DNA from: Proteus appendicitidis
GTDB lineage: Bacteria > Pseudomonadota > Gammaproteobacteria > Enterobacterales > Enterobacteriaceae
Reading direction: 5' to 3'
NCBI RefSeq assembly: GCF_030271835.1
Contig: NZ_CP127389.1
Location: forward strand, 2,082,001 to 2,146,000
DNA: 64,000 nucleotides
A program made the translations under genes and the position numbers. Positions 1 to 64,000 of this stretch are shown in pieces; positions within the stretch are counted from its first letter, which is position 1; every line of letters starts with the position of its first letter. The notes beneath the pieces were generated by a model. It made no database searches, had not been told where the DNA came from, and saw nothing but the letters and a program-made list of their open reading frames with translations.

Positions 1-8
1 CTTCTAGA

Positions 9-365
9 ATGGAATCCATTGATAATTTAGAAGAAACTATTTTATATACTGAGCAAGCTGATTTAGATGTCTGTGACGATAAGAGCCTGATATATTTTAA
101 ATTTGAAGAAACATCCAATGGTTGGCACTGGATCGCACTCTCTGATTTCAACGGCATAACCAACTTAGTTATAAAGCAAGAAACGCATCTGCCTTCATAT
201 GAGACAGCTCGCTTAAAAGCTGAAATATTTAAAAATGAAATCATTTCATCCCCTATTGTCGATTCTGCTGGCGTATTAATTCCCAATATGCATTTTTCAA
301 AAGAATTCTCTTCTAAATTTGATATTGGTGATTTACATCCATCTGCACGCCGTAAACATTTTTAA
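9..365 (+). CDS. hypothetical protein, 118 aa
   Basis: An acidic protein of 118 residues that I do not recognise. It has no signal peptide or membrane segment, and its C-terminus is basic (SARRKHF). It lies at the very edge of the window, so an earlier start outside cannot be excluded; the ATG at 9 has only AT-rich sequence before it. It converges on the phage early genes at 370-1116 with a 4 bp gap and is on the opposite strand to them, so it may be a phage cargo gene or host DNA next to a prophage remnant. No function is proposed. Confidence 0.5.
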   Translation: MESIDNLEETILYTEQADLDVCDDKSLIYFKFEETSNGWHWIALSDFNGITNLVIKQETHLPSYETARLKAEIFKNEIISSPIVDSAGVLIPNMHFSKEFSSKFDIGDLHPSARRKHF

Positions 366-369
366 TTAA

Positions 370-678
370 CTAACATTGCCATTCACAAGACAAATCTTTA
401 TTTATTGTTATCGTAAATAAATGTGAGTGGCTATTTAGTTTCTGACTTTGCTCAATGATATAACGAAAAAAACTTAAAAATTTTGCAAACGGAATACTTG
501 GGCTAAAGTCAGCCATTCCACTTACAGAAATTAAAACTGTATTACCAATATTATTAACTGGAATAAAATGTATTAATTGTGATAATTCAAAAACAATACT
601 ATTGATTGGTGAGTATTTATCTTCAATACAAATATATACCCCATTTTGTGTATTCTTAACGATTGAATTACTTTTCAT
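370..678 (-). CDS. phage early-region hypothetical protein
   Basis: A 102-residue protein that I do not recognise, ending in CEWQC. It is the third gene of a leftward run that begins with cox, and its start overlaps the end of the preceding small gene by 11 bp. A good ribosome-binding site (AAGGAAAG, about 6 bases before the ATG) supports the start at 678. Position after cox matches the early replication operon of P2-like phages, where small poorly conserved genes lie between cox and the replication genes. The function is unknown. Confidence 0.6.
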   Translation of the reverse strand: MKSNSIVKNTQNGVYICIEDKYSPINSIVFELSQLIHFIPVNNIGNTVLISVSGMADFSPSIPFAKFLSFFRYIIEQSQKLNSHSHLFTITINKDLSCEWQC

Positions 679-859
679 TTTTATCTTTCCTTAACCCATC
701 AATATATTTAACCGCCTCAGCCATTGCATCAAACTTACCGAATGACTGATCATCTAACCAAACGTGATAACGAGTAACTGGGTTCATTGCTTTTCGTGGC
801 AACTTAATAATCGTAAAGCCACGATACAGAAAACTATGCTCAGTTATTTGTCGTATCAT
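668..859 (-). CDS. small phage early protein, 63 aa
   Basis: Start chosen at the ATG at 859, which overlaps the stop of cox in an ATGA arrangement (859-856), the usual sign of translational coupling; a longer reading from 886 would overlap cox by about 30 bases. The protein is 63 residues, mixed alpha/beta by eye and C-terminally charged (RKDKNEK). Sequence such as RYHVWLDDQSFGKF looks like a small single-domain phage protein. I do not recognise a family. It is the second gene of the cox operon. Confidence 0.6.
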   Translation of the reverse strand: MIRQITEHSFLYRGFTIIKLPRKAMNPVTRYHVWLDDQSFGKFDAMAEAVKYIDGLRKDKNEK

Positions 860-1116
860 GATTTCAGCCCTAACCACACTAACCAACCGTCACGCATCTC
901 TTTTGGTAACGATTCATATGCCATCTTTAGACCGTTATTCCATGCAGGCAGATAAACATAGTTTTCGGCTCTACTTGAACCTGGTCTTTTCATTTGAATA
1001 ATGGGTAACTTTCCTGCTTTGCGCATATCTGCAACTGCACTCGCTGGCTTACCGATTAATTCAGCAAATTTTTCCTCAGTCACGCCATCTGACAGACTTA
1101 CGATTTTCTCTCTCAT
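856..1116 (-). CDS. cox: P2-like Cox: excisionase and repressor of the C promoter
   Basis: An 86-residue protein closely resembling phage P2 Cox. The C-terminal half (VYLPAWNNGLKMAYESLPKE, then RDGWLVWLGL) is nearly the P2 sequence, and the N-terminal half carries the winged-helix segment (FAELIGKPASAVADMRKAGK). In P2, Cox is a directionality factor: it promotes excision by Int and represses the promoter of the immunity repressor C. It is divergent from C and heads the leftward early operon, exactly as in P2. Ribosome-binding site GAGGG lies 6 bases before the ATG. Confidence 0.92.
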   Translation of the reverse strand: MREKIVSLSDGVTEEKFAELIGKPASAVADMRKAGKLPIIQMKRPGSSRAENYVYLPAWNNGLKMAYESLPKEMRDGWLVWLGLKS

Positions 1117-1217
1117 CTGCTACCCTCTTATATCAGGCGCTTTATAGCGCTTTCGGACTCTTTGCCTCACGGCAAGGAGGTATCAACTTTCTTATAAAAT
1201 AAGAGATCTCTTATATA
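1117..1217. promoter_or_regulatory. P2-type lysis/lysogeny switch region between cox and C
   Basis: A 101 bp divergent promoter region, expected to hold the early promoter (leftward, cox) and the repressor promoter (rightward, C-int). It holds a perfect 16 bp palindrome ATAAGAGATCTCTTAT at 1199-1214, directly before the C start codon, with a related half (CTCTTATA) at 1125-1132. Two other inverted repeats are present: GCGCT/AGCGC at 1137-1150 and TTGCC/GGCAA at 1162-1175. Assigning them as C or Cox operators is inference from position. Confidence 0.65.
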
Positions 1218-1517
1218 ATGTCAATGTACGATAACGAAAAACTAAAACTGATACGTGAATCAGAAAGACTAAATGTTAAACAAGCGGCTGATTTGGTTGG
1301 TATTAATTATGTTACTTATCATGGTTATGAAAGTGGAAAAGCTAAAATGTCTTTAGAATCGGCAATGAAATTCTTTAAGCACCCACAATTTAGAAAGTAT
1401 CGAGACTGGTTTATGTTCGATGAAGTTAATCCTGATGCTGGGCAAATCGCACCGGCACTCGCACACAGTGGGCAAGACAGCACGCAATCATCCCGCTCAG
1501 ACAAGAAAATTGGATAA
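1218..1517 (+). CDS. C: P2-like immunity repressor C
   Basis: A 99-residue helix-turn-helix protein similar to phage P2 repressor C. The N-terminus holds the HTH (VKQAADLVGINYVTYHGYES) and the C-terminal half has the characteristic GQIAPALAHSGQ stretch of P2 C. It maintains lysogeny by blocking the early promoter. No clear Shine-Dalgarno precedes the ATG at 1218, since the palindromic operator sits there; the ATG at 1224 is an alternative. It is followed by int on the same strand, as in P2, where both come from the repressor promoter. Confidence 0.9.
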   Translation: MSMYDNEKLKLIRESERLNVKQAADLVGINYVTYHGYESGKAKMSLESAMKFFKHPQFRKYRDWFMFDEVNPDAGQIAPALAHSGQDSTQSSRSDKKIG

Positions 1518-1583
1518 CAATACATCAAGCATTTTGTGAATTTATTGATTCGCAAAGCATTTGTTCCATTGGAGGGCTTTCTT

Positions 1584-2573
1584 ATGACAATTAAGAAACT
1601 CGAAAATGGTCAATATGAAGTGGACATTAGACCGGCTGGCCGTCACGGAAAACGGATCAGACGACGCTTTGAAAAGAAGCAAGAAGCTATTTTATTTGAA
1701 CGTTATTCACTAGCTAATCAGCAAACAAAAGATTGGGTAGAAACATCAACCGATATTCGCCCTCTTAGCGATTTAATTGATATTTGGTGGGAAGTGTTCG
1801 GCAAAAATACACCTTATGGAAGAATGACACACCTAAGGGTGAGACGTATTGCTGAATCACTGAATAATCCCCCTGTTTGCCAATTAACCGATAAGCAATT
1901 GGTACTCTATCGTGAGCTTAGACTCGCTTCTGGCGTAAAAGCCTCAACGATAAATAGGGATATCTCAGCACTCAGCGGTATGTTTACGGCCCTTAAAAAA
2001 ACGGATTTCTTTTTAAGTAAACATCCCGTTCAAGGAATATCACGGTTAAAACAGCAAACGACTGAAATGTCATATCTAACAGATAATGAAATTCAGCAAT
2101 TATTAGCATTATTGGAAGGTGACAACCTAAAAGTTGCCGTTCTCTGTTTAAGCACTGGCGCCCGTTGGGGTGAAGCGCTCAAACTAAAACGTGAACATGT
2201 GATCCAAAATAAGGTGCGATTTACTTACACCAAAACCAATAAGCCAAGAATTGTGCCAATTTCTCAAGCTGTTGCTGACATGATTTGTACAAAGAAATCA
2301 GGATTGCTCTTTACTGAAACGTCTTATTACATGTTTCGCCGAGCAATTAAAAAAGTGAAACCGAGTATGGCATTAGGTCAGGCAACCCACGCATTACGCC
2401 ATACATTCGCCACCCATTTTATGATGAACGGCGGAAGTATTATTACGTTACAACGCATCTTAGGACACACTAATTTGCAACAAACGTTGACCTATGCACA
2501 CTTTGCGCCAGACTTCTTACAAGATGCCATTCAATATAACCCTTTGAAAGGTAGCACAGAATTACTGGTTTAG
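1584..2573 (+). CDS. int: P2-like site-specific integrase (tyrosine recombinase)
   Basis: 329 residues from the ATG at 1584, preceded by GGAGGG about 7 bases upstream; the upstream extension to 1536 lacks such a site. The N-terminus (MTIKKLENGQYEVDIRP) is the arm-binding domain start seen in P2 Int. The catalytic domain shows the tyrosine recombinase set: Arg in LSTGARWGE, HALRHTFATH (His-x-x-Arg), the second His in ILGHT and the nucleophilic Tyr in TLTYAHFAP. It integrates and, with Cox, excises the prophage. The phage attachment site should follow directly. Confidence 0.93.
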   Translation: MTIKKLENGQYEVDIRPAGRHGKRIRRRFEKKQEAILFERYSLANQQTKDWVETSTDIRPLSDLIDIWWEVFGKNTPYGRMTHLRVRRIAESLNNPPVCQLTDKQLVLYRELRLASGVKASTINRDISALSGMFTALKKTDFFLSKHPVQGISRLKQQTTEMSYLTDNEIQQLLALLEGDNLKVAVLCLSTGARWGEALKLKREHVIQNKVRFTYTKTNKPRIVPISQAVADMICTKKSGLLFTETSYYMFRRAIKKVKPSMALGQATHALRHTFATHFMMNGGSIITLQRILGHTNLQQTLTYAHFAPDFLQDAIQYNPLKGSTELLV

Positions 2574-2575
2574 AG

Positions 2576-2604
2576 TGTCCACATATTGTCCACACTTGAA
2601 CACT
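2576..2604. other. candidate P2-type arm sites for integrase (prophage att region)
   Basis: Directly after int, TGTCCACA occurs at 2576-2583 and again at 2587-2594, an exact 8 bp direct repeat with an 11 bp period; its complement TGTGGACA is what I recall as the P2 Int arm-type consensus. A further repeat ACACTTGA/ACACTTAG follows. The crossover core should lie between here and the ahpF terminator (about 2600-2675), but it cannot be placed without the other prophage end. Confidence 0.55.
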
Positions 2605-2642
2605 TAGGGGCACTTTTCAGCCCTTTTTGATGGTTTTATGTA

Positions 2643-2676
2643 CAAAAAAAGGCATCTTAAAAAAGATGCCTTTCTC
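2643..2676. terminator. bidirectional terminator between int and ahpF
   Basis: Stem GGCATCTT (2651-2658) and AAGATGCC (2663-2670) with an AAAA loop, flanked by an A-run on the left and TTTCT on the right. It can end ahpF transcription leftward and int transcription rightward. It may also overlap the prophage attachment core. Confidence 0.8.
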
Positions 2677-2704
2677 TATAACTTATTGATTATATTTGAT
2701 TTAC

Positions 2705-4270
2705 TTATTTTGCAGTCGTGCGAATCAAGTAATCGAAAGCGCTAAGTGAGGCTTTTGCACCTTCGCCAGCAGCAATAATGATTTGCTTATAAGGTACTGT
2801 TGTACAGTCACCGGCTGCAAACACACCTTTGATATTAGTTTCGCCACGGGCATCAACAACAATTTCACCCATTTTATTACGCTCAACAGTACCTTCTAAC
2901 CACTGTGTATTAGGTAATAAACCGATTTGAACGAAAATACCAGCTAATGCAATATCATGCATAGAATCATTAGTACGATCTTTATATTTTAGACCGGTTA
3001 ACTTAGTGCCATCGCCATATACTTCTGTGGTTTGTGCATTTAAGATAACTTCTACATTGCTTAAGCTACGTAATTTTTTCTGTAATACCGCATCTGCTCT
3101 CATCTCTGGAGCAAATTCTAACACTGTTACATGTTCAACTAAACCAGCTAAGTCAATTGCAGCTTCAACACCTGAGTTACCACCACCAATAACAGCAACT
3201 CTTTTGCCTTTAAATAGTGGACCATCACAGTGTGGACAATAAGTGACACCACGAGTACGGTATTCATTTTCGCCAGGAACATTCATATTTCTCCAGCGAG
3301 CGCCTGTTGCAATAATTAAGCTACGAGTTTTTAAAATTGCGCCTGATGCTGTTTCAATTTGATGTAACTCCCCTTCTGATGCTCCCGGAATTAAGCGACT
3401 AACCGTTTGGCTATCAATCACATCCACTTGATAATCATCAACGTGAGCTTTTAACGCACCAGCAAGTTTTGCACCTTCGGTTTTTGGTACTGAGATGTAG
3501 TTTTCAATATCAACAGTATCAAGAACTTGGCCACCAAAACGTTCACCGATAAGACCTGTATTTAAACCTTTACGAGCAGAATAAACCGCCGCTGATGCAC
3601 CCGCAGGACCACTTCCCACAATTAATACATCAAATGCATCTTTTTGGTTTAATAATTCTGCAGTACGTTTTTCTGCATTGCTGTCTACTTTGTTAACAAT
3701 TTCAGCTAAGGTCATACGACCCTGGCCAAACTCGTTACCATTTAAGAATACAGCAGGAACGCCCATGATATTACGTTCCTGAATTTCATTTTGGAACATG
3801 CCTCCGTCAATCGCAGTATGTGTGATCTTCGGATTTAAAATCGCCATTAAGTTTAATGCCTGAACAACATCAGGGCAGTTATGACAAGAGAGCGAATAAT
3901 AGGTTTCGAAATGAAACTCACCGTCTAACTGACGAATTTGTTCAAGTAATTCTTGTGCTTCTTTTGATGGGTGTCCACCAGTTTGTAATAATGCTAAAAC
4001 TAATGAAGTAAATTCATGACCTAATGGCGAACCAGCAAAACGAACACCTGTTTCTTTCCCTGGGTTGGTAATAAGAAAAGATGGTTTACGTACATTCGCG
4101 TTATTATCTTCACGATAAGTGACTTTATCGGATAATGGTTCGATTTCTTTTAATAGCGCTTGGATATCAGCAGAATGTTTACTGTCGTCTAATGTTGCTA
4201 CTAACTCAACTGGCTGGGTTAATCGTTCTAAATAAGCTTTCAATTGAGCTTTTAAATTATTATCTAACAT
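2705..4270 (-). CDS. ahpF: alkyl hydroperoxide reductase subunit F
   Basis: 521 residues, the same length as E. coli AhpF. It is the FAD- and NADH-dependent disulfide reductase that recycles AhpC. The N-terminal thioredoxin-fold domain carries the CHNC redox pair (about residues 129-132), followed by the FAD site ([19 protein letters not shown]), the second redox pair CPHC (about 345-348) and the NAD(H)-binding [10 protein letters not shown]. The C-terminal FAD motif [10 protein letters not shown] is present. It lies 70 bp after ahpC with a hairpin in between, so it is probably co-transcribed at a lower level. Cytoplasmic. Confidence 0.98.
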
Positions 4271-4289
4271 TTTTGCACCCTCAATAAAA

Positions 4290-4309
4290 TCGGGTGCCGA
4301 AACACCCGA
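4290..4309 (-). terminator. intercistronic hairpin between ahpC and ahpF (partial terminator)
   Basis: Stem TCGGGTG/CACCCGA with a 6-base loop, followed on the minus strand by TTTTATT. It lies between the ahpC stop and the ahpF start. It probably reduces read-through or stabilises the ahpC message, giving more AhpC than AhpF. Confidence 0.7.
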
Positions 4310-4340
4310 TAAATAACTTTTTTAGTGGCTTAATTCTTAT

Positions 4341-4904
4341 TTAGATTTTGCCAACTAAATCCAGTGATGGAGCTAAAGTTGCATCACCTTCTTTCCATTT
4401 TGCAGGGCAAACTTCGCCTGGGTGGCTAGCTACATACTGAGCTGCTTTAATTTTACGTAGCAGGTCTGATGCATCACGGCCAATGCCTTCAGCTGTGATT
4501 TCAATTGCTTGGATGATACCTTGTGGGTCAACAACGAAAGTACCACGGTCTGCAAGACCTTCGTTCTCACGCATATTTTCGAAGTTACGAGTTAATGCGC
4601 CAGTTGGATCGCCAATCATACCATATTTGATTTTACCGATAGTTTCTGAGCTGCTATGCCATGCTTTATGGGTAAAATGTGTGTCAGTAGAAACTGAGTA
4701 AATTTCTACGCCCATTTTTTGGAACTCAGCATAATGATCAGCTAAGTCACCTAATTCAGTTGGGCACACAAAAGTGAAGTCTGCAGGGTAAAAGAAGAAA
4801 ACGCTCCATTTGCCTTCGACGTCCTTTTCAGTCACTTCTACGAATTGACCGTCTTTAAATGCCATGTTTTTGAATGGTTTGATTGGGGTATTAATTAAAG
4901 ACAT
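4341..4904 (-). CDS. ahpC: alkyl hydroperoxide reductase subunit C (2-Cys peroxiredoxin)
   Basis: 187 residues, full length for typical AhpC. It reduces hydrogen peroxide and organic hydroperoxides. The peroxidatic Cys47 sits in FTFVCPTE and the resolving Cys166 in EVCPAKW; Thr44 of the PxxxTxxC motif is present. The oxidised disulfide is reduced by AhpF, encoded next. AGGAGG-like sequence precedes the ATG at 4904. An OxyR-type site lies about 60 bp upstream, so induction by peroxide is expected. Confidence 0.98.
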
Positions 4905-4961
4905 TGTATTTCCTCCTGTTTGGTATGGGACTAATGTACCTATTCCATTTGAGAATAGCTA

Positions 4962-4998
4962 ATACATTCCTGCTATCAGTTCAATAGGTTTTACCTAA
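4962..4998. promoter_or_regulatory. OxyR-type binding site upstream of ahpC
   Basis: Four tetranucleotides with exact 7-base spacing match the OxyR pattern ATAG-n7-CTAT-n7-ATAG-n7-CTAT: ATAC (4962-4965), CTAT (4973-4976), ATAG (4984-4987) and CTAA (4995-4998), 14 of 16 bases. It begins 58 bp before the ahpC start, a suitable place for activation. Confidence 0.78.
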
Positions 4999-5198
4999 TG
5001 AGTTGAAGAAATTGATAGAGATAGGTTAACGAAATGTAGCTATTAAAGCAAATGGACAACAAGCCAATTACGTCTACCTTTTATTAACCTACTTTCTTAA
5101 CCTACTCTCTATTTAATATCCTTAACTTCGATAAGAGTATGATTGTAACACTATGAATTATAAAGTTAATATTCAATCCGGCATAGATAGATTCAATA

Positions 5199-5849
5199 CT
5201 ATTGCGCTAATTTGGCAGGTTTAAGAATTGTATAAGTACATTCAAATGCCGCCTTTTGAATACGATAAACATCTTGGCTATCTGTTGTGGATTGCACAAT
5301 AGCATCGCCCGATTGAAAACGTTGTAATTCTCCCCAAGGAGCCTTCATTGCAAACGCTGGCGTAGATTCAGGCACAATAAAATAATTCATTTCGATACCT
5401 TTGGGGATAAAAGGCTGATAGTTATCAGGATAAGACGTTATATTGATTTGATTTTTATCTGTTTCACTATAACGCTGAATAAATTTGTTTTTTCTTACCA
5501 AAATTTCTTCATTTCCCGTTTCAGGACAAATATTTTGCACTACCCAATCACCTACTTTTGCCGGTTCTGAAACTGTTTCAACACCTTCACCTTTAATTAT
5601 CGTTGTGATGATCTCACCTTCTTTGGCTGGTCTTGCTAGAACAGGCTTTGTTTTAATTGCAACACCAGTGATCCCTGCTTGTTGAGCTTGCGTAAAGTAA
5701 GCTACGCGTTCTTTTTGCGGTAATTGAGAAAGATCATTAGCAAAGACAAATGAAGGAATTAAGGCTAAGCCGATTAATAGTGGTTTGGTTCTATTTTTCT
5801 TATCGGTTTTGTCACTATTTGAATTACTGTTTTGTATATAAAAAGGCAT
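5199..5849 (-). CDS. exported protein of unknown function, possibly PGDYG-like
   Basis: 216 residues. An unusually long polar lead (residues 1-18, rich in Asn, Ser, Asp, Lys) precedes a hydrophobic segment (LLIGLALIPSFVFA) that ends like a signal peptide, so the mature protein is probably periplasmic; an internal start is possible, but no ATG lies close to the hydrophobic segment. The region KPVLARPAKEGEIITT, then ETVSEPAKVGDWVVQN resembles the small PGDYG domain, a family without known activity; this is a weak match made by eye. It stands alone between ahpC and the ATP-grasp gene, which is divergent. Confidence 0.6.
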   Translation of the reverse strand: MPFYIQNSNSNSDKTDKKNRTKPLLIGLALIPSFVFANDLSQLPQKERVAYFTQAQQAGITGVAIKTKPVLARPAKEGEIITTIIKGEGVETVSEPAKVGDWVVQNICPETGNEEILVRKNKFIQRYSETDKNQINITSYPDNYQPFIPKGIEMNYFIVPESTPAFAMKAPWGELQRFQSGDAIVQSTTDSQDVYRIQKAAFECTYTILKPAKLAQ

Positions 5850-6101
5850 TGAATGATTTCCTAATAAATATCATTTGCACTTAATACGCGAGTTAAGTGT
5901 CTGTAAACATTAAGTCGATTATGGCAGGAAATAAAACAATGGCACGAGTAAAATCAGATACCTAGTCGAAAAAGTTCAAAAAATCGAGAGATCTCACAAC
6001 TTAGAAAAGAGAACATGTAATTAAGAGAAAAAAGGTTCAAGTCGTTAAATAAAGCGTTAGGATGTTCTTCATCAAACCTATTTAATTAAAAGGAATTTCT
6101 T

Positions 6102-6887
6102 ATGCAAATAATTTACCCTGATGACTATTCAAAAACAGGAAAACCCGATGAGGCTTTTGAACAAGAATATCATTGCGCCCAAATGCTAAATATTCATTGT
6201 TTGTTACTCTCATCAGAAGATATGGCATTAGGTAAATATAAGTTTTCACACCCTTTTAAATCAGACTCTCCCGTTATTTGGCGTGGGTGGATGCTAAATA
6301 AAGACGAATATCAACAACTATACGATGCTGTTAATACTTATGGTGGTCAAATGCTCGAAACGCCTGAAGATTATATCCAAAACCACCATATAGCGGGTTG
6401 GTATGAAAAATGTAAAGAGTTCACACCCAAAACAGTTATCACAACCATGGATACTGACTTTGAAAGCTTAACTAACCAACTTCAATGGCCAGCTTACTTT
6501 GTAAAAGACTATGTAAAATCTTTAACCACCACAAGAGGTTCCATCGCTAAAAATGCAGATGAAATTAAAGAAATACTAAAACTTATTGCGCAGTATAGAG
6601 GGAACATTGAAGGTGGTGTAAGTCTTCGCTATGTTGAGGAATTTATTAATGAGAGTGAACGTAGATATTTTGTTTTAAATAAGAAAATATTCTCTGCGGA
6701 TGATGAAGTTCCTGAGTTTGTAAAAAAAGTAGCACAGCATATAAACACCCCCTTTTATTCCATTGATGTAGTCAAAAACGCAGTAGGAGAATTACGTTTA
6801 GTTGAAATTGGTGATGGGCAAGTTTCAGACATTAAAGAGTGGTCAGCTGAAAAGTTAGTTAAGGCTTTTTCCTTATCTGGTATTTGA
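6102..6887 (+). CDS. ATP-grasp domain protein (R2K-like clade)
   Basis: 261 residues, cytoplasmic. The order of segments suits small ATP-grasp proteins of the R2K type: an N-terminal lid-free domain with a WRGWML segment, then FVKDYVKS (ATP-binding lysine), a GGVSLRYVEEF strand with acidic residues, ERRYFVLNKKIF, and a C-terminal metal-binding VEIGDGQVSD. Such enzymes join a carboxylate to an amine or act in modification of peptides or proteins; the substrate is unknown. AAAGGAA lies 8 bases before the ATG. There is no partner gene on either side, so context does not help. Confidence 0.7.
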   Translation: MQIIYPDDYSKTGKPDEAFEQEYHCAQMLNIHCLLLSSEDMALGKYKFSHPFKSDSPVIWRGWMLNKDEYQQLYDAVNTYGGQMLETPEDYIQNHHIAGWYEKCKEFTPKTVITTMDTDFESLTNQLQWPAYFVKDYVKSLTTTRGSIAKNADEIKEILKLIAQYRGNIEGGVSLRYVEEFINESERRYFVLNKKIFSADDEVPEFVKKVAQHINTPFYSIDVVKNAVGELRLVEIGDGQVSDIKEWSAEKLVKAFSLSGI

Positions 6888-6924
6888 TGTTTTATATCCC
6901 TACAACTGTGCAAACTATATAAAA

Positions 6925-6975
6925 ATATAAAGACCTCAATTAGCCACAATACTCTGTATCTTGAAGTCTTTATAT
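6925..6975. terminator. bidirectional terminator between ATP-grasp and porin genes
   Basis: Inverted repeat of 15 bp with one mismatch, arms 6925-6939 and 6961-6975 (ATATAAAGAC.../...GTCTTTATAT), separating two convergent genes. Confidence 0.65.
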
Positions 6976-7011
6976 AAAATCAATCGCTAACAAAAAGTGC
7001 TAAAAATGAAG

Positions 7012-8523
7012 TTAAAATAGATATTTAAAACGGATACGAGCGCCGTAACGATCTTTGTCACTGCTGTGTACATTAATATCATCTTTACCATCTATACGTG
7101 AATAATAAGCACCTAAATAGGTTTTAAAATTATCCATATCTAAAATATTAGGCAGTTCATAAGACGCAAATACCGTGTTGATATTGTACTTACCAGGATT
7201 GAGCGTTAAATAGGTGTCATTTTGACCACTGTTGTTCCCGCTTTTGTGATAGTAAGCTTTAATATCATTATGAGCATAAATATAACCAAGTTGAAATTTG
7301 CGCCATAAAACATTACTACCAATAGAAAAATCATTTTCATCTTTAGCATCAAGATAAGCAGTACTTAAATTTGCAACAATGCCGTTGATAGGATCATCAG
7401 CTAAAGTGTCCCATTTTACAGTTAAGCCATAACCTGTACGTCGCGATTGATCTTGGAATTTTCCATTTTCATCATCATAGCCATAGGCTTTGCTTATCAC
7501 GTTCGCATCTATTGCTCCTGCAATAGTTAAATTATCTTTCTGCCATGCAACAACCGGACGCATATAAATAACATTTTTGCGGTTATCAAGTTTACGTCCA
7601 TGATATTCATTGTCTTTAAAAACAGAAGTTCCATCTTCAACTAAAGCATTTAACTCAAAATACCAGTCGTTATAGTGTGTATTAACCATCATACTACCAC
7701 CATCACTACTACGGCCTCGCCCTTCTTTCATCATATAGATATAGCCAAAACCATCGCCATATAAATCATTTGCTGTATTACCTGAATATTCAACAAATGT
7801 ATCTTGGTTTAAAGGGAACATGTCGTAAGCTTCATAACGACCAATTTTATATTGCCATTTATCGCGTTGACCAAAATAGAAAACAGCATCATCTAGATTC
7901 ATTTTACCTGTCATGTCAGCCATAGGCTGAGCACGAAAACCTGCATAATTGCCGTTTTTTAATTCTCGTTCACCATCCACACCAATTAAAATGCGTCCAT
8001 TAAGTGACCACTTTTCATTATCATCAAAGTCTTTTTGATTACCGGGCATCGTTCTCATAGATGTTAGTTGCCCTTTTTTACTCGCAGCATCGATATTATA
8101 TTCAACGTCACCATACAATTTGAGATCACCCCAATTTGTATTGGTAGAGAAAAAACCTGTACCTTCTTTATTTTTCGTATTAGCAAGCTGATCTGATTGT
8201 TTTTGTTGGATTTCATTAAGTTGAGTTTGTGCAATGTTTACTTTTGCTTGAGCCTCATCAGATTGCTTTTCTAATATCGCAACGCGTTGCTCCATGCCGA
8301 CGGTTGTAACATGATCCGTTTGAGATTGGCTGTTGGAGTTAATTAATTGCTCAAGCCGAGCCGCTTTTTGTTCCGCAGCAGCGGCTCTAGCCTCAGCAGC
8401 TGTTGCACGTTGTTCAAGTGCATTTAACCTTGCTTCAATTGCACTTATATCAGTTTGTGCGTTTGCACATAATGGTGTAGCGAGTATTAAACTTATCACA
8501 GCAGATAATGCTTTTACTTTCAT
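7012..8523 (-). CDS. RafY-like glycoporin (outer-membrane carbohydrate porin)
   Basis: 503 residues. A cleavable signal peptide (residues 1-22, ending CANA-QT) is followed by an Ala/Glu-rich heptad coiled coil (about residues 25-110), then a beta-barrel of alternating aromatic and charged strands ending in Phe (RIRFKYLF), the outer-membrane sorting signal. The barrel has the glycoporin RafY look (LYGDVEYNIDAASKKGQL, MNLDDAVFYFGQ, EYSGNTANDLYGDGFGYIYM). RafY and ScrY carry comparable coiled-coil extensions and pass oligosaccharides. No sugar transporter or hydrolase is adjacent, so the substrate is unknown. A long promoter region with a short tandem repeat lies upstream. Confidence 0.85.
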   Translation of the reverse strand: MKVKALSAVISLILATPLCANAQTDISAIEARLNALEQRATAAEARAAAAEQKAARLEQLINSNSQSQTDHVTTVGMEQRVAILEKQSDEAQAKVNIAQTQLNEIQQKQSDQLANTKNKEGTGFFSTNTNWGDLKLYGDVEYNIDAASKKGQLTSMRTMPGNQKDFDDNEKWSLNGRILIGVDGERELKNGNYAGFRAQPMADMTGKMNLDDAVFYFGQRDKWQYKIGRYEAYDMFPLNQDTFVEYSGNTANDLYGDGFGYIYMMKEGRGRSSDGGSMMVNTHYNDWYFELNALVEDGTSVFKDNEYHGRKLDNRKNVIYMRPVVAWQKDNLTIAGAIDANVISKAYGYDDENGKFQDQSRRTGYGLTVKWDTLADDPINGIVANLSTAYLDAKDENDFSIGSNVLWRKFQLGYIYAHNDIKAYYHKSGNNSGQNDTYLTLNPGKYNINTVFASYELPNILDMDNFKTYLGAYYSRIDGKDDINVHSSDKDRYGARIRFKYLF

Positions 8524-9256
8524 TCGAATATTCCTAAATTAGCAAATGTTGGTTTAACAGGTACGGCAAATACATAACAATCAATTTAGTTGATCGATTG
8601 TTCTATCTGGTGAGCGTATTGTTATTTTTATTCGATAATATTTTTATAAATATCAATCGGTTATTCGCATCATTATTTCTATTCTTAATAATAAATAAGC
8701 CGATACCTGATCATTTTGCCATTACTTATGCGGGTAGCTTCCTGCTTCATAAGTAAGGCTACGTTTGAATGAAGGTACTAATTCTCACCTAAGTACTTCT
8801 TCTTATTTAAGTACTTATTCTCGTTTAAGTACTTACAAACGTTTATTATTTTGACTCAGTATTTAATTTATTATTATTTCAAGCATATCTCTGGTTTAAG
8901 TTTTCAAATTTTATAATGGCTTCACTCGCTAAATAAAATAATCGCTAATATGGAACATTTCCACAACCATTTGTGATTTTTTTGAGGTTAGTACAATAAC
9001 CTAAGAAAAACGACACAAATAACCATCAAAAAAGAGAATATAGAAAGAAAATAAAGCTATTGATTAAGAGGAATATAAACTAAGCAAATGATAGTTAAGA
9101 TTGGAAGAGAATAATTTTATCACGGTGTTGTTAGCTTCTATTATTTAGAAACCTTACTTACTGTAAAGAGGTGTTAATACGGTGGGGAGAGTAAATAGGA
9201 TGAGAAAGAAGAAGAATTGACAGAGGTCATGTCATTATAACCTCCGTCCATCATTA
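8524..9256. other. 733 bp intergenic region upstream of the porin
   Basis: AT-rich and without a convincing gene on either strand. It holds the presumed porin promoter and the 18 bp tandem repeat described separately. I see no terminator for the upstream small ORF with confidence. Confidence 0.6.
8791..8834. repeat. three 18 bp spaced AAGTACTT palindromes
   Basis: The palindrome AAGTACTT occurs at 8791-8798, 8809-8816 and 8827-8834, an exact 18 bp period, with partly conserved spacers (TCTTATTT, ATTCTCGTTT). The array lies about 270-310 bp upstream of the porin start. A spacing near two helical turns fits binding sites for a dimeric regulator on one face of the DNA. Confidence 0.7.
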
Positions 9257-9412
9257 TCATATTCTGCCAGGTTTACGTAACGCTCTACGAAAGTAAGAAA
9301 CTGGCATTTTAGGACAAATTTGTTCTTTTACTGCTGGATTATTTTCCAAATCATCTTTATCTATTTCATTATTTCTTCTTGAATTTTGTAGCTGAGTATC
9401 TGTTTTATTCAT
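9257..9412 (-). CDS. small ORF (51 aa) coupled to the PadR regulator gene
   Basis: An open frame of 51 codons, starting MNKTDTQLQNSRRNN and ending FRRALRKPGRI. Its ATG (9412-9410) overlaps the stop of the PadR-family gene by 8 bases, and a strong ribosome-binding site (GGAAAGGG) stands just ahead, inside the 3' end of that gene. These features support translation. The C-terminus is strongly basic and one Cys is present. I do not recognise a family. If real it is the second gene of the regulator's operon. Confidence 0.5.
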   Translation of the reverse strand: MNKTDTQLQNSRRNNEIDKDDLENNPAVKEQICPKMPVSYFRRALRKPGRI

Positions 9413-10316
9413 CTTCCCTTTCCTCTGAGATCAATGCCTCATTGATAGCTTCAATTTTCTCAACTGCTTCATTAAGAATAGAAGCAATACGTCCTGCTTT
9501 TTCCACCGAAAGCTCTTTTAACACTAATTTATGGCGTAAAACTGCTTTTAATTTACCAACAGCAGATTCAATTTCCTCAGAAACACCACCTGCGTTTTGA
9601 GATAAATCTCTCGCATAAGCCAGTTTTCTTTGAATATTGGCATCTATATCTTGATGTTCTGCTAAAAATGCAGTGCCTTCAGATGTAATGCTGTAGCTTT
9701 TACGACCTTTTTCAGCAATCGTAGCAACTAATAGATCTTGCTCTTCAAGTAGTGTTAGCGTTGGATAAATAACACCAGGGCTAGGTACATATAATCCTGA
9801 AGAAGCCTCATCTATTTCTTTGATAATTTCATAGCCATGACTTGGTTTTTTCGAGATCATGCTAAGTAACAGAACGCGTAAATCACCATGATCAAACATA
9901 CGTTTTAACTGGCGACCTTGACCTTTACCTCTGCCACCGCACCCACGGCCACGTTGGTTTCCGTGCTCGCCAGAACCATGTTCACCATGACGACATTCGC
10001 CACGGCCTTCGTGTCCGCGACCATGTTCACCATGGCAGCATTCACCACGACCTTCGTGCCCGTGACCATGTTCACCATGGCGGCATTCGCCATGACCTTC
10101 GTGTCCATGACCATGTTCACCATGGCGGCATTCGCCATGACCTTCGTGTCCGTGACCATGTTCACCATGACAGCAATGCTCGCCATGATTTTCTTGGTGA
10201 CGACTATGTTTACCTTTACCACCACAGCGACCTCTTCCGTGACCATGTCCATGACTACCATGTTCGCCATCTTCAGCACGCTGTTGATAAAGTGAGTTTA
10301 ATGCTCGAATCATCAT
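9405..10316 (-). CDS. yqjI: PadR-family metal-responsive regulator with His-rich repeat arm (YqjI/NfeR-like)
   Basis: 303 residues. Residues about 138-303 form a PadR winged-helix domain (HGDLRVLLLSMISKKPSHGY, YVPSPGVIYPTLTLLEEQ) plus a C-terminal dimerisation helix, close to E. coli YqjI/NfeR, a nickel- and iron-linked repressor. The N-terminal arm (about 17-130) is rich in His, Gly, Cys and Glu and holds four 15-residue tandem repeats (residues 48-107, core HGEHGHGHEG), much longer than the E. coli arm. A His/Cys arm suggests metal binding. The E. coli partner nfeF (ferric reductase) is not adjacent. Three GATATATC operators and a Fur-like site lie upstream, so autorepression and iron control are likely. 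Confidence 0.88.
   Translation of the reverse strand: MMIRALNSLYQQRAEDGEHGSHGHGHGRGRCGGKGKHSRHQENHGEHCCHGEHGHGHEGHGECRHGEHGHGHEGHGECRHGEHGHGHEGRGECCHGEHGRGHEGRGECRHGEHGSGEHGNQRGRGCGGRGKGQGRQLKRMFDHGDLRVLLLSMISKKPSHGYEIIKEIDEASSGLYVPSPGVIYPTLTLLEEQDLLVATIAEKGRKSYSITSEGTAFLAEHQDIDANIQRKLAYARDLSQNAGGVSEEIESAVGKLKAVLRHKLVLKELSVEKAGRIASILNEAVEKIEAINEALISEEREDE
9975..10175. repeat. 45 bp in-frame tandem repeats encoding the His-rich arm
   Basis: About four and a half copies of a 45 bp unit, coding 15 residues each with the core HGEHGHGHEG[H/R]GE and a C-terminal Cys pair or Cys-Arg. Copies differ at a few codons. The unit length is a multiple of three, so slippage would change arm length without a frameshift. 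The repeats also keep other frames open, giving long false ORFs on both strands. Confidence 0.9.
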
Positions 10317-10333
10317 AAATATTCCCTCATTGT

Positions 10334-10407
10334 TTTAGATATATCGAAATCATGTAGTGCAATATAATCCGATATATCTAAACAATCAAGTTTTAGATAT
10401 ATCTAAA
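10334..10407. promoter_or_regulatory. three GATATATC operators upstream of the PadR regulator
   Basis: The core GATATATC occurs at 10338-10345, 10371-10378 and 10396-10403. The third lies in a perfect 16 bp palindrome TTTAGATATATCTAAA (10392-10407); the first is TTTAGATATATCGAAA (10334-10349) and the middle has one good half. PadR/YqjI proteins bind such AT-rich inverted repeats, so these are likely autoregulatory sites. Confidence 0.7.
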
Positions 10408-10483
10408 TGCACATTTAAATCGACTCACTTATTAACAATATGATTTATCTATGATTAATTTTTTCAAATCTGGGCTTAATTAT

Positions 10484-10498
10484 GAATGATTATCATTC
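10484..10498. promoter_or_regulatory. Fur-box-like site
   Basis: GAATGATTATCATTC is a perfect 7-1-7 inverted repeat and matches the core of the Fur consensus. It lies about 170 bp upstream of the PadR regulator start, the nearest downstream gene on the minus strand. Confidence 0.75.
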
Positions 10499-10650
10499 TC
10501 TAGCTTGCTTTTATGTGCTATCAATGAAAATAAAAGAAAATAAATAATAAAGAAGAATACAAAACAGGCACCTTTAGATTAAAATACACACAAAAAGTCA
10601 TACGGTTTTATAATGCAATAAGTGACAACGTCACCTTAAATTCATTTTAA

Positions 10651-10693
10651 AAAAAGCGAAGATAATGAGTAACAACCCACTACTTCGCTTTTT
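10651..10693. terminator. terminator after the decarboxylase homologue
   Basis: 11 bp arms AAAAAGCGAAG (10651-10661) and CTTCGCTTTTT (10683-10693) with a 21-base loop. It lies downstream of the minus-strand gene ending at 10742. Confidence 0.7.
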
Positions 10694-10741
10694 AACAAAA
10701 TTTATTTTAATTGTAGGAAATATCACAAAAAAGCGATATCG

Positions 10742-12580
10742 CTACTGGTCTAATGCGGATAAAACCACTTTCTTAATATATTGATATCCAGCTTCAATTT
10801 GTTGTTCATCACAGACCTCAGTACTTTTTATAGTAAGCTGCAACAAATTTAAGTGTTTGATGGTTTCCCACTCATTGCTATCAAAACCACACTCAGAACA
10901 AAACTGCGCTGGTGCATCATCACTATTACGAGCGCAAAGCGTTAATAAACTTAAATCTTGTTTATGATGACTTTTTATAACCAAGTTTTCATAGATTGTT
11001 TTATTAAGATCATTTTGCGTTTCTAAGTCCTTATTTCCTTTCTTTACTATCGCAAAATTTAGTTTATTAAAGTCAGATGCAGATAAAATACGAATATAAT
11101 AGCGCTCACCTTCTTTTTCGAAAGCTGCGGCTTGATTAAAAAACTGCTCAAGTTTGATACGCGTTTCCCATTGAATTTGTGCATATTTCCCATATCCAGA
11201 TGAAGTAAAAGGATAGAGTTGATGCACACTCCACATAGACGCCACTGCTGGTGCAGATTGAATACCATCAATTTCCGGAACATCGTCTGCTTGCTCTGGG
11301 CATAATCTAGGGGGATTTGTTAAAAAGCGACTAATACGCGCATCTTTAATACAGACTACACCTGTTGGATATGGTGAAAATCCAGCTTGAAACGGTTCAA
11401 AAGAGACTGAATCAGCGAGAGAAAGCTGTGTAATGCTTTCATATATTTCGGATGTTAATTCAAGTAATGGGGCTTCTTTCTTTAATTTTTCACACAAAAT
11501 CTGATAAGGGATAATTTCATAATTATCATCAAGAAATAAGCTTTTCATATAACCAAATTGCGATGCATCAATATGGATATAAAATGAATTGTTGTATTTT
11601 TCCTCACACTCTTTTCTTAGCTCAAAAAGTGGTTTTAACTTATCAACACAACCATAAGACGGTGCGCCTAATATTCCTATAACCCCAAGAATAGGCTCAC
11701 CTTGTTCAATCAGGCGAAAAACAATACTGCGTGTTTTTTCAATATCGGTTTTAAATGTTTCATCAATAGGCAATGCAATAAGGTTGTCATATCCCAACCC
11801 AAGTATATCCATTGCTTTTTTCCAAAATTCAAAACGGGAAACAGGAACAAGCAGTTTTCCTAAATGCATTGTTTTTGTCATGCCCGTTCCTCGGCATGTT
11901 AAATGACTTACATCATCAAAAATCCCGCGCTCATTGAGTTGTTCGCTTATGGCTAAAATATCTGTGACAGACATATTAAATAACTCAAAGGCTTTTTTAT
12001 CTGCAACCAAATCTCGTGATTTTGGATGACGAGCAATTGCCATTGGTAATGTTTTTAAATTTCTAAGCGCCCATAATATTTCATAGCAAGCAAGAGTATG
12101 GCTTGTTGTGATATGACCAAATGCATCTTTTGATGAGAAACCGATTAATTTACAGAGATCATCTGTAATTTTCTTTTCTTGTTCTTTTAGTAAGGGGGAA
12201 TGGTTATTAAAAACATTATCCGAGTTGTATGCTAATGCAGAAAGATAACCGAATTTCGCCAATTGCATCACTTGTGAATGATGATGGGAAAAATAAGGTT
12301 CAATATCAGATTGATTATAATTATTTTGCTGTTTTAAAGTCTCTAAAATACTTTCATAAGCATTATCTACTGCTTTTTTTTCAATAGCGTTACTTTTTAT
12401 TTTAGCGTCTAAACTCTCGCTATTATTTCTTTTCATTTTATTTGCTTTAGGAAAAGAATACTCACTATTCATTAGTATTTTTGCCATCTCTCGATGATAA
12501 CATGTAAGAGTATCAATGGTTCGGGTATGGTATACACGCTCTGCAGCACTCAGACAGGTTTGTTTGTGATTTGCCATCAT
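10742..12580 (-). CDS. group II PLP-decarboxylase homologue lacking the catalytic lysine
   Basis: 612 residues, collinear with bacterial tyrosine decarboxylase (about 620 residues): matching blocks include the N-terminal fold, PILGVIGILGAPSYGCVDKL, FYIHIDASQFGY, SVSFEPFQAGFSPYPTGVVC and ASMWSVHQLYPFTSSGYGKY. In active enzymes the fourth block reads DPHK, where Lys forms the Schiff base with PLP; here it is EPFQ, with Gln398 (codon 11387-11389) at the Lys position. The PLP-ring Asp (HIDA) is kept, the neighbouring AxYGG is not. The gene is intact and full length, so this is more likely a pseudoenzyme or repurposed protein than decay. No amino-acid antiporter is adjacent. AGGTG precedes the ATG. 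Confidence 0.75.
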   Translation of the reverse strand: MMANHKQTCLSAAERVYHTRTIDTLTCYHREMAKILMNSEYSFPKANKMKRNNSESLDAKIKSNAIEKKAVDNAYESILETLKQQNNYNQSDIEPYFSHHHSQVMQLAKFGYLSALAYNSDNVFNNHSPLLKEQEKKITDDLCKLIGFSSKDAFGHITTSHTLACYEILWALRNLKTLPMAIARHPKSRDLVADKKAFELFNMSVTDILAISEQLNERGIFDDVSHLTCRGTGMTKTMHLGKLLVPVSRFEFWKKAMDILGLGYDNLIALPIDETFKTDIEKTRSIVFRLIEQGEPILGVIGILGAPSYGCVDKLKPLFELRKECEEKYNNSFYIHIDASQFGYMKSLFLDDNYEIIPYQILCEKLKKEAPLLELTSEIYESITQLSLADSVSFEPFQAGFSPYPTGVVCIKDARISRFLTNPPRLCPEQADDVPEIDGIQSAPAVASMWSVHQLYPFTSSGYGKYAQIQWETRIKLEQFFNQAAAFEKEGERYYIRILSASDFNKLNFAIVKKGNKDLETQNDLNKTIYENLVIKSHHKQDLSLLTLCARNSDDAPAQFCSECGFDSNEWETIKHLNLLQLTIKSTEVCDEQQIEAGYQYIKKVVLSALDQ

Positions 12581-13093
12581 CGCACCTATATATAAATTTT
12601 TATTATCTGTTTTAATGAAATTTGTGTTTATTAATCGTCGATACTTAATCTTTATTCAAATGATATACCACATGATGAGTAAGAATCTTCTTTATTTTAT
12701 TGATATCAGTTAATATTTTTCTAATTTGATTTAAGCAAATGATATCTTAATGATAAATGATTTAGCTTTATTTGTTAGTTTCTTAAATTCACTATCAATT
12801 TTGATTTAAGTTATATTTCTGTAAATATGATATTATTTTTGCCAAGGTCAATACTTAAACCTACCTTAATCAGAATCAATGAATATTTCTATCGCTTAAC
12901 ATCTATAAAAAAGAATAGATATTAAATTACTTATCTAAAATAAAAATTTATTTATTTAAATGTTATTCATTTTTCCTTCAATACATAAAAAACACATAAA
13001 ATATTTAGTATGTATTTTTCGGAATATTCGCTTTTTAGAAAGGAAAAGAAGTGCTTACCTCTTATATCAAATAAGTTTTAAGCACTCTTATTT
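12581..13093. other. 513 bp AT-rich intergenic region
   Basis: Very AT-rich, with no convincing gene, RNA or terminator. It should contain the promoter of the decarboxylase homologue. The 3' end of the quinone oxidoreductase gene borders it. Confidence 0.5.
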
Positions 13094-14119
13094 TTACTCT
13101 TTTCCGTTATAAGATGGGATTTCAAGCATCACCTTACCAATTAAATCACCGGACTCCATTAACTGATGTGCTTTCCCTACTTCTTTTAATGGAAAAATAG
13201 CATTAATGATTGGTTTAATTTTTCCTTCAGCAATAAGTGGCCACACTTGCTGTTTTAATTCTTGTGCTATTTGCGCCTTCTCTTCTATTGAGCGAGATCG
13301 CATCGTGGAACCAGTATGAATTAAACGCTTAATCATCATTGGCATCATATTTAAATTTTTAGGCATTCCTTTCATCATACCCACTTGTATAACGCGCCCA
13401 AACTTGCTGGCAACTTGATAATTTTTTTCTACGTAATCCCCACCAATAATATCAAGAATAACATCAACGCCTTTCCCTTCAGTTAATATAGGAATTTCTT
13501 TAGCAAAATCGGCTTGTTTGTAATTGATGACATAATCAGCGCCGAGCGCGCGAGCCACGGTAGCTTTTTCTTCAGAGCCAACCGTTGTATAAACTGTCGC
13601 ACCAATTGTGTGAGCAAGCATGATGGCAGTTGATCCAATTCCCGATGTTCCGCCATGAATAAGAACAGATTCACCTTGTTTTAGTTTTCCTAACTGGAAT
13701 AAATTAGCCCAAACAGTAAATAAATTCTCAGGCAATGCCGCGGCTTCAATGTCCGTTAAATTCATTGACGGTAATGCTATGTCCTCATGGGCAATACAAT
13801 ATTGAGCGTAACCACCACCAGCAACTAAAGCACAGACTCTATCTCCCAATTGCCATTTAGTGCAGCCTTCCCCTAATGCGACAACCTCTCCGGCAACTTC
13901 AAGACCTGGAATAGGTGAAGCATCTGCTGGTGGCGGATAACTGCCTTGGCGTTGAAAAATATCCGGGCGATTAACACCAGAAGCTGCAACTTTGATCAAA
14001 AGATAATGTGGAGGAAGTAACGGTATCGGTGATAGTTGAGGTTGTAACTTATCTATACCACCTGGCTCTGTAATGGCAATTTCTAACATTTCCGCAGGTA
14101 AAACAGTTGCTTTCATCAT
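13094..14119 (-). CDS. NAD(P)H quinone oxidoreductase, zinc-independent MDR family
   Basis: 341 residues of the medium-chain dehydrogenase/reductase superfamily, resembling the PIG3/TP53I3-type quinone oxidoreductases. The N-terminal GroES-like domain has GVNRPDIFQRQGSYPPP and PGLEVAGEV; the Rossmann domain has the nucleotide-binding HGGTSGIGSTAIMLA and later VDVILDIIGGDY. The catalytic zinc ligands of alcohol dehydrogenases are absent. It likely reduces quinones or other electrophiles with NADPH in the cytoplasm. It follows the dms ferredoxin gene by 127 bp on the same strand and could be read through from it, but may have its own promoter. Confidence 0.85.
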   Translation of the reverse strand: MMKATVLPAEMLEIAITEPGGIDKLQPQLSPIPLLPPHYLLIKVAASGVNRPDIFQRQGSYPPPADASPIPGLEVAGEVVALGEGCTKWQLGDRVCALVAGGGYAQYCIAHEDIALPSMNLTDIEAAALPENLFTVWANLFQLGKLKQGESVLIHGGTSGIGSTAIMLAHTIGATVYTTVGSEEKATVARALGADYVINYKQADFAKEIPILTEGKGVDVILDIIGGDYVEKNYQVASKFGRVIQVGMMKGMPKNLNMMPMMIKRLIHTGSTMRSRSIEEKAQIAQELKQQVWPLIAEGKIKPIINAIFPLKEVGKAHQLMESGDLIGKVMLEIPSYNGKE

Positions 14120-14246
14120 ATACTCCCATTTTATTTGGTCACTCTCGGAATTTAATGATAAATAAACAAAATCAACATCCTATCTCTTTTTTTATAAGGA
14201 TGAGAGTTTATTAAGCAATAAGTAACTTAAGTGTAATTGAGAGAGA

Positions 14247-15131
14247 TTATAACCAACCTTGCTTCTGATGTTGTATGCAAATCGGGCACAATTTTGCTTC
14301 TGGACTCCAAGATAAGAAGGCTAAACGGCATTTTTCACAGTGGGCATCATAATAATGGTAGTGTGTTGGTTCGTTATTTTTAGCAACGTGTTTATTAACA
14401 TGAATAGATTTAGGAAAACAAACCACTTCACAACTCATGCAACCAGTACAACGCTTTTCATCAAGCATGAATATATTATTTTCAAGTTTAATCGCACCTT
14501 CATCACACACTTTGGCGCAGGCAGAGCAAAGAATACAACTGTCTTTGTCTAACTGAATTTGAAACCAACTATCTTCAGGATAAAGTTGTTTTCTTGCATT
14601 TAATCCTGTTCTTACTTGATTTTTATTGAGTGGCTTTTCATCTAGTTTTTGACGAAAAAGCATAAAGCGACGCCCGCTATCAATATCCGTAGGTTCAGTG
14701 ATTATTAATTGCCAAATAGGCTCTTGTAATGTTTTTAATTGAAGATTTAAGTTTGCTAAAACAGGAAGCCATTTATCCACTAAAGGTTGCGTTATCTTCA
14801 TTCCTCTAATTTGATATTGGCGGTGCCACACTAATAATTCTTCTGTACTTGCTAACGGTTCATCATGATTAACAACAAGGTAATTATCTTGGTGTGTTCT
14901 TTCGTGGGGCGCGATATTTTCTATCGCGTCAACGGGACAAGTAAATAGACAATTACCACATTGAAAACAGCGTTCATTGTCTATTTTTACATCTAAGTGA
15001 GCAAAAGTGATAGCGCCCACAGGGCAAACTTTGGAGCAACTATCACATAGGCTTTGCTTGAGGCGTTTTCTAACACATTTATCATTAATAATCGGTTCAG
15101 GAGGAAGCTCCACCTTAATAAAACGCCTCAT
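14247..15131 (-). CDS. multi-cluster 4Fe-4S ferredoxin-type protein of the dms operon
   Basis: 294 residues with four ferredoxin motifs: CDSCSKVCP and CFQCGNCLFTCP near the N-terminus (about 31-80), CILCSACAKVCDEGA and CTGCMSCEVVCFP at about 200-245. A final CEKC...CPIC pair looks like a small zinc or rubredoxin-like knuckle. No signal peptide or membrane helix, so cytoplasmic. It starts 14 bp after dmsC and is clearly the fourth gene of the operon. A role in electron delivery to, or maturation of, the reductase is inferred from context; NapF-type proteins serve analogous operons. Confidence 0.75.
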   Translation of the reverse strand: MRRFIKVELPPEPIINDKCVRKRLKQSLCDSCSKVCPVGAITFAHLDVKIDNERCFQCGNCLFTCPVDAIENIAPHERTHQDNYLVVNHDEPLASTEELLVWHRQYQIRGMKITQPLVDKWLPVLANLNLQLKTLQEPIWQLIITEPTDIDSGRRFMLFRQKLDEKPLNKNQVRTGLNARKQLYPEDSWFQIQLDKDSCILCSACAKVCDEGAIKLENNIFMLDEKRCTGCMSCEVVCFPKSIHVNKHVAKNNEPTHYHYYDAHCEKCRLAFLSWSPEAKLCPICIQHQKQGWL

Positions 15132-15145
15132 ACATCACTACTCCA

Positions 15146-16018
15146 CTACTTAACAATAAAGAATGCAAAACGATTAAGAATTTCTGCAATCAGTATTATT
15201 GCGCTACTTGCTAACACCATACGCAATCCTGAAGTAAATACAGCATTACGATATTTCCATACACTGTATCCCATCATTAAAATACCAAGAACTGACATAA
15301 GCCATGCAGATATTCTTAATCCGAATGTTTCATTATACGCAATGATAGGCGTATGAGGGAACGTTATTGCATCATTTGTTGAAATGACTGCTGACATCCA
15401 TTCCAAATAGAACGGCTGTACAGCCATACGTAATGTTACAGCAAGAAAAACAACCACTAATGCACTTATTACAATTCTTTTTGCTAACTCATCATTCACA
15501 AATGCTTTAACACGAAATGCCGTTATTGATAGTGCAATAACCGAGCCAGCTGCAAATAATGCTCCTATAAACATAAAATAGGTATTTGCGTGCATCCATG
15601 TCAGCATTGAGGTGTTGTAATACAGTGATGCCATACAGAATATATCGATGATGCCAAGCAAACCAATAATTGCCAGTATGGTTTTATTCATATGCCCTTT
15701 TATCAAAACAACTAAGGTATAAAGGCATAATGCACCAAGATAAACTGCAGCAAATATGATTTCACGACTTAGCCATGATGAAGATATATGGCGTAATGCA
15801 TGAAAAGCATTCCATGGGTATCCCATGTGTAATGTTGAAGCTAATAATCCCAAGCAACCTAAAATAGCACCTGTTAATAATACAGGACGCATAGCAACGG
15901 TTGCTCTTTGATTACCAATTGCTTTTTCTAACCAGCAAAAATAAAGTGCGGTGAAAATAGTCACACCCACAGAACTTTGGACGAATAAAGTAAAGGTAAC
16001 TAATGGCCATTCACTCAT
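15146..16018 (-). CDS. dmsC: DMSO reductase membrane anchor subunit
   Basis: 290 residues, close to E. coli DmsC (287), with about eight hydrophobic helices and the conserved N-terminus MSEWPLVTFTLFVQ. It anchors DmsAB to the inner membrane and oxidises menaquinol. Its ATG overlaps the dmsB stop by 4 bases (ATGA), so the two are translationally coupled. Confidence 0.93.
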   Translation of the reverse strand: MSEWPLVTFTLFVQSSVGVTIFTALYFCWLEKAIGNQRATVAMRPVLLTGAILGCLGLLASTLHMGYPWNAFHALRHISSSWLSREIIFAAVYLGALCLYTLVVLIKGHMNKTILAIIGLLGIIDIFCMASLYYNTSMLTWMHANTYFMFIGALFAAGSVIALSITAFRVKAFVNDELAKRIVISALVVVFLAVTLRMAVQPFYLEWMSAVISTNDAITFPHTPIIAYNETFGLRISAWLMSVLGILMMGYSVWKYRNAVFTSGLRMVLASSAIILIAEILNRFAFFIVK

Positions 16019-16644
16019 GCTTGAACTCCTCCCTTTTTCGTCGCACCCATATGAGGTTTGATAACTAAATTCGGGTTTGTCATCGTAAAATCAGGCAATC
16101 CTTGAACTTGGTTTAAATGCCCATATTTCGCCCTGAGATCTTTAATTTTGCCAAACTTAATCGCATTTAGTGGACAGGTATCAACACAAATTGGATTTTT
16201 GCCTTCTGCTAACAAATCGATACAAAAATCGCATTTTGACATCTGCCCAGTTTCTTCATTCATTTGTGGTGCGCCGTAAGGGCATGACCAAGCGCAGTAA
16301 CCACAACCTACGCATTTAGAGGTATCGACACGGACAATACCATCACCTTCACGCTTATGCATTGCAGTAGTCGGGCAGTTTTTCACGCAAACGGGTGAAT
16401 CGCAGTGGTTACAAGATAGGGTTAATGTATAAGCAAAAACATTATTAACGAAACCGCCTTGTCCTGTTGGTGCAAAACCGCCACCTTTTACTTCATAAAT
16501 ACGGCGAAAACGACGTCCTACTTCTAAATTATTTTTGTCTTTGCATGCCACTTGGCAAGCTTTACAACCAGAGCAACGAGAGGAATCAATAAAGAAACCG
16601 AGCTGTTCATCACTCACTGGTGCATATTCTTTAAAGTCACTCAT
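16015..16644 (-). CDS. dmsB: DMSO reductase iron-sulfur subunit
   Basis: 209 residues (E. coli DmsB is 205). Four cysteine groups for four 4Fe-4S clusters: CSGCKACQVACKDKN, CNHCDSPVCVKNCP, CVGCGYCAWSCPYGAP and CDFC...CVDTCPLNAI. It carries electrons from DmsC to the molybdopterin subunit DmsA. Its start overlaps the dmsA stop by 4 bases. It has no signal peptide of its own and should be exported with DmsA by the Tat route. Confidence 0.95.
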   Translation of the reverse strand: MSDFKEYAPVSDEQLGFFIDSSRCSGCKACQVACKDKNNLEVGRRFRRIYEVKGGGFAPTGQGGFVNNVFAYTLTLSCNHCDSPVCVKNCPTTAMHKREGDGIVRVDTSKCVGCGYCAWSCPYGAPQMNEETGQMSKCDFCIDLLAEGKNPICVDTCPLNAIKFGKIKDLRAKYGHLNQVQGLPDFTMTNPNLVIKPHMGATKKGGVQA

Positions 16645-19031
16645 GCTTTGGTTACCTCAACTAAAACGGTTAAATGCGAGTTACCATGTGCTAATGGTGT
16701 CATTCGTGTTGATGTTAAAACATTAGGGCATCCACCATGATCAACGCCATTTTCATCAGGCATCCACCATGCGCCCGCTTGCAATCCAACCACACCAGGA
16801 ATAATGCGTTGTGTTACTAATGCAGGGATTTGAGTTATTCCTCTGTCGTTATAGACACGCACCATATCACCATTTTTGATACCTCTATTTTCAGCATCAA
16901 TTGGGTTTATCCATACTTCTTGACGTTGTACTTCTTGTAACCACGGATTGGCATATTGTGTTGAATTTGCCCGGTTTTTTCCTTTCCAAGTTAGCATTTG
17001 TAATGGATACGTTGCTGTTAATTTATCTTCAGGGCCTTCAATCGCTGGAACATAATGAGATAAAGCAGGAATATCCTGATCATTCATGTCATAAAGGCGC
17101 TTAGAGAAAATCTCAATTTTTCCTGATGGTGTTGGGAATGGGTTACTCGCAAAATCATTGATGTTTTCTTCAAAGGCGACAAAAGGCTCATCTTTGAAAA
17201 GATAACGACGTGTTTTTACCAGCTCGTCAAAATTAGGGAAGTCAGGTCTATCTTGAAAACGCGCTTTATTGGTATCAACAAGATGAGCAATCCACTCTTT
17301 TTCACTTCGACCTTCAGTAAATGCCTCTTTTACGCCCATTTTTTCTGCTACGTCTGTTATCCACTCATAATCAGAGCGACGCTCAAAAGCCGGCTCTACC
17401 ACTTTTTCGGACAGAAGAAAATAGTTACCCGTACCCCATGTATTACCAATGTTCCAACGCTCTAGAAAACTGGTTTCAGGTAAAACAAGATCGGCATATC
17501 TTGCAGATGGAGAGAGATATAGGTCACTAGCAACAATAAATTCAACTTTTGAATCATCTGCTAATAATTTAGCCGCTGCATTTACATCTGGGTTCTGGTT
17601 AACTAAATAGTTGCCGGCTAAAGAAAATATCATTTTGATATTAGTATCGAGTTTATCAACACCTAAAAGACCATCTTCAACACGTATTTGGCTTGCATCA
17701 TCAACTGCTTGCATCCAGTTCATAATGGAAATTTGGGCTTTGATTGGGTTCTTTCCAACATTAGGGCCACGCAGAGATTGACGATTACCAATACCACCAT
17801 AACCAGCCGCCCATGCCCCTTTTTTACCTACATTCCCGGTGATCGCGGCCAATAATGTCGAACCTCGAGCGCTACGCTCACCACAAATATGGCGTTGAGG
17901 TCCCCAGCCTTGAATAAGAGCCGCGGGTTTTGTCATGGCATATTCGCGTGCGAGTTGACGAATAGTATTTGCGGGCGCTCGAGTGATTTTTTCTGCCCAT
18001 TCAGGCGTTTTTTCTATTCCATCTTTTTGACCTGTTAAATAAGCAACCAAGGACTCATTAGCAGGAACACCTTCAGGCATATGCTCTTCATCAAAACCAA
18101 TGACATATTTATCAATAAAAGGTTTGTCATGAAGATTTTCGGTGACAATGACATACATCATTGCATCCATTAAGGCATTATCTGTTGTCGGTAAAAGAGG
18201 AACCCATTGATCAGCAAGAGACTGTGCCGTATCTGAATAACGAGGATCGACCACAATAAACTTAGTACCCTTATTTTTCATTTTCTGAAAATAATGGTTT
18301 GTGTGACCAAAAATAGTTTCATTGGGGTTATGACCCCATAAAATCACGAGTGGTGTATCTTCAAGTGTATCGAGTGAACTGCCTGTTTTAGATATGCCGT
18401 AAGTATAAGGGGTCACTTTGACCGTATTCCCTAAACTAACAGAATGATAATAAGGTAAGTATCCACCAGTTAAATTGAAGAGTTTCTTCATCATGGTATC
18501 ACCAGAGAAGATCCCCCCTGTTACAGCGGTATTGACGGTTAAAAAGCGACTTGCTGCACCATGTTTTTCAGTTAAACGCGTAATATTTTCTGCAATAAGT
18601 GTTGTCGCTTCATCCCATGAAATACGTTCAAATTTACCCTCACCACGTTTGCCCACACGTTTCATTGGGTATTTTAGTCTGTCAGCATGATAAGAAAATT
18701 TACGATAACCTCTGCCACGCACGCACGCTCTCATAATAGGCATCGTTTCATCTAATTCATTATCAGGTCTTGTTGTGATCCGAGTGACAATCCCTTCTTT
18801 AATATTGGCTCGTATATCACACTTTCCACCGCAGTCAAAAGTACTACATGTCGTTACAACGGTAGCTGGGTTTCCTTCCATTTTTGCAATTGGCAAACTT
18901 TTATCTGCATTAGCTTGTGCATTTCGTGCGAAAAATGGCACAGTAACTAATGCAGCACTCGTTTGAACAAAGTGGCGACGACTTAGCGACATCTCCCCTC
19001 TATTTTTTTCACTTTTTTCTATTTTTTTCAT
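16641..19031 (-). CDS. dmsA: DMSO reductase molybdopterin subunit, Tat-exported
   Basis: A DmsA/YnfE-type catalytic subunit of about 796 residues, binding bis-MGD and an N-terminal 4Fe-4S cluster (CSTFDCGGKC...C). The Tat signal is SRRHFVQTSAALVTVPFF...ANA. Later motifs include YPMKRVGKRGEGKFERISWD and QGWGPQRH. Three starts are possible: 19055, 19031 and 18992. The FNR site at 19098-19111, if at the usual -41.5, puts the transcript start near 19063, only 8 bases before 19055, so 19031 or 18992 is preferred. It respires DMSO or other S- and N-oxides in the periplasm. No DmsD chaperone gene is in the cluster. Confidence 0.92.
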   Translation of the reverse strand: MKKIEKSEKNRGEMSLSRRHFVQTSAALVTVPFFARNAQANADKSLPIAKMEGNPATVVTTCSTFDCGGKCDIRANIKEGIVTRITTRPDNELDETMPIMRACVRGRGYRKFSYHADRLKYPMKRVGKRGEGKFERISWDEATTLIAENITRLTEKHGAASRFLTVNTAVTGGIFSGDTMMKKLFNLTGGYLPYYHSVSLGNTVKVTPYTYGISKTGSSLDTLEDTPLVILWGHNPNETIFGHTNHYFQKMKNKGTKFIVVDPRYSDTAQSLADQWVPLLPTTDNALMDAMMYVIVTENLHDKPFIDKYVIGFDEEHMPEGVPANESLVAYLTGQKDGIEKTPEWAEKITRAPANTIRQLAREYAMTKPAALIQGWGPQRHICGERSARGSTLLAAITGNVGKKGAWAAGYGGIGNRQSLRGPNVGKNPIKAQISIMNWMQAVDDASQIRVEDGLLGVDKLDTNIKMIFSLAGNYLVNQNPDVNAAAKLLADDSKVEFIVASDLYLSPSARYADLVLPETSFLERWNIGNTWGTGNYFLLSEKVVEPAFERRSDYEWITDVAEKMGVKEAFTEGRSEKEWIAHLVDTNKARFQDRPDFPNFDELVKTRRYLFKDEPFVAFEENINDFASNPFPTPSGKIEIFSKRLYDMNDQDIPALSHYVPAIEGPEDKLTATYPLQMLTWKGKNRANSTQYANPWLQEVQRQEVWINPIDAENRGIKNGDMVRVYNDRGITQIPALVTQRIIPGVVGLQAGAWWMPDENGVDHGGCPNVLTSTRMTPLAHGNSHLTVLVEVTKA

Positions 19032-19097
19032 TATCTTATCATTCTCACATAACAACGCTCATCAGTGAAAATGATAGGATATAGTGGTAAACCCTCA

Positions 19098-19111
19098 TTG
19101 ATGTATATCAA
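19098..19111. promoter_or_regulatory. FNR box upstream of dmsA
   Basis: TTGATGTATATCAA is a perfect match to the FNR consensus TTGAT-n4-ATCAA. Its centre is about 50-110 bp upstream of the candidate dmsA starts. Anaerobic activation of dmsABC by FNR is well known in E. coli. Confidence 0.9.
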
Positions 19112-19563
19112 TACCACTAAAGAGGTAATAGAATGTTTCAATATTCCACACTTCTTTGCAGATCCCCCACTTTTTATAAGGAAAAGCTAATTCAAGGTAG
19201 CATTAAGTTGTATCAAAAATACACCTCGTTAACTTTACCTAATTTTTTGTTATAAAAATAAAGAGTTATGTATAAAAAACACGAATTTAAGGTAGAGCCG
19301 TAAATAAAATGTCAATATAAAGGTAAAAAATATTGAAGCGCCTCTTCATTTTTGGCTTTTGACAAGGATAATTTAGTAATAGCACTATGACTTCGTTAGA
19401 AAATCGAATAATATACCAATTGAGTATTGGGTTAGCGCAAATTGTTCTAAATAGACCTTTAAGCAAAACATTGTTTTTATCAAGATACATGTTTTGTTAC
19501 ATTCAGAATTATTTCCACACGTATCGTTATTCCCCTTACTAATTACTGCAGTATGTGTTAAAA
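19112..19563. other. intergenic region between dmsA and fnr
   Basis: About 450 bp of AT-rich sequence separating divergent dmsA and fnr. Apart from the two FNR-type sites at its edges, I see no gene or strong hairpin in it. Confidence 0.5.
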
Positions 19564-19577
19564 TTGACGCATATCAA
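19564..19577. promoter_or_regulatory. FNR-like site in front of fnr
   Basis: TTGACGCATATCAA matches the FNR consensus at 9 of 10 defined bases. It lies 26 bp upstream of the likely fnr start, in the place of the autoregulatory site of E. coli fnr, where bound FNR represses its own gene. Confidence 0.82.
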
Positions 19578-19603
19578 TATTTTTATTTGTAATGAGCAAG
19601 CTT

Positions 19604-20362
19604 ATGATCCCAGAAAAACGCGTCGTTCGCCGAATCCAATCTGGCGGTTGTGCAATCCATTGTCAGGATTGCAGTATTAGCCAGCTCTGCATCCCGTTTA
19701 CTTTAAACGAGCATGAGCTTGATCAACTCGATAATATTATCGAGCGTAAAAAGCCCATCCAGAAAGGTCAAACCTTGTTTAAAGCAGGTGATGAGCTGAA
19801 ATCACTTTATGCCATACGTTCTGGTACAATTAAAAGTTATACCATCACGGAAGAAGGCGACGAGCAAATAACAGGATTTCATCTTGCTGGTGATTTGGTT
19901 GGCTTTGACGCCATTATTAATACTGAACACCCAAGTTTCGCACAAGCTTTAGAAACATCGATGGTTTGTGAAATTCCATTTGAAACTTTGGATGATCTGT
20001 CAGGCAAAATGCCTAACTTACGTCAACAAATGATGCGCCTAATGAGTGGTGAAATCAAAGGTGACCAAGAAATGATCTTACTGCTATCGAAAAAGAATGC
20101 AGAAGAGCGTCTGGCTGCTTTTATTTATAACCTCTCACGCCGTTTCGCACAGCGTGGTTTTTCTCCTCGTGAATTCCGTTTAACCATGACTCGTGGTGAT
20201 ATTGGTAATTACTTGGGTTTAACCGTCGAAACAATTAGTCGCTTGCTGGGCCGCTTCCAAAAAAGCGGTATGTTGAGCGTTAAAGGCAAATACATTACTA
20301 TCGAAGATAGTACACTGTTAAGTGAACTTGCAGGCAAACTTCCTTCATCAGTTGAAGTTTAA
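19604..20362 (+). CDS. fnr: oxygen-responsive regulator FNR
   Basis: 252 residues from the ATG at 19604 ([15 protein letters not shown]), aligning with the E. coli start; an in-frame ATG at 19592 adds four residues but lies in sequence that corresponds to the E. coli leader. The cluster ligands Cys20, Cys23, Cys29 and the later one in [10 protein letters not shown] are present, as are the cyclic-nucleotide-like fold and the DNA recognition helix ([12 protein letters not shown], with Glu, Ser and Arg as contact residues). It senses oxygen through a 4Fe-4S cluster and activates anaerobic genes, including dmsABC nearby. Confidence 0.98.
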
Positions 20363-20390
20363 TCTGTTACATTTCACACGCTAATTTTAT

Positions 20391-20420
20391 AACGGGGCAC
20401 ACAAATTTGTGCCCCGTTTT
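20391..20420 (+). terminator. fnr terminator
   Basis: Stem AACGGGGCACA/TGTGCCCCGTT (20391-20401, 20408-20418) with a 6-base loop, followed by TTT. Strong intrinsic terminator. Confidence 0.88.
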
Positions 20421-20503
20421 CTATTTTGTGCTATTGCATTTTATCTTCTTGGGTTATCTTTAAATTGTAGATGGATAAATCCAGCCCTAAAGAGGATATT
20501 ACA

Positions 20504-21454
20504 ATGGAAAAATATCAAAACCTTCTCGTTGTCATTGATCCTAACCAAGATGACCAACCAGCACTTCGCCGTGCTGTCTATATCGTTCAGCGTAATGGTG
20601 GGCGGATAAAAGCTTTTCTACCTGTTTATGATCTCTCTTATGACATGACAACCCTTTTATCTCCCGATGAACGTAATGCAATGCGTAAAGGTGTTATCAG
20701 TCAAAAGGCTGCTTGGATCAAACAACAAGCGCGCTATTACCTTGAAGCGGGCATAGAGATTGATATAAAAGTCATTTGGCATAATCGCCCCTATGAAGCC
20801 ATTATTGAAGAAGTTGTTGCACATCAACATGACTTACTCATAAAAATGGCTCACCAACATGATAAATTAGGTTCACTCATTTTTACTCCTCTGGATTGGC
20901 AATTGCTTAGAAAATGCCCTTGCCCTGTTTGGATGGTCAAAGATAAAGAGTGGCCTGAATACGGTACTATCGTTGTCGCCGCAAATTTATCGAATGAAGA
21001 ATCTTATCATGATGCTCTTAATCTCAAACTGATTGAGCTAACAACTGACTTATCTCATCGCATACAAAAAAATCCTGATGTCCATTTGCTTAGCGCCTAT
21101 CCTGTTGCGCCTATTAATATTGCAATTGAGCTACCTGATTTTGATCCAAATCTTTATAACACTGCATTACGTGGTCAGCATCTTATTGCGATGAAAGAGT
21201 TGCGCCAGAAATTCTCTATCCCTGAAGAGAAAACACATGTTAAAGAAGGATTGCCAGAGCAAGTGATCCCTCAAGTGTGTGAAGAGTTAAATGCGGGTAT
21301 TGTTGTTTTGGGTATTTTAGGCAGGACTGGTCTTTCTGCCGCCTTCTTAGGAAATACTGCAGAACAGCTCATTGATCATCTCAAATGTGATTTACTAGCC
21401 ATTAAGCCAGATGGCTTTACCTGCCCTATTACTGTTGATAGTGATCACGATTAA
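20504..21454 (+). CDS. uspE: universal stress protein E
   Basis: 316 residues from the ATG at 20504 ([20 protein letters not shown]), the same length as E. coli UspE; AGAGGA lies 9 bases upstream. Two tandem Usp domains: the first about 1-150, the second about 155-305 with the nucleotide-binding [19 protein letters not shown]. Tandem-Usp proteins act in stress survival, motility and aggregation. It follows fnr, as in E. coli, but a strong terminator separates them. Confidence 0.96.
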
Positions 21455-21484
21455 ACTTATTTAAACTTATTGCTCTATATACAA

Positions 21485-21511
21485 AAAGCCAGTCAAATTT
21501 TGACTGGCTTT
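21485..21511. terminator. bidirectional terminator between uspE and pntB
   Basis: 13 bp arms AAAGCCAGTCAAA (21485-21497) and TTTGACTGGCTTT (21499-21511), with A- and T-runs. It serves the two convergent genes. Confidence 0.88.
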
Positions 21512-21534
21512 GTACTATTCGCTATCTGTATCTA

Positions 21535-22923
21535 TTACAGTGCTTTTAAAATGGCATCCACACTGGCTTTAGCATCGCCAAACAACATTTGTGTATTCTC
21601 TTTAAAGAACAGTGGATTTTGCACCCCTGCATAACCGGTATTCATTGAGCGTTTAAACACAATAACATTCTGCGCTTTCCACACTTCTAATACTGGCATA
21701 CCTGCAATTGGGCTATTTGGATCATCTTGTGCCGCTGGGTTTACTGTATCGTTAGCGCCAATAACTAAGACTGTATCAGTGTCAGAGAAATCATCATTGA
21801 TTTCATCCATTTCTAATACAACGTCATAAGGCACTTTAGCTTCTGCTAACAACACATTCATATGACCCGGTAAACGCCCTGCGACTGGATGAATACCAAA
21901 ACGCACTTTCACACCACGTTGGCGTAATTTTTCAGTAATATCATGTACAGGGTATTGTGCTTGAGCAACCGCTAATCCATAACCTGGAGTGATAATGACA
22001 GAGGTTGAGTTTTTCAGCATATCAGCCACTTCTTCAGCGGTTGTTTCGCGGTACTCACCCATTTCACCTTCTTCTGTTGAAGCTGAGCCATCAGTACCAA
22101 ATCCACCTGCGATTACGCTAATAAAAGAACGATTCATCGCCTTACACATAATATAAGAAAGGATAGCACCTGAAGAACCCACTAATGCACCCGTTACAAT
22201 TAACAAGTCATTGCTTAACATAAAACCAGCTGCGGCAGCTGCCCATCCAGAGTAAGAGTTCAGCATCGAAACAACAACTGGCATATCTGCGCCACCAATT
22301 GAAGCAACTAAATGCCAACCAAATGCCAAGGCAATCACTGTCATGATGATGATTAAGAAAACTTGTAAACCAACGCTGTCAGTTTTAACAAACCAAACCA
22401 TCAATAAAAAAGAAACCACTAAAGCAGCAAGGTTTAATTTATGACGATTAGGTAACATCATCGGTTTAGAGGACATTTTTCCGCTTAATTTACCATAAGC
22501 GACAATTGAACCTGTAAATGTAACAGCACCAATGAAGATCCCTAAAAAGACTTCTGTTAGGTGAATATTCACCATGACAGGGTCCATTGCTGTATTGTGG
22601 TCAAGATAACTGTTAAAGCCCACTAAAACTGCCGCTAAACCTACAAAGCTGTGTAAGATTGCGACCAATTCTGGCATTTGAGTCATTTCGACTTTTTTAG
22701 CTAAACGGATACCAATAACGGCACCGATTACCATTGCAATAATGATCCAACCCACATTGCCAGCATAAGGCCCGAAAATGGTTGCGAACAAGGCAATTGC
22801 CATCCCTGCAATACCAAAATAGTTACCTTGTTTAGAGGTTTCATGCTTTGATAAGCCGGCAAGGCTGAAAATAAATAATATCGCGGCGACAATATATGCC
22901 GCTGTAACAACTCCGCTGGACAT
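21535..22923 (-). CDS. pntB: NAD(P) transhydrogenase subunit beta
   Basis: 462 residues, the E. coli PntB length. The N-terminal half has about nine membrane helices and forms the proton channel; the C-terminal domain binds NADP(H), with [33 protein letters not shown] and [12 protein letters not shown]. With PntA it uses the proton gradient to reduce NADP+ with NADH. It starts 11 bp after pntA. Confidence 0.97.
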
Positions 22924-22934
22924 AATTGTCTCCC

Positions 22935-24464
22935 TTATCCTTTACGGAACATTTTCAACATACGTTGAGTAACAGTAAATCCACCAAAAATATTAATACT
23001 CGCAATCAATATTGCGATAAATGAAAATAGGCTAACCCAGCCACCGCTACCAATTTGGAGTAAAGCACCGACGACGATAATGCCCGAAATTGCATTAGTC
23101 ACTGACATTAATGGCGTGTGCAATGAATGGCTTACATTCCAAACAACGTAATAACCTACAACACAAGAAAGTGCGAATACCGTAAAGTGAGATAAAAACT
23201 CTTTCGGTGCAACATTTGCAAGCCATGCAAACAATAAAAAGGCTATCGCTAATAAACTGTATTTCTTCCAAGGTGAAACCGGTTTAGCAACGGGTTTTTC
23301 TTGTGGTTTTGCAGCAGGTGCGGCCTTAGGTTGTGCTGAGACTTGAATTGGTGGCGCAGGCCATGTGACTTCACCAGCACGAATCACAGTCACACCACGA
23401 ATAACAACATCATCAAAATCAATATTGATATTACCGTCTTTTTCTTTACACAATAATTTCAATAGGTTAACTAAGTTAGTACCATAAAGTTGAGATGACT
23501 GTGCCGGTAAACGAGCCGCTAAATCAGTATAACCAATGATTTTTACACCATGTTCTGTCGTAAAGACTTCATTAGGCACGGTATATTCACAGTTACCACC
23601 ATTTTGAGCCGCAAGGTCTACTACAACACTTCCCGGCTTCATTGAATCGACCATCTCTTTCGTAATTAAACGAGGCGCTGGTTTTCCTGGAATTAATGCC
23701 GTTGTAATGATGATATCCACATCTTTTGCTTGTTCTGCAAATAATGCCATTTCAGCATCAATAAATGCTTTTGACATTACCTTAGCATAGCCATCACCAC
23801 TGCCTGCTTCTTCTTTAAAATCAAGCTCTAGGAATTCAGCGCCCATGCTTTGAACTTGCTCTTTAACTTCAGGACGAGTATCGAATGCACGAACAATTGC
23901 ACCAAGGCTTCCTGCGGCACCAATCGCTGCAAGACCTGCAACACCAGCACCAATAACCATAACTTTAGCTGGTGGCACTTTACCTGCGGCAGTGATTTGC
24001 CCAGTAAAGAATCTTCCGAATTCATGGGCAGCTTCTACAACAGCGCGGTAACCAGCGATGTTTGCCATTGAACTTAACGCATCAAGAGATTGTGCACGAG
24101 AAATACGTGGCACACTATCCATTGCCATCACGTTAATATTCTTTTCAGCTAACTTTTCGAGTAATGCCGCATTTTGAGCTGGCCAAATAAAACTCACTAA
24201 TGTTGCGCCATCTTGTAGCAACGCAATTTCATTATCCAGTGGTGCATTTACCTTCAAAATAATGTCTGATTCCCAAACATTTTGAAGAGAGAGGATCTCG
24301 GCACCGGCTTCCTGATAAGCTTTATCTTCAAAGCTTGAGGCAACGCCTGCACCATTTTCAACTGCGACTGTAAATCCTAATTTTATGAGTTGAGTCACCG
24401 TAGCGGGTGTAGCTGCAACTCTTGTTTCATTAGAAAGTCGCTCTTTGGGTATACCAATTCGCAT
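22935..24464 (-). CDS. pntA: NAD(P) transhydrogenase subunit alpha
   Basis: 509 residues (E. coli 510). The N-terminal domain binds NAD(H): [34 protein letters not shown] and [20 protein letters not shown]. An Ala/Pro/Lys-rich linker (about 372-400) leads to four C-terminal membrane helices that pair with PntB. First gene of the pntAB operon. It is divergent from ydgH, the E. coli order. Confidence 0.98.
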
Positions 24465-24850
24465 AATTTTCCCTTCTTATCCATAGCGTTCTGTTAAAAT
24501 TTCTCCGTTAACTTCACATTCATGCAAAAAAAATGTTAAAAATAATAATATGCATGCTATTAATCGGAGTTCTAATAACCTACTGAAAATAAAACCAATA
24601 ATCTATATCTGTGTAAAGCTAAAATTGAACTTAATTAGATCATTTTAGTCGAAAAGGCATATTTATGAATTATTCACTATATTCAGGTAAATATCTGGTA
24701 ACATATACTGGTCATTTGACTCTGTGGTGACTCACTAAATAAAATAATGCGACAAATGCTATTATTACATGTAATAATTAATCCCTATGTGATAAACCAC
24801 TACGTTCAGCACATGACCAATATTAATTGCGCAAGGCGGAAGGATTTTGT
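24465..24850. other. pntA-ydgH divergent intergenic region
   Basis: About 390 bp, AT-rich, that must hold both promoters. I see no small gene and no regulator site I could name with confidence. Confidence 0.5.
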
Positions 24851-25804
24851 ATGAAGCTGAAAACCTCAGTCATCGCAGCAGCGATGTTGTCTTTAACTAA
24901 TATCACTGTTGCGCAGGCTGCTCAGGAATTAACACCCGAACAAGCTGCAGAACTAAAACCATTTGAAAGAATTACAGTTATCGGTCGTTTTAACGCTATT
25001 TATGAAGCCGCTGATGCGGTCTCTCGTCGTGCGGATAAAGTCGGTGCTGATAGTTTCTATATTCAAGGTCTAGATGATATTAGTGATAGCGGCAACATGA
25101 GTGTTACTGCTGATCTATACCATAAAGATGCACCAAAAGCAGATAAAGAAAACTATCGCGTCTTTCATGGCGTGAAAGAACTACCAAAACCTGAAGCAAT
25201 TCTGCTACAACCATTTGATACCGTTTCTATCCGTGGTTACTACCCTACAACCCCTGATATTAACGACGCAATTGCAAAAGCGGCAGCTAAAAAAGGTGCA
25301 GCATCATTCTTTATTGTTCGTAACGTATCAACAAATGATGGTGGTAACCAAGAAGTAACAGCTTATATCTACAAAAAAGATGCGCCTAAACGTGCAATTC
25401 AAGCACCAGAGGCTGTCGTTCCTTATGATTCAGATGCAGGTCGCGCACTTATTGCAGAAGGCGGAGCCGCTGCCAATAAAGTTGAGAAACCAGGTCTTGC
25501 ATCAAACACTGATTTTGATAGAAGTGTAGGAACATTTGCTGATACACAAACTTCAGGTGCTAGTGGTCGTTACACTGTCACATTACCTGATGGTACTGAA
25601 ATCCAAGAAGTTAACAAAGCAGCAGCTGCATTAATGGACCCGTTTGATACCATTACATTTAGCGGATACTTTGTAAACTCACCAGAAATTTCTTATCAGG
25701 TTGCTAAACGTGCGGCAGCAAAAGGTGCCAAGTACTACCATATTACAAATGAATGGCAAAGTGATGGTGGTACAGTCACTATTACCGCTGACCTATTCAA
25801 GTAA
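24851..25804 (+). CDS. ydgH: YdgH-family periplasmic protein with three DUF1471 domains
   Basis: 317 residues from the ATG at 24851, preceded by GGAAGGA; the upstream ATG at 24827 has no such site and would spoil the signal peptide. Signal peptide MKLKTSVIAAAMLSLTNITV...AQA. Three repeats of the BhsA/YhcN-type DUF1471 fold follow, each with an [E/D]xIxxxGxF/Y strand and a Gly-rich turn (ITVIGRFNAIYEAADAVSRR; VSIRGYYPTTPDINDAI; ITFSGYFVNSPEISYQVAKR). The role is unsettled, linked in enterobacteria to the envelope and stress. It keeps its place next to pntAB. Confidence 0.93.
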   Translation: MKLKTSVIAAAMLSLTNITVAQAAQELTPEQAAELKPFERITVIGRFNAIYEAADAVSRRADKVGADSFYIQGLDDISDSGNMSVTADLYHKDAPKADKENYRVFHGVKELPKPEAILLQPFDTVSIRGYYPTTPDINDAIAKAAAKKGAASFFIVRNVSTNDGGNQEVTAYIYKKDAPKRAIQAPEAVVPYDSDAGRALIAEGGAAANKVEKPGLASNTDFDRSVGTFADTQTSGASGRYTVTLPDGTEIQEVNKAAAALMDPFDTITFSGYFVNSPEISYQVAKRAAAKGAKYYHITNEWQSDGGTVTITADLFK

Positions 25805-25820
25805 TAAAACTTTCTAATTA

Positions 25821-25850
25821 AAAAAACCTTGCTAATGCGAGGTTTTTTTT
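25821..25850 (+). terminator. ydgH terminator
   Basis: Stem AAAAAACCT (25821-25829) and AGGTTTTTT (25840-25848) with a 10-base loop and a T-run. Confidence 0.82.
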
Positions 25851-26068
25851 ACTCAAAATATCATCAAACCAACCCCGCTTTACAAAAACTGCATAATTTT
25901 TATGATTTAATGCATAGACAACCAAGTCAACTCTCCGTAAAATCTCGCTGTTTTTTAGTGTTTTTATCTTTATTTAAATTTGAGATATTCATATTTATTC
26001 TATTTACTGACCAAAAAATAAGAAAATACGCTATTTATTTACAATTTTAATCACGTAGGTAATTATCC

Positions 26069-27463
26069 TTGAATAAGAAACTTGGCTTAATATCACTCAC
26101 CGCTTTAGTATTAAGCTCAATGGTTGGTGCAGGTGTATTCAGTTTGCCTCAAAATATGGCCGAAGTTGCTAGCCCTGCCGCATTAATTATTGGTTGGGTG
26201 ATAACCGGCATTGGTATTCTCTTTCTTGCTACATCTTTATTACTCCTCTCTCGCCTGCGACCTGATCTTGATGGTGGTATTTTTACCTACGCGAAAGAAG
26301 GATTTGGCGAATTCATTGGTTTTTGTTCAGCGTGGGGTTATTGGGTCTGCGCTGTTGTTGCTAACGTTTCTTATCTTGTTATTGTTTTTGCTGCCTTTAG
26401 TTTTTTTACAGATACACCAGAGAACGTTATTTTTGGTGATGGGAATACATGGCAGGCATTAATTGGAGAATCAATCTTACTTTGGGTTGTCCATTTTCTT
26501 GTATTGCGTGGTGTGCAAACTGCAGCTAGCATTAATTTAATGGCGACAATGGCAAAACTTCTTCCTTTAGGATTATTTGTTATTGTCGCCCTATTAGCTT
26601 TCAATATGGATATATTTACCCTTGATTTTAAAGGTGTAAATTTGGGTGTTCCTGTTTGGGATCAAGTCAAAAATACCATGCTGATTACACTGTGGGTATT
26701 TATTGGTATTGAAGGCGCGGTCGTAGTTTCCGCAAGAGCTAAAAATCGTCGTGATGTTGGTTTAGCAACTGTACTTGCTGTTGTCATCGCATTAATTATC
26801 TATATTCTTGTCACTTTATTATCGCAAGGTTTAGTTAGCCAAGCTGAATTGGCGGCGATGAAAAACCCGTCAATGGCACCATTACTTGTTCAACTTATTG
26901 GTAGCATAGGCGAGATAATTATTGCAGCGGGTCTTATTCTCTCTGTATGTGGTGCTTATTTAAGTTGGACAATTATGGCAGCAGAAGTGCCTTATATTGC
27001 CGCACTACATCATTCTTTCCCTAAACAATTAGGAAAGCAGAATAAAAATGATGCGCCTTCATCTTCATTATGGTTTACCAACTGTGCAGTCCAATTCTCT
27101 TTAGTTTTAATTTGGTTGACGGGAAGTAACTACAATACATTGCTGACCATTGCATCAGAGATGATCCTTGTTCCTTACTTTCTTGTTGGTGCATTTTTAT
27201 TTAAAGTCGCAATTGCACGCAGTAGTCGTGCTTTATTATTAATAGCTATACCTGCAAGTCTATATGGCTTATGGCTACTTTATGCATCAGGTGTTATTAA
27301 CTTATTACTCTCTGTTGTACTTTATGCACCTGGTATCCTGATATTTTTATACACCCGAAAACAATATAAAGATAAAAAGCCACTATTGTTAAGTGAAAAA
27401 ATTCTGTTGGCGCTTGTCTTATTTGGCGCTATTCCTGCGTTAGGTTATTTAGCTATATCCTAA
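26069..27463 (+). CDS. ydgI: basic amino acid antiporter, APC family (YdgI/ArcD-like)
   Basis: 464 residues with about 12-13 membrane helices, closely similar to E. coli YdgI. The APC motif SSMVGAGVFSLPQNMAEVA is near the N-terminus and LWVFIGIEGAVVVSARA in the middle. It probably exchanges arginine, ornithine or a related basic amino acid. The start is a TTG at 26069 (coding Met-Asn-Lys-Lys), supported by alignment with E. coli YdgI and a TAGGT site ahead. No arginine deiminase gene is adjacent. It follows ydgH as in E. coli. Confidence 0.92.
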   Translation: MNKKLGLISLTALVLSSMVGAGVFSLPQNMAEVASPAALIIGWVITGIGILFLATSLLLLSRLRPDLDGGIFTYAKEGFGEFIGFCSAWGYWVCAVVANVSYLVIVFAAFSFFTDTPENVIFGDGNTWQALIGESILLWVVHFLVLRGVQTAASINLMATMAKLLPLGLFVIVALLAFNMDIFTLDFKGVNLGVPVWDQVKNTMLITLWVFIGIEGAVVVSARAKNRRDVGLATVLAVVIALIIYILVTLLSQGLVSQAELAAMKNPSMAPLLVQLIGSIGEIIIAAGLILSVCGAYLSWTIMAAEVPYIAALHHSFPKQLGKQNKNDAPSSSLWFTNCAVQFSLVLIWLTGSNYNTLLTIASEMILVPYFLVGAFLFKVAIARSSRALLLIAIPASLYGLWLLYASGVINLLLSVVLYAPGILIFLYTRKQYKDKKPLLLSEKILLALVLFGAIPALGYLAIS

Positions 27464-27473
27464 AGACAATCTG

Positions 27474-27506
27474 AGAGGTACTGGAAAAACAGTACCTCTT
27501 TTTTTT
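27474..27506 (+). terminator. ydgI terminator
   Basis: AGAGGTACTG (27474-27483) and CAGTACCTCT (27490-27499) with a 6-base loop, then a run of T. Confidence 0.88.
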
Positions 27507-27689
27507 ACTCTCTTCTTCTCTTCCTAACTTCTCTTCAAAACAAATTTCACTTAAATAAATTCCACTTAAGTCAAAAATTTTTTCTGCTAAGCAGTGATTT
27601 TTAACATCGATGGTTAGGTGCTTATAAAGCAAGAAATATATTGTATGTTGTAACTAATTTATAGGTAGCTATTTATTCGCTATACAATA

Positions 27690-27722
27690 AAAAACCCACA
27701 AGAAGCATAAGTTCCCGTGGGT
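27690..27722 (-). terminator. hrpA terminator
   Basis: On the minus strand, ACCCAC (27722-27717) pairs with GTGGGT (27699-27694), followed by TTTTTTATT. It ends the hrpA message. Confidence 0.78.
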
Positions 27723-27742
27723 CTATATATGTCACGATTAAA

Positions 27743-30700
27743 TTAGTTAAAACTGACTTGTTCCATCGCCTGTAATATACGTTTGTCTGATATTGGATAT
27801 GGTGTACCTATCTGTTGAGCAAACAGGCTTACTCTAAGCTCCTCTATCATCCAACGAATATTTTGCACTTCTTCTTGCTGCTTTTGTTTCTCTGTTAACT
27901 TACCTAACCACTGTTGCCACTGCTGAATAACATTTTCAACTCGGCTCATTTGAGCGCGATCACGATTAGGATCAATGGCCAATTTTTCCATTCGTTTTTC
28001 AATTGCACTCAAATAACGAGGAATATCCGCAAGACGTTTCCATCCATGCGAAGTCACAAAACCAGGAAAAACTAACTGACCAAGTTGGGCTTTAATATCA
28101 GATAATGCAAAAGCAACACTAATATCCACCCGCCCTTTTAGACGCTTATTGATAGCAAATACTTGAGTTAAAATCGCTTCAACTTGTTTTGCTATTTCAA
28201 CCACAGCATCATTTAACTCAGCTCTGACATATTCTTGCAGTTTTTGATATTCGCCTTCTTGCCAAATTAAACCACCATAAGAAGCCATAAGTTTATCAAC
28301 ACCACAAGCAATACAATCATCAATCAGCTCTAACACTTTGCCATAAGGGTTAAAGTAAAGACCCAGTTTTGCTTTGTTAGGTAATTTCTCATGTAGGTAT
28401 TTTATCGGTGACGGAATATTTAATAACAATAAGCGTCTTACGCCTTCCCACATGGAAGTTTGTTGTTCAGATTCGGTTTCAAAAAGCTTAATACTCACAC
28501 TGTTTTTTTCATCAACGAGTGCCGGATAAGCTTTCACTGAATAGCCACCGCGTTTTTGCTCATAACGCTGAGGCAAATCTCCAAAACTCCAAATATGTAA
28601 ATCTTGTTGTTCAATGCCATCATCAGCGACTGCTGATAATGTTTCTTGCACTTTTTCCTTTAAGTTCTCTTTTAATTTATTGAGATCTTTACTTTCTGCC
28701 AGTGTTTTATTTTTATCGCCAACAACACGGAATGTCATTTTTAAGTGATCAGCAACTTGGTCTAGTTGCCAACTCTCTCTATCAACAGTCACGCCTGTCA
28801 TACGGCGTAATTCATTTTCGAGTTTATCGAGTAAGCTACCTTCAACTTGAGGTACGCGCTCTAAAAAAGCAGAGGCATAATTAGGTGCTGGGACAAAATT
28901 ACGACGAATAGGTTTTGGTAATGACTTAATTAAAGCCACTATCAATTCATGGCGAATGCCCGGAATTTGCCAATCAAAACCTTCCTCTTTTACCTGATTT
29001 AAAATCGGTAATGGAATATGAACAGTGACACCATCAGCCGCTGTACCCGGTTCAAATTGATAAGTTAAGCGCAATTTTAAATTATCTTGATGCCAATAAT
29101 TTGGATAATCTAATGCACTCACACGCTTAGCATCATCTTTGATAAGCATGCTCTTTTCAAAGTTAAGCAGATCCGGTGATGCTTTTTGTGCTTCTTTCCA
29201 CCATTTATCAAAATGACGTGATGAAACAACGTCTTGTGGTATTCGTTGATCGTAGAAAGTAAACATTGTTTCATCATCAACAAGAATGTCACGACGACGA
29301 GATTTATGCTCTAACTCTTCCACTTCAGTCCGTAATTTTAAATTTTCACGGAAAAATGCATGACGAGTTTGCCAATCACCTTCTACTAACGCATGGCGAA
29401 TAAAAAGCTCCCGGCATAATAACGGATCAATTTGGCTATAATTAATAGGTCGAGAGGCAACAATAGGTAAACCATATAGCGTAACTTTTTCATTAGCCAT
29501 TACAGCGCCTTGCGCTTTTGACCAATGTGGCTCGCTATAGTGATGTTTCACTAAATGTTCAGCTATAGGTTCAATCCATTCTGGCTCTACGCGTGCTGCA
29601 ATTCGCCCCCATAAACGAGAGGTTTCGACCAGTTCAGCGACCATTGTCCATTTTGGTGGTTTTTTAAATAAACCAGACCCCGGATAAATAGAAAAGCGCG
29701 CATTTCGCGCCCCAGTAAACTCTTGTTTATCAGCATCTTTTTGTCCAATATGCGACAATAAACCACTTAATAACGCAACATGGACGCTTCTAAAATCGGC
29801 AGGTTCACTGTTAACAGGAAAGCCGAGTTCTTTAACAACTTGTCGTAATTGCGTATAAACATCTTGCCACTCTCGAACACGCATAAAGTTTAAAAACTCT
29901 TGCCGACACAGCTTTCTAAATTGAGAATGACTCAACTCTTTTTGTTGAGTTTTTAAATAATCCCACATATTTAAAAAAGACAAGAAATCAGAATCTTTAT
30001 CTTGGAAGCGACGATGTTTTTCATCAGAAGCTTGCTGTTTATCCATCGGTCTTTCGCGCGGATCTTGAATTGAAAGTGCAGATGTAATAACCATCAATTC
30101 TTTTACTGCACCATATTTACGCGCTTCAAGTACCATTCTCGCCAAACGAGGATCGATAGGAAGTTGAGCAAGTTGTTTCCCCATTGGGGTTAAACGATAA
30201 GCACCATTGTGATCGGTTTCATTTTGTAACGCGCCTAGTTCTTCTAATAAACGCACACCATCTTGAATATTGCGTTTATCCGGTGGCTGTACAAATGGGA
30301 AAGCACTAATATCCCCCAACCCTATCGATGTCATTTGCAAAATAACCGATGCAAGGTTAGTTCTTAATATTTCAGGATCAGTAAATTCAGAACGAGAAAT
30401 AAAATCATCTTCTGAATAAAGACGAATACAAATACCATCAGAAACACGGCCACAACGCCCTTTTCTCTGATTTGCTGAAGCTTGAGAAATAGGTTCTATT
30501 GGAAGTCGTTGTACTTTAGTTCGATAACTATAACGACTAATACGTGCAAAACCGGTATCAATAACGTACTTAATGCCTGGTACAGTTAATGAAGTTTCGG
30601 CAACGTTAGTGGCTAAAATAATACGCCTGCCGTTATGAGGATGAAAAATTCGATTTTGTTCACTGTTAGATAAACGGGCAAATAAAGGCAATACTTCAGT

Positions 30701-31639
30701 ATGGCGAAGTTGTAGTTTATTCAGCGCATCAGCAGTATCGCGAATTTCTCGCTCACCGCTCATAAAAATAAGAATATCACCCGCACTTTCTCTGCTTAAT
30801 TCATCAATAGCATCAACAATGCCATCTGTCATATCCTTATCATTATCAAGTTCGTCACCACCAATAGGACGATATCTCACTTCAACAGGATAAGTTCGAC
30901 CTGAAACTTCAATGATAGGCGCTTGATTGAAATGTTTGGAAAAACGTTCAGGATCAATGGTTGCAGAAGTAATAATGACTTTTAAATCAGGGCGCTTAGG
31001 TAATAGCTGCTTTAAATAACCAAGAATAAAGTCGATATTTAAGCTACGTTCATGGGCTTCATCAATAATGATGGTGTCATATTGTAATAGCAGTTTATCT
31101 TGCTGTAATTCAGCCAATAAAATACCGTCTGTCATTAGCTTAACGAGGGTATTATCACCAACATGATCACTAAAGCGAACCTTATAACCTACAGATTCTC
31201 CTAACGTGCTTTTTAATTCATGAGCGATACGTTCAGCCACTGAACGTGCAGCTAAACGACGAGGCTGAGTGTGGCCAATAAAACCCTTGATCCCTCTTCC
31301 TAATTCAAGGCAAATTTTAGGGATCTGCGTTGTTTTACCTGAGCCAGTTTCCCCCGCAATAATAACAACTTGGTTATCGCGTATTGCATTATAAATGGCA
31401 TCTTTCTTTTGGCTAACAGGAAGGTTTTCTGGGTAAGTAATTTCAGGACAATTGGCACGACGGCGAATTATCATCTGTTGTGCTGTTGTAATATCGTCTT
31501 TAATTGCACTTAATACCGCTTGTTTAGACTCTTCATTATTAATTTTAGCGACGCCACGTAGACGTTTTCTTAATCGCTGCTGCTCCCGCAGCGATAATTG
31601 CTCTATTTCTTGATAGAGCGTGGCAGATGATAATGTCAC
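27743..31639 (-). CDS. hrpA: ATP-dependent RNA helicase HrpA
   Basis: 1298 residues (E. coli about 1300). DEAH-box helicase: Walker A GETGSGKTTQIPKIC, DEAH in IIIDEAHERS, SAT in VIITSATIDPERF, and motif VI QRKGRCGRVSDG. The HA2 and OB domains follow, with the long C-terminal DUF3418 extension typical of HrpA. In E. coli it resolves stalled ribosomes and processes some mRNAs. It is divergent from azoR, as in E. coli. Cytoplasmic. Confidence 0.97.
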   Translation of the reverse strand: MTLSSATLYQEIEQLSLREQQRLRKRLRGVAKINNEESKQAVLSAIKDDITTAQQMIIRRRANCPEITYPENLPVSQKKDAIYNAIRDNQVVIIAGETGSGKTTQIPKICLELGRGIKGFIGHTQPRRLAARSVAERIAHELKSTLGESVGYKVRFSDHVGDNTLVKLMTDGILLAELQQDKLLLQYDTIIIDEAHERSLNIDFILGYLKQLLPKRPDLKVIITSATIDPERFSKHFNQAPIIEVSGRTYPVEVRYRPIGGDELDNDKDMTDGIVDAIDELSRESAGDILIFMSGEREIRDTADALNKLQLRHTEVLPLFARLSNSEQNRIFHPHNGRRIILATNVAETSLTVPGIKYVIDTGFARISRYSYRTKVQRLPIEPISQASANQRKGRCGRVSDGICIRLYSEDDFISRSEFTDPEILRTNLASVILQMTSIGLGDISAFPFVQPPDKRNIQDGVRLLEELGALQNETDHNGAYRLTPMGKQLAQLPIDPRLARMVLEARKYGAVKELMVITSALSIQDPRERPMDKQQASDEKHRRFQDKDSDFLSFLNMWDYLKTQQKELSHSQFRKLCRQEFLNFMRVREWQDVYTQLRQVVKELGFPVNSEPADFRSVHVALLSGLLSHIGQKDADKQEFTGARNARFSIYPGSGLFKKPPKWTMVAELVETSRLWGRIAARVEPEWIEPIAEHLVKHHYSEPHWSKAQGAVMANEKVTLYGLPIVASRPINYSQIDPLLCRELFIRHALVEGDWQTRHAFFRENLKLRTEVEELEHKSRRRDILVDDETMFTFYDQRIPQDVVSSRHFDKWWKEAQKASPDLLNFEKSMLIKDDAKRVSALDYPNYWHQDNLKLRLTYQFEPGTAADGVTVHIPLPILNQVKEEGFDWQIPGIRHELIVALIKSLPKPIRRNFVPAPNYASAFLERVPQVEGSLLDKLENELRRMTGVTVDRESWQLDQVADHLKMTFRVVGDKNKTLAESKDLNKLKENLKEKVQETLSAVADDGIEQQDLHIWSFGDLPQRYEQKRGGYSVKAYPALVDEKNSVSIKLFETESEQQTSMWEGVRRLLLLNIPSPIKYLHEKLPNKAKLGLYFNPYGKVLELIDDCIACGVDKLMASYGGLIWQEGEYQKLQEYVRAELNDAVVEIAKQVEAILTQVFAINKRLKGRVDISVAFALSDIKAQLGQLVFPGFVTSHGWKRLADIPRYLSAIEKRMEKLAIDPNRDRAQMSRVENVIQQWQQWLGKLTEKQKQQEEVQNIRWMIEELRVSLFAQQIGTPYPISDKRILQAMEQVSFN

Positions 31640-31872
31640 CTTTTATTATCCTTTTTGAGGTTATTCTAATCAAAACTAATGGCCGTATGATATCACAACA
31701 GACTATTGGCACATAAAGGCTTGATTAAAATTCTTAGTATATGATTTCATATAATCAATAATTTTGAATAGCATATTCAAAGGATTGTGATGTGATAATT
31801 TAAAGATAGAGTAAACTACGATTAACTAATAAATTTAAATAAATAGAACACTTTATAGACCACGAGAAAATA

Positions 31873-32496
31873 ATGAAAAAGATCCTTGTACTGAAATCTA
31901 GCATTTTAGATAGCTATTCACACAGTAATAAAATGACCGATTACTTAATTGAAAATTGGCAAAGTAATCATAAAGATGACTTAATTACAGTGCGTGATCT
32001 TGCTAAAGATCCTGTACCTGCTTTAGATCAAGCTACGCTATTTGCGTTTGGTAAAGAGACAGCAATGTTATCGGATGAACAAAAAACAGCCCGAGCATTA
32101 TCAGATGAATTAATCCGTGAATTAAAAGCTCACGATGTGATAGTCATTGCTGCACCAATGTATAACTTTTCAGTTTCGGCCCAATTAAAGCACTATATTG
32201 ATTTTATTGCTCGTGCGGGTGAAACATTTACATATACTGAAGCGGGTGCTATTGGCTTACTTGAAAATAAACAAGCAGTTGTATTAACCAGTCGTGGTGG
32301 TGTTCATAAAGATCAGCCATCTGATCTTATTGTTCCATTCCTAACACAGTTTTTAGCTTTTATCGGTATCAATGACGTACAGTTTATTATGGCTGAAGGT
32401 ACAGCATATGGTGAAGAATACGCACAGCAATCTCACCTGCAAGCACAAAAAGAAATTGATGCTATCGTTAATAAAAGAAGCATTATAGTAAAATAA
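31873..32496 (+). CDS. azoR: FMN-dependent NADH azoreductase
   Basis: 207 residues with a flavodoxin-like fold. The FMN site shows in the N-terminal MKKILVLKSSILDSYSHSNK, APMYNFSVSAQLKHYIDFI and TSRGG. It reduces quinones and azo compounds with NADH and protects against thiol-reactive quinones. It has its own promoter region and a terminator. Confidence 0.95.
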   Translation: MKKILVLKSSILDSYSHSNKMTDYLIENWQSNHKDDLITVRDLAKDPVPALDQATLFAFGKETAMLSDEQKTARALSDELIRELKAHDVIVIAAPMYNFSVSAQLKHYIDFIARAGETFTYTEAGAIGLLENKQAVVLTSRGGVHKDQPSDLIVPFLTQFLAFIGINDVQFIMAEGTAYGEEYAQQSHLQAQKEIDAIVNKRSIIVK

Positions 32497-32514
32497 TAAT
32501 TAGTATTTCTCTTT

Positions 32515-32545
32515 AAAAGCACCTCACTCTGGTGCTTTTTTTATA
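32515..32545 (+). terminator. azoR terminator
   Basis: AAAAGCACC (32515-32523) and GGTGCTTTT (32531-32539) with a short loop and a T-run. Confidence 0.85.
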
Positions 32546-32851
32546 TCTATATTTACCCGCACTATTTTCATATCAATTCTTCTTTTATAAAAAACACGCT
32601 ATTAATTTATAATTAAAACACCTTGATAGAGAAAAACACCAAAATTAATCAAACTTTCGAATCAATAGCTAAATAAAAATTATTTTTATAGCCATTTTTT
32701 ATTATTTATTTTTTGATTCATATTAATGATAAATATATCAATAAAAAATCAATTTGATTTATAAAAAGCAAATTAATAACATTTAATTGTTTCAATTAAT
32801 ATAGAAACAATTAAATAATTTTATTAATTCAATAAATAAATGGAATTTTAA
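32546..32851. promoter_or_regulatory. AT-rich leader of the fimbrial cluster with a 13 bp inverted repeat
   Basis: 306 bp of extreme AT content. ATTTAATTGTTTC at 32781-32793 is repeated inverted as GAAACAATTAAAT at 32804-32816, 10 bases apart, 36 bp before the pilin start. It may be an operator or an mRNA hairpin in the leader. No invertible-element repeats and no recombinase gene are seen nearby. Confidence 0.55.
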
Positions 32852-33400
32852 ATGAAAAAGAATTTACTCTCCATACTCATTTTATCTACAGCTTTTTTAT
32901 CCACACAATCAAATGCAGTTGAATATACAGAGAAAAACGTAGGCACAATTACAATTAATGGTTCTGTTACAGCGGCCCCTACTTGCCAATTACAAGATAT
33001 ACAACCTGTTGAATTACCGCCAGTCCAAGCAAGTCATTTTGGCGATGACCATATAGCAAAAACAGATGCCCAACCGCTTGTCATTCAATTTTCCAATTGT
33101 AATGAGAGTCTTGCTAATATTCAGTTAAAAATCCCAAAACAAACAAAAAAATTATTAAAAAATCAAGCAGACAATGGCAGCAATGTTGATATTGCCATTT
33201 TTGATGCAGATAAAAATATTATTGAATTAAGTAATGAAAGACCTAAAGCATTTAATTTAAATATTGATAAAGATGCTAAGACTGCAGATTTTTTATTTGA
33301 AGTGAATTATATGAAACCAAATGGATTAGATGCAACTCCAGGTTTAGTAAGATCTAGCTTATCATTTGATGTTATTTATAGTGATGTTGCTGTAGATTAA
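32852..33400 (+). CDS. fimbrial major subunit (chaperone-usher pilin)
   Basis: 182 residues. Signal peptide MKKNLLSILILSTAFLSTQSNA, then a pilin domain with the start GTITINGSVTAAPTCQL and a Cys-Cys pair (PTCQ...SNCN) typical of type 1-like pilins. The C-terminal beta strand is VRSSLSFDVIYSDV. It is first in the cluster and followed by a terminator hairpin, the usual arrangement that gives excess major subunit. Its composition is richer in A/T than the flanking core genes. Confidence 0.82.
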   Translation: MKKNLLSILILSTAFLSTQSNAVEYTEKNVGTITINGSVTAAPTCQLQDIQPVELPPVQASHFGDDHIAKTDAQPLVIQFSNCNESLANIQLKIPKQTKKLLKNQADNGSNVDIAIFDADKNIIELSNERPKAFNLNIDKDAKTADFLFEVNYMKPNGLDATPGLVRSSLSFDVIYSDVAVD

Positions 33401-33415
33401 GATCTTAAAAATCAA

Positions 33416-33443
33416 CAAAGCTGGTATTCCAGCTTTGTTTTTT
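33416..33443 (+). terminator. intra-operon terminator after the major pilin
   Basis: Perfect 9 bp stem CAAAGCTGG (33416-33424) and CCAGCTTTG (33429-33437) with a TATT loop, then TTTTTTATT. It should cut most transcripts before the chaperone and usher genes. Confidence 0.88.
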
Positions 33444-33444
33444 A

Positions 33445-33504
33445 TTTCTATTTCTATTTCTATTTTTAACTTTTAACTTTTAACTTTTAACTTTTAACTT
33501 TTAA
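33445..33504 (+). repeat. short-unit repeat tract (TTTCTA)3 and (CTTTTAA)5 before the chaperone gene
   Basis: Three copies of TTTCTA (33445-33462) run into five exact copies of the 7 bp unit CTTTTAA (33470-33504), preceded by a partial copy. The tract ends 20 bp before the chaperone start codon. Short perfect tandem repeats are prone to slipped-strand change. Confidence 0.88.
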
Positions 33505-33524
33505 ATTATTAGACTTAAATAAAA

Positions 33525-34226
33525 ATGATTAAAAAAATAAAACTGACTATATTATCTATATTTACACTTTTTCCTATTTATGGTCATACATCAATAGAAA
33601 TAAATAAAGATAAATTTATTTTTATTGAAAGTAAAAATCAAGAAGTCATTGAAATAAAAAACAATACAAATAGCGATTACTTTATACAGAGTTGGATTTC
33701 ACATTATGATGAAAGTAATAATACTGACTTACCATTTATGATCACCCCACCACTCTTTAAAATAGAAAAAGACGAAACCTACTTTTTAAAGATCTTTAAG
33801 ACTGAAGAAATAGAAAAAAAAGAACAGGAAACACTATATAAAATAAATATAAAAAGAATACCTTCATTATCAGATCAAGATGATAATACAAACTTATTAC
33901 ATATTTCAATGAATTCTATTTATAACTTAATATATAGACCTATATCAATAGAAAAAAATGCAGCAGATGCATATAAAAAAATAGAGTTTTTAAAAAATAA
34001 AAATGATGAGTTTATTGTAAATAATCCTACTCCATATTTTATTACTTTACTTAAAGTTAATTCTGATGGTGTTGTATTTATTGAAAAGAATAAAACCATA
34101 CCACCATTTAAAAAATACAATACAAAAAAAATAATCAAAAAACAGGGGTTGATTAAATGGAAAACAATCGACCAATATGGCGTTGAAATAAATGCAACAG
34201 ATAAGGCGATAATAAATGAAGATTAA
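33525..34226 (+). CDS. periplasmic fimbrial chaperone
   Basis: 233 residues. A signal peptide (MIKKIKLTILSIFTLFPIYGHT) is followed by a PapD-like two-Ig-domain protein: INKDKFIFIESKNQEVIEIK in the first domain with PPLFKIEKDETYFLKIFKTE, and the NPTPYFITLLKV hinge strand start of the second domain. Low complexity Lys/Asn/Ile composition reflects the AT-rich DNA. It captures pilins by donor-strand complementation and hands them to the usher. The start at 33525 has no clear Shine-Dalgarno, the tandem repeat lies where one would expect regulation. The end overlaps the usher start by 11 bp. Confidence 0.82.
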   Translation: MIKKIKLTILSIFTLFPIYGHTSIEINKDKFIFIESKNQEVIEIKNNTNSDYFIQSWISHYDESNNTDLPFMITPPLFKIEKDETYFLKIFKTEEIEKKEQETLYKINIKRIPSLSDQDDNTNLLHISMNSIYNLIYRPISIEKNAADAYKKIEFLKNKNDEFIVNNPTPYFITLLKVNSDGVVFIEKNKTIPPFKKYNTKKIIKKQGLIKWKTIDQYGVEINATDKAIINED

Positions 34227-36585
34227 ACTAAAAAAAAGAGAGCTTACTTTATTTATTTTGATAATTGCTTTTAACAATAATGCCATCGCTAAAAATAATA
34301 CTCTTTCTCTTTATTCCCATTCATTTTCTAATGTTAGTGATGAAACTATTAAACTTCTTCTTGAAAATAAAAAACCTGAAGGGTTCTATCATTCTATTAT
34401 TCATATTAATAATAGAAAAAAAATGGTAAAACTTCTATATTATAAAAATGTAGAAAATAAATTAACGCCCTCTCTTTTTGTTAAGGATTTAATATCTCTT
34501 GGTATTGATACCGATTTTTATACCATCAATAAAGCAATCCCAGAGCCTATGCTTTTAAGCGATTGCTCAATTGATTTTAAATACCAATTTTCCAATCAAA
34601 AGTTAAACTTGATTATTCCTCAAAAAGCATTAATAAAAAAAACAGATTATGTAATCAATGAACAAGACTGGGATGACGGAATTACCGCATTATTCACTCA
34701 ATATTCCTATTGGATTAAATATCATCAGAAAAAATTACCTGAGCAAAAACTTAATTTACACTCAGGTATTAATATAGGTGCTTGGCGTGTACGTAGCCAA
34801 AGTGGATTTAATTGGAGGAAAGATAGCCATCAATCTAAGCTTTCATCAATTTATGCATATCGACAAATTAATTCTTTTTCTTCTCTTTTTTATGGAGGTA
34901 AGTTTTCACCCACAACACGAATATTATCAAATGATAAAATAGTTGGCTTTCAATTAATATCCAATAATTTAATTGCAAACAATACACTTTACACTAATAG
35001 ACCTGTTATTGAAGGTATTGCAGATACTCACGCTAACGTTATCATAAAACAAGATGATAAAATCATCTATGAAACAACGGTTCCGCCCGGCCCTTTTCTT
35101 TTAAATTCATTACCTTCAATAGGAAGTGAAAAACTCACTTTGGAAATCAAAGAAACAGATGGAAGAGTAAAAGTTTCGACACACTACTTTACATCATTAC
35201 CGAATCAATTAAATAAAGGAAATTATCAATATAATATTATATCGGGTACATTAACTAACTATCATAATAATAAAAAACCTCTTTTCCTTTTAGGTGAATT
35301 TTCATATGGGCTTAGTCAAAAAATCACATCTTACAGTGCCATAAGAAAACGTGATAACAAACATAACTATTTATTAGGGCTATCTTTAGACTTAGGTCTA
35401 TTAGGCGGTTTAGCGACAGACATTAATTATGAGAAAAATAACAATGATAAAATTAAATATCAATTTCGTTATCAAAAAAACATGCCGATAACACAAACTT
35501 ACTTTACTTCTAGAGTATCCTTTTATCATTATTTAGATAATTTTTTATTAGAAAATAGGATAAAAAAAGATCACTCATTCTCTTTATCTAAAAATATTAA
35601 TAAAATAGGTTATATATCATTACACTACAATGATAAATTATATGATAACTCATCTAAAACATATGAAATTGGAACATCATTTTCATCTTCAATAAATAAA
35701 ATAAACTATAATTTAAAATATGATTTTAAAAAAGAAAAAAGATTTTCAGATCATTATTTTTCATTTAACTTTCAGATCCCGATAGGAAGCAATGCACATC
35801 ATCATTGGATGAATAATCAAACAAATTATCAAGTAAATAATAAACGTTATTCAAACAATACAAACATTGGTGGTACATTACTGAATAATAATTTAGGATA
35901 TTCAGTAAGCTATCAGCATACACATCATCCTAAAAGAAAATTTGATCAATTTTCTGTTCATACTCGCTATCAAAATAATTATCAATCTTACCTTTTCTCT
36001 GGAAATAAATCAGAAAATAATTACAATTTCAATCTTTCAGTCAATGGTGCATTATTACTTCATTCAGAAGGAATTACACTAACCCCTCGTTTAAGTAAGA
36101 CCTTTGCATTAGTGAGTACACAAGGCATTACTGGTATTAAAACATCATTTTCACCCAATTTAGAAACAGATATCTTTGGTAACTTAATTTTAAATAATAT
36201 TACGCCTTATCGAATAAATAACATTAAACTCAATGCTACAACACTTCCTCAATCCGCTGAGAGCGAATATTATAATAAAAATATTATTCCTACCTTAGGC
36301 GCAATATCTAAAATTACTTTTCCAATAAAAATTGGCTATCGTATTCTTTTTAAGTCAATAACCCCCCTTCCTTTTGCGTCAAAAGTTACCGTGCTAGATA
36401 AAGAGAATAATATTATTTCTCAAGGATTAGTGACAGAAAATAATATTATTTTTCTTTCTGCCATTCCTGACAATGGGTTAATCAAAGTAAAATGGGGAGA
36501 AGATAAACAGTGTCAATTTAATTATAATTTGAGTTCCGATGAAACGAAAAAAAACCTGATAAAAAAAGAAGTTAATTGTCTTTAA
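34216..36585 (+). CDS. fimbrial outer-membrane usher
   Basis: 789 residues, a FimD/PapC-type usher, on the short side for the family (about 800-870). N-terminal domain with LYSHSFSNVSDETIKLLL, a 24-strand barrel rich in Asn/Tyr/Ser, the plug segment VIKQDDKIIYETTVPPGPF...SEKLTLEIKETDGR, and C-terminal domains ending with a Cys pair (KQCQFNY...VNCL). It forms the outer-membrane pore that assembles the pilus. The gene overlaps the chaperone gene by 11 bp and the next gene follows closely, so the three are one unit. Confidence 0.88.
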   Translation: MKIKLKKRELTLFILIIAFNNNAIAKNNTLSLYSHSFSNVSDETIKLLLENKKPEGFYHSIIHINNRKKMVKLLYYKNVENKLTPSLFVKDLISLGIDTDFYTINKAIPEPMLLSDCSIDFKYQFSNQKLNLIIPQKALIKKTDYVINEQDWDDGITALFTQYSYWIKYHQKKLPEQKLNLHSGINIGAWRVRSQSGFNWRKDSHQSKLSSIYAYRQINSFSSLFYGGKFSPTTRILSNDKIVGFQLISNNLIANNTLYTNRPVIEGIADTHANVIIKQDDKIIYETTVPPGPFLLNSLPSIGSEKLTLEIKETDGRVKVSTHYFTSLPNQLNKGNYQYNIISGTLTNYHNNKKPLFLLGEFSYGLSQKITSYSAIRKRDNKHNYLLGLSLDLGLLGGLATDINYEKNNNDKIKYQFRYQKNMPITQTYFTSRVSFYHYLDNFLLENRIKKDHSFSLSKNINKIGYISLHYNDKLYDNSSKTYEIGTSFSSSINKINYNLKYDFKKEKRFSDHYFSFNFQIPIGSNAHHHWMNNQTNYQVNNKRYSNNTNIGGTLLNNNLGYSVSYQHTHHPKRKFDQFSVHTRYQNNYQSYLFSGNKSENNYNFNLSVNGALLLHSEGITLTPRLSKTFALVSTQGITGIKTSFSPNLETDIFGNLILNNITPYRINNIKLNATTLPQSAESEYYNKNIIPTLGAISKITFPIKIGYRILFKSITPLPFASKVTVLDKENNIISQGLVTENNIIFLSAIPDNGLIKVKWGEDKQCQFNYNLSSDETKKNLIKKEVNCL

Positions 36586-36605
36586 GTAAAAATAAAGTAT
36601 TAGAT

Positions 36606-37169
36606 ATGAAAAACAAAATACATTTCGTCTATTTAATTATAACTTTGCTCTATTCATCATTCTCATTTTCATCAATGCCAAGACGTGGTGATCACTATAT
36701 TCCACAAAGCTGTGATATAGATTATATTTATGAAAATACAAGTGATAGATTTTCTATTAACGGAAATGACTTTTTATCGTATGAAGCAGGTGAATTAGCA
36801 AGCACAGATCCTCATATTATTCTTATTTCTATCAAAGATTGTTCTAAAAGTTACGGTGATGTTCGCTTAAAAATTGAAAATACCAGTATTGATCATATAA
36901 CGGGTTATTTAAAAAATACGATTAATGACAATAATGCAAGCAGTAATATTGCTTTTCAATTATTGTACAATGTGGAAGAAAGACCTATAAATCTCAATAA
37001 AGAGAGTGAGTTCACTGAAAAACTGATTGATGGAGAGGCTGAGTTTTATTTTTTAGTTAACTATGTAAAAAAGGATAATATGCCACCAGCATCGGGCTAT
37101 ATAGAATCAAACATTCATTTTATTATGACAATAAATGATGATATTGTTGTTTTTAATGAGTACGATTAA
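36606..37169 (+). CDS. second fimbrial subunit, possibly minor or tip pilin
   Basis: 187 residues from the ATG at 36606, which gives a good signal peptide (MKNKIHFVYLIITLLYSSFSF); a TTG at 36576 would overlap the usher and bury the signal. One Cys pair (QSCDID...IKDC) and the strand FYFLVNYVKKDN...SGYIESNIHF mirror FLFEVNYMKPNG...GLVRSSLSF in the first pilin, so the two look like diverged paralogues. It lacks the length of a two-domain adhesin. A minor or tip role is inferred from its place after the usher. Confidence 0.7.
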   Translation: MKNKIHFVYLIITLLYSSFSFSSMPRRGDHYIPQSCDIDYIYENTSDRFSINGNDFLSYEAGELASTDPHIILISIKDCSKSYGDVRLKIENTSIDHITGYLKNTINDNNASSNIAFQLLYNVEERPINLNKESEFTEKLIDGEAEFYFLVNYVKKDNMPPASGYIESNIHFIMTINDDIVVFNEYD

Positions 37170-37190
37170 TTAATAAGAAAAAAAAAGAAA

Positions 37191-37227
37191 AAAAGCACGA
37201 TAAATAATGATAATAAATCGTGCTTTT
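37191..37227. terminator. bidirectional terminator between fimbrial cluster and ydbL
   Basis: 11 bp arms AAAAGCACGAT (37191-37201) and ATCGTGCTTTT (37217-37227), flanked by A- and T-rich sequence, between convergent genes. Confidence 0.82.
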
Positions 37228-37268
37228 ACAATAAATAAAATGGAATTAACTATCTACTTAAGATTGAG

Positions 37269-37604
37269 CTACTTCTTTACCCATTTCCCATTGATCCCTT
37301 TAACAAATTCACCTTCGTTAGCTCTCGCCACTAATTTTTCACCCGCTAGGCGAGCAACAGATTCTGGTGTCACTTGATTAGTCTTAGCAATTTCAGCGTA
37401 TTTTGCTTTTCTTGCTTGATTTATTTCATCTGCAAGTTGCTGCGCTTGCTTGTTATTAGTTTGCACAAGCTCAATATAACCACTAAAGGTTTCTCCTACC
37501 AATCCTTGTGATCTTGCTTCATCAAGCGTTAATGCTATGGCATTTGCACTACCTAAAGTTATCATTAGCGCAAAACTTAAGAGATATTTTTTATAATTCA
37601 TCAT
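37269..37604 (-). CDS. ydbL: YdbL, DUF1318 periplasmic protein
   Basis: 111 residues with a signal peptide (MNYKKYLLSFALMITLGSANA) and the YdbL core (LTLDEARSQGLVGETFSGYIE ... VARLAGEKLVARA). Either of two adjacent ATGs (37604, 37601) may be used; AAGGA is better spaced for the second. It works with YdbH and YnbE, which bridge the inner and outer membranes for phospholipid transport in E. coli. It is the last gene of the three, 7 bp after ynbE. Confidence 0.92.
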   Translation of the reverse strand: MMNYKKYLLSFALMITLGSANAIALTLDEARSQGLVGETFSGYIELVQTNNKQAQQLADEINQARKAKYAEIAKTNQVTPESVARLAGEKLVARANEGEFVKGINGKWVKK

Positions 37605-37611
37605 TTATCCT

Positions 37612-37818
37612 TTAAAAAATGGCGCTGTTATTTTTTAACAGATCTTCTACTTGGCGATCTATTTTTACATTAATTTCATGTTCAATTTTTACATTCATAT
37701 TAATGTTAATGGGCTTATCCGGCGTGGCGACTTCTAACCGAATACATCCTGTTAATGCTGATATTCCCATCATCAAAGCTGTTAGTAAGAATAGTTTTCT
37801 TAAGAATAATGGTTTCAC
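37612..37818 (-). CDS. ynbE: YnbE outer-membrane lipoprotein
   Basis: 68 residues. Lipobox around ALTGC, then a short region (IRLEVATPDKPININMNVKI) of beta-strand character and a C-terminal helix. In E. coli YnbE joins the C-terminus of YdbH to complete a bridge to the outer membrane. Its ATG overlaps the ydbH stop by 4 bases. Confidence 0.92.
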   Translation of the reverse strand: MKPLFLRKLFLLTALMMGISALTGCIRLEVATPDKPININMNVKIEHEINVKIDRQVEDLLKNNSAIF

Positions 37819-40451
37819 TCTGACTCACTCCCTAAATCTGATAAGCTCTTTTCTAACCACTCTTCCAATTGTGAACCAAATCGTAAACTTCGCCATAATT
37901 GGAAGACATTTTCTTCATGTCGATAATTTAAATTAACTTTTCGACGTTTATCTTCTAGAGGATTCGTTCCATTAATTTCTGCCTCTAGCACTAACTCACC
38001 TAAATTACTTAAATTAACGCGCGTCCAAGAACGGCTGATCTCTAAATAGCGCAACCATGCCATAGCAACGCCTGCAGACATATTATTTTCATCAATAGAA
38101 TCTACAAAATCCTTATCAAGTCTTAACGTTAAATAAGATGAATTAGCCAGCCAACCATCTTTAATAATCCATTGGTTATTATTAATAAAAAATGGAAATT
38201 CACCGCTCACTTTACCTGATGCCGCAAACTGCGTCACTTTTAACAAAGTAAAAAGATGACTTAATTGAATGTTATCAAGAGAAATAATCGCTGCATCATG
38301 TTGTGGAATGGTGAGTTTTGCCAATGAAATGGTTCCATCAAGCATGGCTACATTCACATTAGATAAAACTAACGGTTTATTTTCTGTTGCAGGATAAAAA
38401 CCTTGAAGATCAGCCGTAATATCCGTCATATCAAAAAGATTGTTAACACGCTTTATCCGTAACTGGACAGGCTGTTTAACGCCTAATTGCCACTCGTTGC
38501 CATTTAAACGCCAAGGCAAAATAAAATCTAAACCTTCTAAAACACCATCTTTAAGCCACATTCCACCTTGTTTAACAACAAGATGCCCTCCTGCTATTAA
38601 TCCTTGTTCTGGTGCAACAGAAAAGTCAGCTTGTGTATAGAGTTCACCTTTATCAAGAGTTATTCCTAAATCTTCTGGCAAGAGCGATTGAAAAACATTA
38701 ATAGGTTGTGAAGGCCAACGCATTTGCCCTCTTAATCTTGCGCCATCCCAACGCGTATTTATTGCAATAGGTCCTATATTGGGTTTAGCACTTAATTCGC
38801 CTTTTAGATTAAAATTAAAAGGTGATTCACCTCGAATAGTGGCAATAAAATCAGTCTTATCTAAAAAACCACCAGCAGGAAAATCAATACGTTGACTAGT
38901 TAATTTTATTTTTCCCCCAAATGCTGGTTTTTTCTCATCTCTTATCCATTGAAACGGGCTTTCTAAAGATAATCGAGGTGCAGTCATCGTAGTATGTTGA
39001 TATTTTAAAACATCAAAACCTGTATTGAGTTTTTCAAAACTCACCACTTTATCAGCCCAATAGCCCGTTCCTGCGATATCCCAACGTGCTTTTAAAGGCA
39101 ATAAATCTCCGTCCCCCCAATAGCGCCATTGCCAAGTCCCATTATCAGGTAAAAAATCAACTGCCTTACCTTGAAAATGAATACGGTAATCTCCCCAAAT
39201 AGTATCTTGAGCAACGACTATCGCATTTAAACGACCATTAAAACCTTTTGATGAAAGTGTGGTTCCCGCTAAAGGTAAACGAGCATCTGTGATGGTAAGC
39301 GTTTCAGTGAGTGGTCCTTTAAAACGAAATAAAGAGCCAGATTGAAATTCAACAGTAGGATCTGTCAACATGCCTGTGACTTTAACAGGTAATTGCGCAC
39401 TGGCTTGCATTAATTCTTTATTAACAATACCCGTGATTTGAATAGGAATTTGAGCATCTAACCAATTTACTGCGGTTTCAGGGATCGATATTACTAAATT
39501 TCCTTTCCCCGCTTTGCCTTCTGTCATCACGTTTAATCGTGCTGTTAATCTTAAGTCAGTCAATCCTTTTTGCCATTGGGTAATATTAATATTTACACCG
39601 CCTCGCAAAGGTTGATCTAATCCAAACCATTCCCAACGACCTTGCTCAATGGCAATAGTTTCAGATGTAACAGTCCACGGTAATAAAGCCAACGCGTGAC
39701 CACCTCCTTGCTCTGCAACTGAAATAGTGCCAGATTGTCCTATCCATTCAAGAATAAACACTAAAGGGTGAGCATAATGAGAAGTTAATAATGTTGCATT
39801 AACTGAACCCTTTTCAGGTAATGATGCTATATCTAGAGGAAGTGCTATTTCAGCAGCAAGTTCAATATTATTATCATCAGGTAAATTCACTTTAAACTGT
39901 TTAATATCAAGCCACTGATTATCTCTAATAAAAATACCAAGTTGAGCATTTTTTCCTTGGTAAGAGATAAATCGTCCATTGTTTTGTGTTTTTAGCTGTA
40001 ATGTACCTTGGTAGCGAGCATTTTCTTTTAAGACCACATTGTCAATATTGACTGATAGATGAGGTATTGAAGCCAGTAGTGAATTTATCTCAAGAGGAAC
40101 GGTTGCCGTTTCTTCTTGCTTACTGACAGGCATCATTGAAAAACATTTTTCATCAATGGCAAGTTGCTGGCTATTAAATTGCAGCTTATCAAGCTGTTCT
40201 TTTTGATAGGAGAAAACAAAGTTATCAAGAGACGCTAAAGTGCAACTCGCTGTTTTTAATTCGATGTTTTCAATTGAAACACCCATACGCTGTAACTTAG
40301 GCTGTGATAAAGAAAGTATTACACCTTCAGGTAAGTAATAATGAGCAACAACAGGTAGCCAACGAGGAATAGATACCCATAAAGCAGTGCCTATTAGACC
40401 AGTGCCTAATAGTATCGTCCCTGTCCATTTGATTGTTTTTCTTAACAACAC
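37815..40451 (-). CDS. ydbH: YdbH, AsmA-like intermembrane phospholipid transport protein
   Basis: 878 residues (E. coli 879). One N-terminal membrane anchor (TILLGTGLIGTALWVSIPRW) is followed by a long repetitive beta-rich periplasmic domain, ending in the DUF748/YdbH C-terminal segment (DFVDSIDENNMSAGVAMAWL...LNYRHEENVFQLWRSLRF). With TamB and YhdP, YdbH carries phospholipids from the inner to the outer membrane. It is the first gene of ydbH-ynbE-ydbL and divergent from ldhA, as in E. coli. Confidence 0.94.
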   Translation of the reverse strand: MLLRKTIKWTGTILLGTGLIGTALWVSIPRWLPVVAHYYLPEGVILSLSQPKLQRMGVSIENIELKTASCTLASLDNFVFSYQKEQLDKLQFNSQQLAIDEKCFSMMPVSKQEETATVPLEINSLLASIPHLSVNIDNVVLKENARYQGTLQLKTQNNGRFISYQGKNAQLGIFIRDNQWLDIKQFKVNLPDDNNIELAAEIALPLDIASLPEKGSVNATLLTSHYAHPLVFILEWIGQSGTISVAEQGGGHALALLPWTVTSETIAIEQGRWEWFGLDQPLRGGVNINITQWQKGLTDLRLTARLNVMTEGKAGKGNLVISIPETAVNWLDAQIPIQITGIVNKELMQASAQLPVKVTGMLTDPTVEFQSGSLFRFKGPLTETLTITDARLPLAGTTLSSKGFNGRLNAIVVAQDTIWGDYRIHFQGKAVDFLPDNGTWQWRYWGDGDLLPLKARWDIAGTGYWADKVVSFEKLNTGFDVLKYQHTTMTAPRLSLESPFQWIRDEKKPAFGGKIKLTSQRIDFPAGGFLDKTDFIATIRGESPFNFNLKGELSAKPNIGPIAINTRWDGARLRGQMRWPSQPINVFQSLLPEDLGITLDKGELYTQADFSVAPEQGLIAGGHLVVKQGGMWLKDGVLEGLDFILPWRLNGNEWQLGVKQPVQLRIKRVNNLFDMTDITADLQGFYPATENKPLVLSNVNVAMLDGTISLAKLTIPQHDAAIISLDNIQLSHLFTLLKVTQFAASGKVSGEFPFFINNNQWIIKDGWLANSSYLTLRLDKDFVDSIDENNMSAGVAMAWLRYLEISRSWTRVNLSNLGELVLEAEINGTNPLEDKRRKVNLNYRHEENVFQLWRSLRFGSQLEEWLEKSLSDLGSESE

Positions 40452-40601
40452 ATCATATTCCTTTTAAACAAACCTGAATTATCCACTTACCTCGTCAAAT
40501 TGTTTTATAATAATAGTATTAATTTCTTTCTTCTTGGGGTTGGATAATTCTTGTTTTTCCAGCCTCTGAATAAAAATTTAATCTAGAGCCGAGAAAACTG
40601 G

Positions 40602-41600
40602 ATGAAAATCGTTTCCTATAGTACTAAACATTATGATCGTAAGCACATGGAATGGGTCAATCAACATAATGGATATCATTATGATATTGAATATTTCGAT
40701 TTTAATTTAACAAAACAAACCGCAAAAAATGCCGTTGGCGCTGATGCTGTCTGTATTTTCGTCAATGACGATGCAAACCGTGCAGTTTTGCAAGAGCTTG
40801 CTAGCCTTAATATACGCATTCTCGCATTACGCTGCGCGGGCTTTAATAATGTTGATTTAGAAGCTGCTGCTGAATTAGGCATAACGGTTGTCCGTGTTCC
40901 TGCTTACTCGCCAGAGGCTATTGCCGAGCATACTGTTGGTATGATGCTGTCGCTTAATCGTCGTATACACAGAGCTTATCAACGTACTCGTGATGCTAAC
41001 TTCTCATTAGAAGGCTTAACTGGCTTTAATATGCATAATCGCACTGCCGGTATTATTGGTACAGGTAAAATAGGATTAGCGACATTACGCATATTAAAAG
41101 GCTTTGGCATGAAGTTACTTGCTTATGATCCTTATCCAAATCAAGCCGTACTTGATTTAGGTGCCGAATATGTTGATTTGGCGACAATTTATGCAAATTC
41201 TGATGTAATTTCATTACATTGCCCATTAACAGCAAATAATCATTATCTATTAAATGAAGCTGCTTTTTCGCAAATGAAAGATGGTGTGATGATTATTAAC
41301 ACCAGCCGTGGTGCATTAATTGACTCTGCAGCTGCAATTAATGCGTTGAAGCAAGGTAAAATTGGTGCGCTGGGAATGGACGTTTATGAAAATGAACGCG
41401 ATCTTTTCTTTGAAGATAAATCAAATGACGTTATTCAAGATGATATTTTCCGTCGTCTTTCTTCTTGTCATAACGTGTTGTTTACTGGGCATCAAGCATT
41501 CTTAACAGAAGAAGCCTTAATCAGTATTAGTGAAACAACCCTGCACAACATTCAAGAGATTGCTTCAGGCAATGAGTGCGTTAATCAGATCAAAGCTTAA
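40602..41600 (+). CDS. ldhA: D-lactate dehydrogenase (fermentative)
   Basis: 332 residues (E. coli 329). D-2-hydroxyacid dehydrogenase family: nucleotide-binding AGIIGTGKIGLATLRIL, the catalytic Arg in INTSRGALIDSAA, Glu in DVYENERDLFFED and His in FTGHQAFLTEEAL. It reduces pyruvate to D-lactate with NADH in anaerobic growth. It has its own promoter region divergent from ydbH. Confidence 0.97.
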   Translation: MKIVSYSTKHYDRKHMEWVNQHNGYHYDIEYFDFNLTKQTAKNAVGADAVCIFVNDDANRAVLQELASLNIRILALRCAGFNNVDLEAAAELGITVVRVPAYSPEAIAEHTVGMMLSLNRRIHRAYQRTRDANFSLEGLTGFNMHNRTAGIIGTGKIGLATLRILKGFGMKLLAYDPYPNQAVLDLGAEYVDLATIYANSDVISLHCPLTANNHYLLNEAAFSQMKDGVMIINTSRGALIDSAAAINALKQGKIGALGMDVYENERDLFFEDKSNDVIQDDIFRRLSSCHNVLFTGHQAFLTEEALISISETTLHNIQEIASGNECVNQIKA

Positions 41601-41629
41601 TTCTAGGCATTAAGAGCAAATATCATAAA

Positions 41630-41667
41630 AAGCCCCCTTCGCCAGATTAGCCAAGGGGGCTTCTTTT
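41630..41667. terminator. bidirectional terminator between ldhA and the chemotaxis gene
   Basis: AAGCCCCCTT (41630-41639) and AAGGGGGCTT (41653-41662) with a 13-base loop; GC-rich stem with a T-run on the + side. Confidence 0.85.
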
Positions 41668-41687
41668 ATTTATCGTTGATACAACAC

Positions 41688-43292
41688 TTATTTTTCTTGA
41701 GTATCAATAGCTGCTGTTGATTTCGTTGAATCGAAACGTGAGAGGGTTTCGTTCTCTTCATCTACTTTAAATTGTGAAACCAATTTAGCTAATTGATGAG
41801 CTTCATCATCCATATTTGCTGTAATAGCTGCTGATTCTTCAACCAATGCTGCATTTTGCTGAGTCACGGTGTCCATTTCACTGACAGCTAATGCGATTTG
41901 GTTAATCCCCATGCTTTGTTCATTAGAAGCAAGGGCAATCTGTTGCATGAAATCATTTACCTGATTAATAGTTGTAACGATCTCTGACATCGAACGTCCA
42001 GCTTGAGCAACCTGTTGCGAACCTACATGCACTTTATTAACAGAGTGCGTAATCAAGTCATTGATCTCTTTTGCGGCTTCAGCACTACGACTCGCTAAAT
42101 TACGCACTTCAGACGCAACAACGGTAAATCCTCTACCTTGCTCACCCGCTCTTGCCGCTTCAACAGCCGCATTCAATGACAAAATATTCGTTTGATTGGC
42201 AATACTGTTAATAATGTCATTGATATCTGCAATTTTTTTCGCACTTTCAGAAATTGAAGACATGGTTTCGACCACGCTATCCATCACATTTTCGCCATTT
42301 TGAGCAGATGCCGTTGCTGTTAGCGCTAATTTGCTGGCCTCGCGCGAGTTATCCGCATTTTTCTCAACCGTTGTTTTAATTTGCTCCATGCTCGCAACAG
42401 TTTCTTGTAATGCGCTCGCCTGTTCCTCAGTACGGGAAGATAAATCGGTATTTCCTGTCGCGATTTCGCTCGCACTAACACTGATAGTATTAACGGCATT
42501 TTTTACGGAAGAGATCATATGGCTTAATGAATTTTTCATCTTATTCATTTCATTGAATAACTGACCAAATTCATTAGTACCGTGATTATCTACACGCATA
42601 CTTAAATCGCCTTGGCTCATCTTACTAAAGATATTGATTAAGATTTTAATATTGCCAATAAACGTATGAGAGAACCAACGTAATATGAAGATAAATAAGA
42701 GAATAACGATAGTGCCAGTAGAGATCGACACTAACATCAAGCGTTCTTGGGATGTTTTTGCAATATCGATATAGCTATTCTCAATGCCATTAGCAACAGC
42801 ATAATATTGCATAGTAATATCATTTAGCTCATCCATTTTAACACTGGCAGAGTGTGTTGTTAGCTCACCTTTACGCAGTCTATCTAGTGCGCCAGTGAAG
42901 ATATCCAGCAGTTCATCAAACCGCTTTGTCATATCATCGGCCAATTCTCGCCCTTCTTGGGTGAGTTTTTCCGTATCTGACCAACGATGGATCTCTTCAC
43001 GCGTTATTTCAATATATTCCGCAGTTTGGTGAAAGTATTTTGCTGAGGGTTTTTCATTAACGCGTAATTGTCCATCTAACCCATTAATATTTGCCCTGAT
43101 CACCGCCATTTGATATCGCGCTTTACCCATAAGTAGCATTTGCTGACTTAGGCTATTTGATGAAACGAAATTATTGTAGGATCGAGTGGAAGCATCATAA
43201 CTAAAATAAATAATGCTCATAATCAACGCAAATAAAATGGCCAGCATGACCTTAACGGTCTTTTCTATACTGATATTTTTAAACATGGTCAT
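41688..43292 (-). CDS. methyl-accepting chemotaxis protein
   Basis: 534 residues. N-terminal membrane helix (about 10-30), a periplasmic four-helix sensor domain of about 150 residues, a second helix (about 190-212), a HAMP domain and the cytoplasmic signalling hairpin with the conserved tip ([36 protein letters not shown]). Ligand unknown: the Tar/Tsr-type Arg pattern in the sensor domain cannot be judged by eye. There is no C-terminal NWETF pentapeptide, so it likely relies on high-abundance receptors for methylation. Confidence 0.93.
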
Positions 43293-43740
43293 ATTCCATC
43301 AAAATATACAGAGTTTGTTATCTGTACATTTGTAAGATATCAGAATGCACTCTTTCTCTGATAAAGAGCATATTCCCTGGTGTCAATAAAATAAGGCTAA
43401 GATTTATTCATTAGAATATAAAGGCACGTAGGATCTACCTTTGTTTATAATGTCGGTAATAATGAGGGAAAACTTTAGAGTGTAGTGAAAACCATTTTTC
43501 ATTTATGAAATAAACGATTGTTTTAGCCACCAAGATACAAATTAACTATATAATATCCCGCAATGAAGGTGATTTTACTCAGAAAAAGATAATTTATTAA
43601 TTATTTTTTAGTTTTTGTGATTTTATTTATACATTTTCACCTTAAGTTTTAATAGGTATGTTTACCTATTAACATTAATTTATTTAATTTTAAGATTAAT
43701 TTATAGTGAGTTTTAAAAATATTTTATTTCCAATAAAAAT
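43293..43740. other. 448 bp intergenic region
   Basis: AT-rich, upstream of the chemotaxis gene; it should hold its promoter. I see no gene, RNA or clear repeat in it. Confidence 0.5.
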
Positions 43741-43765
43741 AAAGCAGTTTCCAAAAACTGCTTTT
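43741..43765. terminator. terminator after the Nudix pseudogene
   Basis: 10 bp arms AAAGCAGTTT (43741-43750) and AAACTGCTTT (43755-43764) with a CCAA loop. Confidence 0.8.
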
Positions 43766-43806
43766 ATTGTTTATTTATTATGAGTAATTTAGCTTTATTA
43801 AGAAAT

Positions 43807-44282
43807 TTAAATAATTTTTTCTATTAATAGTTTTTCGGTTAGTTCAATAAGTCTTATCACATTTAATGGTGTTTCTATTTTTTTAACTTCTTCCAAAGAA
43901 AACCATTGGAAAGATTTATTTGTTAATTGGCTATTTTTTAACGGTTTACAAAGATAAATCATATCGATGTGATAATGAAATCCTTGTTTTTTATCGTGGA
44001 TGGGTTCTTTTAAAATGGCGAGAGGTTTTACAAGCTCAATAACATCATTGTTATTTAGGTTAAGGCTAAATTCAGGTTGATAGCAAAGGCACTCACACAG
44101 TAAACCTGTTTCTTCTTCTATTTCTCTTAATACGGCATTTTGTGGCTCTTCATTTTCTTCTATATGACCACCTGGTGGTAACCAACAACCTATTTTAGAA
44201 TGTAAATGGAGAAGGAATTTACCCTGCTCATGAATACAATGCCCGTTGCGGTGAAATGACTTTTAGGCATTTCTATTGCCAT
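43807..44282 (-). pseudogene. frameshifted Nudix hydrolase
   Basis: The minus strand starts MAIEMPKSHFTATG from the ATG at 44282 and then runs into a stop after about 30 codons. In the next frame a continuous reading of about 145 codons begins HCIHEQGKFLLHLHSKIG and ends at 43807. It holds a full Nudix box (GGHIEENEEPQNAVLREIEE, then ETGLL), and no start codon of its own precedes it. One missing base near the GGG at 44242-44244 would join the halves. The enzyme class hydrolyses nucleoside diphosphate derivatives. Either a recent inactivation or a sequencing error. Confidence 0.8.
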
Positions 44283-44348
44283 AATATTCTGATCCTTTAC
44301 TTTATTTATTTTTATCCAATGTACATCACATCTATCATGACTTTTGTG

Positions 44349-44969
44349 CTATTTATAGTCTTTGGCACTTATTGACGATTGTTTTATTCCCATTAAAAAA
44401 TCAGAAAATATCTTTTTAAAATCCTTACAAGCATTTTCAGGTAATGTCGCTTCATTTTTTAAATTAATCGCAATATGCGTGACAAATCCATAAACTAAAT
44501 TCACAACAATATCAGGAGAATAAGTACAAATTTCTTGTTTATCATAAAGAGTATCTACACATTTTCTAATTCTAGGGATAAGAATTTGTGAATCAATTTC
44601 ATCCCATTCCTTCCAACCCAGAACAGAAATTATTTCTTGTAAGGGAATAAGCTTATCTTTATGTTGATAAATATGATCAACACAGAGACTAAAAATAGCT
44701 TCTAGCTCTTGCCACTGATCATCATAAGTAGGAATTTGAACCAGTTTTTCGACAACTTTATCAACCTGAAAAAGATAGCACTCTTTTAATAGCGCTTTCT
44801 TATTACTAAAGTGGTGATAAAAAGCCCCCTTGGTTACTCTTGCATGACGTGATATTTCATCAACGGAAACATCACAATAGTTCTGATTTATAAATAGTTC
44901 TTGTGCCGCTTCACGTAACGCAGCGCGTGTTTGCTCTGAATTCTCTTGTTGCCGTGATTTTATTTTCAT
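44349..44969 (-). CDS. TetR-family transcriptional repressor
   Basis: 206 residues from the ATG at 44969 (MKIKSRQQENSEQTRAALRE). An upstream ATG at 44993 lies inside the palindromic operator and is unlikely. The TetR helix-turn-helix is clear: VSVDEISRHARVTKGAFYHH, followed by FSNKKALLKECY. The C-terminal ligand-binding domain is not diagnostic. Arrangement beside a Rob/RamA-like activator and the operator form recall RamR-RamA and AcrR-type control of efflux; this is inference. Confidence 0.88.
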   Translation of the reverse strand: MKIKSRQQENSEQTRAALREAAQELFINQNYCDVSVDEISRHARVTKGAFYHHFSNKKALLKECYLFQVDKVVEKLVQIPTYDDQWQELEAIFSLCVDHIYQHKDKLIPLQEIISVLGWKEWDEIDSQILIPRIRKCVDTLYDKQEICTYSPDIVVNLVYGFVTHIAINLKNEATLPENACKDFKKIFSDFLMGIKQSSISAKDYK

Positions 44970-44984
44970 GATAAAACCCTTAAA

Positions 44985-45001
44985 ACATACCATAAGTATG
45001 T
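44985..45001. promoter_or_regulatory. palindromic operator between the TetR and Rob-like genes
   Basis: ACATAC (44985-44990) and GTATGT (44996-45001) with a 5-base spacer, in a 90 bp divergent promoter region. It resembles the AcrR/RamR type operator (TACATAC...GTATGTA). Confidence 0.68.
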
Positions 45002-45059
45002 AATAATATATGGGTATCAGTTTTGTGTAAACTGAACAAAATATTTTCAGGAAATTATC

Positions 45060-45974
45060 ATGTCATCTCAGTACAATGGGCTTATCCCCTCCAATACCTT
45101 ATCCTCATTTAATATAGAAATTATCAAAGAACTCCTTCTCTGGATTGAGGTAAATCTGGAAAAACCGTTGTTACTTGATGATGTGGCAATTAAATCCGGT
45201 TATACAAAGTGGCACTTACAACGTGTATTTAAGCAAGCAACAGGGTTAACACTGGCTTCGTATATTCGAGGAAGACGCTTAACAAAAGCGGCAACAGAAT
45301 TACGTTTAACTAAATTACCCATTCTGACTGTGGCACTGCGTTATCAGTTTGACTCTCAGCAATCATTTACTCGTCGTTTTAAAGCCACATTTGGTGTAAC
45401 ACCTACGGAATATCGTAAACTTGATAATCTTTGTGGTGATAACTTTCAGCCCCCTATCAATTTTGATGTTGTTGATTTGCCTATTCCTAAAATTATGGAA
45501 TTACCTGAAAGTTATGTTTATGGGATGCAATATCAATATTTTTGCTCTATCGAAGATATCGGCAAATTACATGAAGATATTCGTCACCAATTTTGGAATG
45601 ATTTTTTACTGTATACGGATAAAAACTTTACGGAAAGTACGGTGCTTATCTCATACCAACCCAATACATTACGTAAAAATAAAATCCAGATTGACTATGA
45701 AATTGGACTAAATAGCTTAGATCATTTTACAAAAACCAGTAGTTTTAGAAAAAGAATGATTGAGGCAGGACGTTATGTCAGATTCCAATTTAAAGGAACG
45801 CTGGAAGAATATAAGCAATTTGCAATGAAAATTTATTTTTATACGCTACCTGCATTAGGTTTATGCCGCCGCTCAGGGGCTGATATTGAAAGATATGTCA
45901 GTATAGAAACGGATGTCGATTTAATGGAATTACCAAAAACTTTAGAAATTGATTATTTCGTTCCCATTCATTAA
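45060..45974 (+). CDS. Rob/SoxS-type AraC-family activator
   Basis: 304 residues, collinear with E. coli Rob (289). The N-terminal DNA-binding domain has two HTH motifs: DDVAIKSGYTKWHLQRVFKQ and QFDSQQSFTRRFKATFGVTP. The C-terminal GyrI-like domain (about 140-304) may bind ligands (YQYFCSIEDIGKL, GLCRRSGADIERYVSIETDV). Rob, SoxS, MarA and RamA activate efflux and stress genes. Here it is divergent from a TetR gene that probably represses it. It is likely a paralogue of the chromosomal rob. Confidence 0.88.
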   Translation: MSSQYNGLIPSNTLSSFNIEIIKELLLWIEVNLEKPLLLDDVAIKSGYTKWHLQRVFKQATGLTLASYIRGRRLTKAATELRLTKLPILTVALRYQFDSQQSFTRRFKATFGVTPTEYRKLDNLCGDNFQPPINFDVVDLPIPKIMELPESYVYGMQYQYFCSIEDIGKLHEDIRHQFWNDFLLYTDKNFTESTVLISYQPNTLRKNKIQIDYEIGLNSLDHFTKTSSFRKRMIEAGRYVRFQFKGTLEEYKQFAMKIYFYTLPALGLCRRSGADIERYVSIETDVDLMELPKTLEIDYFVPIH

Positions 45975-45981
45975 TGATCCT

Positions 45982-46009
45982 AAAATAGCCTGAGTTTTCA
46001 GGCTATTTT
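45982..46009 (+). terminator. terminator of the Rob-like gene
   Basis: 12 bp arms AAAATAGCCTGA (45982-45993) and TCAGGCTATTTT (45998-46009) with a GTTT loop. Confidence 0.87.
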
Positions 46010-46150
46010 ATTCAGTGTAGATTAATTTTATCGCAATTATCTGTACGATAAATTTTTCATCGCTTGTTTCTGTACAATAACTCACTAAATTAGCTGTTTA
46101 CTTATTATTAAAATAAAATTTCTTATTACCTCCCTACAAAAACAAATCAG

Positions 46151-47077
46151 GTGATCATGCGCATTTCACGTCTATTTTTACTCTTTATTATTTTGCTTCC
46201 TTCTTTTGCAAGTTATGCAGAAATATCGACACATCTACTCCCACGAAAAGATGGTAGTGAAATTAGCTATTACTTGGATAAACGAGCTGAAAAAAATCAA
46301 ACTCTATTAGTGTTAATGCAAGGCTCTGACTGTAACAGCATTAAAAATAATATGTTTATCCAAGAAACTTTTGGTCAATGGTTACCAAATAGTGATGTTT
46401 TAATGGTGGAAAAATATGGCATTACTGCCCTCTTACCTTATTCACAATATGAAGGTGAACGTGTTGATTGCCCTGAAAGCTATAAACGTCATGATAATCC
46501 CAAGCAACGAACCGAAGACTATGAGGCGGTGTTAGATAAATTATCCTCACAGTATCCGAATATTATTTTAATTGGTGGCAGTGAAGGTGCCACGATGGTG
46601 CATTTAGTGGTCACTAAGCGTAATGATATTAAAGCTGCTATTGCGCTAAATGGCGGGGGTCGTTTTTTTCTTGATGATGTTCTTTATAATATCCGTCATA
46701 CCACACCGAAAGAACATGTTGAAGATGCTCTAAATGGCTTTCAGCAATTTGCTGACGCAATAAAAAATAATCAAATAGATGATGAACAATTTATAAGCGA
46801 ACACAGTAAAATATGGTGGCAGCAATTTTTTACTATCGATTTACTTAAAATCATTAAAAGTAATCACCACACCCCTGTATTAATTATTCAGACACTTAAT
46901 GACACCAATGTAAATGTCGATGCATTTTATCAGCTAAGCCAAGATATCAATCAGCCTAATGTGAAATTCATTAAATACAATAAGTTAGATCACGGATTTT
47001 ATAATGAGCAAGGCGAGCGTTTAACGAATGAAATAATCCATGATATACAGCATTGGTACTCTCAATATGCGAAATAA
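46151..47077 (+). CDS. secreted or periplasmic alpha/beta hydrolase
   Basis: 308 residues. A signal peptide (MRISRLFLLFIILLPSFASYA; ATG at 46151 or two codons later) precedes an alpha/beta hydrolase. The nucleophile elbow is GGSEGA (Ser in IILIGGSEGATMVH), and LDHGFYNEQG near the end supplies the His; an Asp in the TLNDTNVNVD loop can complete the triad. A Cys pair (SDCNS...VDCPES) may form a disulfide. Substrate unknown. It is 145 bp upstream of fetA on the same strand, but the gap suggests a separate promoter for fetAB. Confidence 0.78.
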   Translation: MIMRISRLFLLFIILLPSFASYAEISTHLLPRKDGSEISYYLDKRAEKNQTLLVLMQGSDCNSIKNNMFIQETFGQWLPNSDVLMVEKYGITALLPYSQYEGERVDCPESYKRHDNPKQRTEDYEAVLDKLSSQYPNIILIGGSEGATMVHLVVTKRNDIKAAIALNGGGRFFLDDVLYNIRHTTPKEHVEDALNGFQQFADAIKNNQIDDEQFISEHSKIWWQQFFTIDLLKIIKSNHHTPVLIIQTLNDTNVNVDAFYQLSQDINQPNVKFIKYNKLDHGFYNEQGERLTNEIIHDIQHWYSQYAK

Positions 47078-47221
47078 TTTTATCTTTTTTATTGGCTCGC
47101 ATTCTTATTATCCTATACTTAAATAGTAATAAATTTGCTTACTAACTGATTTAAAGCAGGATCTTTATATCGTTAATTCTGTATAATAATTATTATTCAC
47201 TCTTTTAAGTTTGGGATAAGA

Positions 47222-47872
47222 ATGGAAAGCACGACTGCACTTTTACGTCTTGATAAAATAAGTTATCGAGTCGATAGCAAAACCATCCTTGATGATATCA
47301 ATTTTGAACTTCAACCTTCTGAATTTAAACTTATCACAGGGCCTTCAGGTTGTGGTAAAAGTACCTTACTCAAAATTATTGCTTCTCTATTGTCACCGAC
47401 TAAGGGTTCAATTTTCTTTGAAAATAAAGATTATTTGACACTGTCGCCCGAAGAATATCGTCAACAAGTTTCTTATTGCACTCAAACACCAATGTTATTT
47501 GGTGAAACTGTTTACGATAACCTTAAATTTCCTTATTTCTTACGAAAACTCTCAGTGGATGATAAGAAATTGATACATGATTTGGATTATTTTTGTTTAC
47601 CAGAATCCATTATGAAAAAAGGAATTAATGAACTTTCTGGCGGTGAAAAACAGCGTATTTCACTGATAAGAAATCTGCAATTTATGCCAAAAATCTTATT
47701 ACTTGATGAGATAACAAGTGCATTAGATGAAGATAATAAAACAAAAGTGAATGATGTTATTCATCATTATGTTAAAGATCAAAACATTGCCGTGTTGTGG
47801 GTTACTCACGATCAAAATGAAATAAAACATGCTGATGATGTGATCGTATTACCTTCTCACAATAATGCCTGA
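47222..47872 (+). CDS. fetA: iron-export ABC transporter ATP-binding protein
   Basis: 216 residues. Walker A GPSGCGKSTLLK, signature LSGGEKQRISL and Walker B ILLLDEIT, then the switch His (VTHDQNEIKH). Similar to E. coli FetA (YbbL). With FetB it exports iron and protects from iron and peroxide stress. fetB follows after 32 bp. Confidence 0.9.
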   Translation: MESTTALLRLDKISYRVDSKTILDDINFELQPSEFKLITGPSGCGKSTLLKIIASLLSPTKGSIFFENKDYLTLSPEEYRQQVSYCTQTPMLFGETVYDNLKFPYFLRKLSVDDKKLIHDLDYFCLPESIMKKGINELSGGEKQRISLIRNLQFMPKILLLDEITSALDEDNKTKVNDVIHHYVKDQNIAVLWVTHDQNEIKHADDVIVLPSHNNA

Positions 47873-47904
47873 CCTTTTATTTCTTTATCAGTCACCCTTT
47901 TGTT

Positions 47905-48702
47905 ATGAGCGAACATAATACTATGAACGAACATACGATAAGCAATGAATCTCTGATTTTCTCGCTTTTATTAGTTCTCGTGGCTATTTTTATTAGTCGC
48001 AAAGAAAAACTAGCTTTAGAAAAAGATATTATTTGGAGTACAGCAAGAGCCATTGTTCAACTATTAATTGTTGGCTATGTCTTGACCTATATTTTCCATG
48101 TTGACCATTTTATTCTCACCTTCTTAATGGTGTTATTTATCTGCTATAACGCAGCTCATAATGCCAAAAAGCGGAGTAAATACGTTAAAGATATTTTTCT
48201 GATCTCTTTTACTGCTATTACAACTGGGGCATTATTAACTTTAACTATTTTATTACTCACCAGTTCCATTGCTTTTACGCCAATTCAAATTATTCCTATT
48301 ACGGGGATGATTGCCGGTAATGCAATGATAGCAACCGGGCTTTGTTATAATAATTTGGGTCAACGTTTTCAAAATCAACAACAGCAATTGCAAGAGATGC
48401 TAAGCCTTGGTGCAACACCTAAATTGGCCTCAATGAGTATTATTCGAGATAGCATTAAATCTTCATTGATCCCAACCGTTGATGCAGCAAAAACAGTGGG
48501 TATTGTGAGTTTACCAGGCATGATGTCAGGGCTTATTTTTGCCGGTGTTGATCCACTACAAGCTGTTAAATATCAAATTATGGTGACTTTTATGTTGATG
48601 GCAACAGCCAGCATCTCAACCATTATTGCTTGCTATTTAACCTATAAGAAGTTTTTTAATCAGCGCCACCAGCTTATTAATTTTGAAAACCCCCAGCTAT
48701 AG
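47905..48702 (+). CDS. fetB: iron-export ABC transporter permease
   Basis: 265 residues with about seven membrane helices, of the UPF0014/FetB (YbbM) family: AKKRSKYVKDIFL, ITGMIAGNAMIATGLCYNNL, LGATPKLASMSIIRDSIKSS and the C-terminal PGMMSGLIFAGVDPLQAVKY. A second in-frame ATG at 47923 is a possible start. The stop codon lies in a 15 bp tandem duplication. Confidence 0.92.
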   Translation: MSEHNTMNEHTISNESLIFSLLLVLVAIFISRKEKLALEKDIIWSTARAIVQLLIVGYVLTYIFHVDHFILTFLMVLFICYNAAHNAKKRSKYVKDIFLISFTAITTGALLTLTILLLTSSIAFTPIQIIPITGMIAGNAMIATGLCYNNLGQRFQNQQQQLQEMLSLGATPKLASMSIIRDSIKSSLIPTVDAAKTVGIVSLPGMMSGLIFAGVDPLQAVKYQIMVTFMLMATASISTIIACYLTYKKFFNQRHQLINFENPQL

Positions 48703-48727
48703 CGATTTAACTTATAGCGATTTAACT
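48698..48727. repeat. 15 bp perfect tandem duplication over the fetB stop
   Basis: TATAGCGATTTAACT occurs at 48698-48712 and again at 48713-48727, without a gap. The first copy includes the fetB stop codon (48700-48702). Confidence 0.9.
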
Positions 48728-48735
48728 ATGTTGAT

Positions 48736-48765
48736 AAAGGTCACTCAATTGAGTGACCTTTTTTA
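48736..48765. terminator. fetAB terminator (bidirectional)
   Basis: Perfect 26 bp palindrome with arms AAAGGTCACTCAA (48736-48748) and TTGAGTGACCTTT (48749-48761), followed by T-run. It separates fetB from the convergent nuclease gene. Confidence 0.88.
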
Positions 48766-48793
48766 TTACTGACTAAGAAACCAGTTTAAAATC

Positions 48794-49648
48794 TTATTTT
48801 AATACCGTACATCCCATTTTTTTGACTAACTCACCAGATTGCAATTTCACATCTTGAGCACTTTCAGGTAGCTGACTCCAGAGTGTTAAACCTGTACGAG
48901 CTTCCACTTCTGCCGCTGTTACTTGGAATTCACAGAAATTTGCTTTTTTCGGTGTTTGTTGATCCATAATAAACGCTGCATAAGAGGCGTTTTCTGGTGA
49001 ATCATTTAGAAAAATCACTTTAAAATAAGCACTTGGAATTATGTGTTCTTTATCTGTATTTGGCAATTTACCCATATCTCTTTCATAGATAGGACCTGTA
49101 ACTGTAAAGACTTTATGCCCCTCATTTGCCAAATTACGTTCTTGATCTTCTAATCGCACCCACGCACCTTGGTTTAAATCTGCTTTTTGTGGGGTGATAT
49201 TAGAAAGATAGTTAAGCGCATTCCAACCAGGTAATGCAGCTAATGAAGCTAAAGGTGCTTGATGACCACGGTCAACTTTTAATGTGGCATTGGCATTTTT
49301 GTAATCCGTTGGCGATAAGGTTTCATCATTGCCTAAAGCCGGATCTTTTTTCCAGTTACGCGCTTTACCACTGCCAATGCTGTCTTTAGTCACTAAATAA
49401 GCCACCCAGTCTGCAAACTTGGTTTCGCTATTATTATTTAATGTATAAACATCGCGTTGAATACTGGTTTCACTGCCGCCTAATGGACAACCAATACCAC
49501 AGTTTTCATCATTCATTGCACGCATTGAAGTATCACGCGCAACAGCAGATGGTTGAGTAACAAGATCAGGTTCTACTGTCACCTCTGGATTGGCATAGCT
49601 AGCTGAAACCATAAGCAGTGATAAAACAATTGGGATAATACGTTTCAT
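48794..49648 (-). CDS. secreted DNA/RNA non-specific endonuclease (Serratia nuclease family)
   Basis: 284 residues from the ATG at 49648, which has AAGGAA ahead and begins a normal signal peptide (MKRIIPIVLSLLMVSASYA); a longer reading from 49729 would run through a terminator-like hairpin. The His-Me finger motif DRGHQAPLAS carries the general-base His, and the Asn that binds Mg2+ lies in NYLSNITPQKADLNQGAW (NxxPQ). It cleaves DNA and RNA outside the cytoplasm. Cys pairs (ENCGIGC...) suggest a disulfide. No dedicated inhibitor is adjacent in an operon. Confidence 0.9.
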   Translation of the reverse strand: MKRIIPIVLSLLMVSASYANPEVTVEPDLVTQPSAVARDTSMRAMNDENCGIGCPLGGSETSIQRDVYTLNNNSETKFADWVAYLVTKDSIGSGKARNWKKDPALGNDETLSPTDYKNANATLKVDRGHQAPLASLAALPGWNALNYLSNITPQKADLNQGAWVRLEDQERNLANEGHKVFTVTGPIYERDMGKLPNTDKEHIIPSAYFKVIFLNDSPENASYAAFIMDQQTPKKANFCEFQVTAAEVEARTGLTLWSQLPESAQDVKLQSGELVKKMGCTVLK

Positions 49649-49681
49649 ATAAAATTCCTTTTTATAAAATGAAGAAACAAA

Positions 49682-49703
49682 AAAACTCGCCGAAGCGAGT
49701 TTT
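49682..49703 (-). terminator. terminator-like hairpin in the nuclease leader
   Basis: Stem AAAACTCGC/GCGAGTTTT (49682-49690, 49695-49703) with a 4-base loop, followed on the minus strand by a T-run. It stands 34 bp upstream of the nuclease start, so it may attenuate the nuclease gene or end a small upstream transcript. Confidence 0.75.
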
Positions 49704-49866
49704 AATGTTTTAGATAAGAGAAAATCCATTCTTCTCTTTTTTAATGAATTCTGGTAATAAACGATAAAAAACGCATCAATTTAATATTGATGTACTTTTT
49801 AATAACTGAATATGACTCAAAATTTTGCTACAAAATATGGCGGGAGTTTTCACAGCGCTAGAATGC
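49704..49866 (-). ncRNA. possible leader RNA or small RNA upstream of the nuclease
   Basis: 163 bases lie between two minus-strand terminators. Inside is another hairpin, CATCAAT/ATTGATG (minus strand, near 49774-49792), followed by CGTTTTTTATC, itself terminator-like. The region could be a long structured 5' leader or a small RNA gene. No promoter is identified with confidence. Confidence 0.3.
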
Positions 49867-49888
49867 AAAAAACCCCGCATAAGCGAGG
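49867..49888 (-). terminator. terminator after the DUF6392-like gene region
   Basis: On the minus strand CCTCGC (49888-49883) pairs with GCGGGG (49878-49873) through one G-U, with a 4-base loop, then TTTTTT. Confidence 0.75.
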
Positions 49889-49891
49889 CAT

Positions 49892-50020
49892 TTATTCATC
49901 TAGTTGGTGAAATTCAAATCTCCCACCATGGAAATAATCATGTCCTATATTTCCCATTGCGTCAATAATTTTTCTTGAAAATATTTTTTGATAAAAACTT
50001 TTTCTCTTATTAGCATTAAA
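49892..50020 (-). other. short open frame, possible remnant of a gene 3' end
   Basis: A frame without stops that follows the DUF6392-like gene on the same strand and ends at 49892, just before the terminator. The only ATG (49957) gives a 21-residue peptide, MGNIGHDYFHGGRFEFHQLD plus E. It reads more like protein sequence than the flanking DNA, and could be a small gene or the tail of a lost gene. I do not recognise it. Confidence 0.25.
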
Positions 50021-50048
50021 TCAGGAACTTTTTATTATTAATATAATA

Positions 50049-50525
50049 TCAACCTGTATAGTTAACATCCCATCGTTTTTCTAAACTTTCGCGTAATTCA
50101 AAGGTAAGCGAAATCACCACATTCTCACCAACGTAAGGATATCTGGCGATAAAAATAACCTGATTATTATTGGGTAATTCAAAGACTTCTGCTTCACCTA
50201 AATGAAGTGACATCACAATTTTCTTTTTAGCAAAGCGGATCGGTTTTCCATAATGAGCATGTAGCCACTCTTGTGTCATTAATGGCTGTAATCCGAAAGG
50301 AAGTGCATGGGGAAAATGAAATTGATTTGTTTTTTTATCAAATAGCGTCAGTGTAATTTCACTTAAACCAACACCATACGGCTCAAAATATAAGTGAAGA
50401 GATTCTTTTTTCATCGCCAAACTACCATTTTTGGGTTTGGACTTATAAGGAATTAAATTTTTATCGTAAACATCTTGATATTTCTTTCCTAATTGAGCAA
50501 TCAGCCCAGCAATATCTATTGTCAT
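50049..50525 (-). CDS. small cytoplasmic protein, DUF6392/pyocin-immunity-like
   Basis: 158 residues without signal or membrane segment. The N-terminus (MTIDIAGLIAQLGKKYQDVY) and the LIPYKSKPKNGSLAM stretch recall DUF6392 proteins, some of which have been annotated as pyocin immunity proteins; the match is by eye and weak. The rest is beta-rich (LSEITLTLFDKK, NVVISLTFELRE). It stands alone between ycgN and the secreted nuclease, with a terminator on each side, so neither is an operon partner. Whether it has an immunity function is unknown. Confidence 0.45.
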   Translation of the reverse strand: MTIDIAGLIAQLGKKYQDVYDKNLIPYKSKPKNGSLAMKKESLHLYFEPYGVGLSEITLTLFDKKTNQFHFPHALPFGLQPLMTQEWLHAHYGKPIRFAKKKIVMSLHLGEAEVFELPNNNQVIFIARYPYVGENVVISLTFELRESLEKRWDVNYTG

Positions 50526-50542
50526 GACTTAGATCCCTTAAC

Positions 50543-50568
50543 AAAAAGCGCCTATAAAGGCGCTTTTT
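50543..50568. terminator. terminator between ycgN and the DUF6392-like gene
   Basis: Stem AAAAAGCGCC (50543-50552) and GGCGCTTTTT (50559-50568) with a 6-base loop. It ends the ycgN message on the minus strand. Confidence 0.88.
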
Positions 50569-50583
50569 AATGAAAATAAGAAA

Positions 50584-51027
50584 TTAACCACGTCCTTTGG
50601 GACGATTAAGAATATGATCTTCCCAATCTTCAACTTCCGTTTCTGGCACCGCAATATATCTTACAGAAATATTGCCTTGGTGCATTTTTGCTTTATTACC
50701 CGCAATAAGTGGATGCCAATTTTGTAACGTTTTGCCTTCTGCTAACAGGCGATATGCACACGTCATTGGTAGCCACTCAAATGTCGGTAAATTATACCGT
50801 GTAAGCTTGATACAATCTGGCTCATAACGGAAACGATCTTCGTAATTACTGCATTGGCAAGTTTTAATATTTAGCTGATTACAAGCGACATTGGTAAAAT
50901 ATATCTCATCAGTATCATCATCCATTAACTTGTGTAAACAACACTGCCCACACCCGTCACAGAGCGATTCCCACTCATCATCACTCATTTCATCTAATGT
51001 TTTAGTCTGCCAAAAAGCCTGTGTCAT
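50584..51027 (-). CDS. ycgN: YcgN, UPF0260 cysteine-rich protein
   Basis: 147 residues. Cysteine-rich YkgJ/UPF0260 type: [16 protein letters not shown]...CQCSNY...CIKL and [12 protein letters not shown]. Such proteins are thought to bind zinc or an iron-sulfur cluster; function unknown. It lies 36 bp after the fumarylacetoacetase-family gene on the same strand, as in other enterobacteria, and is likely co-transcribed. Confidence 0.93.
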
Positions 51028-51063
51028 CTCTACGTTATTACCTTATTGCTCATCTAATACGAA

Positions 51064-51720
51064 TTAAATAACCCGCGTTGTCAGCTGATGCTCATTAACA
51101 CTTAATACCAACATATCACCTGATTCTAGAGGACCAACACCTTCAGGTGTCCCCGTTAAAATCACATCACCAGGACGTAGGGTAAAAAAGCGAGACATAT
51201 AGCTGATCAGGGGTAAAACAGGAGTTAGCATATCACGACTGTTACCCTGCTGACGAATCTCGTCATTAACACGTAACATTAAATCCGCATTTTGCGGGTC
51301 GCCAAATGAATTGACCGGGATAAAACCTGATAATGGCGCAGAGCCATCAAATGCTTTACTTTTTTCCCATGGTTGCCCTGCTTTTTTCAATTTACCTTGT
51401 AAATCACGTAATGTGAGATCAAGACCAAGACCGAAACCCGCAATTGCACGATCAACTCTATCTTCATTAGCTTGCTTAAGTGGCTGACCAATAAGTACTG
51501 CTAATTCAATCTCGTGATGAACCGCTCCCATATCTTTAGGGATAGCAATAGGTTGGCGAATATCACACATAGCTGTTTCTGGTTTGATAAAAATCACAGG
51601 CTCTTCGGATCGAACGGACCCCATCTCTTTAATGTGATTAGCATAGTTACTCCCAACACAAATCACTTTATTGACAGGAAAATCAAGTAACGCACCTTCC
51701 CAATCACGATGTTGATACAT
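51064..51720 (-). CDS. ycgM: fumarylacetoacetate hydrolase family protein (YcgM-like)
   Basis: 218 residues, the small FAH-domain type. Metal-binding acidic residues show in HHEIELAVLIG (Glu-x-Glu) and GFGLGLDLTLRDLQ (Asp), with KSKAFDGSAPLSGF and the terminal LTGTPEGVGPLESGD. Related enzymes hydrolyse acylpyruvates or decarboxylate oxaloacetate. It keeps its place next to ycgN. Cytoplasmic. Confidence 0.93.
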   Translation of the reverse strand: MYQHRDWEGALLDFPVNKVICVGSNYANHIKEMGSVRSEEPVIFIKPETAMCDIRQPIAIPKDMGAVHHEIELAVLIGQPLKQANEDRVDRAIAGFGLGLDLTLRDLQGKLKKAGQPWEKSKAFDGSAPLSGFIPVNSFGDPQNADLMLRVNDEIRQQGNSRDMLTPVLPLISYMSRFFTLRPGDVILTGTPEGVGPLESGDMLVLSVNEHQLTTRVI

Positions 51721-51773
51721 AATGTGTTCCTTTTAGGTAAATTGCTGTGTTTTATTTCACTGTAAAAATGCAA

Positions 51774-52901
51774 TTAGCTCGCGTTAGGCAGTGAATTTAT
51801 TTTATTAGCAACGCCATCAGCCATTGTGACAATGCTGAGAGCAAAAAAGTAAGAGCTGTTCCAATGCATAATCGTACGGAAGTTCTGTGTTACTAAATAG
51901 CTTCTGTGCAAATCATCATCAGGAATAATTAACCATACCGGCATATCATCGTTCAATTGGCTATTGACTGGTAATTTAACACCCAATGCTTTCCATTGAG
52001 CGACCGTTTTTTTCTGTTCGGTCTTAATGCCTTCAAGCTGTTGGTTAAAATCTACCGATAAAGTAACCTGTTCTCCCCAAGGAAGTCCACTTCTCCAACC
52101 TTCAGTCGCTAAATAGTTAGCTGCCGAAGCAAATGCGTCTTCTTGAGTATTCCAAATATCGATTTTCCCATCGCCATTGCCATCTGCGGCATAAGTTAGG
52201 AAGGAAGATGGCATAAACTGAGTTTGTCCCATAGCGCCCGCCCAAGAGCCTTTGAGGCGTTGTCCTTGAGGGATGTGCCCTTCTTCAATAATCTCTAATG
52301 CTGCCATTAATTGACGCGCAAAGAGTTCTTCTCGACGCCCTTCAAACGCAAGCGTTGCAAGTGCAGAGACAACATCTTCTTTGCCTTGCACCTTACCAAA
52401 GCCACTCTCAAGTCCCCATAACGCAACAATATAGTTTGCAGGTACACCATATTTGTTGCTGATTTGTTCTAGAGTATCTTGATTCTCTTGGTAAAGCTTA
52501 GCACCTTGGTTTAAACGGCCATTGGTAACAATGCGTGGTAAATAAACATCGAGTGTTATTTTCTTTTCCGGTTGATTACGGTCTGATTTAATAACTCGTT
52601 CAATAAAATGTGCTTCTGAAAAAGCAAAATCTATTGTTTCTTGTTTATATCCCAATTGAGCTGCTTTTAACTTTAATGCGTCAACATAAGCAGGAAATTG
52701 TGCAGAAGTACGAGTTTCTTTAGGAAATGCTTGTTCTAACGATGCAACATTCACTTGCTTCCATCGAGGTGTTTTTTGTGTTTCAACTGCCGTTGCCTCT
52801 GGTGCAGTAATTTGCCTTTCAGCCAACTTTTGTTGTCCATTTGTACACGCAGATAACATTAAACCGGAAACAATCACAGCGATGAATGAATATTTGAACA
52901 T
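51774..52901 (-). CDS. MltB-family lytic murein transglycosylase (lipoprotein)
   Basis: 375 residues. Lipobox LSAC (Cys19) marks an outer-membrane lipoprotein. The catalytic Glu lies in VALWGLESGFGK; MGQTQFMPSSFLTYA and an EF-hand-like calcium loop (DGNGDGKIDIW) follow as in Slt35/MltB. The enzyme cleaves peptidoglycan glycan strands to 1,6-anhydro ends. This is the second MltB type (TIGR02283-like) by its length and N-terminal region. It lies 24 bp after ycgL on the same strand. Confidence 0.88.
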   Translation of the reverse strand: MFKYSFIAVIVSGLMLSACTNGQQKLAERQITAPEATAVETQKTPRWKQVNVASLEQAFPKETRTSAQFPAYVDALKLKAAQLGYKQETIDFAFSEAHFIERVIKSDRNQPEKKITLDVYLPRIVTNGRLNQGAKLYQENQDTLEQISNKYGVPANYIVALWGLESGFGKVQGKEDVVSALATLAFEGRREELFARQLMAALEIIEEGHIPQGQRLKGSWAGAMGQTQFMPSSFLTYAADGNGDGKIDIWNTQEDAFASAANYLATEGWRSGLPWGEQVTLSVDFNQQLEGIKTEQKKTVAQWKALGVKLPVNSQLNDDMPVWLIIPDDDLHRSYLVTQNFRTIMHWNSSYFFALSIVTMADGVANKINSLPNAS

Positions 52902-52925
52902 TTATGCTCCTTTTATCTCGATGAT

Positions 52926-53219
52926 TTATTCAGTTTTTTCTGATTTTTTTAATTCATCTAAATAAGCATTTAACATACTTTCGACAGGTGGCGGAACTTG
53001 TAAGTAAAAACCCTGCTCAACTAATGCTTTTTTGACTTTTTCAATGTCAGCATGCGCTAAACGCTGTCTATCCGCGAGATTAAGCAACATTGAAAACTGT
53101 GGTTCGCCAAAACTTTGTAATAATTCGTCCGGAATTCGAGAGAAATCATCCTTTTTTTCGATGTATAAATAAGTTTGATCACGTTTGGTACTACGGTAAA
53201 TTGCACAAATCATTTTCAT
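52926..53219 (-). CDS. ycgL: YcgL-domain protein
   Basis: 97 residues, the small YcgL fold ([20 protein letters not shown] ... [13 protein letters not shown]). Function unknown. It is divergent from minC, its conserved neighbour in enterobacteria. The ATG at 53219 is followed by a second possible start two codons later. Confidence 0.93.
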
Positions 53220-53346
53220 TAAACTCTAATTATTAAAATAAGCGACTTGCCTGAATATTTTAGTAAATATAACATGCTTATATACTTTCGTAATATCGTC
53301 TCTGGTTTTTTGTGCCAGATTATAAAAAATTTACTGAGTCAGATAG

Positions 53347-54048
53347 ATGTCAAACACGCCCATTGAGTTAAAAGGCAGTAATTTTACCCTTTCAGTACTC
53401 CATTTAAACGATGGAACACCGAAAGTTATTCGTCAGGCGATTTCAGAAAAAATTGCACAAGCGCCTCAATTTCTGAAAAACGCACCTGTGGTTATCAATG
53501 TCTCTGCTTTAGCAGATGAAAATATTGATTTTAAAAAACTGAGGCGAATTGTAGAAGATGCTGGCTTACGCGTCGTGGGAATTAGTGGTAGTTCAAACGC
53601 TCAACAGAAAGAAGCGATAATTGCCGCACAGTTACCTATCTTAAATGAAGGTAAAATAGTTAAGCCAAGCACTCAGGCAAATAACGATAGAACGAATGAA
53701 GCACCGACAGTTGTTCGTCAAAAAACAAAAATCATCCACACTCCTGTTCGTTCAGGTCAGCGTGTTTATGCTCAAAATAGCGATTTAGTCGTTATCAGCA
53801 ATGTAAGCGCAGGTGCTGAATTAATTGCTGATGGTAATGTTCATGTCTACGGTGTATTGCGTGGACGTGTGCTGGCAGGAGCATCGGGTGATAAAGAGAG
53901 CCATATTTTTTGTACACATCTGTCTGCTGAACTTGTTTCTATTGCTGGTCAATATTGGCTAAGCGACCAAATTCCTACAGACTTTGTTGGTAAATCAGTA
54001 CAACTGAGTCTGCAAGAGAATGAATTAACAATCGAGAACTTAATTTAG
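53347..54048 (+). CDS. minC: septum site-determining protein MinC
   Basis: 233 residues (E. coli 231). N-terminal FtsZ-inhibiting domain, a variable linker (about 105-130), and the C-terminal beta-helix that binds MinD ([34 protein letters not shown]). It blocks FtsZ ring formation near the poles. First gene of minCDE; minD follows after 22 bp. Confidence 0.97.
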
Positions 54049-54070
54049 AGCATCGACAAGGAATCACTCC

Positions 54071-54883
54071 ATGGCACGCATTATTGTTGTTACGTCAGGT
54101 AAAGGTGGGGTTGGTAAAACAACTTCCAGCGCGGCCATTTCTACCGGCCTCGCTCAAAAAGGTCATAAGACGGTTGTCATCGACTTTGATATTGGGTTAC
54201 GTAATTTAGACCTTATCATGGGTTGTGAACGTAGAGTTGTTTATGATTTTGTTAACGTTATTCAGGGCGATGCATCTTTAAATCAAGCATTGATTAAAGA
54301 TAAGCGTACAGAAAATCTGTTTATTCTCCCTGCTTCACAAACAAGAGATAAAGACGCGCTCACCCGTGATGGTGTCGAACAAGTATTAGATGAACTTGAT
54401 GAAATGGGTTTTGATTTTATTATCTGTGACTCACCTGCAGGTATTGAAAGTGGTGCATTAATGGCTCTTTACTTCGCAGATGAAGCCATTATCACAACAA
54501 ACCCAGAAGTATCATCTGTACGTGACTCCGACCGTATTTTAGGTATTCTTGCCTCTAAGTCACGTCGTGCTGAACGTGGTGAAGATCCAATTAAAGAACA
54601 TCTGCTATTAACTCGTTATAATCCTGGTCGTGTTAACCGTGGCGACATGTTAAGTATGGAAGATGTCCTTGAAATTCTATGCATTCCACTATTGGGTGTT
54701 ATTCCAGAAGATCAATCTGTTTTACGTTCATCTAACCAAGGTGAACCTGTTATTTTAGATGGCGAATCTGATGCAGGTAAAGCCTATTCAGATACAGTAA
54801 ATCGTTTGTTAGGTGAAGAACATCCATTCCGTTTTATTGAAGAAGAGAAAAAAGGCTTTCTGAAACGCCTTTTTGGGGGGTAA
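54071..54883 (+). CDS. minD: septum site-determining protein MinD
   Basis: 270 residues, the E. coli length. Deviant Walker A GKGGVGKTTSSAAIS, DFDIGLRNLDLIMG, and the C-terminal amphipathic membrane-targeting helix (EEKKGFLKRLFGG). ATP-bound MinD recruits MinC and oscillates under MinE control. minE starts 3 bp after its stop. Confidence 0.98.
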   Translation: MARIIVVTSGKGGVGKTTSSAAISTGLAQKGHKTVVIDFDIGLRNLDLIMGCERRVVYDFVNVIQGDASLNQALIKDKRTENLFILPASQTRDKDALTRDGVEQVLDELDEMGFDFIICDSPAGIESGALMALYFADEAIITTNPEVSSVRDSDRILGILASKSRRAERGEDPIKEHLLLTRYNPGRVNRGDMLSMEDVLEILCIPLLGVIPEDQSVLRSSNQGEPVILDGESDAGKAYSDTVNRLLGEEHPFRFIEEEKKGFLKRLFGG

Positions 54884-54886
54884 AAG

Positions 54887-55156
54887 ATGGCTTTACTAGA
54901 TTTTTTCCTGTCGCGTAAAAAGTCAACAGCTAATATTGCCAAGGAGCGTCTACAAATTATCGTAGCAGAACGCCGCCGTGGTGATAGCGAGCCAGCTTAT
55001 TTACCTGATATGAAAAGAGATTTATTAGGCGTCATCTGCAAATATGTGCAGATAGATCCAGAAATGCTTTCTGTTCAATTTGAACAAAAAGGTGATGATA
55101 TCTCGGTATTAGAGCTAAATGTGACTTTACCTGAGAGTGAAGAACCTACAAAGTAA
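54887..55156 (+). CDS. minE: cell division topological specificity factor MinE
   Basis: 89 residues, full length. N-terminal membrane and MinD-binding segment ([25 protein letters not shown], contact helix) and C-terminal topological domain ([20 protein letters not shown]). It stimulates MinD ATPase and drives pole-to-pole oscillation. Confidence 0.97.
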
Positions 55157-55188
55157 ATCATATTTTACGCTTTATATAAGTCATTATT

Positions 55189-55236
55189 CACAGAGCCAGC
55201 CATGAACTATAATTAATTTGATTGGCTCTGTGTTTA
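55189..55236 (+). terminator. minE terminator
   Basis: 10 bp arms CACAGAGCCA (55189-55198) and TGGCTCTGTG (55223-55232) with a long 24-base loop, then TTTAATT. Confidence 0.7.
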
Positions 55237-55528
55237 ATTATATACAAATTGAATGCACCTGAATGCGCAAATAGCGCTATATCTCGTTGCTATTTTAATC
55301 ATTGGTGATAAGTCAAAGGAGGCAAGTTATTTCGTAATAACATCTATATTTACTAATATTTTATTTAACCTATTTATAGCCTTCACCTTTTCTAGGTGTT
55401 TTTTGTGTGCAAAAAATAAGAGCCTCAAAAGAGACTCCTATTCGTCATGCTTTATTTTGTTTATTTATCGAACTAATAATCCATCTTATTTTGGATATAA
55501 GAGATTAGAAAATAAACAATGCGTGAAG
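55237..55528. terminator. minE-rnd intergenic region with the rnd terminator
   Basis: About 290 bp. A minus-strand stem GAGTCTC/GAGGCTC (55437-55420, one G-U, loop TTTT) is followed by TTATTTTTT and should end rnd. A weaker plus-strand hairpin CACCT/AGGTG (55384-55398) precedes TTTTTT. The open frames through this region are not convincing genes. Confidence 0.6.
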
Positions 55529-56647
55529 CTATGGATATTGCGTAAGGATCTCTGTCACTTTCTCTTCTAATAATGCTTTACGCCAGCGCGAAGTCAGTTC
55601 AGGTTGCCCTTCTTTTATTTTCCAATGAACACTCAATAATTGATTTATTTGTCTTCTTGAAGCTAATAATTCAGGGTTATAACGCTTGTCTTCACTAATT
55701 TCTTGAATAACCGATTTGATTGCTTTAAACGCTTTTTTATAGTTTGGTTGTTCAATTAAATTACCAATAGGCTCTGGGCAATCTTCATCTTTAATTTCTT
55801 TTGCTTTAACAACAAAATCTAATAAACGACGACCATGGCAACGGATCTCTTGCCCTGAAAGCGATAATGCATCGAGTTCTGCCAATGATGAAGGAAGATA
55901 ACGCGCAACAGACCATAAATGTTCTTCTCTTACAACAAAGTTTAATGCCATATCACGAGATTTAGCTTGATTTAAACGCCACTGAGCAAGCATTTGTAAG
56001 CATGCTAGTTGCTGACCTTTTAATTGCCATGCATTGCTAATATCACGATAGGCAAGCTCTGGTACAACCGTTTCTTGCCGACGTTCTGCAATCATGTTGC
56101 ATTCATCTGCAATTGCATCCATATAGCCTGCTTCTTCCGCCTCTTTAATTAATTTTTCAGCTAAAGGTAGCAAATAGAAAACATCACCACTGGCATATTG
56201 GCACTGTTTTTCAGTTAAAGGACGCGCTAACCAATCTGTTCGGGATTCACTTTTATCTAGTGCAACATTTTCATATTTCTCAACTAATGTCGCAAAGCCA
56301 CAAGAGATGGGATGCCCTAAGAATGCGGCAACCACTTGAGTGTCAATCATAGGTGTTGGAACACAGCCAAACTGGTGAGAAAAGACTTCGAGATCTTCAC
56401 TTCCTGCATGGAGAAACTTCATAATTTCTGGGTTTGTTAATAGTTCAACAAAAGGCGTCCAATCCTTAATTGCTAACGGATCAATAAGAGAGATCTGTTT
56501 ACCGTCATACATCTGGATCAAACCAAGATGTGGGTAATAGGTACGTATGCGGACAAACTCTGTATCTAAAGCTATTTGTGAAGCCTCTGAAGCGGCTTTA
56601 CAGGCGGTATCTAGTGCAGTGTCTGTCGTAATCAATTGATAATTCAA
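55529..56647 (-). CDS. rnd: ribonuclease D
   Basis: 372 residues (E. coli 375). DEDD 3'-5' exonuclease: ALDTEFVRIRTY (Asp, Glu of Exo I), FLHAGSEDLEVF (Exo II Asp) and YASGDVFYLLPL (Exo III Tyr, Asp), followed by two HRDC domains. It trims the 3' ends of tRNA and other stable RNA precursors. It follows fadD, as in E. coli. Confidence 0.97.
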   Translation of the reverse strand: MNYQLITTDTALDTACKAASEASQIALDTEFVRIRTYYPHLGLIQMYDGKQISLIDPLAIKDWTPFVELLTNPEIMKFLHAGSEDLEVFSHQFGCVPTPMIDTQVVAAFLGHPISCGFATLVEKYENVALDKSESRTDWLARPLTEKQCQYASGDVFYLLPLAEKLIKEAEEAGYMDAIADECNMIAERRQETVVPELAYRDISNAWQLKGQQLACLQMLAQWRLNQAKSRDMALNFVVREEHLWSVARYLPSSLAELDALSLSGQEIRCHGRRLLDFVVKAKEIKDEDCPEPIGNLIEQPNYKKAFKAIKSVIQEISEDKRYNPELLASRRQINQLLSVHWKIKEGQPELTSRWRKALLEEKVTEILTQYP

Positions 56648-56699
56648 AACAGGTTTCTCTTGTTTTTATGTCTAATGACTTTTTATGTAATCACAAAAA

Positions 56700-56717
56700 C
56701 GCCGGTATAAACCGGCG
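56700..56717 (-). terminator. fadD terminator
   Basis: CGCCGGT (56700-56706) and ACCGGCG (56711-56717) with a 4-base loop; the minus strand continues with TTTTTGTG. It lies between fadD and rnd. Confidence 0.85.
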
Positions 56718-56745
56718 AAATTGAAAAAGGTTATTGAGTGTTGTA

Positions 56746-58458
56746 TCAAGATTCAGTTGAGGTTTTCAACCCTTTTTCTTCATTTCTTAACTCTCTGCGT
56801 AAAATTTTACCAACATTTGATTTTGGTAATTCATCGCGAAACTCAATAATTTTAGGTACTTTATAACCTGTTAGGTAACGACGACAGTGTGTTTTTATTT
56901 CATCTTCTGTTAATGATGGATCTTTTTTCACAATGAAAACTTTAACTGTTTCACCTGAGTTTTTACTTGGTACGCCAATCGCAGCCGATTCTAAAACCTT
57001 AGGATGCGCCGTAACAACCTCTTCGACTTCATTAGGATATACATTAAAGCCTGAAACTAAGATCATATCTTTTTTGCGGTCAATGATGCGAATAAAGCCT
57101 TCGTCATCCATTGTGGCAATATCACCAGTTGCAACCCAACCATCATGTAAGACTTCATCAGTTGCATCAGGGCGATTCCAATAACCTTTCATGACTTGAG
57201 GTCCACGAACCCACAATTCACCGCCTACAGTGCGGTCAACTTCGTTACCTTCATCATCGATAAACTTAACGTCTGTTGAAGGTACAGGCAATCCAATACT
57301 GCCACTGTATTTTTTCAGATTATAAGGGTTACCCGTGACTAAAGGAGAACATTCAGTCAAACCATAACCTTCTAACAAGTGCTTGCCCGTTAGCTCTTCC
57401 CACTCTTTCGCAACACTACTTTGAACAGGCATACCACCGCCGACAGAGAGGTTTAATTTGGAGAAATCAAGCTGACGGAATTCTGGATTTTGTAACCAAG
57501 CATTAAATAAAGTATTTACACCGGTAATTGCCGTGACAGGGTAACGTCCTAGTTCTTTAATTGTCCCTTTCACATCACGAGGATTGGTAATAAGTAAATT
57601 TTTACCACCAATTTCAATAAAGAGCAGACAGTTTACGGTTAAAGCAAAAACGTGATACAGCGGTAACGCCGTAACCACCAGCTCTTTACCTATATTTAGT
57701 GCAGGTACATAAGCTGCTTTTGCTTGTTCAAGATTTGCCAACATATTGCGGTGCGTTAACATTGCACCTTTAGCAATACCTGTTGTTCCCCCTGTGTATT
57801 GCAAGAAGGCTAAATCACTTCCTGTAATTTCAGGTTTGATATATTGCATACGATAACCAAAATGCATTGCTCTACGGAATGAAATTGCATCTGGTAAATT
57901 ATATTTAGGTACTAATCGTTTGATATATTTAACAACAAAGTCAACTAATGTTGCTTTAGGACGAGATAGCTGATCACCCATTCGGGTTAAAATAACGTGT
58001 TTAATACTGGTATTAAATACGATTTTTTCGAGTGTATGCGCAAAGTTAGAGACGATGACAATGGCAGTTGCACCACTGTCATTTAACTGATGTTCAAGTT
58101 CTCTTGGTGTGTAAAGTGGGTTTACGTTTACGACAACCATTCCTGCACGAAGAATACCGAAAAGCGCGATAGGATATTGCAGTAAATTAGGCATCATTAA
58201 GGCAACACGATCACCTTTTTTTAATCCTAAGCCGTTTTGCAGGTATGCTGCAAAAGCACGGCTACGCTCTTCAAGTTTGCGATAAGTCATGACCTCGCCC
58301 ATATTAATAAAGGCGGGTTGATCTGCGTAATTTGCGACAGCGTTTTCAAGCATCTCAGCAAGAGATGCGAAACGGTCCGGGTCAATTTCAGCCGGAACAT
58401 CTGCCGGATAACGTTTAAGCCAGACTTTTTCCAAAGTAGTACTCCTGATTAATCGCAC
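56746..58458 (-). CDS. fadD: long-chain fatty acid CoA ligase
   Basis: 570 residues (E. coli 561). Adenylate-forming enzyme: [18 protein letters not shown] (ATP signature), [12 protein letters not shown], and the FACS motif around [20 protein letters not shown]. The catalytic Lys is in [13 protein letters not shown]. It activates imported long-chain fatty acids with ATP and CoA at the inner membrane. A FadR-type operator lies 39 bp upstream. Confidence 0.97.
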
Positions 58459-58496
58459 TTCTTGAGTTAATATTATGTTTCATTTTTAACAAAGTA

Positions 58497-58515
58497 TTAA
58501 CTCATCCTACCAGCA
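58497..58515. promoter_or_regulatory. FadR-type operator upstream of fadD
   Basis: Minus strand TGCTGGTAGGATGAGTTAA is close to the FadR site of E. coli fadD as I recall it (AGCTGGTATGATGAGTTAA), with 17 of 19 bases alike. FadR would repress fadD until acyl-CoA accumulates. Confidence 0.75.
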
Positions 58516-58578
58516 CAAACAATTTTCTGTTGTGAAGATGCGAAGTGTGTCACTAAATATTTTATTTTTAGATTAACA

Positions 58579-58602
58579 AAAAAGAAGGCGGTCAAAACCG
58601 CC
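58579..58602 (-). terminator. terminator between the Slp-family gene and fadD
   Basis: GGCGGT/ACCGCC stem (58587-58592, 58597-58602), loop CAAA, minus strand continuing TTCTTTTTT. It ends the lipoprotein message. Confidence 0.8.
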
Positions 58603-58735
58603 CTCTCTTTTATTTTTATTCAACTTTAATAACTCTATTAGATAGTTACCTAATATATTATAGGCGTTGATTATACACCGTTTCATACAAATGGAGATAA
58701 AATATTATATCGTCATGTTATTAAATACCCATTTT

Positions 58736-59332
58736 TTATTCTAAAATGGGCACAACCTGACCAGTTCCATATGGATATCCACCATAACCGCCATATCCAT
58801 GGTGATAACCCCAATATGGGCCATCTCCATAATATCCCCACATCATAACAGGTGCTGGCATAATAACTTGTTGTGTCAGTGTCCAACGTTTCATACCCGT
58901 CACATCAATACGCAAAAATGGGTAGCGAGCCTCACCAACTTTGCCAGATTCAACACCTTTAATGGTACCAACAACAGTGACATACTGATTTTTATAATCA
59001 GTAGGATCTAAGAAGTGCATAACATTAGCATAGAGACGCCCAACAGAAGGTTGTTGCAATTCGGGCGCAGCATCGTATTGAGAAAGAGGCATAACAGCAA
59101 TTTCTAGCTGTGTTGACGATTGAAGATTTTTAACATCAATCACACGTCCACCAAAACGCCCTTCTTGACCAATATAAAGCTCCGGTGCAACAAAAACGCC
59201 ATTTAAATCAGTAACAGGTGTTGCCGATGTACCTTTTATTGATTCAGGTATAGAGACGCATCCCGCCAGAAACAAAGCACCAGATAAAAATAGCGCTTTG
59301 CTTACCAAACGGTAGTTTAATTGTCTGTTCAT
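58736..59332 (-). CDS. yeaY: Slp-family outer-membrane lipoprotein (YeaY-like)
   Basis: 198 residues from the ATG at 59332: the ribosome-binding site GAGGTGG lies 3 bases ahead and inside any longer reading from 59344. Lipobox FLAGC. The core has VTDLNGVFVAPELYIGQEGR, FGGRVIDVKN and KNQYVTVVGTIKGVESGKVG, typical of Slp/YeaY. The C-terminus is a Gly/Tyr-rich tail (WGYYGDGPYWGYHHGYGGYG). Role in the outer membrane is not established. It keeps its place between fadD and tsaB. Confidence 0.92.
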   Translation of the reverse strand: MNRQLNYRLVSKALFLSGALFLAGCVSIPESIKGTSATPVTDLNGVFVAPELYIGQEGRFGGRVIDVKNLQSSTQLEIAVMPLSQYDAAPELQQPSVGRLYANVMHFLDPTDYKNQYVTVVGTIKGVESGKVGEARYPFLRIDVTGMKRWTLTQQVIMPAPVMMWGYYGDGPYWGYHHGYGGYGGYPYGTGQVVPILE

Positions 59333-59419
59333 AAACCACCTCATTGCAAGTCATTATTGACGTTACTCTATAGTACTATTATAGCTTTACTCTTCGATTT
59401 CTAATAGATACTCACAAAT

Positions 59420-60121
59420 CTATTCACGACCGGGCAATTTTTTCCACGTCACTTCATTACGTAAATAGACAGGTTCAGCCTCTTCAACTTTAGTTGCTTT
59501 ACCTTCATGCCAAGCAGTTACAGCAAGAGGTAACATATCTTGTGCAGCAGGAAGCGTAATTTCAGTTTCCACAACAGTGAAAGGCAGCGTTTCTTTTAAA
59601 TCAGGATAAGCTTGCCAGCCTGTACCGGCTATTGCCCATGTTCCTGTTGTTGATTGTAATACTTCAATAAATTGCTCAGGTTTCATCACCGCTTCAGTGT
59701 CTTCCCCTACCCAAGCACCTACATCATTACGCTGATATTGAGCGCAATAAATTTCACCCATACGAGCATCAATGGCCACGAGAACTTGTTTTATACCCGT
59801 TGTTCTAAAGACACCTTCAGCCATTGTGGCAAGTGATGAAATACCAATCATGGGTAACTCAGCACCTAACGCAATACCTTGAGCAACACCCACACCAATA
59901 CGAACCCCTGTAAAACTTCCTGGGCCTCGTCCAAAAGCAAGTGCATCTAATGATTGCAATGTAATGTTTGCTTCTTCTAAGGCGCTTTTCACCATAGGTA
60001 AAATCTTTTGTGTATGTTCACGAGGTGAGATTTCAAAACGTGAAGCAACAACACCTTCATTCCAAACTGCAACTGAACAAGATTCAGTTGCAGTATCAAT
60101 TGCTAAAATTCGCAGTGACAC
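59420..60121 (-). CDS. tsaB: tRNA t6A synthesis protein TsaB
   Basis: 233 residues (E. coli 231). ASKHA-fold: [15 protein letters not shown], and [20 protein letters not shown]. It dimerises with TsaD in the complex that adds threonylcarbamoyl to A37 of ANN-decoding tRNAs. Essential in E. coli. It follows yoaA by about 90 bp. Confidence 0.97.
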
Positions 60122-60213
60122 GCCATAACTCCGGCAAATTCGATAATTAAAAGAGAAAGAATAATATCATAATAGTGTTCAACAGAATAAACACACATTC
60201 TGTGCGATCGCTA

Positions 60214-62157
60214 TTATGAATCCGATATTTCTTGTGTTTCATTCTGCTGTGCGCGTTGGCTCAAAAAGGTCATTGTTTTTTCAAGTGAGCGCGTTCGTGG
60301 TGATGGCGGCAAACTACTTAAAAAAACTTCGCCATAAGCACGAGAAACCAACCTATCATCACAAACTATAATTGCACCATAATCGTGTACATCACGAATT
60401 AATCGCCCGACACCTTGTTTTAAACTAATAACCGCATCAGGAATTTGAACATCCCTAAAGGCATCCCCACCGCGCAATTCACAATCTTCAATACGCGCTC
60501 TTAATAAAGGATCATCAGGTGCTGTAAAGGGTAATTTATCAATAATCACACAAGACAAGGTATCGCCACGCACATCGACACCTTCCCAAAAACTTTGAGT
60601 CGCCACTAAAAGTGCATTTCCTGATGAGACAAATTTTTGCAGTAATTGCGTTTTGCTCATCTCACCTTGCATCAATACGGGTAATGGCAAACTGGCTTTA
60701 AACTCTTCGGCAAGCCCCCGCATCATGGCATGTGAAGTACAGAGGAAAAAACAGCGGCCTTGGTTCTTTAAAATAACAGGCGCTAACATAGTGGCTAAAC
60801 GTTTCGCCGTATAAGGTTGATTTAATGGTGGCAAATAGCGTGGCACACAAAGTAGTGTCTGATGTTGATAATCAAACGGGCTGTTTAAAATCAGTGTTGT
60901 CGCATTTTCTAAGCCCAATCTATCTGTGTAATAAGACATCTGCTCATTGACAGAAAGTGTTGCCGAGGTAAACACCCAACTGCTTTTGTGTGATTTGATA
61001 AGCTCACGAAATTTATCTGCAACAGAAAGTGGCGTAATCGCCAGTAAAAAATGGCGACCATAACTTTCAAACCAGTAGCTATAACCCGGAATTGTGGTAT
61101 CAATCAGGCGCTTTAAGCGATTGCGATAAACAGTGGCGCGTTCAAAAGCACTATCGAGTAATTGACTTCGCCCTAACGAAAGTTTCATTACGTCATAGCT
61201 CAGTTCTAAGGCGTCATCCAGTAACGTGAGAAAACGTTTTGTTTCACCACCTTGCACTAACTCACGTAAATTTCCACGATAACCTGTCTCACCTAACGCT
61301 AAACGAAAATCCATCACCATTTGCGTTAATCTATCGGCACTTTTTTGCAATTGAACTTGATCACGAACTTCTGTGCGATAAGCAACGGTCATATCTCTGG
61401 CGAGATCAAAAAGCTGTCTACTCGTAAGCTGTTGACCAAAATAGTGGCTAGCGATATCTGGAATTTGATGGGCTTCATCAAAGATCATAATTTCAGCTTC
61501 CGGAATTAGCTCACCAAAACCGGTATCTTTAACGACCGTATCTGCCATAAATAAATGGTGATTAACCACCACTATATCTGCATCCATTGCTTTTTTACGT
61601 GCGCTTAAAACATAACACTCTTTATAGCGAGGGCAATCACTTCCTAAACAGTTATCGTTAGTGCTAGTGACTAAAGGCCAAACTCGGCTATCTTCCGCAA
61701 CACTATGACAACGACTCACATCACCATCTTCGGTCTGTGTTGACCATTGGCGTACATACATTACATCAGACAAAACTTCGGCTTCAAGATCACCACCACT
61801 TAGCATTTGCTGATCAAGTCGCTCTAAACAAAGATAGTTAGAACGCCCTTTTAATAATGCCGTATTACCATCATAATTAATCGCTTTGATGATCGTGGGT
61901 AAATCTCGACTATATAATTGATCTTGCAAGGCTTTAGAGCCTGTTGAGATAATCGTTTTTTTACCTGAACGCAACGCAGGCACAAGATAAGCATACGTTT
62001 TTCCAGTACCTGTACCCGCTTCAGCGATAAGTACACCTTGTTTATCAATAGTTTCTGTTATTGATTTCGCCATTTGTCGTTGAGCTTCACGGGGATGAAA
62101 TCCTGGAATAGTTCGGGTTAAAATCCCGTTTTCTGCAAAATCGTCTGACACAGGCAT
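60214..62157 (-). CDS. yoaA: DinG/XPD-family ATP-dependent helicase YoaA
   Basis: 647 residues (E. coli 636). Walker A EAGTGTGKTYAYLVPALRSG; the four Fe-S cluster cysteines lie in CLERLDQ and CLGSDCPRYKECYV (with a further one in SRCHSV); DEAH in IFDEAHQIPD; motif VI QGVGRLIRDVHDYG. YoaA works with the HolC subunit of DNA polymerase III in repair of stalled forks in E. coli. It is divergent from yoaB. Confidence 0.96.
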   Translation of the reverse strand: MPVSDDFAENGILTRTIPGFHPREAQRQMAKSITETIDKQGVLIAEAGTGTGKTYAYLVPALRSGKKTIISTGSKALQDQLYSRDLPTIIKAINYDGNTALLKGRSNYLCLERLDQQMLSGGDLEAEVLSDVMYVRQWSTQTEDGDVSRCHSVAEDSRVWPLVTSTNDNCLGSDCPRYKECYVLSARKKAMDADIVVVNHHLFMADTVVKDTGFGELIPEAEIMIFDEAHQIPDIASHYFGQQLTSRQLFDLARDMTVAYRTEVRDQVQLQKSADRLTQMVMDFRLALGETGYRGNLRELVQGGETKRFLTLLDDALELSYDVMKLSLGRSQLLDSAFERATVYRNRLKRLIDTTIPGYSYWFESYGRHFLLAITPLSVADKFRELIKSHKSSWVFTSATLSVNEQMSYYTDRLGLENATTLILNSPFDYQHQTLLCVPRYLPPLNQPYTAKRLATMLAPVILKNQGRCFFLCTSHAMMRGLAEEFKASLPLPVLMQGEMSKTQLLQKFVSSGNALLVATQSFWEGVDVRGDTLSCVIIDKLPFTAPDDPLLRARIEDCELRGGDAFRDVQIPDAVISLKQGVGRLIRDVHDYGAIIVCDDRLVSRAYGEVFLSSLPPSPRTRSLEKTMTFLSQRAQQNETQEISDS

Positions 62158-62242
62158 ACTCTTTTTATAAAATAAGACGTAAATTATGCCAGTGGATTAC
62201 CAAAAGTACCACCTATGCCGTTAATACAAAGGAGAACTCATA

Positions 62243-62587
62243 GTGACAATTAAACGTATCGACCCCGAAGATCGCTGGTCTGAAGCCGTTATTCATAACG
62301 ACACAATTTATTACACTGCAGTGCCAGAAAATTTATCAGGCGATATTATTGAACAAACAGCGGACACGTTAGCGGCAATTGACGTTTTATTACAACGTGT
62401 AGGTTCTGATAAAACTAAAATTCTTGATGCAACCATTTTTTTAGCTGATAAAGCCGACTTTGAAGGCATGAATAAAGCGTGGGATGCATGGGTTGCTAAA
62501 GGTAGCGCACCAGTGCGCTGTACTGTACAAGCGCAATTAATGCACCCTGAATATAAAGTTGAAATTAAAATTATTGCGGCAATGTAA
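62243..62587 (+). CDS. yoaB: RidA/YjgF-family protein YoaB
   Basis: 114 residues. RidA fold with the C-terminal VRCTVQAQLMHPEYKVEIKI; the Arg that contacts substrates in RidA is present (PVRCTV). RidA proteins deaminate reactive enamine or imine intermediates, although the YoaB branch has no defined substrate. AAGGAGAA precedes the start codon (GTG, 62243, reading as Met-Thr-Ile-Lys). Confidence 0.92.
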   Translation: MTIKRIDPEDRWSEAVIHNDTIYYTAVPENLSGDIIEQTADTLAAIDVLLQRVGSDKTKILDATIFLADKADFEGMNKAWDAWVAKGSAPVRCTVQAQLMHPEYKVEIKIIAAM

Positions 62588-62622
62588 ATAGGTATTATTT
62601 ATTAACCTTTTATGTTGGTATA

Positions 62623-62656
62623 AAAAAAGCTGAATTCATAAGAACTCAGCTTTTTT
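62623..62656. terminator. bidirectional terminator between yoaB and mdtI
   Basis: 11 bp arms AAAAAAGCTGA (62623-62633) and TCAGCTTTTTT (62646-62656), with a 12-base loop, between convergent genes. Confidence 0.85.
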
Positions 62657-62727
62657 AATGTCACTTATTTGCTGTAATAATTAGATTTTTTGTTTTATCA
62701 ATATCTCATTTATTAAGTTAATTAGAT

Positions 62728-63060
62728 TTAGGCAAATTTAATCATTACCATACCAATCAGTAATAATATAATTCCACCCCATCCTTTATAATTAAGTCTC
62801 TGATTAAATAAAATCCAACCAGCAGCGATAGTTGCAATAATTCCGAATGCGCCCCAAAGAGCGTAAGCAACCGAAAGCTCTATCCCTTTAACTGCCATTG
62901 CCAGTGCACTAAAGGCACCTAATACACAAAACAGTGATAATATTCCTAAGCCCATTCGGCTAAAGCCATTAGACATTTTTAAGAATATATTGGCGACAAT
63001 CTCAAGCGCTACGGCAAGTATTAAAAACGCACCATGCCACCATTCAAATTGAGCTAACAT
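62728..63060 (-). CDS. mdtI: spermidine export protein MdtI (SMR family)
   Basis: 110 residues, four membrane helices. [20 protein letters not shown] holds the essential membrane Glu of SMR transporters, and [20 protein letters not shown] is the second conserved block. With MdtJ it exports spermidine. A strong AAGGAGG site lies 7 bases ahead, inside the end of mdtJ. Confidence 0.96.
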
Positions 63061-63062
63061 AA

Positions 63063-63503
63063 TTAAGCCTCCTTAATATTGGCAGGAATTGGCTTATTCG
63101 CTCCTTTTACAGCACTGGCAACGTGCTTGGCTTTACCGGCAATACTTTTTACCGAATCTGTTGTTTTCTTAGCAACAGCCGATTTTTTAGTGCCTGATTT
63201 TATCAACGTGATCCCTGCAATTAACATTGCTAGACCACCTAATTTTAATGGTGAGAGTGATTCACCAAACCACAGAACGCTGAATGTCGTAATAATGACA
63301 ATTCCAATACCTTCCCACAGTGCATATGCTACACCTAATGCCACTTTTTTAACGGCGATGGCTAAAAAGATATAGGAAGTGGCAATCATTAACCACATCA
63401 CTATCATACCGGTGTAACCACCGCTTACACTGGCGTACTTCATCGATAAAGTACCGATAACTTCACAAACAATAGCTAATGCTAAAAATATCCAATAAAT
63501 CAT
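63063..63503 (-). CDS. mdtJ: spermidine export protein MdtJ with a C-terminal extension
   Basis: 146 residues from the ATG at 63503 ([20 protein letters not shown]). Four helices of the SMR fold, with the membrane Glu in CEVIGT and [20 protein letters not shown]. The tail after about residue 105 is long, Lys/Ala-rich ([20 protein letters not shown]), and absent from typical 105-121 residue members. An upstream ATG at 63524 is less likely. A 32-codon upstream ORF and a long leader precede it. Confidence 0.94.
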
Positions 63504-63619
63504 TTTTTCATCTCTCATACACATTTGAAATACGCCGAAACGTTTCTTGCGCAGAAGATAGAGAATATGTAGATAGTCTTTCTGGCGGCAATAGTAGCCG
63601 AACGTTAAGGCAACGTCAT

Positions 63620-63637
63620 TTCCTGATAACTCAGGAA
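63620..63637. promoter_or_regulatory. hairpin in the mdtJI leader
   Basis: TTCCTGA (63620-63626) and TCAGGAA (63631-63637) with a TAAC loop. It lies 17 bases after the stop of the upstream ORF and about 120 bp before mdtJ, so it may act with ribosome position on the uORF. Confidence 0.6.
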
Positions 63638-63653
63638 TTAAGATGAGAGATTT

Positions 63654-63752
63654 CTATAATGCGCCACACCAGTAGTGTTCGCTGGATAAAATAGCAGAAA
63701 GGAATAACTTATAGGTAGAACGTTTAACTTTGACGCTTTTGGCGCTAGTCAT
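63654..63752 (-). CDS. 32-codon upstream ORF of mdtJI (MdtU-like leader peptide)
   Basis: ATG at 63752, stop TAG at 63654, 32 residues: MTSAKSVKVKRSTYKLFLSA, then ILSSEHYWCGAL. Basic N-half, hydrophobic and aromatic C-half. It lies 150 bp upstream of mdtJ in the long leader. In E. coli I recall a short upstream ORF, mdtU, that regulates mdtJI in response to spermidine; homology by sequence is not checked. No strong Shine-Dalgarno is seen. Confidence 0.5.
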   Translation of the reverse strand: MTSAKSVKVKRSTYKLFLSAILSSEHYWCGAL

Positions 63753-64000
63753 GATTATTTATTCTTTCATCGCACAGACCATCCGCACGATATACTCCGA
63801 ACCCTCATATAAGATGGTTAAATGTTACATGATATTTCTATCACGCCAAATTATTTAAAGCAATGCTTTTGAGCAAATTTTTTTAGTTAATTGGTTGGTT
63901 TTGTTTAAGTTTTAATTTTTCATCACATCATGTTTTATCGATTTTATGAATAGTTATTGAAACAAATTTCGTTTTAGCATGGGTTTTATTCATCTATTAG
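63753..64000. other. region upstream of the mdtJI leader
   Basis: About 250 bp, AT-rich towards the window end, that must hold the mdtJI promoter. I see no further gene. Confidence 0.5.

What the first reader, a model, noticed from the sequence alone, without database searches (positions are those of the whole stretch)
10742..12580. PLP-decarboxylase homologue with glutamine in place of the Schiff-base lysine
The DPHK block of group II decarboxylases reads EPFQ here, with Gln398 at the place of the PLP lysine (Lys392 in the enterococcal tyrosine decarboxylase as I recall), and the AxYGG and GST blocks near the cofactor are also changed, while the fold and length are kept and the frame is intact. 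This suggests a conserved pseudoenzyme or a new chemistry.
Basis: partly seen in the sequence, partly recalled or inferred. Interest (0 to 1): 0.7.

Follow-up and report, generated by a model that had tools for sequence, protein, structure and literature searches.

The report
Dead decarboxylase turned swarming regulator
The swarming inhibitor DisA of Proteus bacteria, named and described as an amino acid decarboxylase, has lost the lysine and most of the other residues that such an enzyme needs, so it most likely acts by binding rather than by making an amine.

Summary
The ORF (minus strand, 612 aa, intact) is Proteus DisA, 74% identical to the P. mirabilis protein that NCBI names "swarming inhibition tyrosine decarboxylase DisA". 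Gln at the PLP-lysine position is no private mutation. It occurs in 31 of 31 Proteus loci (20 distinct proteins), while 67 of 68 relatives outside Proteus have Lys and the other, a short frame, has a gap there. The cofactor-stacking His, phosphate-site Gly/Asp/Ser and catalytic-loop Tyr are also replaced; 19 of 24 conserved active-site positions changed against 92 of 186 elsewhere. The frame is under purifying selection (median dN/dS 0.086) and the fold is kept. disA sits at the chromosomal place of the Lys-bearing decarboxylase of Providencia and Moellerella, with its TyrP neighbour gone. DisA is thus a conserved pseudoenzyme made from a tyrosine decarboxylase. A paper title seen here calls it an amino acid decarboxylase, and a passage ties phenethylamine to swarming inhibition; the sequence argues strongly against catalysis. 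A non-catalytic block of FlhD4C2, as by the pseudo-EAL protein RflP/YdiV, is likeliest, but inferred. The primary DisA papers could not be read.

The parts
10742..12580 (-). disA, 612 aa pseudo-tyrosine decarboxylase
   Evidence: PF21391 above and PF00282 just above cut-off
11387..11398 (-). EPFQ block (residues 395-398); Gln398 at the place of PLP Lys392, Glu395 at Asp389, Phe397 at His391
12098..12103 (-). Ser160-His161 in place of the Gly-Gly at the PLP phosphate site (His161 at LbTDC G158)
11831..11833 (-). Phe250 in place of His241, which stacks on the PLP ring
11549..11575 (-). HIDASQFGY block (336-344): Asp338 (pyridine-N Asp) kept, Tyr331 replaced by Gln341
11369..11371 (-). Tyr404, kept (LbTDC Y398)
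11261..11263 (-). Ile440 in place of Ser440, which binds the PLP phosphate from the other subunit
11063..11065 (-). Lys506, invariant in DisA, Met505 in the enzymes (a residue chosen in LbTDC as lying around the substrate pocket)
10826..10828 (-). Lys585, invariant in DisA, Met588 in the enzymes (same)
12670..12693 (-). upstream block AAAGAAGATTCTTACTCATCATGT, conserved in Proteus; its first 14 bases (12680-12693) resemble an RcsAB box (2 mismatches to the recalled consensus)
13094..14119 (-). PIG3-family quinone oxidoreductase, syntenic upstream neighbour
9405..10316 (-). PadR-like regulator, syntenic downstream neighbour (TyrP lies between its counterpart and the decarboxylase in Providencia)

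Best explanation
DisA is a catalytically dead descendant of the chromosomal tyrosine decarboxylase of Morganellaceae, changed in place in the Proteus ancestor. It kept the decarboxylase fold, lost PLP chemistry, and now works as a regulatory protein: when expressed (possibly under Rcs control) it binds a component of the flagellar master-regulator pathway, most simply FlhD or FlhC, and lowers FlhD4C2 activity, holding back swarmer differentiation. Shown here: orthology to P. mirabilis DisA, changed active site, genus-wide fixation, purifying selection, same locus as the Lys-bearing relative of Providencia and Moellerella, TyrP absent from that locus. Inferred: that it has no catalysis, that it acts by protein binding, that FlhD4C2 is the direct target, and that Rcs controls it.
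Against: No binding partner was tested; complexes could not be modelled here. A passage credits phenethylamine with inhibiting swarming and flhDC expression, which fits an amine-producing DisA. Asp338 and Tyr404 of the old site are kept, and 19 of 26 mapped pocket positions are invariant among the 20 DisA proteins against 55% of the core, so the pocket may still bind something. Some of the changes are mild: D389>E is conservative and H391A of LbTDC kept about 40% activity. About half of the conserved positions elsewhere changed too (92 of 186). The genome also holds one distant, lysine-bearing PF00282 protein of unknown function, so an active partner is not wholly excluded.
Confidence: 0.68

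Rival explanations
1. Ligand-sensing pseudoenzyme: the old active site, refitted with Lys506, Lys585, His161 and Phe250, binds an amino acid, an amine such as phenethylamine, or an anion without turning it over, and this switches DisA's grip on the flagellar regulator.
For: Asp338, Tyr404 and most mapped pocket positions are invariant among DisA proteins (19 of 26); two new invariant Lys replace Met at positions around the LbTDC substrate pocket; phenethylamine is reported to inhibit swarming (passage).
Against: The excess of invariance in the pocket is small (55% of core positions are invariant too); the PRYxG segment next to the substrate loop is deleted; no ligand is known.
Confidence: 0.3
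2. DisA still catalyses, without the canonical lysine (another lysine or a PLP-independent route), and makes an amine signal such as phenethylamine.
For: Described as an amino acid decarboxylase (title); two new Lys around the pocket; PDB 7cwz is titled as a K392A mutant of the enterococcal enzyme in complex with PLP, so loss of the lysine alone need not abolish PLP binding.
Against: Phosphate-site, ring-stacking and catalytic-loop residues are lost together with the lysine, and a segment next to the substrate loop is deleted; TyrP is absent from this locus in the window and 11 of 11 named Proteus loci.
Confidence: 0.08
3. Decaying remnant of a decarboxylase with no function.
For: Active site lost; about half of otherwise conserved positions changed.
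Against: Intact without internal stops in 20 of 20 Proteus species genomes; median dN/dS 0.086; reported swarming phenotype (names and titles).
Confidence: 0.02

Closest known systems
Proteus mirabilis DisA (decarboxylase inhibitor of swarming)
   Same: Orthologue: 74% identity over the whole length, same neighbours, same EPFQ block
   Different: Nothing material; what differs is the reading, since it is described as an amino acid decarboxylase (title)
Bacterial tyrosine decarboxylase (LbTDC 5hsi/5hsj, EfTDC 7cwx; the Lys-bearing relatives of Providencia and Moellerella beside TyrP)
   Same: Fold, length, domain order, chromosomal place in Providencia and Moellerella, pyridine-nitrogen Asp
   Different: No Schiff-base Lys, no stacking His, altered phosphate site, no catalytic Tyr, shortened catalytic loop, PRYxG segment deleted, no TyrP neighbour
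RflP (YdiV), degenerate EAL protein that directs FlhD4C2 to proteolysis in Salmonella (PMC5930307, abstract)
   Same: A pseudoenzyme that lowers flagellar gene expression; RflP expression is raised through Rcs, and disA has an Rcs-like box
   Different: Unrelated fold and ancestry; binding of DisA to FlhD4C2 is not shown
PLP-fold pseudoenzymes (serine palmitoyltransferase subunit 1; antizyme inhibitor), recalled
   Same: Lost PLP lysine or activity, kept fold, regulatory role
   Different: Those act together with, or in place of, an active paralogue; here the only other PF00282 gene found in the genome is a distant one of unknown function

Membership tests
DisA | Orthology to the P. mirabilis protein (sequence and neighbours) | tested here: met
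DisA | Inhibits swarming / class 2 flagellar genes | not testable with these tools
   known only from names and titles
PLP-dependent group II (tyrosine) decarboxylase | Fold and C-terminal domain | tested here: met
PLP-dependent group II (tyrosine) decarboxylase | Schiff-base lysine | tested here: not met
   Gln398, 31 of 31 Proteus loci
PLP-dependent group II (tyrosine) decarboxylase | PLP ring-stacking His and phosphate-binding residues | tested here: not met
   H241>F, G158>H, D389>E, S440>I; position 159 has Thr in 23 of 31, as in most relatives
PLP-dependent group II (tyrosine) decarboxylase | Asp that binds the pyridine nitrogen | tested here: met
   Asp338, 31 of 31
PLP-dependent group II (tyrosine) decarboxylase | Catalytic Tyr of the mobile loop | tested here: not met
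   Leu/Val/Ile at Y420, loop shortened
PLP-dependent group II (tyrosine) decarboxylase | NCBIfam equivalog cut-off TIGR03811 | tested here: inconclusive
   277.8 against cut-off 905.3; two Lys-bearing relatives (Providencia, Photorhabdus) also fall short at about 650
PLP-dependent group II (tyrosine) decarboxylase | Decarboxylase activity | not testable with these tools
   needs an assay
Anti-FlhD4C2 pseudoenzymes (RflP/YdiV-like function) | Degenerate enzyme fold | tested here: met
   the fold is a decarboxylase's, not EAL
Anti-FlhD4C2 pseudoenzymes (RflP/YdiV-like function) | Direct binding to FlhD/FlhC | not testable with these tools
   no complex modelling; FlhD gene present in the genome

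The most novel reading that the evidence does not exclude
DisA is a ligand-gated pseudoenzyme: the dead decarboxylase pocket, rebuilt with invariant Lys506, Lys585 and His161, senses a small molecule and the protein directly disarms FlhD4C2, so that Proteus turned a metabolic enzyme into a flagellar anti-activator, as enteric bacteria did independently with an EAL-domain protein.
Probability: 0.28. Interest if true: 0.82.

Novelty: new variant of a known kind. Interest (0 to 1): 0.62.

Why it matters
Swarming is the hallmark of Proteus, and DisA has been described as an amino acid decarboxylase, with phenethylamine as the presumed kind of signal. If the protein cannot decarboxylate, that model is wrong and the search should turn to a protein target or a bound ligand. 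It would also be a clear bacterial case of a PLP enzyme converted into a regulator, with a Lys-bearing relative still present at the same locus in sister genera. The claim is testable with one purification and one pull-down.

Tried and rejected
Pseudogene decay: rejected. Private mutation: rejected. Close paralogue as an active partner: none found. The genome has one other PF00282 gene, 598 aa with the lysine (DFHKWGY); I first took it for PanP from memory, but NCBIfam puts it under every cut-off (best MfnA 87.9 of 299.4), so its role is unknown and it cannot be ruled out as a partner or as an amine source. Absence of RflP/YdiV as the reason for DisA: not supported as a specific link. The window's genome has no EAL protein and 17 of 20 Proteus genomes have none, but 10 of 14 genomes of other genera with the Lys-bearing relative also have none. 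TyrP absence means absence at this locus: a TyrP lies elsewhere in the genome. TyrP near tdc is also not universal: 25 of 68 non-Proteus loci show none, 17 of them Xenorhabdus by their titles; some of these loci are short, and one of the 43 hits (L062) is not adjacent. Disordered N-terminus as a DisA trait: not claimed; the control model of the Providencia relative is also weak there and in the catalytic loop, though DisA is weaker over residues 33-64. Phylogenetic attachment: DisA is one clade on a very long, saturated branch; in a tree of 30 rows (6 of 20 distinct DisA, 24 of 65 others) its grouping with Providencia plus Moellerella has weak support (66/42), so descent from the resident tdc rests on synteny. 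Rcs-like box: the only site with 2 or fewer mismatches in the window, but at 3 mismatches there is no excess over chance (13 found, mean 11.1 expected), and the consensus is recalled. Papers: 8 of the 10 searches named DisA, Proteus swarming or tyrosine decarboxylase structures (56 and 77 were on YdiV and Rcs boxes); no listing or passage that I read said that DisA lacks the lysine. The primary papers (Stevenson and Rather 2006; Stevenson 2013; Szostek and Rather 2013) were not read, so they may have noted it. Four papers looked into for DisA held nothing on it, and the matches in two others were to words unrelated to the gene.

Full report
What is there. The finding is an intact minus-strand gene (window 12580 down to 10742, 612 aa). 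Protein search gives ten relatives at 69-96% identity, those with a species name all Proteus, among them P0007, named 'swarming inhibition tyrosine decarboxylase DisA [Proteus mirabilis]' (74%). The window lies in a 4.1 Mb single-contig genome of a Proteus species; the nearest named relative among the fetched loci is P. columbae (97%; records very near the window's genome may have been left out there). Pfam sees the tyrosine decarboxylase C-terminal domain clearly and the PLP domain only just above cut-off. NCBIfam's best hit is tyrosine decarboxylase TIGR03811, far under its cut-off.

The active site. Roles of residues are from passages of the L. brevis tyrosine decarboxylase structure paper (PMC4904194). 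I aligned 99 loci (31 Proteus, 68 others; one search kept the best 80 of 109 matches) with LbTDC. The Proteus set is 20 loci of unnamed species genomes, the window's own included, plus 11 named ones that overlap them; it holds 20 distinct proteins. At the Schiff-base lysine 31 of 31 Proteus rows have Gln, and 67 of 68 other rows have Lys; the remaining row, L059, is a short reading frame with a gap there. Likewise fixed in 31 of 31: G158>H, H241>F, Y331>Q, D389>E, H391>F, S440>I, M505>K, M588>K. Nearly fixed: T298>P (29, Ser in 2) and Y420>L (27, Val 2, Ile 2). Kept: D328 (Asp338) and Y398 (Tyr404) in 31 of 31, and Thr at 159 in 23 of 31. Deleted in DisA: the PRYxG segment (LbTDC 93-97) just before the substrate loop, and ten residues of the catalytic loop as compared with the Providencia protein. 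In LbTDC, Y420A and Y420F had no measurable activity and most H241 mutants completely lost activity, whereas H391A kept about 40%, so not each change alone would be fatal. Among positions conserved in at least 95% of 66 non-Proteus rows, 19 of 24 literature active-site positions changed in DisA against 92 of 186 elsewhere (Fisher one-sided p 0.005). A separate search of 392 genomes drawn from the family listed 19 full-length matches: 14 outside Proteus, all DPHK, and 5 in Proteus, all EPFQ.

It is a maintained protein. All 20 Proteus species genomes searched have exactly one copy, without internal stops. Median dN/dS is 0.086 over the 152 pairs with dS between 0.1 and 1.5 (Nei-Gojobori). 314 of 612 positions are invariant among 20 distinct DisA proteins. 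Of 26 mapped pocket positions 19 are invariant (core 55%), a small excess only.

Where it came from. I compared 18 loci with the window, 5 Proteus and 13 others. In four Providencia loci (L054, L057, L065, L090) and Moellerella (L049) the Lys-bearing relative lies between the same PIG3-family oxidoreductase and PadR-like regulator that flank disA. In two Photorhabdus loci (L036, L099) only the oxidoreductase side is shared; in two Xenorhabdus loci (L044, L068) other nearby genes of the window are shared; in the two Photobacterium, one Chromobacterium and one Iodobacter loci the only further matches, if any, are weak ones to unrelated parts of the window. The gene after the decarboxylase is the tyrosine transporter TyrP in Providencia, Moellerella and Photorhabdus (NCBIfam equivalog, three proteins tested; found next to tdc in 11 of 11 Providencia, 13 of 13 Photorhabdus and the Moellerella loci). 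It is missing from the window and from 11 of 11 named Proteus loci, although a TyrP exists elsewhere in this genome. Not all relatives have it: 25 of 68 non-Proteus loci show no TyrP, 17 of them Xenorhabdus. In trees DisA is one clade joined to the rest by a branch of more than 6 changes per column (4.2 plus 2.5 on the two sides of the drawn root), that is saturated, while branches inside Proteus are at most about 0.4; its join to Providencia plus Moellerella is weakly supported (66/42). The simplest history is change in place of the tdc gene in the Proteus ancestor, with loss of the transporter beside it. The genome holds one other PF00282 gene, a distant lysine-bearing one that no NCBIfam equivalog claims.

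How it works. From a reference list and passages (PMC7142476): phenethylamine inhibits swarming and flhDC expression in P. [quoted passage not shown] Class 2 genes need FlhD4C2 (established knowledge). From memory, not read here, the 2006 paper put the block after flhDC transcription. With a dead site, and an effect that is carried into E. coli, a non-catalytic action on FlhD4C2 or its assembly is the most economical mechanism. A precedent is RflP (YdiV), a degenerate EAL protein that directs FlhD4C2 to proteolysis and is raised through sigma-24 and Rcs (PMC5930307 abstract). The disA upstream region holds a conserved block (nine Proteus loci aligned). Its first 14 bases match the recalled RcsAB-box consensus with two mismatches, the only site that good in the window, although such matches are not rare at three mismatches; these 14 bases are identical in 9 of 11 named Proteus loci and differ by one base in the other two. 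A citing paper refers to Szostek and Rather 2013, among others, where it speaks of flagellar operons derepressed in a Serratia rcsB mutant (PMC9942566 passages). So Rcs control of both pseudoenzymes is a lead, not a result. FlhD is present in the genome.

What speaks against. The retained Asp338 and Tyr404, the largely invariant pocket and two new invariant lysines at positions around the old substrate pocket mean that ligand binding, or even unusual chemistry, is not excluded; a K392A mutant of the enterococcal enzyme has been crystallised with PLP (7cwz title). Lack of EAL proteins is not specific to Proteus. The distant PF00282 protein leaves an active partner, or another source of amine, open. 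No partner was tested.

Novelty. The gene and its phenotype are known. That it is a genus-wide pseudoenzyme, with a Lys-bearing relative still in the same place in sister genera, was not found in the paper searches, but the three primary papers are not held and may have remarked on it.

Noticed in passing
window 9405-10316 (-): PadR-like regulator of 303 aa with an N-terminal His/Gly/Cys-rich repeat stretch (45-bp tandem array 9975-10169, 4.3 copies); the Providencia counterpart (L054, 182 aa) lacks it. Possibly metal-binding.
   Followed up: partly
L002 1171-2967 (-), genome C1:3455974-3457086: A second, distant PF00282 protein (598 aa, lysine kept as DFHKWGY) that falls under every NCBIfam equivalog cut-off: an unassigned decarboxylase homologue in a Proteus genome.
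   Followed up: partly
protein P0011 (database): A 355-aa N-terminally truncated disA product named for P. mirabilis, a cluster of 21 member sequences, suggests short disA alleles in some strains.
   Followed up: no
window 12581-12820 (-): In the disA upstream region a block of about 43 bases is nearly unchanged across nine aligned Proteus loci, reaching beyond the Rcs-like box itself.
   Followed up: partly
L059 and L090: The decarboxylase reading frame is short in two Providencia genomes (375 and 524 aa as extracted).
   Followed up: no
G002, G011, G018 (L133-L139): EAL-domain matches in 3 of 20 Proteus genomes all lie on contigs other than C1, which suggests plasmids or other mobile elements.
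   Followed up: no
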